Origin: a virus
Strand: one strand, 5' to 3'
DNA: 23,665 bases
IMG/VR virus record: IMGVR_UViG_3300031801_000619
Coordinates: 1-23,665 of that record
Made by a program: the position numbers and the translations under genes. Under the pieces are notes generated by a model. That model searched no databases. It was not told the origin of the DNA and saw only the letters and a list, made by a program, of their open reading frames with translations. This document shows positions 1-23,665 of this stretch, piece after piece (positions within the stretch are counted from its first letter, which is position 1; each line of letters begins with the position of its first letter).

Positions 1-1
1 C

Positions 2-1132
2 AAAAAAGAGATTGATGATAAGGTTGCTACAGGGCCAAAGAAACCATCAAAAGGTAAGACCAATCGTTACGAATTAAAAGCTGGAAAAAGAACAGTTATG
101 ATTCAAGTCGCAAACCTAGACAATAAACGATATGAATTGAATATGTACATTGAAGGAAAAGAAGAACTTTCAACATTTTCCAAGTTTATAACAGAAGGTC
201 GAGGAAAACAAGATCCAGATTATGTACCTGGCGCCACAAATAGAGATAAGACAGGCCTACTACGCAAATTAATTGATGCACAAAGGAAACATTATACAGA
301 ACAAGATATTAAAAGTATTGCAAGAAAATATAAACAAAACATTGCAACTATAGAGGGTGGTAAAGATTTCCAGGACTGGGATGGGGAATGGATCATCACT
401 CTAATGAATAGCATAGAATTAACGTATGACTATAATTCCAATACTACGACTATCAGGAAGTGGAAATTTGATAAGAAAAAGGCTGAAATACATTTAGCCA
501 AATACGGAAGCGAACACGAAACTGTACGAGATATGAAGCCTGTTTCAGGAAAAGTAAAGGTGGGTGGTTTTGAAGCGGCATTTGAATTAATGTTTGGAAG
601 AGTTGGAAGGGGCATGTTTGAAGAAGTTGAGATTGATGAAATTGCACCGTGGAAAAAGGGTAATTATACTGTGAAGGATCAAGACGGTAAAGTACTTGGT
701 AGATTCAAATCTGGTGCAAAAGCTCAAAAATTTGTAGATAAGATTTGGGATGAAGGAGATTATGATTCCCTTACTGTGGAACTGGGTGAAGAGGTTGTAT
801 ATACTCGCAGAGTTGAACTTGATGAAGAAGCACCCGCAAATAGTGTAGCAGGAGGAAATGTTAATTTAGATCCTTTTGTTAAGAAGAAAAGAAAAAATGC
901 AAAAGTACAATGGGAAATGTTTGGTGGCCAGAAAGTATTTGTCGTTTCCCCAGAAAGATTTTATGATTCACGATTAGGAAAAGCAAGATATGTTCGATAT
1001 GAAAAATATGTTGGAAATGATAAATTAGGAGAAACAATTAGACAATATGGGAGAAACAATCCCAAAAATGCTATAATTTTAAAGAATTCAGGAAATGGGG
1101 CAATGTTATATCTGAAATATGGCCGAAACTAA
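2..1132 (+). CDS. hypothetical protein, 5'-truncated by window edge; internal capsid-targeting-like motif
   Basis: The reading frame is open from base 2, so the true start may lie upstream; the first in-frame ATG is at 98 and has only a weak purine-rich region before it. I do not recognise the product. The protein is rich in Lys and Glu and has no membrane segment. At bases 167-196 it encodes LSTFSKFITE, which closely matches the N termini of several genes downstream (MKTF..FI.E), yet here it is internal and the position of the expected ATG reads CTT. This could be a fusion of a preceding short protein to a packaged-protein-type gene, or a gene whose start was lost. The following coiled-coil gene begins 13 bases after the stop. 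Confidence 0.75.
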   Translation, partial: KKEIDDKVATGPKKPSKGKTNRYELKAGKRTVMIQVANLDNKRYELNMYIEGKEELSTFSKFITEGRGKQDPDYVPGATNRDKTGLLRKLIDAQRKHYTEQDIKSIARKYKQNIATIEGGKDFQDWDGEWIITLMNSIELTYDYNSNTTTIRKWKFDKKKAEIHLAKYGSEHETVRDMKPVSGKVKVGGFEAAFELMFGRVGRGMFEEVEIDEIAPWKKGNYTVKDQDGKVLGRFKSGAKAQKFVDKIWDEGDYDSLTVELGEEVVYTRRVELDEEAPANSVAGGNVNLDPFVKKKRKNAKVQWEMFGGQKVFVVSPERFYDSRLGKARYVRYEKYVGNDKLGETIRQYGRNNPKNAIILKNSGNGAMLYLKYGRN

Positions 1133-1144
1133 TGGATATTACTA

Positions 1145-1534
1145 ATGCCAGAACATGAGCTCCAATCTGTTAAGCTCGAAGTCGGTCTGTTAAAAAATGA
1201 GGTCGAAGTAAGAGGACGACAGATTGAAACTCTTCTTCAAAAACTTGATCTCACCACAGACAAACTTCAGCAACTTACAGTACAAATAATAAAATTAAAT
1301 ACTCGCCAAGAAGATTATCTTAGGAACTCTTCTAGTATGACGGATGAATTTAAAATTCTTCATACTAGAATTGGTGATCTCCATGATAAACAATTGGCCG
1401 CAAATAAAGAAATAGAACAACGGCTTGACCGTTTAGATCAATATAAATCTAAACTAATGGGTATGATCATTGTAGTAGGGGGCGTTGTCGGAACGATAGT
1501 CGCCACAGCAATAAGTATATTTTTAAAGGATTAA
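1145..1534 (+). CDS. coiled-coil protein with C-terminal membrane anchor
   Basis: This 129-residue protein is almost entirely charged heptad-like helix (roughly residues 5-103, with repeated Leu/Ile at a and d positions). It ends in one hydrophobic segment at about 105-126 (MGMIIVVGGVVGTIVATAIS) and a short KD tail. That is the architecture of a tail-anchored membrane protein with a long cytoplasmic coiled coil. Similar small proteins are common in tailed phages, often of unknown role, sometimes near lysis or virion genes. The upstream spacing is short (12 bases) and no strong Shine-Dalgarno is visible, so the start is moderately certain. The function is not assigned. Confidence 0.8.
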   Translation: MPEHELQSVKLEVGLLKNEVEVRGRQIETLLQKLDLTTDKLQQLTVQIIKLNTRQEDYLRNSSSMTDEFKILHTRIGDLHDKQLAANKEIEQRLDRLDQYKSKLMGMIIVVGGVVGTIVATAISIFLKD

Positions 1535-1538
1535 ATAA

Positions 1539-1994
1539 ATGAAAACGTTTAAAGAATATCAAATAACAAAGCAAATGAAGAATGCCAAGCTAAAATATAC
1601 ATGGGACGGCGAACCTCTTGTTGAAGGTACGCCAGAGTGGATGGAGGCAGAGGCTTACCTCATTGAAGATGAAGACATTCAGGAAGTTCAAAAAGGTAGT
1701 GTTTCTTTTTTGGGGTTAGGATTTTCAGCTCTTACAGGATATTTACCCATATATTTAGCATATAAGATGGTAGTAAAATCAATGGAAAAAGCTAAGGCGG
1801 GTTGTTCGGATTTAGAAACTATAGTAGACAGAAATAAATGTTTAGCAGATTTTAGAAGGAAAAAGATAGAGGCGAAGATCAAGCTCCTCAGTAAAGTAAA
1901 AGGTAAAGAAAAAGATCCGAAGAAGTTAAAGAATATCGATAAACAAATTGATAAACAAAAAAAGGCGATTGGTAAAATAAGAACTAATTTTTAG
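1539..1994 (+). CDS. MKTF-type small protein, putative packaged protein
   Basis: The start ATG follows an AAGGA Shine-Dalgarno nine bases upstream. The N terminus MKTFKEYQITK belongs to the repeated MKTFxx[FY] family seen across this region. After it come an acidic stretch with a possible T4 prohead-protease-type site (LIE at residues 41-43), a hydrophobic stretch at about 54-79, two cysteines (89 and 101) and a strongly Lys-rich C terminus (about 105-151). T4 internal proteins are small, basic and carry a cleavable N-terminal capsid-targeting peptide, so a packaged role is possible, although the hydrophobic segment could instead make this a membrane protein. I do not recognise the family. 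Confidence 0.8.
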   Translation: MKTFKEYQITKQMKNAKLKYTWDGEPLVEGTPEWMEAEAYLIEDEDIQEVQKGSVSFLGLGFSALTGYLPIYLAYKMVVKSMEKAKAGCSDLETIVDRNKCLADFRRKKIEAKIKLLSKVKGKEKDPKKLKNIDKQIDKQKKAIGKIRTNF

Positions 1995-2001
1995 GAATAA
2001 A

Positions 2002-2271
2002 ATGAAAACATTTCAAGAATACCTTGATGCGAAACTTGAGGCCCTTAAGAAAAAAATAGTATTTAGGGGTGGTAAAAGAATGGTTTTGAAAAAAACTGAC
2101 AAAAAGGGATTCAAAGTTGTAGGTGGAAAAGAAGTAAAAATGTCTGCCAAAGAGAAAAAGAATAGAAAACTTGCAGCTAAGAAAGCAGCTAGGAAAAGGA
2201 AGGCGGGTTCTGCAAAGGCAGTGAAATTAAGGGCTAAGGCGATGAAGAAAAGAAAAGCGGGAGGACTCTAA
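2002..2271 (+). CDS. very basic histone-like small protein, putative internal (packaged) protein
   Basis: This 89-residue protein starts MKTFQEYLDAK behind a TTAGGA ribosome-binding site. From residue 14 on it is dominated by Lys, Arg, Ala and Gly, with runs such as KKAARKRKAG and KAMKKRKAGG near the C terminus, and has no hydrophobic core or cysteine. The composition resembles DNA-condensing histone-tail-like proteins, and the N terminus resembles the capsid-targeting sequence of T4 internal proteins IPI-IPIII as I remember it (MKTYQEF). I infer a DNA-bound protein packaged in the head. It lacks the I/L-x-E at positions 8-10 that several neighbours have. Its stop codon overlaps the next ATG by one base, which suggests translational coupling. 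Confidence 0.8.
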   Translation: MKTFQEYLDAKLEALKKKIVFRGGKRMVLKKTDKKGFKVVGGKEVKMSAKEKKNRKLAAKKAARKRKAGSAKAVKLRAKAMKKRKAGGL

Positions 2272-2528
2272 TGAAAACATTTACACGGTTCAAAGAATCA
2301 AAACTTGATGATAAACTTGACAAGCTCGTTAGTAATGAAATCAAGAAACGGAAACTCGCAAAATTTCCAGTTAATGCTACTGATGATATTAAAATGAGAA
2401 TGAAACCTAACAAACCAGCATTCAAATTTCCTTCACCAAGTAGTGATATGATGATTCATGTTTTCCTTAGACCAATGAAGGGGAAAAAAGGAATGATGGC
2501 TTTTAATTATCAGTTAGAGGATAAATGA
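2271..2528 (+). CDS. small basic MKTF-type protein, putative packaged protein
   Basis: The 85-residue product begins MKTFTRFKESK. A strong GGGAGG Shine-Dalgarno lies inside the end of the preceding gene, and the start overlaps its stop codon. The sequence is basic and rich in Lys, Met and Pro (for example the MKPNKPAFKFP stretch), with a short hydrophobic patch MMIHVFL near residue 60. No enzyme motif is visible. By position, size, charge and N terminus it groups with its neighbours as a putative internal protein. Its end overlaps the next gene by four bases (ATGA). Confidence 0.75.
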   Translation: MKTFTRFKESKLDDKLDKLVSNEIKKRKLAKFPVNATDDIKMRMKPNKPAFKFPSPSSDMMIHVFLRPMKGKKGMMAFNYQLEDK

Positions 2529-3424
2529 AATCTTTTATACAACATTTAAGAGAATTTGCATCATATAGTACTTCAGACCTTGTGTTTATGAATAATGGAC
2601 AAGGATCAGCATCTTCAGGTTTAATGATTCCTCTTTCGGGCCCTATGTTCAAAAGGATATGGCCGGATACGATACGTACAACAGTTTTTCATGTACTGAG
2701 TGCAGAAGATTTATATAAATTAAAAAAACTTGAAGGAGGAAAGAAAACCATCTCAGCATTTTTCACAATGATGTCTCGTTATTTGGAAGGTGGTATAGCT
2801 GCAGGAGGCGGCGTTGTTGCAGAAATGGAAGCCGATGTTATTGTATCTGCTAGAGATGATATAATGAGTCAAGTAGATAATAAAGGAAGAAGATGGGTTG
2901 AAATGTCTTGGTTTGAAAATGCACAAAGTTATGGAACTGGGCCCGCATTTGGTAAAGTAGAACGTGAACTTAATGATTTGATAAGAAAACTTGTTTTAAA
3001 ACACCTTGAACCAATATTGGGAAATAGAGCCCGGACAGAACATGAGTATGTTCTTTGGGGTAATATGAAAAGGGAGTTAAAGGACAACAAAAAATTAAGT
3101 TTGGTAATAAAAGACTATTTTGATGGTGTAGAGAAAATTATTAAAGATAATAAAGAAGTAATGGGTAGTATATTTTATGGTTATGCAAAATCAAAAAGAA
3201 TGACAGATAATGCATGGGATGAACAAGTAGTCAATAATATTGAGATCACAAAACTTCATTATATACCAAGAGAAGAAGAAGTTGAAGATGAAGAACAGCA
3301 AGAAAATATAGATGCATTTGTTGCAAAATACAAGATACCACGAAAGAGATGGGAATATTCTTCAGAGTTAGAAATTTATACAAGAGAAGTTACTCAAGCA
3401 GAAGTAAGGACAATGGGAAAATGA
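2525..3424 (+). CDS. conserved-looking hypothetical protein with capsid-targeting-like N terminus
   Basis: This 299-residue protein starts MKSFIQHLRE, where L8-R9-E10 fits the [LI]-x-E rule for T4 gp21 prohead protease cleavage. It then has a Gly/Ser-rich segment (about 20-40), a folded-looking core (about 50-150, containing FHVLSAEDLYKLKKLEGGKK and GGGVVAEMEADV), a helical charged middle and an acidic loop (EEEVEDEEQQE, about residue 258). I do not recognise a named family. The core has a faint look of secreted phage ADP-ribosyltransferase-like domains, but I cannot identify a catalytic triad, so this remains a guess. ATGA overlaps link it to the genes on both sides. Confidence 0.8.
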   Translation: MKSFIQHLREFASYSTSDLVFMNNGQGSASSGLMIPLSGPMFKRIWPDTIRTTVFHVLSAEDLYKLKKLEGGKKTISAFFTMMSRYLEGGIAAGGGVVAEMEADVIVSARDDIMSQVDNKGRRWVEMSWFENAQSYGTGPAFGKVERELNDLIRKLVLKHLEPILGNRARTEHEYVLWGNMKRELKDNKKLSLVIKDYFDGVEKIIKDNKEVMGSIFYGYAKSKRMTDNAWDEQVVNNIEITKLHYIPREEEVEDEEQQENIDAFVAKYKIPRKRWEYSSELEIYTREVTQAEVRTMGK

Positions 3425-3831
3425 AAACTTTCACAAAATTCATTAAGGAACGAACAATGACCGATAGCCAAAAGCTTGTTCAAATACAACACTATTGGGA
3501 TGATTTAGATCACATGGCTTCTGATGAGACAAAGAAGAAAAGTCTACACAGACTTGGTTACAAAAACATTAAACTTGATTCAAAAGGAAAAATCACATCA
3601 TTTGATGAAGAACGCGACTACAAAGATGAGTATAAAAAGTTCCAATCATCAACAAAGAGTAAAAAGTATAGAGCCGAGTTGAATAAGTATAATAGAGACA
3701 AAGGAACTTATGGTAATGGTGATGGAAAAGATGCATCACATAAGGATGGTAAAATAGTTGGTATGGAAGATGAGAGTACTAATAGAGGAAGAGCTGAAAA
3801 AAGTAGACTCGTAGGATCAAAAAGAAAATGA
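3421..3831 (+). CDS. MKTF-type hypothetical protein with GTYGNGDGKDASH motif
   Basis: I chose the ATG at 3421, which overlaps the preceding stop as ATGA and yields the shared N terminus MKTFTKFIKE (I8-K9-E10). A longer reading from 3349 would run through the upstream gene. The 136-residue product is hydrophilic and charged. Near its C terminus it carries YRAELNKYNRDKGTYGNGDG followed by KDASH and NRGRAEKSRLVGSKRK; this block looks familiar from small proteins of T4-like marine phages, but I know no assigned function. The N terminus suggests packaging into the head. It is coupled to the next small gene by another ATGA overlap. Confidence 0.8.
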   Translation: MKTFTKFIKERTMTDSQKLVQIQHYWDDLDHMASDETKKKSLHRLGYKNIKLDSKGKITSFDEERDYKDEYKKFQSSTKSKKYRAELNKYNRDKGTYGNGDGKDASHKDGKIVGMEDESTNRGRAEKSRLVGSKRK

Positions 3832-3992
3832 AAGAAGATGAATTAGTATCTAAACTTGTATTGATATCTTTCACATGTTTATGGTTTATAGTTTTATTTA
3901 CATTTGGATTACTTGTATATCAATCGGTATCACATACAGATCAGATTGAAGAACTTATAAGATCTATAGAATTTTTTAATAGGATAGAATGA
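3828..3992 (+). CDS. 54-residue single-pass membrane protein
   Basis: This short frame begins at the ATGA overlap with the preceding gene and ends at the ATGA overlap with the IscA-like gene. It has a charged N terminus (MKEDELVSK), one membrane segment at about residues 10-31 (VLISFTCLWFIVLFTFGLLV) and an acidic amphipathic tail ending FFNRIE. The exact fit of both overlaps supports it as a real coupled gene despite its size. Its role is unknown; it may be a small inner-membrane modulator. Confidence 0.7.
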   Translation: MKEDELVSKLVLISFTCLWFIVLFTFGLLVYQSVSHTDQIEELIRSIEFFNRIE

Positions 3993-4351
3993 TCAGTTTA
4001 ACCGAAATAGCAGCCAGAAACTTTAAGAGAATTCGTGAGGATGAAGAATTGTCTGAAGATGTACCACTACGAATAGCCGTTAAAGGTGGTGGTTGTGCAG
4101 GTTATGAGTATAATTTAACATTCGGTGAACCTGCAAAGAAAGATTTAGTATTTGAGTCAAAAGGACTACCCATAGTGATAGACCGCAAGAGTCATATAGT
4201 AGTAGATGGACTAGAGATAGATTGGTCACAAGACTTATCTGCGCCTGGCCCACGATTTGAAAACCCTAGAGCAGTCTCAACGTGTGGTTGTTCTACGAGT
4301 TTTTCAATCAAACCTCAAGAAGAGTTTGATAAACCTGTGTGGATGAAATAA
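3989..4351 (+). CDS. iscA-like: A-type Fe-S carrier (IscA/ErpA/HesB-like)
   Basis: The 120-residue protein matches A-type iron-sulfur carriers. It has GGGCAGYEY with C36 and the C-terminal TCGCSTSF with C99 and C101, giving the conserved C-x(62)-C-x-C arrangement whose three thiols hold an Fe-S cluster or iron, and it has the usual length. Such proteins pass clusters from the scaffold IscU to target enzymes. It is translationally coupled to the small membrane protein upstream and lies one base from the IscU-like gene downstream, so the two Fe-S genes form a unit. No cysteine desulfurase or HscA/HscB gene is in the window, so sulfur supply would come from the host. Confidence 0.92.
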   Translation: MISLTEIAARNFKRIREDEELSEDVPLRIAVKGGGCAGYEYNLTFGEPAKKDLVFESKGLPIVIDRKSHIVVDGLEIDWSQDLSAPGPRFENPRAVSTCGCSTSFSIKPQEEFDKPVWMK

Positions 4352-4352
4352 T

Positions 4353-4739
4353 ATGGCATATTCAGAGAAAGTAATAGATCATTATGAAAAACCGAGAAAT
4401 ATTGGTAGTTTGGACAAGCGGAGTAATAGTGTCGGTACTGGTCTTGTGGGCGCTCCAGAGTGCGGGGATGTTATGAAACTACAGATACAAGTAGATGACA
4501 ATAATAAAATTATCGATGCAAAATTTAAGACATTTGGTTGTGGTTCTGCGATTGCAGCATCTTCACTAGCAACAGAGTGGATTAAGAACAAGACGGTAGA
4601 TGAAGCTAGTATGATACAGAATACTCAGATAGTTGAAGAACTTTCTCTTCCACCAGTTAAAATACATTGTTCAGTACTTGCAGAAGATGCAATTAAAGCT
4701 GCAATCAAAGATTATCAACAGAAAAATGAAAAACTTTAG
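4353..4739 (+). CDS. iscU-like: Fe-S cluster assembly scaffold IscU/NifU N-domain-like
   Basis: This 128-residue protein is a full-length IscU. It keeps the three cluster-ligand cysteines C37 (APECGDV), C63 (FGCGSA) and C106 (IHCS), D39 and H105, and also LPPVK at residues 99-103, the motif by which the chaperone HscA recognises IscU. The N terminus AYSEKVIDHYEKPRN is typical of the family. All functional residues are present, so it should be able to work with the host IscS and HscA/HscB. It follows the IscA-like gene after a single base, and its last 14 bases overlap the start of the methyltransferase gene. Confidence 0.95.
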   Translation: MAYSEKVIDHYEKPRNIGSLDKRSNSVGTGLVGAPECGDVMKLQIQVDDNNKIIDAKFKTFGCGSAIAASSLATEWIKNKTVDEASMIQNTQIVEELSLPPVKIHCSVLAEDAIKAAIKDYQQKNEKL

Positions 4740-5367
4740 AAAATTTATAACAGAAGAATTATCAAAAGAAACACAAGAGTACACAGAACTTTTGGTCGAT
4801 GCAGTATATTCTCATTACATAGATAATCATGATAAAAATTCAATAGAATGTGTGGGTTGGTTAGATGGGACTGAAAATGCACAATTAAGGTTTCAAAAAA
4901 TATATGAGGCCGGGATTGGTAATAACGATTCAATTTTAGATGTCGGTTGTGGAGTAGCACATCTCCATACTTTTTTGTCAAATCAAGGATGGTCTGGCAA
5001 ATATCTTGGATTTGACCCAAATAAAAAGGCAATTGATTTAGTAGATGAAAGTATCAATACGATGGAAGGTACTATAGAAGATATGCCTGACTTTATGAAA
5101 TATGATTGGGCCATTTCAAGTGGTGTTTTCAATTTAGGATTGAAAGAAGAACATACATTTTGGATTATTGAAAATATGATATCTCATGCCAATAAAGGGA
5201 TTGTATTCAATATGTTACACGCTCCGTATGAAGATCCTAACTATGTAGCATATTATCCAGAACAAATAAAACATAAATTAAGTAAATTCGATCACAGCAA
5301 CATCGAAATTGTTGAAGACTATATGCCAGATGATGCAGAATTTACTGTCTACTTCTATAAAAGATAA
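4726..5367 (+). CDS. class I SAM-dependent methyltransferase with capsid-targeting-like N terminus
   Basis: The frame is open further upstream, but the ATG at 4726 gives MKNFRKFITE, the shared N-terminal motif with I8-T9-E10, so I chose it (213 residues). The Rossmann methyltransferase signature follows: motif I ILDVGCGVAHL (70-80), acidic end of strand 2 in YLGFDPN (D97), a motif IV-like DWAISSGVF, and a C-terminal strand region ending FTVYFYKR. The target (small molecule, nucleic acid or protein) cannot be read from the sequence. The N terminus raises the possibility that the enzyme is packaged and injected with the DNA. It overlaps the iscU-like gene by 14 bases. Confidence 0.88.
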   Translation: MKNFRKFITEELSKETQEYTELLVDAVYSHYIDNHDKNSIECVGWLDGTENAQLRFQKIYEAGIGNNDSILDVGCGVAHLHTFLSNQGWSGKYLGFDPNKKAIDLVDESINTMEGTIEDMPDFMKYDWAISSGVFNLGLKEEHTFWIIENMISHANKGIVFNMLHAPYEDPNYVAYYPEQIKHKLSKFDHSNIEIVEDYMPDDAEFTVYFYKR

Positions 5368-5373
5368 GGATAT

Positions 5374-5889
5374 ATGGAGAAAAAATTTAAACACTATCTA
5401 GTAGAATTTGACACACCACAAATTTATTGTGACATGGATGGAGTATTAGCAGATTTTGAGAAGGGCATAACAGATATGATTGGTGGAAAATTCTCTGATG
5501 CAAGGTGGGATGAACTGCCAGATGATTTTTTCTTACAGTTAGAACCTATGTCTGATGCAAAACAATTGTGGGGATTTATTGGAAAATATAACCCGTTTAT
5601 TTTGACCGCAATTCCAAGATCATCAAGAGGGCCGATTTCCAAACGTGCAACTGAAGATAAAACTAGATTTATGAAAAGATGGTTTGGTGTTAGTCCAGAT
5701 AGAATGTATCCTGTCATGAGAGCAGATAAAATGAGATTTGCGAAAGATGGTAGGGATGGTAGACCTAATTTGCTCATTGATGATCATATTAAGAATATTT
5801 CACAGTTTACTTCTGCAGGAGGAATTGGAGTCCGTCATACGAGTGCAAGTAATACAATTAAAGAATTAAAAGAAATTGGGTATAAATGA
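5374..5889 (+). CDS. HAD-superfamily 5'-nucleotidase-like phosphatase
   Basis: This 171-residue protein has HAD motif I IYCDMDGVLADF with nucleophile D20 and acid D22, motif II T78 in FILTAIP, basic residues for motif III (KRWFG and later KMRFAK), and motif IV LLIDDHIKN with D136 and D137. The CDMDGVLADF form is usual for NT5C-type deoxynucleotidases and related phage enzymes. A role in trimming nucleotide pools fits the ThyX and RNR genes downstream. The N terminus MEKKFKHYLVEF resembles the packaged-protein motif shifted by one residue (L9-V10-E11). An AAGGA Shine-Dalgarno lies seven bases before the start. Confidence 0.87.
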   Translation: MEKKFKHYLVEFDTPQIYCDMDGVLADFEKGITDMIGGKFSDARWDELPDDFFLQLEPMSDAKQLWGFIGKYNPFILTAIPRSSRGPISKRATEDKTRFMKRWFGVSPDRMYPVMRADKMRFAKDGRDGRPNLLIDDHIKNISQFTSAGGIGVRHTSASNTIKELKEIGYK

Positions 5890-5896
5890 GGTATGA

Positions 5897-6238
5897 ATGA
5901 ACGAATTATTTAATATGTCTGAACTTATAATGATGGGGTTGGTATTATTTTCATCATTTTTTATATTCTTGTTCAATTACAGGACAGACAATAAAGAAAA
6001 ATATACAAACAAGTGGTTGATATTATTAGATCTATTTATCAATATGGGAATGTCTATAACAGGCTATATGTTAGTAACTGTTGTGTTTACGAATATTCCA
6101 CAGTTAAAAGAATATGAAAGTTATCGTTATCCTATCGGTTATCTTTTTGGACTTACTTCTAATGTGAGTATACCAATTGTTCTCAAATGGTTTCAACAAC
6201 AAATCACCAAAAAGTTAAACGAAGCAGGAAAGAAGTGA
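5897..6238 (+). CDS. holin-like membrane protein with three predicted membrane segments
   Basis: The 113-residue protein has hydrophobic segments at about 8-27, 40-64 and 78-96, a short polar N terminus and a Lys-rich C-terminal tail (LNEAGKK). Size and topology fit class I/III phage holins of the LydA type, but holins are too diverse for a firm call from composition alone. A GAGG Shine-Dalgarno precedes the ATG; a nearby ATG at 5893 opens only a six-codon frame. It begins a run of envelope-directed genes, and a second holin-like gene lies at 8507. It could equally be an antiholin or an unrelated membrane protein. Confidence 0.6.
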   Translation: MNELFNMSELIMMGLVLFSSFFIFLFNYRTDNKEKYTNKWLILLDLFINMGMSITGYMLVTVVFTNIPQLKEYESYRYPIGYLFGLTSNVSIPIVLKWFQQQITKKLNEAGKK

Positions 6239-6245
6239 GGTAATT

Positions 6246-6716
6246 ATGGCTGAAAAAGAAAAGGGTGTAGCAAACGGAAAAGATCAAAAAATACTACAAC
6301 ACGACATTGAAGAAATAGATAAAAAGGTTGAAGAAGTTCAACAAATAGAACTTGCAAACAAAGACCAGATTGTCGCAAGTAAATCATTTATCTATGTTAT
6401 TATTGCACTTCTTATATACTTAACCTTTTTGGTTATTCCAGATATAGAAGAAAAAGTTACATGGATGGAGAAAGACTTAAATTCTATTCTAGTGCAGTCT
6501 GAACGATTCAAGAAATCAACTAGAGTATTTGCGAAGGATAATCAATGTGCATCATGCCATTTGGCACCAGATTATCTTCTCCACAATCTCTTAATGAAAT
6601 ATCCCAGTTTTTCTGATGTTAAATCCTTTATGCAAGTGGGACATCAACGATATTATACTATGACTACACCTATTCCAGATGAAGAACTTCTGACAATATA
6701 TCGGGCATTGCAATGA
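6246..6716 (+). CDS. membrane-anchored monoheme c-type cytochrome-like protein
   Basis: The 156-residue protein has an N-terminal charged helical region (about 12-45), one membrane segment (48-64, FIYVIIALLIYLTFLVI) and a C-terminal domain with the heme c attachment motif CASCH (C101, C104, H105). M139 in RYYTMTTPIP is a plausible distal ligand, and the ending PDEELLTIYRALQ resembles the final helix of small cytochromes c. For heme to be attached by the host Ccm system the C-terminal domain must face the periplasm, which suits an N-in anchor. Phage-encoded c-type cytochromes are unusual. A GAGG Shine-Dalgarno precedes the start, and the stop overlaps the aapJ-like gene by four bases. Confidence 0.75.
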   Translation: MAEKEKGVANGKDQKILQHDIEEIDKKVEEVQQIELANKDQIVASKSFIYVIIALLIYLTFLVIPDIEEKVTWMEKDLNSILVQSERFKKSTRVFAKDNQCASCHLAPDYLLHNLLMKYPSFSDVKSFMQVGHQRYYTMTTPIPDEELLTIYRALQ

Positions 6717-7828
6717 TTATGATGGGTAAAGTTGTCGTATCTATAATTTGGGCATTTTGGATGATGGCAATGTCTACTGCTGAAGGGCAAGACCCAATGA
6801 AAGAAAAACTTGGAGTCGGTGCACCAAAATCAGAATACAATCCAACGTATAGTTCGACATTTGAACGAGTAAAGAAAAGGGGCCATGTCATTTGTGGAAC
6901 CAATGATGAGTTTCCAGGCTTCTCACAAGAAATATGGAATAATGAAGATGGTGATAGATGGGAGGGGTTCGATGTTGATATTTGTCGTGCAGTTGCAGCA
7001 GCAATGTTCGGTGATGCAGATGCAATCGAATTTACTATAGTCAATGGAAAGACAAGGTTTGAATTCTTAATAGATGGTTCAATAGATATTCTTTCTGCAG
7101 CAACCACGTATACTTACACAAGGAATGTTGCAAAGAAACTGGAATTCATGCCCACCACATTTTATGATGGTCAAGGATTCATTGTAAGGAAAACTCTTGG
7201 TGTATCCTCTGCAAAACAACTTGCAGGTGCAAAGATATGTTTTAGTGGTAGTGGAACAGCTGCAAAGAACATTGCAGACTTCTTTGAATTGCATGGAATA
7301 AATTATATCCCTGTCGCAGTAAAACCCACAGAAAAAACAAAGAACGTATACAAAAGTGGTGAGTGTGATATGTATGGTACTGATAGGTCTGGTCTTGCAT
7401 CAAACCGATTGAGTTTTGCTGATCCAGAACGACACATGATACTTCCAGAGATTATCTCAAAAGAACCACTTGGGCCAGTTGTTAAGTATGGAGATCAAAA
7501 ATGGTCAGATGTTGTTCGATGGACAATATATGTTCTTTTTATTGCAGAAGAAATGGGAATAAATTCAAAGAACGTAGACAGTTTTAAGAATCATATAGAC
7601 CCAAACATTCAACGATTTATGGGTGAGAAAAATGGAGAAGATCATCCTCATCTTGGAGATAAATTGGGGCTAGGTGCAACTTGGTCTTATGATATAATTA
7701 AACAAATTGGAAATTATAAACAAATATATGAACGAAATGTGGGGCCGGATACCCCAATAGGATTACAGCGAGAATTGAATCAACTTTATAGTCATGGAGG
7801 ATTATTGTATGCGCCACCATTGAAGTAG
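6713..7828 (+). CDS. aapJ-like: periplasmic general L-amino-acid-binding protein (AapJ-like)
   Basis: The product (371 residues) has a signal peptide of roughly 25 residues (VVVSIIWAFWMMAMSTAEG) and a mature domain typical of family 3 solute-binding proteins of polar amino-acid ABC transporters. Seen are VKKRGHVICG, GFDVDICRAVAAAMFGD, TRFEFLIDGSIDIL and the TYTYTRN stretch usual in AapJ. AapJ delivers many L-amino acids to the AapQMP permease, but no permease or ATPase gene is present, so it would have to use host partners. The start overlaps the cytochrome stop as ATGA; ATGs at 6719 and 6722 are alternatives. The gene was probably acquired from an alphaproteobacterial host. A virion or decoy role cannot be excluded. 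Confidence 0.88.
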   Translation: MIMMGKVVVSIIWAFWMMAMSTAEGQDPMKEKLGVGAPKSEYNPTYSSTFERVKKRGHVICGTNDEFPGFSQEIWNNEDGDRWEGFDVDICRAVAAAMFGDADAIEFTIVNGKTRFEFLIDGSIDILSAATTYTYTRNVAKKLEFMPTTFYDGQGFIVRKTLGVSSAKQLAGAKICFSGSGTAAKNIADFFELHGINYIPVAVKPTEKTKNVYKSGECDMYGTDRSGLASNRLSFADPERHMILPEIISKEPLGPVVKYGDQKWSDVVRWTIYVLFIAEEMGINSKNVDSFKNHIDPNIQRFMGEKNGEDHPHLGDKLGLGATWSYDIIKQIGNYKQIYERNVGPDTPIGLQRELNQLYSHGGLLYAPPLK

Positions 7829-7838
7829 GAGGTGTAGG

Positions 7839-8507
7839 ATGGAAAAGTTTAATCAATTTTCAAAAGTACCAGAAGACAGAACAGCTGTAGATAATATTCT
7901 GCGAGTCAATCACGGCAATCAAATGAGATTGAACTTGATGGCGGACGCAAAAGCCAATATCATGATTACAGTTGCATCTGTTGTGTTTTCTATCGCGATT
8001 GCAAACCTTGATAATGAGTTGGTAAAATGGCCACTTCTAACATTTGCATTTGGTTGTTTTTTTGCACTACTCTTTGCAATATTTGCAATCATACCAAAAA
8101 CAGATTATCCAAAAGATGTAACAGGAGATATAGATAGAAAATCTCCACTATTCAATCCTTTGTTTTTCGGACACTTTGCACATCTTCCAATAGAAGAATA
8201 TAAGGAAGATTATGCAGAAACTTTAATGACTGATGATTCTGTATATGATGCCATGGCCGGTGACATATATGGACAAGGTAAAGTTCTTGCACTTAGAAAA
8301 TATAAATTCCTCAAGTGGTCATACATGAGTTTTCTTTTAGGGATGGTAAGTGCAGTTATAGTATTTGTTTTACAAGGCCCTTTTGGAGATGTTATTTTAG
8401 ATGGTGCATCAAATATACTTGATGTAATCATAGGTGAATTGAATTTTACTTTGGATGGAATGAAACATTTGTTGTGTCAATCTTCTTCAGTATGTAGAGA
8501 AATATAA
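7839..8507 (+). CDS. PycTM-type (DUF5706) Pycsar-effector-like membrane protein
   Basis: The 222-residue protein resembles the PycTM/DUF5706 family. It has an N-terminal helix with NQMRLNLMADAKANIMITVA, two membrane segments (about 39-57 and 66-87), the family signature NPLFFGHFAHLPIEEYKED, the DIYGQGKVLALRKYKFLKWSY helix and a third membrane segment (about 160-178). In bacterial Pycsar defence, PycTM proteins are cyclic-pyrimidine-gated effectors that damage the inner membrane. Here no pyrimidine cyclase is visible, and the gene overlaps a holin-like gene by one base. A strong TAGGAGGTG ribosome-binding site precedes it. Its N terminus MEKFNQFSK is a weak relative of the MKTF motif. Lysis, superinfection exclusion or ligand sequestration are all possible roles. 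Confidence 0.8.
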   Translation: MEKFNQFSKVPEDRTAVDNILRVNHGNQMRLNLMADAKANIMITVASVVFSIAIANLDNELVKWPLLTFAFGCFFALLFAIFAIIPKTDYPKDVTGDIDRKSPLFNPLFFGHFAHLPIEEYKEDYAETLMTDDSVYDAMAGDIYGQGKVLALRKYKFLKWSYMSFLLGMVSAVIVFVLQGPFGDVILDGASNILDVIIGELNFTLDGMKHLLCQSSSVCREI

Positions 8508-8782
8508 TGAATAAAACAATACATGAACATTGGAGAGATTGGGCAGCAGTAGTTTATCTATTTCTCTGTGTAGTAGACTTTTTTATTGCGCCTTTAATGT
8601 GGAACATAGGCATGACAATGATGAGTGATGAAATTAAAATGAACACAAGTAGATGGGTTCCTCTTACATTACAAGGAGGTGCCATGCTACATTTAAGTTT
8701 TGGAGCAATATTAGGTGCGACATCTTGGAATAAACATAAAGAAATTACTAATGGGAATGGCGATAAGCCTGATTCTCACTAG
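8507..8782 (+). CDS. holin-like membrane protein
   Basis: This 91-residue protein starts at a TAATG overlap with the preceding gene. It has hydrophobic segments at about 12-38 (WAAVVYLFLCVVDFFIAPLM) and about 53-73 (PLTLQGGAMLHLSFGAILGA) and a short hydrophilic tail. The combination W..LTLQGG..L(H)...GAILG followed by a charged tail is what I recall from a group of phage holins, so I call it a probable holin. Its end overlaps the lipase gene by 68 bases, so this and the two flanking genes are likely expressed as one unit. Confidence 0.68.
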   Translation: MNKTIHEHWRDWAAVVYLFLCVVDFFIAPLMWNIGMTMMSDEIKMNTSRWVPLTLQGGAMLHLSFGAILGATSWNKHKEITNGNGDKPDSH

Positions 8783-9509
8783 CTGTGCAAAGCACAACAA
8801 AGACGACAAAACACATAATGATTTGGGTAGTGGTGATAAGTCAAATTTACCAGTTTCACTAACTTCACTCATTGAACACGCAGAATTGTGTAAAGCAATT
8901 TACGATTTAGGTGGTGATCAAAAGGATGAAGTTGCGTTTGAGGTAAAACAAGATAATGGAATATCAATAATTGTTATTAGGGGTACAGCAAATGAGGCAA
9001 ATGTACTATCTGATATTGATGTAAGATTGGTAAGTGATACACGTACAGGAATCCGGCTACATAAAGGATTTAGAGATGCCGCTGTAACTATAATGCAAAT
9101 TATAGATACTTCAACCACGACAGGAAGAAATACTGTTCAAGGAACGAGACTTACATACCCTCTTGAACATACAGTACACGTTACAGGACACAGTTTAGGT
9201 GGAGCTGTTGCTCAAATAATAGGAATGTGGCTCCACAAGAGAGGTAAAAATGTTCAAATTTACTCTTACGGATCACCAAAAGTTTCTGATCAAGTTTTGT
9301 CTGGTGGACAACCCACTCATTGGCGTGTGGTTCGCCGTAGCGATCCTATCCCTTTTAGCCCTCCTTGGCCTTATGCTCATACCGGGCTTTTTATAGATAG
9401 TCAAGATTTGGATTGGGGTGCAGACAACGATAATGGTTTGATTTCTAAAACAGATGGATTAACTCATGCCATAGCAAAATACGTGGAAACATTAAAAGAA
9501 CAACTATAA
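8715..9509 (+). CDS. class 3 lipase-like lipoprotein
   Basis: From the GTG at 8715, with GGAG at 8702-8705, the protein (264 residues) begins with a basic n-region (INIKK), a hydrophobic core and lipobox LTSC with C24, so it should be a lipid-anchored envelope protein; ATG 8751 would leave a poorer signal. The alpha/beta-hydrolase core shows RGTAN (about 89-93), HKGFRDAA, the nucleophile elbow GHSLGGAVA with S160, YGSPKVSD, and RRSDPIPF with D210; H251 or H222 would complete the triad. This is the Lipase_3 pattern, expected to cleave acylglycerols or phospholipids. Sitting directly after a holin-like gene, it may disrupt the outer membrane during lysis. Confidence 0.88.
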   Translation: MRHLGINIKKLLMGMAISLILTSCAKHNKDDKTHNDLGSGDKSNLPVSLTSLIEHAELCKAIYDLGGDQKDEVAFEVKQDNGISIIVIRGTANEANVLSDIDVRLVSDTRTGIRLHKGFRDAAVTIMQIIDTSTTTGRNTVQGTRLTYPLEHTVHVTGHSLGGAVAQIIGMWLHKRGKNVQIYSYGSPKVSDQVLSGGQPTHWRVVRRSDPIPFSPPWPYAHTGLFIDSQDLDWGADNDNGLISKTDGLTHAIAKYVETLKEQL

Positions 9510-9514
9510 TAATG

Positions 9515-9522
9515 AATAAATA
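9515..9522 (+). promoter_or_regulatory. T4-like late promoter box AATAAATA
   Basis: GAATAAATA lies in the 42-base gap before the gene at 9552 and matches the late box TATAAATA of T4 and the NATAAATA form described for T4-like cyanophages. Transcription would start about six bases downstream, leaving a leader that holds the AGGAG ribosome-binding site at 9541-9545. The assignment rests on motif and position only. Confidence 0.55.
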
Positions 9523-9551
9523 TTAAAAAGAAAAAATACTAGGAGTAAAAC

Positions 9552-10418
9552 ATGGCAGAAGAAGAATTAGTCGATTTTGGATTTAGTGCCGTTACGGCAG
9601 ATGAATACGATAGAGACAATACCGATGGAGAAAACACAGGGAGTGGAGGTTCTGCTAGTCCAGACGCATTAGCATCAATGGACGCCAAGATAGAACAGAT
9701 CATGGCCGCCATATCAAGTAAACCAGATGATGTAAGTAATGATTTTGGATTTTCTCAAGAAGATAAAGATAAACAAGATGAAACGTTAGCAGGTATCGAA
9801 CTAAAGATCGATAAAATTCTGTCATTAGAACAAGATGAAGAACGGGCACAGACAACCGCAGATATCCTTGCTCAATTGAATGATGCAACAGGAGAGTCTA
9901 GAACATCTTCTGCAAAGGCAACTGAAGCTGTAGGAAAACAAGATGAGATCATGGATTTCCTAGAAAGTATGTCACCAAAGATTGACAAGATTCTCAAACT
10001 AGAAAGTCTTGAAAGCCTGTTAGAAGGAACATCAGGAAAGTTAGATAGTTTGACTGCATCTCAAGTACAGTCTGTTACTGCTGAACCACCAGACTTAACT
10101 CCGATTATGGAAAAACTAGAATGGTTGGATAAAGATGTACAGAAGATTCTAAAGATGGAACAGTTAGAAGCTGTCCAGAGTCTTCAGAAGTCATCTTCAG
10201 ATATGACTACAGTTGTTAAAGAGATTGAGGAGAGAAAGAAAGATATAAACTTAAAATATAAGTCACGTATGTTAGCAGTTGAGAAATTGATTGTCCCTTT
10301 GATAGATAATCTTCAGAAGGATGGAGAAACTAAAGAATATATTAAATGGCCCAATAGAACAGCAATTCTTGAAGCTCAAAAAACTAAAATATTACAAGTT
10401 ACGAGATCAGAAATATGA
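9552..10418 (+). CDS. probable virion-associated protein with internal repeats
   Basis: This 288-residue acidic protein follows a late promoter box and an AGGAG site. It contains two DFGFS motifs (8-12 and 64-68) and a repeated helical unit of the form KI[ED]KIL-L-E at 46-51, 85-90, 143-148 and, degenerate, VQKIL at 196-200, which suggests a coiled-coil or solenoid-like rod. The C terminus has a conserved-looking KEYIKWPNRT block. DFGF-containing proteins of this design recur in T4-like marine phages, where I remember them only as putative structural proteins. Late expression fits a virion role. It overlaps the next gene by four bases. Confidence 0.75.
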   Translation: MAEEELVDFGFSAVTADEYDRDNTDGENTGSGGSASPDALASMDAKIEQIMAAISSKPDDVSNDFGFSQEDKDKQDETLAGIELKIDKILSLEQDEERAQTTADILAQLNDATGESRTSSAKATEAVGKQDEIMDFLESMSPKIDKILKLESLESLLEGTSGKLDSLTASQVQSVTAEPPDLTPIMEKLEWLDKDVQKILKMEQLEAVQSLQKSSSDMTTVVKEIEERKKDINLKYKSRMLAVEKLIVPLIDNLQKDGETKEYIKWPNRTAILEAQKTKILQVTRSEI

Positions 10419-11164
10419 AATTTACAGACTTAAAACAAGAACTTTTAGAGGGTGTATATGATCCCGGTATATTTAAAGCATTCTTCTTAGCAGGAGGCTC
10501 TGGTTCTGGTAAATCATATTCCGCAGAAAAAGCAACAGGTTCTGCCTCAGGAAAGTTTCAATGGCACGAAAAAATAGAAGCTAAAATTACTCCCGGTAAG
10601 GTAGGACCTTATGGATTGAAAGTTGTCAACTCAGATGAACAATTAGAATTCGGATTACTGAAAGCAAAGATGTCCTCTAATATGAGGACATATACTGATG
10701 ATGAAACGACAAAAAAAGAACTTATTCGGGCAAGAGGAAAAAAAGTAACAGCAAAAAGAGAACAGTTGTGGGTTAATGGTAGACTAGGATTAATCATTGA
10801 TGGTACTGCTCATGACTTATTAAAACTATCTGACAGAAAGAAAACCCTTGAAGATGTTGGTTATGACACCTACATGATATTTGTCAATACATCTCTTGAT
10901 ATTGCTCTTCAACAAAATCAAAACAGAGCTCGAAAACTTAAAGATGAAGTTATTCATAGAACATGGGAAGAAGTACAAGGAATTAAGGATGGACTTGCTA
11001 ACCTATTTGTTGGTGGATTTGTTGAGATTGTCAACAATAGAGCTGGAGAAGATGTGTTTCGAAAAGCATTCGTTGAAGTAGGTAAACTCATAAAAAAACC
11101 ACCAAACAAACCCGCCGCAAAAATGTGGATAGCACACGAATTAGAGAGTAAAGACAGAACTTGA
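10415..11164 (+). CDS. P-loop kinase / zeta-toxin-like protein
   Basis: The 249-residue protein has Walker A AGGSGSGKS (26-34), a later hydrophobic strand ending in acid (GLIIDGTAHD) and a helix with Arg/Lys in QNQNRARKLKDE that could be a lid. The overall order resembles zeta-toxin-like or small-molecule kinases found in phages. The substrate is unknown. The N terminus MKFTDLKQELLEG contains L10-L11-E12-G, a good fit to the prohead protease rule, so it may be another packaged protein; this is inference. It is coupled to the putative virion protein by ATGA. Its stop codon lies inside the -35 element of the promoter that follows. Confidence 0.8.
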   Translation: MKFTDLKQELLEGVYDPGIFKAFFLAGGSGSGKSYSAEKATGSASGKFQWHEKIEAKITPGKVGPYGLKVVNSDEQLEFGLLKAKMSSNMRTYTDDETTKKELIRARGKKVTAKREQLWVNGRLGLIIDGTAHDLLKLSDRKKTLEDVGYDTYMIFVNTSLDIALQQNQNRARKLKDEVIHRTWEEVQGIKDGLANLFVGGFVEIVNNRAGEDVFRKAFVEVGKLIKKPPNKPAAKMWIAHELESKDRT

Positions 11165-11188
11165 CTTATTGATATTTCGTGGTATAAT
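11161..11188 (+). promoter_or_regulatory. sigma70-like promoter before the primase gene
   Basis: TTGACT (11161-11166), a 16-base spacer and TATAAT (11183-11188) with an extended TG element (TGGTATAAT). The 15-base TCGTGGTATAATATA block recurs in the promoter at 19435. The predicted start of transcription is at or within one or two bases of the primase ATG at 11194, so the transcript would be leaderless or nearly so. No Shine-Dalgarno sequence is visible before that ATG. Confidence 0.8.
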
Positions 11189-11193
11189 ATATT

Positions 11194-12207
11194 ATGAGTT
11201 TATATACAGATCAAAAATACGTGGGATTAATCTCACCTCGCCTAGACAGGTTAAAATTAGTACGCCCCAATCTTTGGAACTCACGATGTCCTATTTGTGG
11301 TGATTCTCAAAAAAATAAAGCAAAGAAACGATTATACATCTACGCAAAGAAGCAAGACTTGTTTGTAAAATGTCATAATTGTGGATATGGTTCTAATCTT
11401 GGAAATTTTATAAAGACTCTTGATCCTCACTTACATGGTCAATATGTAATGGAAAGATATAGTCAGGGTCAAAATGGTCGTGGTAAAACAAAAGAACCAG
11501 AATTTAAATTTGAACCACCAAAATTCAAACCCAAACCAACTACCATTGAATTACCCTCTATAGGCTCTCTCACACGCACTCACCACGCCCGTTTATTCTA
11601 TGAAGGTAGAAAGATGCCTGATTCTTTCTTGGAAAGAGTTTTCTATGCAGAAGACTTTAGAGAGTGGGCAGTATCAGTATCCGAAATAGATTATTCTAAT
11701 TTGGGTAAAGAAGAACCAAGAATGGTTATCCCATTTTTTGATACAGAAGGAAAATTAATTGCCGCTCAAGGTAGAGCTCTAGGAAGTCACGAACTCCGAT
11801 ATATTACTATCAAGGTTACTGAAGACAGCCCTAAAGTTTATGGGTTGGAACGATGGAAATCAGAGGAACATACATATATTGTAGAAGGTCCAATTGACTC
11901 AATGTTCCTTCCAAATTGTCTTGCCGTTGCTGGAGGAGATCTCCAGTCAATAAAATTAGACAAGAAACAATGTGTGTTAATATTCGACAATGAGCCGAGA
12001 AATGAACATACTGTTAAAAAATTGATGAAGGCTATAGATGATGGATGGTCTGTTGTTATTTGGTCTAAAGATAAAAAGTTCAAAGATATTAATGATTTGA
12101 TTATGAGTGGTCTGTTAACTGATGAAATCTTGGATATGATAAATAAAACTACTATGAAGGGATTGGAAGCGGATTGGGCAGCCAGAGAGTGGAGAAATGT
12201 CCATTGA
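11194..12207 (+). CDS. 61: DNA primase, T4 gp61-like
   Basis: The 337-residue protein has an N-terminal zinc ribbon (C32 and C35 in CPICGDS, C60 and C63 in CHNCG), a Pro/Lys linker (about 98-122) and a TOPRIM-like catalytic core with YIVEGPIDSMF (E about 231), AVAGGD and LIFDNEPRN (D about 262). This is the arrangement of phage primases, which make RNA primers for lagging-strand synthesis with the replicative helicase. Length and order fit T4-like gp61 proteins. It is first in the DNA-metabolism block and is served by its own sigma70-like promoter. Its 3' end overlaps thyX by 11 bases. Confidence 0.88.
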   Translation: MSLYTDQKYVGLISPRLDRLKLVRPNLWNSRCPICGDSQKNKAKKRLYIYAKKQDLFVKCHNCGYGSNLGNFIKTLDPHLHGQYVMERYSQGQNGRGKTKEPEFKFEPPKFKPKPTTIELPSIGSLTRTHHARLFYEGRKMPDSFLERVFYAEDFREWAVSVSEIDYSNLGKEEPRMVIPFFDTEGKLIAAQGRALGSHELRYITIKVTEDSPKVYGLERWKSEEHTYIVEGPIDSMFLPNCLAVAGGDLQSIKLDKKQCVLIFDNEPRNEHTVKKLMKAIDDGWSVVIWSKDKKFKDINDLIMSGLLTDEILDMINKTTMKGLEADWAAREWRNVH

Positions 12208-13054
12208 AGTAGATTATAGAGGAAAGAAAATAATAAAAGAATACAAGATCCATGAACACGGGTTTGTAAAATTACTTGATGTCATGGGCGATGATGAGGA
12301 AGTAGAAAACGCCGCACGTATTAGTTATGGAGAAGGAACAAGAAAGGTAAGCCATACGCGTAATCTTATACGCTACCTAATGAGACATAAACACACCTCA
12401 CCCTTTGAGATGTGTGAAGTTAAGTTCCATATTAAATTACCCATCTTTGTTATGCGCCAGTTAGTCCGTCATAGAACGGCAAACCTGAACGAGTACTCTG
12501 GGCGGTACTCTGTCATGTCAGATGACTTTTATTTTCCAAAAGGGGATAGTCTTAAACCCCAATCAACGACAAATAAACAAGGTAGAGAAGAAGGAGAGTT
12601 AGGTAATGATATCGGCGAAATCGAATTTGAAATGTATCGTATTTTTGATGGAGCAGAAAACGCCTACCATAACCTACTAGATTGGAATGTATCAAGAGAG
12701 CTAGCGAGAATAGTTCTCCCTGTGTCGAACTATACCGAAGTAATATGGAAGATAGATCTACACAACTTCTTTCATGTCGTTAATTTACGAGCAGAAAAAC
12801 ATGCTCAACAAGAAATACAAGATTATGCCAACGCAATGTATCATTTGGTATATCCACATTTTCCAATATGTTGTGAAGCATTTGAACATTATGTAAGAAA
12901 TGCTGTTACATTTTCAGAACAAGAAATGGATGTTATTAAAAGTCTTTTAGAATTTGCAGATACAAAAGCGGCAATGGCGGGTTGTATGGCTGATTATGAA
13001 GGCTGGCACTTAGGAAAACGAGAAACAGAAGAATTTTTAGAAAAAATAAAATAA
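12197..13054 (+). CDS. thyX: flavin-dependent thymidylate synthase ThyX
   Basis: The 285-residue protein carries the ThyX signature RHRTANLNEYS (residues 91-101, RHR-x7-S) followed by GRYSV, and the family blocks ISYGEGTRK, RYLMRHKHTSPFE and HNFFHVVNLR. ThyX makes dTMP from dUMP using FAD, NADPH and methylenetetrahydrofolate. It is typical of alphaproteobacteria and their phages that lack ThyA. It overlaps the primase gene and is followed directly by the ribonucleotide reductase, so the pair supplies deoxynucleotides for phage replication. Confidence in function is high. Confidence 0.96.
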   Translation: MSIEVDYRGKKIIKEYKIHEHGFVKLLDVMGDDEEVENAARISYGEGTRKVSHTRNLIRYLMRHKHTSPFEMCEVKFHIKLPIFVMRQLVRHRTANLNEYSGRYSVMSDDFYFPKGDSLKPQSTTNKQGREEGELGNDIGEIEFEMYRIFDGAENAYHNLLDWNVSRELARIVLPVSNYTEVIWKIDLHNFFHVVNLRAEKHAQQEIQDYANAMYHLVYPHFPICCEAFEHYVRNAVTFSEQEMDVIKSLLEFADTKAAMAGCMADYEGWHLGKRETEEFLEKIK

Positions 13055-13067
13055 GAAAGAAAAAATC

Positions 13068-15035
13068 ATGCTACCTACCGAATACCAACAATTTATTCAT
13101 TTATCAAGATATGCAAGATGGGATTATGACAAAGGGCGAAGAGAAACATGGCACGAAACAGTTGAACGATATTTTGATTTTTTCACAGAACATTTAGAAG
13201 AAACATGTGGATTTCGTTTAGATAATGGTGAAAGAGTAGAGTTAGAAAATTCGGTTAAAAAACTGAATGTTATGCCATCTATGAGGTGTTTAATGACTGC
13301 CGGACCCGCTCTGAAGAAAGAAAATGTTGCTGGTTATAATTGTGCTTATGTGAAAGTAGATCAAATTAGATCGTTTGATGAAATTCTTTATATACTGATG
13401 AACGGAACAGGAGTCGGTTTTTCAGTAGAGGAAGATTATGTGAAACAACTACCATCGGTTCCTGAACAGTTGTATGAAACTGAAACTACTATCGTAGTTG
13501 CGGATTCTAAATTGGGGTGGGCAAGAGCTTTTAAAGAATTGATATCTTTACTATATGGTGGACATATACCAAAGTGGGATGTATCTAAGATAAGAGAAGC
13601 TGGAGCTCCACTAAAAACTTTTGGAGGACGGGCATCAGGACCTGCTCCTTTGGTAGACTTATTTAATTTTACTGTAGCTACATTTTCTTCTGCAGTAGGT
13701 AGAAAACTCAAACCAATAGAGGCACATGACATCGTATGTAAAACAGCGGAAATTGTTGTCGTGGGTGGTGTCAGGCGTAGTGCTCTTATCAGTCTATCTG
13801 ACCTTAATGATCGTGAAATGCGATTTGCCAAATCAGGACAATGGTGGGAAAAAGATGTACAACGTGCATTAGCGAACAACTCAGTTAATTATAAAGAAAA
13901 GCCTGATGCAGGAACTTTCATGCGAGAGTGGTTATCTCTCTATGATTCCAAATCAGGAGAACGTGGTATTTACAATGGGTTAGCAAGCAAACACCACGTA
14001 AATGACCTAAATACTAGAGAAAAGGACAAACATGGCACATACATTCAAAGAAGAGTGGCGCGAGACGATTTCGGCACAAATCCTTGCAGCGAAATCATTT
14101 TACGATCCAGAGAATTCTGCAACTTGTCCGAAGTTGTTGTCAGGCACAACGACACTTTGCAGTCTCTCAGAAGTAAAGTCAGGATTGCAACTATCCTTGG
14201 CACTATGCAATCCACTCTCACCAATTTCAAGTACCTCTCAAAAGAGTGGCAACGAAATTGTGAAGAGGAACGACTTCTTGGAGTTAGTCTCACAGGAATC
14301 ATGGACAGTCCTTTAACAAATGGGACAAAAGACAATACAAAAAAAGTATTAAATGAATTAAGAGAAGTAGCAGTAAACACTAATATTGAATATGCAGATA
14401 AATTAGGGATTAACCGTAGTGTATCCATTACGTGTGTGAAACCCTCTGGTACTGTTTCGCAACTTGTTGATTCTTCTTCTGGTATTCATGCCCGCCATAA
14501 TCCTTATTATATCAGAACTGTGAGAGCAGATAATAAAGATCCATTATGTAAGATGATGAAGGCCAAAGGGTTTCCAAATGAACCTGATGTTACAAAGCCT
14601 GACCATACAAGTGTCTTTTCATTTCCAGCAAAGAGTCCTAAAGGAGCAATTTGTAGGAAAGATATGACCGCATGGAAACAACTGTCTTTATGGCACACCT
14701 ATGCAAAAGAATGGTGTGAACATAAACCTAGTGTAACTGTATCTGTCAAGGAAGATGAATGGGTAAACACTTCCGCTTGGGTATATGATAATTTTGATGA
14801 CATTAGTGGTATTAGTTTTTTACCATTTAGTGATTACACATATAAACAAGCACCATATCAAGATTGTACTGAAAAAGAGTATAATGAACTGTTGAATAAA
14901 ATGCCAAAGAAAGTCGATTGGTCATCTTTGGCAAATTATGAAACACAAGATTATACTAGTGCCAGTCAAGAATTTGCGTGTACTTCAGAGAAAGGGTGTG
15001 AAATCGTTGATATTTCTCCGCAAGTGACACTCTAA
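13068..15035 (+). CDS. nrdJ-like: class II (adenosylcobalamin-dependent) ribonucleotide reductase
   Basis: The 655-residue protein has the NPCSEI active-site block (C340, E342) followed by REFCNLSEV with the partner cysteine, a first redox Cys in YNCAYVKVD (about residue 91), GGVRRSA, the VKPSGTVSQL block and a C-terminal shuttle pair in ACTSEKGCE. No glycyl-radical motif or small-subunit gene is present. This fits the monomeric class II enzyme, which uses adenosylcobalamin to form the thiyl radical and works with or without oxygen. It would depend on cobalamin obtained by the host. A weak purine-rich ribosome-binding site precedes it. Confidence 0.93.
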   Translation: MLPTEYQQFIHLSRYARWDYDKGRRETWHETVERYFDFFTEHLEETCGFRLDNGERVELENSVKKLNVMPSMRCLMTAGPALKKENVAGYNCAYVKVDQIRSFDEILYILMNGTGVGFSVEEDYVKQLPSVPEQLYETETTIVVADSKLGWARAFKELISLLYGGHIPKWDVSKIREAGAPLKTFGGRASGPAPLVDLFNFTVATFSSAVGRKLKPIEAHDIVCKTAEIVVVGGVRRSALISLSDLNDREMRFAKSGQWWEKDVQRALANNSVNYKEKPDAGTFMREWLSLYDSKSGERGIYNGLASKHHVNDLNTREKDKHGTYIQRRVARDDFGTNPCSEIILRSREFCNLSEVVVRHNDTLQSLRSKVRIATILGTMQSTLTNFKYLSKEWQRNCEEERLLGVSLTGIMDSPLTNGTKDNTKKVLNELREVAVNTNIEYADKLGINRSVSITCVKPSGTVSQLVDSSSGIHARHNPYYIRTVRADNKDPLCKMMKAKGFPNEPDVTKPDHTSVFSFPAKSPKGAICRKDMTAWKQLSLWHTYAKEWCEHKPSVTVSVKEDEWVNTSAWVYDNFDDISGISFLPFSDYTYKQAPYQDCTEKEYNELLNKMPKKVDWSSLANYETQDYTSASQEFACTSEKGCEIVDISPQVTL

Positions 15036-15036
15036 G

Positions 15037-15044
15037 AATAAATA
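15037..15044 (+). promoter_or_regulatory. T4-like late promoter box AATAAATA
   Basis: GAATAAATA is placed two bases after the RNR stop codon in a 43-base gap and equals the box at 9514-9522. It would drive the membrane protein, exported protein and HtrA-like protease genes downstream. GGAG at 15068-15071 serves the next GTG start. Confidence 0.55.
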
Positions 15045-15078
15045 TATCAATAATCAAATATTCTAGCGGAGAAATACT

Positions 15079-15279
15079 GTGTTAAGTTTTAGAGATAAAG
15101 TAAGAGGATGGATAGATGATGCACGATATGAAACAAAGAAGTTCTTTAAACGCAAAATAAAAAAAGAAGAAAAAGATGAAAGTCTTTACGAAACTAGATG
15201 GGTGTGGTATCATTCCGCTCTTGTCATAGAATTGTTTATAATAATCATATTATTATGGTATATTGCATATGAAGGCTGA
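15079..15279 (+). CDS. small C-terminally anchored membrane protein
   Basis: The start is GTG at 15079, seven bases after a GGAG Shine-Dalgarno; no ATG is available nearby. The 66-residue product has a basic, helical N-terminal half (RYETKKFFKRKIKKEEKDE) and a single membrane segment at about 46-62 (SALVIELFIIIILLWYIAY), leaving almost no periplasmic tail. Its role is unknown. It overlaps the exported protein gene downstream and stands behind a late promoter, so a late envelope function is likely. Confidence 0.75.
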   Translation: MLSFRDKVRGWIDDARYETKKFFKRKIKKEEKDESLYETRWVWYHSALVIELFIIIILLWYIAYEG

Positions 15280-15868
15280 GACAAAGCATTTTTTTAAGAA
15301 AGTATCTATAGCAGGTCTTATTTTTGGACTTATAGTGTTAGGTATGGTATTTTTTATTAATGGAGCAAAGGCGCAGGATAAACCACTTATTAAAGTTCCT
15401 AATGATGAGTGGGACAGTCAAGTTGTTTTTGATACTGTACAAGTGTGTTATCAAGGAACTTTGAACTGGGTAGCAATGGGTAATCCCAATCTTTTGAATA
15501 CGCCGCCACCTTATCATATTGCAAGAGTTATGACTATTCATTGTTTTTGTGTATTAGACAAACTCAGGACAGCATATAAGCTCGCGGAATGGAGGGAAAT
15601 GCTCAGCAAAGATAATCCATTAGCTCCTACAATCGCACCTAAACAGTTTATGCAAAAGGCAGTGGAATGTATTAGAGATCATAAAACTTTAGCCGGATTA
15701 GTTGTATTAGATCCAAAAATGTTAAATGAATTTTTAAATGATAATGAAACTAAAAATGACACGAAAATAGAGGTAAAACCACCTGATAACAATTCTGGGA
15801 AGTCAGACTCTACACCAGAGCAACCAAATGAATTGCCTACGGAAGATGCACCTCTGTTAAATTTTTAA
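15269..15868 (+). CDS. exported hypothetical protein with four cysteines
   Basis: I prefer ATG 15269, since the TTG at 15263 adds only two residues. The 199-residue protein has a basic start (KAETKHFFKK), a hydrophobic core and a signal-peptidase-type site after GAKAQ, so it is periplasmic or N-anchored. The mature region has VCYQGTLNWVAMGNP, TIHCFCVLDKLR and VECIRDH, giving four cysteines that could form disulfides. The C-terminal 50 residues are a Pro/Asn/Glu-rich low-complexity tail. I do not recognise the family. Its position before a periplasmic protease gene and after a late promoter suggests a joint envelope role. Confidence 0.78.
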   Translation: MKAETKHFFKKVSIAGLIFGLIVLGMVFFINGAKAQDKPLIKVPNDEWDSQVVFDTVQVCYQGTLNWVAMGNPNLLNTPPPYHIARVMTIHCFCVLDKLRTAYKLAEWREMLSKDNPLAPTIAPKQFMQKAVECIRDHKTLAGLVVLDPKMLNEFLNDNETKNDTKIEVKPPDNNSGKSDSTPEQPNELPTEDAPLLNF

Positions 15869-15881
15869 ATCAGGGAAATAA

Positions 15882-16970
15882 ATGGAAAAGTTAAGACGAG
15901 TACTTTTGTTATGCTTTTCTATATTAATATTCTCTGGTGTTTCGGTACAAGCCATCACCAGAGAAGTCATAGAAGAGGTAAGAAAGTCGGTAGTATTACT
16001 ATCGTTAAATAAATTAGAAAGCCCACCCGTTGGCGCCCGTAATGCGTTGTGTTCTGGAACAGTCATCAACGAACAAGGTCATATATTGACTAATTTTCAT
16101 TGTGTGTATGAACAGAAAACAATGAATCTGTATTACTGGGATGAAGATGATTGGCATGAATATACAGTAGAAATAATTGGTAAAGATCCATTAGCAGATT
16201 TAGCCGTGCTTAAAGTAGTTGGACTAACAAGAAAAGTTCCATACTTAAAGTTTGCTGATAATGAGGACATACATTTAGGAGTAGAAGTCTTTGCTTTCGG
16301 TCATCCGATGGGAATGGCGTGGAGTCTATCAAAGGGTATCATCTCCAGTACTGAAAGATATGCAAGACATCCTTACATTAAGTCGATTCAAATAGATGCT
16401 GCAATTAATAAAGGAAATTCCGGCGGACCTGTACTTAATGAAAAGGGTGAAATTGTAGGAATTGCTTCATTACTTGTATCTAGAACAAATCAAAATGCAG
16501 GAGTTGGAATAGCAATTAGAGCCGATATTGCAAAAAAATCACTTGTTGAGATGTTAGCGACAGGGAAAGTAGATCGCCCAGCATTAGGGGTTATGATTAT
16601 TCCTCTGTATGGGAAGGCTAACCAAAGAGAAAAAATATTCAAGGATAATCCTAGTATAAATACATCAATCCCTAATACTTTCGGTTTGATGATAAGTGAC
16701 AAAAATAAACCAATCAATCCAATACCTAAAGGATTGAGAGCATGGGATACCATAATAGGTATTAATGATATTGCTATCAACAATGATGTTGAATTTGCTG
16801 ATCAGCTAGGAAAATATAAAATCGGTGATACAGTTAGTATCAATATTCTTAGAGATAAACGATTTATACAGATCGACAATATTACTCTAAAAGTATTTCC
16901 TGTTCCAACGAAATTATTCTATGGAGAACAGCCGCAAAAAATACAGATTCCGAACAAAAAGAAAAATTAG
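15882..16970 (+). CDS. degP-like: HtrA/DegP-like periplasmic serine protease with one PDZ domain
   Basis: The 362-residue protein has a signal peptide (residues 1-24, ending SVQA), a trypsin-like domain with intact triad H73 (TNFHCV), D106 (ADLAVL) and S180 (GNSGGPV), and one C-terminal PDZ domain (about 235-340, containing WDTIIGINDIAINN). HtrA proteases act in periplasmic quality control and can also work as chaperones. Bacterial DegP usually has two PDZ domains, so one makes this DegS/HtrA-like in layout. In a phage it might process envelope or tail proteins, or relieve envelope stress before lysis. AGGG precedes the start. Confidence 0.93.
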   Translation: MEKLRRVLLLCFSILIFSGVSVQAITREVIEEVRKSVVLLSLNKLESPPVGARNALCSGTVINEQGHILTNFHCVYEQKTMNLYYWDEDDWHEYTVEIIGKDPLADLAVLKVVGLTRKVPYLKFADNEDIHLGVEVFAFGHPMGMAWSLSKGIISSTERYARHPYIKSIQIDAAINKGNSGGPVLNEKGEIVGIASLLVSRTNQNAGVGIAIRADIAKKSLVEMLATGKVDRPALGVMIIPLYGKANQREKIFKDNPSINTSIPNTFGLMISDKNKPINPIPKGLRAWDTIIGINDIAINNDVEFADQLGKYKIGDTVSINILRDKRFIQIDNITLKVFPVPTKLFYGEQPQKIQIPNKKKN

Positions 16971-16987
16971 AGGCAGGAGATGGAAAT

Positions 16988-17179
16988 ATGCCAGTAAATA
17001 TAGTCTGGGAAGATGGAGATGCTACAATATCTATATTATGTGATGGATGTGATAAGGAATATGAAATTTTATCAAAAGATACTGCAGGGTTAGAAATGTG
17101 TCCCTTTTGTGGACATTACCTTGAAGTGGAAAGTGAAACAGGAGAAGTAGATGAAACAGAAGAAGATAGCTGGGATTGA
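16988..17179 (+). CDS. small zinc-ribbon protein
   Basis: The 63-residue protein has two CxxC knuckles, CDGCDKEYE and CPFCGHYLE, spaced to bind one zinc ion, followed by an acidic tail (EVDETEEDSWD). Zinc ribbons of this size in phages often bind nucleic acid or RNA polymerase, but nothing here tells which. A good AGGAG ribosome-binding site precedes the start. The 3' end overlaps the RuvC-like gene by 29 bases. Confidence 0.82.
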   Translation: MPVNIVWEDGDATISILCDGCDKEYEILSKDTAGLEMCPFCGHYLEVESETGEVDETEEDSWD

Positions 17180-17741
17180 TTATTCATTAACTTCACCCGC
17201 AATATGTGTGTATAAGGAAGAAGATGATCATGGATATTTTGATTTTGATAGGTGTATGTTATATTATCTATCTAATAACGAAAAACAACAACAACTTTCC
17301 GCCAGGTGTGGGATAAGTAATCTTATTGCTGAACGTTATCCTGAATGGAATTGCGAAGAAGAAAGACATGAAAAACTCGCTTCTTGGGCATATCGTATCG
17401 TTCAAGGTTGCGATGAAGTGTACCTTGAGGGGTATGCTTTTGCAACTGCTGCACAAGCTGGTGTTCGTTCAATAGCAGAAAATACAGGACTACTAAAGCA
17501 CAAAATGTGGAAGAATAAAGTACCATTTAAGAGTTTTCCCCCTACTGTTATTAAGAAATTCGCAACAGGTAAGGGTAATGCAAACAAAGAAGTGATGTAT
17601 GATGCTTTTGTTGGTGAACTTCTTACCCCTACAGACCTCAAAGAACGATTAACTCCCAAAGCAACAAAAGTAAAAAATCCAATTAGTGATCTAGTGGACG
17701 CTTATTTCATCGCAAAATGTGGTGTAGAGGGTGTACTATGA
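17151..17741 (+). CDS. RuvC-like RNase H-fold nuclease (Holliday-junction resolvase-like)
   Basis: The 196-residue protein has the acidic residues of the RuvC family: D10 in IAGIDYSLTSPA, E93 in VYLEGYAFA, and the C-terminal pair D180 and D183 in SDLVDAYFIAKC. The connecting block SFPPTVIKKFATGKGNANKE matches the substrate-facing region of RuvC-type resolvases. It probably cuts branched DNA during recombination or before packaging, in place of T4 gp49 endonuclease VII. Its start lies within the zinc-ribbon gene and its stop overlaps the next gene as ATGA. Confidence 0.85.
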   Translation: MKQKKIAGIDYSLTSPAICVYKEEDDHGYFDFDRCMLYYLSNNEKQQQLSARCGISNLIAERYPEWNCEEERHEKLASWAYRIVQGCDEVYLEGYAFATAAQAGVRSIAENTGLLKHKMWKNKVPFKSFPPTVIKKFATGKGNANKEVMYDAFVGELLTPTDLKERLTPKATKVKNPISDLVDAYFIAKCGVEGVL

Positions 17742-17983
17742 CTGATAAAGAACGAAAGAGGATTGCTAATCGAAAATACTATGAAAAAAACAAAGATCGT
17801 CTTGCTGAGAAATGGAAGAACGATGAAAATCGAAAAGATTACTTAAAAGAATATTACAAAGAGAATAAAGAAGCTATTCTACATCGGGCAAAAGAGTGGA
17901 ATAAACGTAACAAAGAAGCAAGAAAACTAATTATGGAACGTAAAAAAAGGAGTAAGTTGAAGCCTTTTTGGGAGGTAAAATGA
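17738..17983 (+). CDS. highly charged helical small protein with YYxKNK repeats
   Basis: ATG 17738 overlaps the preceding stop as ATGA, so I prefer it to a start inside the nuclease gene. The 81-residue product is mostly Lys, Glu, Asn and Arg, with an aromatic-basic repeat: YYEKNKDRLAEK, DYLKEYYKENKEAI, EWNKRNKEARK. This pattern is common in small phage proteins and in the arms of some DNA-binding or HNH-associated proteins, but there is no nuclease motif. It could bind nucleic acid. GGAGGTAAA at its end serves the next gene. Confidence 0.72.
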   Translation: MTDKERKRIANRKYYEKNKDRLAEKWKNDENRKDYLKEYYKENKEAILHRAKEWNKRNKEARKLIMERKKRSKLKPFWEVK

Positions 17984-18633
17984 AATGGAAAACAACAGAA
18001 TATTTTCCTACACTTTTTTATGAATTTAATTGGTCAGAAGATGAAATGCGTCCACTCTTAGAAGAGATGGAAGAAAAAAAGAAAGCAATAAAATACAAAT
18101 ATTTAAATGAGTATGCAAAAGATCCTGAAGATAGAGTAGATGACTATTGGACAGATCATGCCGGTTCAGTAACATTAGATGAATATGATAAACTAGTAGA
18201 AGAAGTTTCCACATTATTTCTTCCTTACTTAAATGTTCACCTCATTGCATATTGGACAGCAATTTATGGGGCGAAGGGTTATCATGAAACTCATCAACAT
18301 AACCCACATCCTTATGAATCAATCGGTCCTAATATGTCCTCAATTTTCTACTTATCCGATATTGGAGTGACACAATTTTACGCTCCTGACCAACTATCGG
18401 GCGATCCAGATATTTTTATTCAATCTGAAGTTGGTAAATTGGTTATATTTCCCGCCCATATCTTACATAGAGCACCACCTCACATGCACCGCAATGAAGA
18501 AAGAATAGTAATCTCAGCTAATTGGAGAATATCAGAAGCTTATCATGGGGGGTTTTGGCAAGCGAGGGATGAAATTGTCCCAATGTCAGCTTCACAAAGA
18601 GAATTTCACAAGAAGGAAAAACCCTTTTCTTAA
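17980..18633 (+). CDS. 2OG-Fe(II) oxygenase-like protein, copy 1
   Basis: ATG 17980 follows GGAGGTAAA and overlaps the preceding stop. The 217-residue protein fits the small 2-oxoglutarate/Fe(II) oxygenase group frequent in marine T4-like phages. It has an iron-binding region YHETHQH (H102, H105, H107), IFYLSDIG, then FPAHILHRAPPH (H163) and RIVISANWR (R175, R183), where the late histidine and arginine would hold iron and 2-oxoglutarate. The substrate is unknown; hydroxylation of a protein, nucleotide or small molecule is possible. The first 50 bases of the gene are almost the same as those of the next gene, which shows a recent tandem duplication. Confidence 0.82.
   Translation: MKWKTTEYFPTLFYEFNWSEDEMRPLLEEMEEKKKAIKYKYLNEYAKDPEDRVDDYWTDHAGSVTLDEYDKLVEEVSTLFLPYLNVHLIAYWTAIYGAKGYHETHQHNPHPYESIGPNMSSIFYLSDIGVTQFYAPDQLSGDPDIFIQSEVGKLVIFPAHILHRAPPHMHRNEERIVISANWRISEAYHGGFWQARDEIVPMSASQREFHKKEKPFS
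17997..18047 (+). repeat. direct repeat, copy 1, in the duplicated oxygenase genes
   Basis: These 51 bases match 18657-18707 with three mismatches, exactly 660 bases apart, in the same position of the two oxygenase frames. The first 28 bases are identical. This is a remnant of tandem gene duplication. Confidence 0.9.
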
Positions 18634-18639
18634 TAAATT

Positions 18640-19200
18640 ATGGATATTGATACATTAGAATATTTTCCTACACTTTTTTATGAAGTAAATTGGACAGAAG
18701 ATGAAATTCTTCCGCTTTTGAAGGAGGTGCAAGAGAAAAAAGAGAAAATAAAAATAAAAGGTAACTCTGAAACAGATGACTATTGGACAGATTATTCCGT
18801 CCAAGAAAAATTACTTGAATATGAAAAACTAATAGAGAAAGTTACATTTTCCCCCAAATTGCAATATAGTCACATTGTATATTGGACAGCAATTTATGGT
18901 GAAAAAGGATATCATGCAAGTCATAATCACAATGGAAGTCTTTTTGAACAAATAGATCCCAATATGTCTTCAATCCTCTACTTGTCCGATATTGGAGGAA
19001 CACAGTTTCGGAATCCCTACCAGTCAGATCAAAACCATCAGCTACTTTATATGCCATCTAAGGTAGGTAAAATGATTATATTTCCCTCTCACATTTTACA
19101 TACGGCACCACCTCATGGTATAAAGAATGAAGAAAGAATCATAATATCTTCCAACTGGCGAGTACAAGAAATCTTTCCTGGAAGCTTCTATAATGAATAA
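18640..19200 (+). CDS. 2OG-Fe(II) oxygenase-like protein, copy 2
   Basis: This 186-residue paralogue of the preceding gene keeps EYFPTLFYE, YWTAIYGEKGYHASHNH (H92, H95, H97), LYLSDIGGTQF, FPSHILHTAPPH (H154) and RIIISSNWR (R174). It lacks an insertion at about residues 40-55 and the C-terminal extension of copy 1. Both copies keep the metal and co-substrate residues, so both may be active with different substrates. The variant SDIGGTQF here against SDIGVTQF in copy 1 falls in the core. No clear Shine-Dalgarno is seen; it starts six bases after the stop of copy 1. Confidence 0.82.
   Translation: MDIDTLEYFPTLFYEVNWTEDEILPLLKEVQEKKEKIKIKGNSETDDYWTDYSVQEKLLEYEKLIEKVTFSPKLQYSHIVYWTAIYGEKGYHASHNHNGSLFEQIDPNMSSILYLSDIGGTQFRNPYQSDQNHQLLYMPSKVGKMIIFPSHILHTAPPHGIKNEERIIISSNWRVQEIFPGSFYNE
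18657..18707 (+). repeat. direct repeat, copy 2, in the duplicated oxygenase genes
   Basis: This is the partner of 17997-18047, with 48 of 51 bases identical and the same reading frame. Confidence 0.9.
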
Positions 19201-19205
19201 ATAGT

Positions 19206-19430
19206 ATGAATATTGATAAACATCAAGAACTTATTGATTTGACAGATTACCTTGCTGTGTCAAATGAATACCTCATCCGCAAATTTAAGGACGGCGGTAG
19301 CTACTTAATCATTGATACCTATGGTGATTTCTTAATATTAGAAAGAGATGATGTGGAAACCGTTACAAATATAATTTGGAATGACCTCTACGGGCCTATA
19401 TCTGAAGAAATTCCACATATATTGAATTAA
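19206..19430 (+). CDS. hypothetical protein, 74 residues
   Basis: The product is acidic with mixed alpha/beta character (YLAVSNEYLIRKFKDGGSYL, then IIDTYGDFLILERDD). There are no cysteines, membrane segments or motif I recognise. It starts five bases after the second oxygenase gene without a clear Shine-Dalgarno sequence, so it may be translated by coupling. The GAATAAATA at 19195-19203 is too close to its ATG to act as its promoter. Confidence 0.65.
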   Translation: MNIDKHQELIDLTDYLAVSNEYLIRKFKDGGSYLIIDTYGDFLILERDDVETVTNIIWNDLYGPISEEIPHILN

Positions 19431-19434
19431 ACAC

Positions 19435-19463
19435 TTGACTTTATGCCCATGTCGTGGTATAAT
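19435..19463 (+). promoter_or_regulatory. sigma70-like promoter, second copy of the shared phage motif
   Basis: TTGACT (19435-19440), a 17-base spacer and TATAAT (19458-19463) with extended TGG. ACTTGACTT and TCGTGGTATAATATA are shared with the promoter at 11161. Transcription should start near 19470, giving a leader of about 23 bases that holds AAAGGAG before the GTG at 19493. It likely marks an early operon of small host-takeover genes. Confidence 0.85.
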
Positions 19464-19492
19464 ATAAGTAGAGAATAAAAAAAGGAGAAAAC

Positions 19493-19711
19493 GTGGATAT
19501 TGAAACTCTTGATATACCTACATCTCATACATTTACATCAGAAAAGATATATCATTTTGTTTGTGGAGAATGTAAAAATTGGTGGAGTCATGCAACAGAT
19601 ATGGTTTATCGGCGTGGTCAAAATATGTCTTGTCCTCATTGTGGGGAGAAGAGAGGAATTGTTAAAAATAATGTGGATGAAAATCCCCGATGGGAAAGAG
19701 ATGTAACGTAG
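19493..19711 (+). CDS. small zinc-ribbon protein, promoter-proximal
   Basis: The start is GTG at 19493, seven bases after an AAAGGAG Shine-Dalgarno and behind a strong promoter; an overlapping frame at 19500 is a shadow. The 72-residue protein has two zinc knuckles, FVCGECKNWWSHATD and SCPHCGEKRG, around a short loop with an aromatic WW pair. Similar small zinc ribbons occur in marine phages without known function. Its promoter-proximal place suggests early expression, perhaps in transcription or host takeover. Confidence 0.8.
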   Translation: MDIETLDIPTSHTFTSEKIYHFVCGECKNWWSHATDMVYRRGQNMSCPHCGEKRGIVKNNVDENPRWERDVT

Positions 19712-19855
19712 ATGGCACTAAGAACAAGCTTATTCAAATATAGAAAAGATACAGTAGCAAAAAGAACTAGTATAGGGAAATCGAAAAATTCAAAACCAAA
19801 AGGAAAACACAAAAACCGAAGACACGGTTGGAAAAAGTATCGAGGACAAGGATGA
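19712..19855 (+). CDS. 47-residue very basic protein
   Basis: ATG 19712 follows the zinc-ribbon stop codon directly. The product is rich in Lys, Arg and Ser (RTSLFKYRKDTVAKRTSIGK, then GKHKNRRHGWKKYRGQG) and has no hydrophobic core. It looks like a small nucleic-acid-binding or ribosome-associated peptide. The KxYRGQG ending looks familiar from small proteins of T4-like phages, but I cannot name it. Confidence 0.65.
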   Translation: MALRTSLFKYRKDTVAKRTSIGKSKNSKPKGKHKNRRHGWKKYRGQG

Positions 19856-20018
19856 ATGGTCGTTTGTAGATCTCAGAGACTATGAATCAGAAACTCTTCT
19901 CACGTTACGATACGACAATCACGGACAAGCGACACACGCACATGATCCCAATCAAAAGAAAAGAAAAGCAAAGGGGGGATGGACTACATGGTTTGTAAAA
20001 ATCAGAAAGAAAAAATAA
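19776..20018 (+). other. coding-looking ORF without any canonical start codon
   Basis: Between the stop at 19773-19775 and the TAA at 20016-20018 the frame codes for a protein-like sequence (DEWSFVDLRDYESETLLTLR, then YDNHGQATHAHDPN and GGWTTWFVKIRKKK), but it contains no ATG, GTG or TTG. Possible starts are ATT 19788 or ATC 19839. It could also be reached by a frameshift from the basic 47-residue gene, whose stop at 19853 lies inside it. The ORF overlaps the following lipoprotein gene by about 30 bases. A lost start or sequencing error is the simple alternative. Confidence 0.45.
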
Positions 20019-20329
20019 TTTTGAATTTGATTAGCCTTAATCTAATCCAAATGATATTGACAGTTGTTATTATTGTCTTAATTACTTCTTGTGCGCCCCC
20101 TAACTCTCCATTATGGATATACAGTTTAGAGACACTACCAAAAGTTGAGGGTTTCATACAATCAGGAGTGTTTACTATAAACGGAAAACTATATGTACAA
20201 AATTGTGATTCGGGTGGAAATCAAATATGGATGAGATACAATGAAGAAACTCATACATGGAGACAAAGTAGATATAACACATTTGGATGTCTTAGAGGTG
20301 AAGATGCAACAGGACCAGAATCCGGATGA
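19988..20329 (+). CDS. small lipoprotein
   Basis: I prefer ATG 19988, nine or so bases after a GGGGGG purine run, to the ATG at 19979 that touches it. The 113-residue protein has a lipoprotein signal with a long hydrophobic core and lipobox LITSC (C35 from this start). The mature part is short, with VFTINGKLYVQNCDSGGNQI and a WRQSRYNTFGC segment giving two cysteines that may form a disulfide. I do not recognise the family. Envelope-anchored phage lipoproteins can block superinfection or help lysis; nothing here decides between these. It overlaps clpS by 26 bases. Confidence 0.72.
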   Translation: MVCKNQKEKIILNLISLNLIQMILTVVIIVLITSCAPPNSPLWIYSLETLPKVEGFIQSGVFTINGKLYVQNCDSGGNQIWMRYNEETHTWRQSRYNTFGCLRGEDATGPESG

Positions 20330-20669
20330 GTTCGTGGATGACATGGACAGGATGGAAGAAGATTTAGCAGTAGCACGTTCTCGTAAAAAGAAACATCTAG
20401 GGAACAAGGTAAAACCCCCTTCTAAGTGGGCTGTGATTATACACAATGATGATTATACTCCAATGGAATTTGTAGTTTTTGTTCTAATAGAAATTTTTCA
20501 TCATCCACCTGAACGAGCAGAAAGAATTATGTTATCTGTACATAAAGATGGAATGGGAGTCGCAGGAATATATCATTTAGAGATAGCAGAACAGAAGGCC
20601 TTTGAGACAGCAGAAGAAGCAAAAGAACATCAATATCCCCTAAACATTAAAGTAGAGAAAATAGCATAA
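20304..20669 (+). CDS. clpS-like: ClpS-like ClpAP adaptor
   Basis: ATG 20304 follows an AGAGGTG site. From it, the 121-residue protein has a polar N-terminal tail (1-38) and a ClpS core: HNDDYTPMEF (47-56, with N48, D49, D50 and M54) and IMLSVHKDGMGVAG with H80. These are the residues that bind the alpha-amino group and side chain of N-degrons in ClpS. The KAFETAEEAKEHQYPLNIKVE ending is also typical. ClpS delivers N-end-rule substrates to ClpA. A phage copy could redirect host ClpAP. It is followed after one base by the next gene. Confidence 0.92.
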   Translation: MQQDQNPDEFVDDMDRMEEDLAVARSRKKKHLGNKVKPPSKWAVIIHNDDYTPMEFVVFVLIEIFHHPPERAERIMLSVHKDGMGVAGIYHLEIAEQKAFETAEEAKEHQYPLNIKVEKIA

Positions 20670-20670
20670 G

Positions 20671-21144
20671 ATGTCAGATAAAGTGTATCTTCCAATGGAC
20701 CCTAATAAACGAGATGAATTGCGTTATGCAATGGAGACACAGTTTCGATATAAATTTTATAATTCTACTGAGTTTCCCTTTCTCCCATCAATGGGAATAA
20801 GACATATCTTTCAATCGTTTGAAATTAAAGAAGTATTTGAATATATTGGAATGTTACATCTATGGTGGACAAATGAAGATAATGGAATTGTGTATGACAA
20901 CCCAAGAAATTTTGTTAAAGGAACTTGGCATGGGGTGTGGTATGATAGACCACAAGAAGGTATTGAAAGGGCAAATGAATTACAAAAAAATGATTGTATA
21001 GATTTAGAAAAATTGTATCAAGTACATTTAAACTACCATAATGATCTCCAAAAAAAGAAAACTAAGGACGCTATTGAAAAACATGTGAGAGAAACATTAG
21101 AGCTGGATGACTCATTACCAGACAAAAAAACATTACTAAATTAG
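20671..21144 (+). CDS. hypothetical protein, 157 residues
   Basis: The protein is soluble and rich in aromatic residues (FRYKFYNSTEFPFLP, MLHLWWTNEDNG, KGTWHGVWYDRPQ), with a helical charged C terminus. There is no metal site or catalytic motif I recognise. It starts one base after clpS and is likely co-translated with it, so a link with proteolysis is possible but not shown. Confidence 0.75.
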   Translation: MSDKVYLPMDPNKRDELRYAMETQFRYKFYNSTEFPFLPSMGIRHIFQSFEIKEVFEYIGMLHLWWTNEDNGIVYDNPRNFVKGTWHGVWYDRPQEGIERANELQKNDCIDLEKLYQVHLNYHNDLQKKKTKDAIEKHVRETLELDDSLPDKKTLLN

Positions 21145-21153
21145 GAGAAAAAA

Positions 21154-21495
21154 TTGGAATGGGTAATACTCGTATATCTTACTATAACCACTAACATAGG
21201 TTTACCGATAGATGATGTAAGGCATAGAAGATTTGATTTTCCGGCTACAGATTTTTCAGAATGTATAGATATTACGGAACAAATAAATGATTTAGTGAAT
21301 AGAGGCCGAGAAAGTGAAGATCAAGTTGTAAGATCTTTTTATTGGGTATATCATAATATGTTAGAGGATATACAAGCAACATGTGTATATGGAGAACCAT
21401 TGTCACCTAGTACAAAATGGGAAAATAATGATCCTTGGCTCTGGAGAAATTTAGTCGAAGATAATTTTTTAACCCCTGAACCACCACCACAATAG
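21154..21495 (+). CDS. hypothetical protein, TTG start, possibly exported
   Basis: The start is TTG at 21154, preceded by AGGAG at the right distance; the nearby ATG is in another frame. The 113-residue product begins with a short hydrophobic stretch (EWVILVYLTITTNIGLP) that could be a weak signal sequence although it lacks a positive charge. The rest is acidic with two cysteines (SECID and ATCVYGE) and a Pro-rich end (TPEPPPQ). No family is recognised. Confidence 0.68.
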   Translation: MEWVILVYLTITTNIGLPIDDVRHRRFDFPATDFSECIDITEQINDLVNRGRESEDQVVRSFYWVYHNMLEDIQATCVYGEPLSPSTKWENNDPWLWRNLVEDNFLTPEPPPQ

Positions 21496-21505
21496 GAAAA
21501 ATATT

Positions 21506-21685
21506 ATGTCAAGTATAACTAGTTTTACAGAAATTTGGAATGGACCGAGTTTCTTGGAAAGAAAACCTTCAGCTCTTAGAATGGCTGCAAGAGATGAAGC
21601 TGGAAAAAAGAAACGTGAAAAGTCAGGAAAATTAAAGTCAAGAGAACATTTTGCTAAAGATTGGGACAGAGACTTGTGGGATTAA
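21506..21685 (+). CDS. 59-residue hypothetical protein
   Basis: ATG 21506 follows AGGAAAAATATT. The product has a Ser/Thr/aromatic N-terminal part (SSITSFTEIWNGPSFLERKP), a basic middle (GKKKREKSGKLKSRE) and an acidic aromatic end (DWDRDLWD). It is hydrophilic and has no known motif. Confidence 0.6.
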   Translation: MSSITSFTEIWNGPSFLERKPSALRMAARDEAGKKKREKSGKLKSREHFAKDWDRDLWD

Positions 21686-21696
21686 ACGATGAAAAT

Positions 21697-21891
21697 GTGA
21701 TTAAAGTTGGTGGATGGCTAGTTTCCCTATTATGTATATTAATAGGATTATATTTTGTATGGCCACATATCCACGTAGCATTAGTGGGAATTGGATTTCT
21801 TTATCTTGGAGTTAGAGTTTTCAATTTTTCTACCTTCAAGGAATACGCAGAAGGGCGTAAACAGTTATTAACCAAATTACAAGGATGGTAA
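21697..21891 (+). CDS. small membrane protein with two membrane segments
   Basis: The frame is open from 21661, but I place the start at GTG 21697, just after the previous stop; the upstream TTG is an alternative. The 64-residue product has two hydrophobic segments, about 5-23 (GWLVSLLCILIGLYFVW) and 27-44 (VALVGIGFLYLGVRVF), and a basic C-terminal tail. The hairpin topology fits a small phage inner-membrane protein of unknown role. No strong ribosome-binding site supports either start. Confidence 0.6.
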   Translation: MIKVGGWLVSLLCILIGLYFVWPHIHVALVGIGFLYLGVRVFNFSTFKEYAEGRKQLLTKLQGW

Positions 21892-21893
21892 CT

Positions 21894-22037
21894 ATGGGAG
21901 GAAAGAATGAGAGGAAAACTTTTCGAACATTGGATGAGGATAGAAGTATTCGTTTTAATAATTTTCTTATATTTTATTATCTATTTACTTTGGTAATTAT
22001 TTTATCTATACTTCTTTCTTTATTCCTACTAACATAG
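21894..22037 (+). CDS. 47-residue membrane protein, overlapping micro-ORF
   Basis: ATG 21894 lies two bases after the preceding stop. The product has a charged N terminus (GGKNERKTFRTLDEDRSIR) and one long hydrophobic C-terminal segment (about 23-47). It overlaps the micro-ORF at 21907 in another frame. Either or both may be expressed; the AAGGATGG purine run upstream gives only moderate support. Confidence 0.45.
   Translation: MGGKNERKTFRTLDEDRSIRFNNFLIFYYLFTLVIILSILLSLFLLT
21907..21996 (+). CDS. 29-residue membrane micro-protein, nested
   Basis: ATG 21907 has the best Shine-Dalgarno in this area (GGGAGGAAAG). The peptide has nine polar residues (MRGKLFEHW) followed by one hydrophobic segment ending YLLW. 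It lies wholly within the frame starting at 21894, but in a different phase, and both encode a membrane segment. Confidence 0.45.
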   Translation: MRGKLFEHWMRIEVFVLIIFLYFIIYLLW

Positions 22038-22064
22038 TATTTATACATTTACGTTTTTGACATT

Positions 22065-22187
22065 ATGAGATATATTTTTGGTACGTTCATGTTATATTGT
22101 GTGGGGTGGTTAGGAGGCGATATCATAGTATCTGCTCTCTTCATAGGAGCTGCTTACGGATTTGTAGAGTACATGGAACAACGATAA
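22065..22187 (+). CDS. 40-residue hydrophobic micro-ORF
   Basis: The frame encodes MRYIFGTFMLYCVGWLGGD, then a second hydrophobic stretch, and ends YGFVEYMEQR. It looks like a small membrane hairpin. No ribosome-binding site is visible before the ATG, so this is a tentative call in an otherwise unexplained gap. Confidence 0.35.
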   Translation: MRYIFGTFMLYCVGWLGGDIIVSALFIGAAYGFVEYMEQR

Positions 22188-22199
22188 TTTTAACTGATA

Positions 22200-22205
22200 T
22201 ATAAT
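22200..22205 (+). promoter_or_regulatory. -10 box for the putative noncoding RNA
   Basis: TATAAT ends five bases before the first paired base of the RNA at 22210, so predicted transcription would start at about 22211-22212. The -35 region (around 22176-22183) is poor, so the promoter would be weak or need an activator. Confidence 0.4.
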
Positions 22206-22209
22206 TATG

Positions 22210-22461
22210 AAAGAATAAAGCCTAAGCATTCATAGGATAGGTAAGGTGGTTTAGAGGTAGAGGAAAGCTTCGTTGAGCGGACTTCTAGGGTAACATCCCC
22301 TTCAATGACTCTAAGGTAAGAATGTTATGTGTGAATGTTGCGATGTAATCCAATAGGCATCATCTGCATACACTAGAGCGGCGATGACGATTCGTGAGAA
22401 GTTCGCAGGCCAAAGGTTCTAGGTATCGAAGTACAAGGACATGAACATGGCTTTTTCTTTT
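22210..22461 (+). ncRNA. putative structured noncoding RNA with paired ends
   Basis: This is the longest gene-free stretch of the window and is visibly richer in G and C than its surroundings. Its ends pair: AAAGAA (22210-22215) with TTCTTT (22455-22460) and AAAGCC (22217-22222) with GGCTTT (22449-22454), interrupted only by T22216; TTCAT (22229-22233) pairs with ATGAA (22441-22445) just inside. Internal helices can be drawn: AGGG/CCCT (22287/22298) inside TTGA/TCAA (22273/22302); CTCTA/TAGAG (22309/22374) enclosing TGTGTG/CATACA (22328/22367) and GATG/CATC (22342/22358); GCTTCG/CGAAGT (22267/22427); GCGA/TCGC (22381/22403). A T-rich run follows. It is no tRNA I can fold, and no known class is identified. 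Confidence 0.6.
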
Positions 22462-22478
22462 ATAAAATATAAAAAAAT

Positions 22479-22895
22479 ATGATGTGGATGATCATCATCA
22501 TACTAGCATCAACACTAAGTCTTAGTGGATGTGCAGATACCGCAGATGCCGAAACCGCATCTATAGCTACGACAGAATCAAACAACGATTCAACGACAAC
22601 AACAAGTAGTGGTGATACAGTATGGGCTGCAATAGTCATGACATGGAACCCTGTCGTTTATACAATAGATAAAGAATTTACTAGTGAAGTGGACTGCTGG
22701 AACTATTACGATACTGGGGCGGGAGAAAGTAAAATGCTAAATACCTACGGCATACAAGTTCTAGACCATCAAGGCAATAAGCCTGACAAAGACTACATGA
22801 AAAAACATCGCCCTTCACACCGAGAATACCCAACCAGAATGTACAAGAATAACGGAGGGTGGATGGTCTGGTTAACGTGTGATATAAAACAATAA
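22479..22895 (+). CDS. small lipoprotein
   Basis: The 138-residue protein starts with a compact lipoprotein signal (MMWMIIIILASTLSLSGC, C18). A Thr/Ser/Asp-rich linker follows (about 19-47, including STTTTSSGD), as in tethers that cross part of the periplasm. The folded part has VWAAIVMTWNPVVYTIDKEF, VDCWNYYDTG and WLTCDI, with two cysteines that may pair. I do not recognise the family. No Shine-Dalgarno precedes the ATG, and the leader is AT-only sequence after the noncoding RNA. Confidence 0.75.
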   Translation: MMWMIIIILASTLSLSGCADTADAETASIATTESNNDSTTTTSSGDTVWAAIVMTWNPVVYTIDKEFTSEVDCWNYYDTGAGESKMLNTYGIQVLDHQGNKPDKDYMKKHRPSHREYPTRMYKNNGGWMVWLTCDIKQ

Positions 22896-22912
22896 CTAAA
22901 ATAAAAAATACA

Positions 22913-23137
22913 ATGATTACAATAAAAATAGGGCCAAAACAAGACCCTAAGAGAGCAATGCAGAAACTAAAGAATAAACTCATCAATGAAGGTCTATTCA
23001 TAGAGTTAAAAAAACGTAAATACTATGCAAAACCTTCCCTCAAGAAGAGGTTAAAGAGAGAAGAAGCGGCAAGACAAAGAGTAAAAGATAAACATAAAGC
23101 AATACGAAATGCTTTAAAATCGGATGAAGGTTGGTGA
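22913..23137 (+). CDS. rpsU: ribosomal protein bS21
   Basis: The 74-residue protein matches bS21. It has an N-terminal strand ITIKIGPKQDPKRA, the helix MQKLKNKLINEGLFIELKKR, KYYAKPSLKKR and a basic C-terminal helix ending in KSDEGW. bS21 sits on the 30S platform near the anti-Shine-Dalgarno sequence and aids initiation. Phage copies are known, notably among phages of SAR11 bacteria, where they may replace host bS21 and bias translation towards phage mRNA. The end overlaps the next gene by 14 bases. No clear Shine-Dalgarno precedes it. Confidence 0.9.
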   Translation: MITIKIGPKQDPKRAMQKLKNKLINEGLFIELKKRKYYAKPSLKKRLKREEAARQRVKDKHKAIRNALKSDEGW

Positions 23138-23417
23138 GGTTGAACCAGTAGAAATTGCTGGAAATAGACTAGTATGGAGACACATACAGAAAGAGCGAGC
23201 TCTTCAACAAAGGTTAGAGAAAGACTTCCCTACACCTGAAGGGTTATCTGAAGAAGACCGAAAGATGATGTTAGATCCACTTGGTTATGATCCCATAATT
23301 GACATAGATGAGATACATTCAAGGAATAGAAGAAAGACCGATGACCCCTATATCAAGGCCACTAGTCAAAAAATAGCTCACCATTTTCCAAAAATCGATG
23401 ATTCAGAGAGGAGGTAA
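23124..23417 (+). CDS. hypothetical protein, 97 residues
   Basis: ATG 23124 overlaps the bS21 gene by 14 bases. The protein is acidic and hydrophilic (ERALQQRLEKDFPTPEGLSE, MMLDPLGYDPIIDIDEIHSR) with no cysteine or membrane segment. I do not recognise it. Close coupling to bS21 might mean a translation-related role, but nothing in the sequence shows this. Confidence 0.7.
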   Translation: MKVGEVEPVEIAGNRLVWRHIQKERALQQRLEKDFPTPEGLSEEDRKMMLDPLGYDPIIDIDEIHSRNRRKTDDPYIKATSQKIAHHFPKIDDSERR

Positions 23418-23418
23418 T

Positions 23419-23580
23419 TTGAGTAAGCATAAGGTAGGTAAACGCAAGAGTAAAAGACCCAAAAGACAACCAAAATGTACACTATGTACCTATTACAGAT
23501 GGCTCGGAAATAACAAAGGACGCAAACGACATTCCTATTATCGACAACAGAAAGCACCAGAACTTAATAATGAATACTGA
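23419..23580 (+). CDS. 53-residue basic protein, TTG start
   Basis: GAGGAGG is correctly placed before the TTG at 23419, so I prefer it to the ATG at 23398 inside the upstream gene. The product is strongly basic (SKHKVGKRKSKRPKRQPK) with a single CTLC pair and a tyrosine-rich middle (TYYRWLGNNKGRKRHSYY). It may bind RNA or DNA; a half zinc knuckle could dimerise. No family is recognised. Confidence 0.68.
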   Translation: MSKHKVGKRKSKRPKRQPKCTLCTYYRWLGNNKGRKRHSYYRQQKAPELNNEY

Positions 23581-23665
23581 ACAGGAAACTAACAAGGCAA
23601 CAATTAGAATATACATTGATGGGAAAGAGATGTTGTACTCACATCAAAATATAGTAGCAGCAATT
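23570..23665 (+). CDS. hypothetical protein, 3'-truncated by window edge
   Basis: ATG 23570 overlaps the end of the previous gene by 11 bases, and the frame stays open to the window end. The visible part reads MNTEQETNKATIRIYIDGKE and continues with MLYSHQNIVAAI. Too little is present to name it. Confidence 0.55.
   Translation, partial: MNTEQETNKATIRIYIDGKEMLYSHQNIVAAI

Follow-up and report, generated by a model that had tools for sequence, protein, structure and literature searches.

The window analysed here, the whole of a 23,665-nt stretch of DNA from an IMG/VR virus record, contains a segment near its end (22188-22478, + strand) in which an ORF check on the + strand found no plausible gene. 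An earlier note, made from the letters alone, had called this gene-free segment a candidate new structured phage RNA, which raises the question of whether a real folded RNA is encoded there and, if so, what kind of element it is. Energy folding of the 289-nt segment gave -74.8 kcal/mol (z = -2.57), with 2 of 200 shuffled sequences folding equally well, and the opposite strand did not stand out (z = -1.09). The G+C content of the RNA segment was 43% compared to 35% for the window. The pairing ends were present, with AAAGAATAAAGCC (22210-22222) opposite GGCTTTTTCTTT (from 22449). As first described, the segment precedes a lipoprotein-like ORF (22479-22895) and then a bS21 gene (22913-23137), the latter matching Pfam Ribosomal_S21 (E 5.2e-11). 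No tRNA or tmRNA was detected in the window by ARAGORN and Rfam.

First homologues, 72-90% identical, were reached by way of proteins related to the neighbouring bS21 and to the product of 20671-21144, and a wider set was collected from IMG/VR using patterns taken from conserved stretches of the RNA. A covariance model built from 38 aligned copies (R1) gave 72 matches spread over 71 of the 90 sources, plus L134 and L135; with the addition of L038 and L059, both near-identical to the window, the family was found on at least 75 IMG/VR contigs, the window copy (22211-22461, +) being one of them. Real copies scored at least 66 bits and chance matches in coding DNA at most 18 bits. Three weak R1 matches that share TCGAAGTACAAGGACA were rejected as coding, L142 and L154 lying inside a DNA polymerase gene and L151 being near-identical to L142.

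The family had no counterpart in the collections searched. A nucleotide search of INPHARED phages with four family members returned nothing relevant, and exact-pattern scans of 84,980 species genomes in GTDB gave zero matches. The Rfam search that the earlier note had proposed was run on the window with Rfam 15 and no family matched at the gathering score. A lax Rfam search with the window segment and five other family segments gave only chance matches (snoRNA families, OmrA-B) far below threshold, and RNase P RNA covariance models gave no match to the same six segments up to E = 10. Via Rfam, the GOLLD, ROOL and OLE models showed no sequence or structure match to the RNA; the models for these RNAs in PMC12286853 came from Rfam and are hence covered by the Rfam searches. 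Scans of 20 window proteins against Pfam and/or PHROGs found no reverse transcriptase, the hallmark of a retron. Judged by these comparisons, the RNA is a previously uncatalogued family relative to Rfam 15, INPHARED and GTDB (exact pattern). The marine RNA motif Ocean-VI is tabulated in PMC2864571 without an Rfam accession.

The alignment of 38 copies (A2) contains twelve helices with 65 pairs, and 94.9% of cells were paired compared to 86.6% in shuffled alignments and 34-45% with slid partners. Changes on both sides were counted for 37 pairs and 223 cells, and on each of five measures all 500 shuffles fell short. In a larger alignment (A3, 69 distinct rows), biased towards the structure through having been fitted to it, 96.9% of cells were paired, with 51 pairs and 477 cells changed on both sides. 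Uncompensated variation at paired positions in homologues had been set beforehand as one outcome that would refute the proposal, and the variation found was compensated. With homologues found, compensation at the paired positions and no match to a known family, the proposal of a new structured phage RNA held, and comparison of sequences confirms the segment as a real folded RNA with a well-shown fold. The features of the window copy are as follows.

22200..22205, + strand: TATAAT box, possible promoter element just upstream of the RNA, no -35 box
22211..22461, + strand: structured RNA, full covariance-model span in the window copy (251 nt); R1 254 bits, E 7.5e-63, the window copy being in the training set; 37 other aligned homologues
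22217..22222, + strand: P1, 5' strand, closing helix of the whole RNA, pairs with 22449-22454; 4 of 6 pairs changed on both sides, 95.6% paired
22225..22326, + strand: 5' domain, by covariation; a separate model (R2) finds the 5' domain in the second L041 copy (48 bits, E 1.2e-8)
22225-22231/22320-22326, + strand: P2, closes the 5' domain, by covariation
22251-22256/22309-22314, + strand: H3, by covariation
22258-22262/22283-22287, + strand: H4, by covariation
22267-22269/22276-22278, + strand: H5, by covariation
22288-22290/22298-22300, + strand: H6, by covariation
22329..22334, + strand: H7, 5' strand, long-range helix that closes the 3' domain, pairs with 22443-22448; long-range covariation, e.g., in L067 and L064
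22340..22367, + strand: H9 hairpin of variable length, loop swaps between alternative modules; all 6 pairs changed on both sides, module identities
22368..22426, + strand: H10-H12 arm with GUGA tetraloop; arm replaced in L017, L097, L134 and L135
22373-22379/22416-22422, + strand: H11, 7 of 7 pairs changed on both sides
22380-22393/22398-22411, + strand: H12, nearly invariant, GUGA loop at the tip; conserved GACGATTCGTGAGAAGTTCG at 22386-22405
22427..22438, + strand: joining strand CGAAG(UAC/GCC/GCU)AAGG, nearly invariant, by conservation in the alignment
22443..22448, + strand: H7, 3' strand, pairs with 22329-22334
22449..22454, + strand: P1, 3' strand, covaries with 22217-22222 and continues into the U-rich 3' end

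The 12-bp end helix described in the earlier note is present and its 6-bp core (22217-22222/22449-22454) covaries across gene contexts, with G-C, A-U and U-A all found at one position. The outer part of this helix was, however, seen only in the gene context of the window, and the same was true of the further 5-bp AU helix, neither being supported as a general feature of the family. H7 joins ATGTGYGA to TCRCAT near the 3' end, with compensated variants ATGTGGATT/AATCCAT (L067) and ATGTAGG/CCTAT (L064); the energy minimum of the window alone missed this helix and paired parts of the 3' domain otherwise. A candidate pseudoknot, in which the H5 loop would pair with the strand preceding the 3' side of H3 (alignment columns 83-87/122-126), was 84.6% paired, with covariation at or below that of shuffles on most measures. 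No column showed clear coupling to the swapping triplet UAC/GCC/GCU of the joining strand. Pairing of GUACAAGG with 16S rRNA was also weighed and rejected, 8 nt being within chance expectation and the GCC and GCU variants breaking the complementarity.

Parts of the fold are exchangeable. In the second L041 copy, P1 and the 5' domain are retained, with compensated changes, and a short hairpin takes the place of the 3' domain; where the H11/H12 arm is replaced the GUGA tip is kept in L097, L134 and L135. The window copy is itself a mosaic: P1 is as in L004-L006, the 5' domain is closest to L041 (96%), H4/H5 are closest to L034/L050 (96%, compared to 46% to L004), and H9 and the H11/H12 arm are identical to L004. 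At the position of the H9 hairpin (window 22340-22367), a near-identical insert, TTAAGTCCCTGTCATTTCAGAGATGATATTCAA, is found in many copies across gene contexts (e.g., L030, L064, L071), and the H9 loops of other copies are unrelated to it.

The earlier note had also pointed to a TATAAT box at a suitable distance and to a T-rich end. The box does lie a few bases before the helix, but it is not accompanied by a -35 box and promoter-like sites in the window region were at chance level (4 found, 4.1 expected). Of 28 non-redundant copies, 13 had TATAAW or KATAAATA in the 30 nt upstream, compared to 10% of control gene ends; this enrichment of TATAA-like boxes is suggestive only, the RNA flanks being more AT-rich (76% compared to 69%). 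The T-rich end recurs across the family: a run of at least six U, formed partly by the 3' strand of P1, was found at the 3' end of 16 of 31 non-redundant copies and at 4 of 369 control gene ends. Sigma-70 promoters were not enriched upstream or downstream of the RNA copies. In L035, L041 and L135 a near-consensus sigma-70 promoter begins just past the 3' end, and the RNA there therefore need not lead the next gene. A separate transcript would not be general, because about half of the copies carry no clear promoter box or U-tract.

The RNA is co-directional with its neighbours and its start is commonly a few bases from the upstream stop codon, often overlapping. The nearest genes form 27 combinations of flanking families, in which one upstream family can be followed by several downstream families and the reverse, and the distance to the downstream gene varies widely. 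The translation link that had been offered, as speculation, from the bS21 neighbour does not extend to the family, as the RNA is followed by bS21 in no gene context other than that of the window. RNA-free junctions occur in relatives: the upstream gene is kept in L007/L008 and the downstream one in L021-L024, and the L021 contig bears its RNA elsewhere, at a different junction. The whole contigs searched that carry the RNA have one copy each, including contigs of 76.8 kb and 34 kb, with the exception of L041 (two); contigs are fragments, so these copy numbers are lower bounds per genome. A 177-kb relative (G001) does not carry the RNA, which is therefore dispensable.

A permuted tmRNA is the next downstream gene in at least seven contigs. 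A tie specific to these two RNAs was rejected, because the 177-kb contig, which lacks the RNA, carries a tmRNA as well. Permuted tmRNA is common in these T4-type marine phages, with varied tag peptides (e.g., L168:6704-7003, on the 177-kb contig), and was also seen in L041, L065, L068, L075, L078, L082, L120 and L135. Two permuted tmRNA genes (L044:697-1126, L062:565-917) have a short protein gene lying between the acceptor and coding parts, by eye a homologue of the window ORF at 21506-21685. GC-rich, possibly structured stretches with no Rfam match lie straight after the RNA in two contigs (L065:585-690, L095:181-260).

The T4-type primase of the window has its best matches in cyanophages (about 41% identity), its ribonucleotide reductase most resembles those of phages infecting SAR116, Roseobacter and Rhizobium, and the 76.8-kb relative encodes a T4-type DNA polymerase. 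The permuted tmRNA in RNA-bearing contigs is of the alpha type, which points to Alphaproteobacteria as the probable hosts. Other proteins of the window include a NifU/IscU-like Fe-S protein (4353-4739), a protease-like protein (15882-16970), a ClpS adaptor (20241-20669) and bS21 (22913-23137).

Several explanations other than an RNA gene acting in trans can be set against these observations. That an AT-rich spacer folds by accident, or that coding sequence was misread, would fit the single-sequence fold, which is only moderately unusual (z = -2.57), but at least 75 contigs carry homologues with compensatory changes and the covariation refutes this explanation, to which we assign a negligible probability. 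A riboswitch or leader controlling the next gene is highly improbable. The RNA does sit 5' of a gene and marine T4-like cyanophages have the leader RNAs manA and wcaG (PMC2864571), but there was no match to the Rfam models of either; the downstream genes, in 27 flank combinations, are unrelated and form no consistent class, and in several contexts a tmRNA or a gene with its own promoter comes next.

An explanation in which the RNA-coding DNA is mainly a recombination joint, conserved at junctions for the exchange of modules between co-infecting phages in a way comparable to the promoter/stem-loop cassettes of T4-type phages, draws on the pairing of upstream families with several downstream families and vice versa, and on the mosaic window copy, with its parts from L004-L006, L041, L034/L050 and L004. 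Pure DNA homology would not maintain pairing through compensatory change, however, and exchange may be a consequence of the RNA and not its function; we consider this explanation improbable. Somewhat less unlikely is a context-independent cis element that helps any operon, as an exonuclease block, a processing site or a separator of translation or transcription. In its favour, the RNA is always co-directional, packed between genes and commonly a few bases from the upstream stop codon, with a U-tract in about half of the copies. The conservation of loops and joining strand is, however, far above what a barrier needs, there is about one copy per contig and not many, the spacing to the downstream gene is highly variable, and what follows may be a tmRNA or have its own promoter.

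Promoter/stem-loop cassettes of T4-type phages, which consist of a short promoter and a hairpin, are junction elements linked with module shuffling; the RNA described here also lies at gene junctions but is a 250-nt covarying fold. GOLLD and ROOL are, like it, large structured RNAs of phages and prophages without a known role, theirs often near tRNA islands, and GOLLD likewise combines one variable and one conserved region (PMC12286853). Many GOLLD RNAs exceed 800 nt (PMC12286853), whereas the present RNA is about 250 nt, has no Rfam match and lies mostly within protein operons. The T4 RNAs rnaC and rnaD (species 1 and 2 stable RNAs) are small RNAs of a T4-type phage to which the record assigns no role, but they measure 139 and 119 nt and lie in a tRNA cluster; homology was rejected after an unfiltered R1 search of a 4-kb T4 region, in which the best match scored 6.8 bits and was not on rnaC or rnaD. 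manA and wcaG (RF01745, RF01761) are also structured RNAs of marine T4-like phages (PMC2864571), but are thought to regulate particular gene sets, and the present RNA does not match their models. Permuted tmRNA (RF04321) is a structured RNA of the same phages and lies directly downstream in several contigs, but it is a separate gene and the present RNA gives no tmRNA or tRNA match. The best reading is of a new RNA family of the same broad kind as GOLLD, ROOL and T4 rnaC/rnaD, comparable to them in kind and not homologous.

We favour a trans-acting RNA gene because the RNA is context-independent, occurs at about one copy per contig and has conserved loops. That T4-type marine phages carry here a mobile gene of about 240-270 nt for a structural RNA acting in trans is in our judgement slightly better than an even prospect. 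Such an RNA would be transcribed with the surrounding operon, and also alone in copies flanked by a TATAA-like box and a U-tract; its fold would be released or protected at P1, and its action in trans would depend on a bound partner, either a protein or a ribonucleoprotein. Our first guess for this partner is the host ribosome or translation machinery, solely on the ground that tmRNA, tRNAs, bS21 and ClpS are also encoded by these phages. We give this guess little weight, as the 177-kb relative that lacks the RNA has a tmRNA too. More tentatively, and at somewhat short of even probability, the RNA may represent a new class of trans-acting phage RNA, built on a conserved scaffold whose arms can be exchanged; during infection it would bind a ribonucleoprotein of the host or the phage, perhaps the ribosome or the trans-translation machinery, and it would move between junctions by recombination.

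Only a small number of large structured RNAs are known from bacteria and phages, and several of these rank among the most poorly understood of all RNAs. The family described here is directly testable, since its fold is compact and covaries strongly, its gene boundary is clear and natural variants in which arms have been swapped are numerous, and its covariance model can be used for searching viromes and infection transcriptomes. It shows an RNA gene that moves among junctions and recombines by module in ocean phages.
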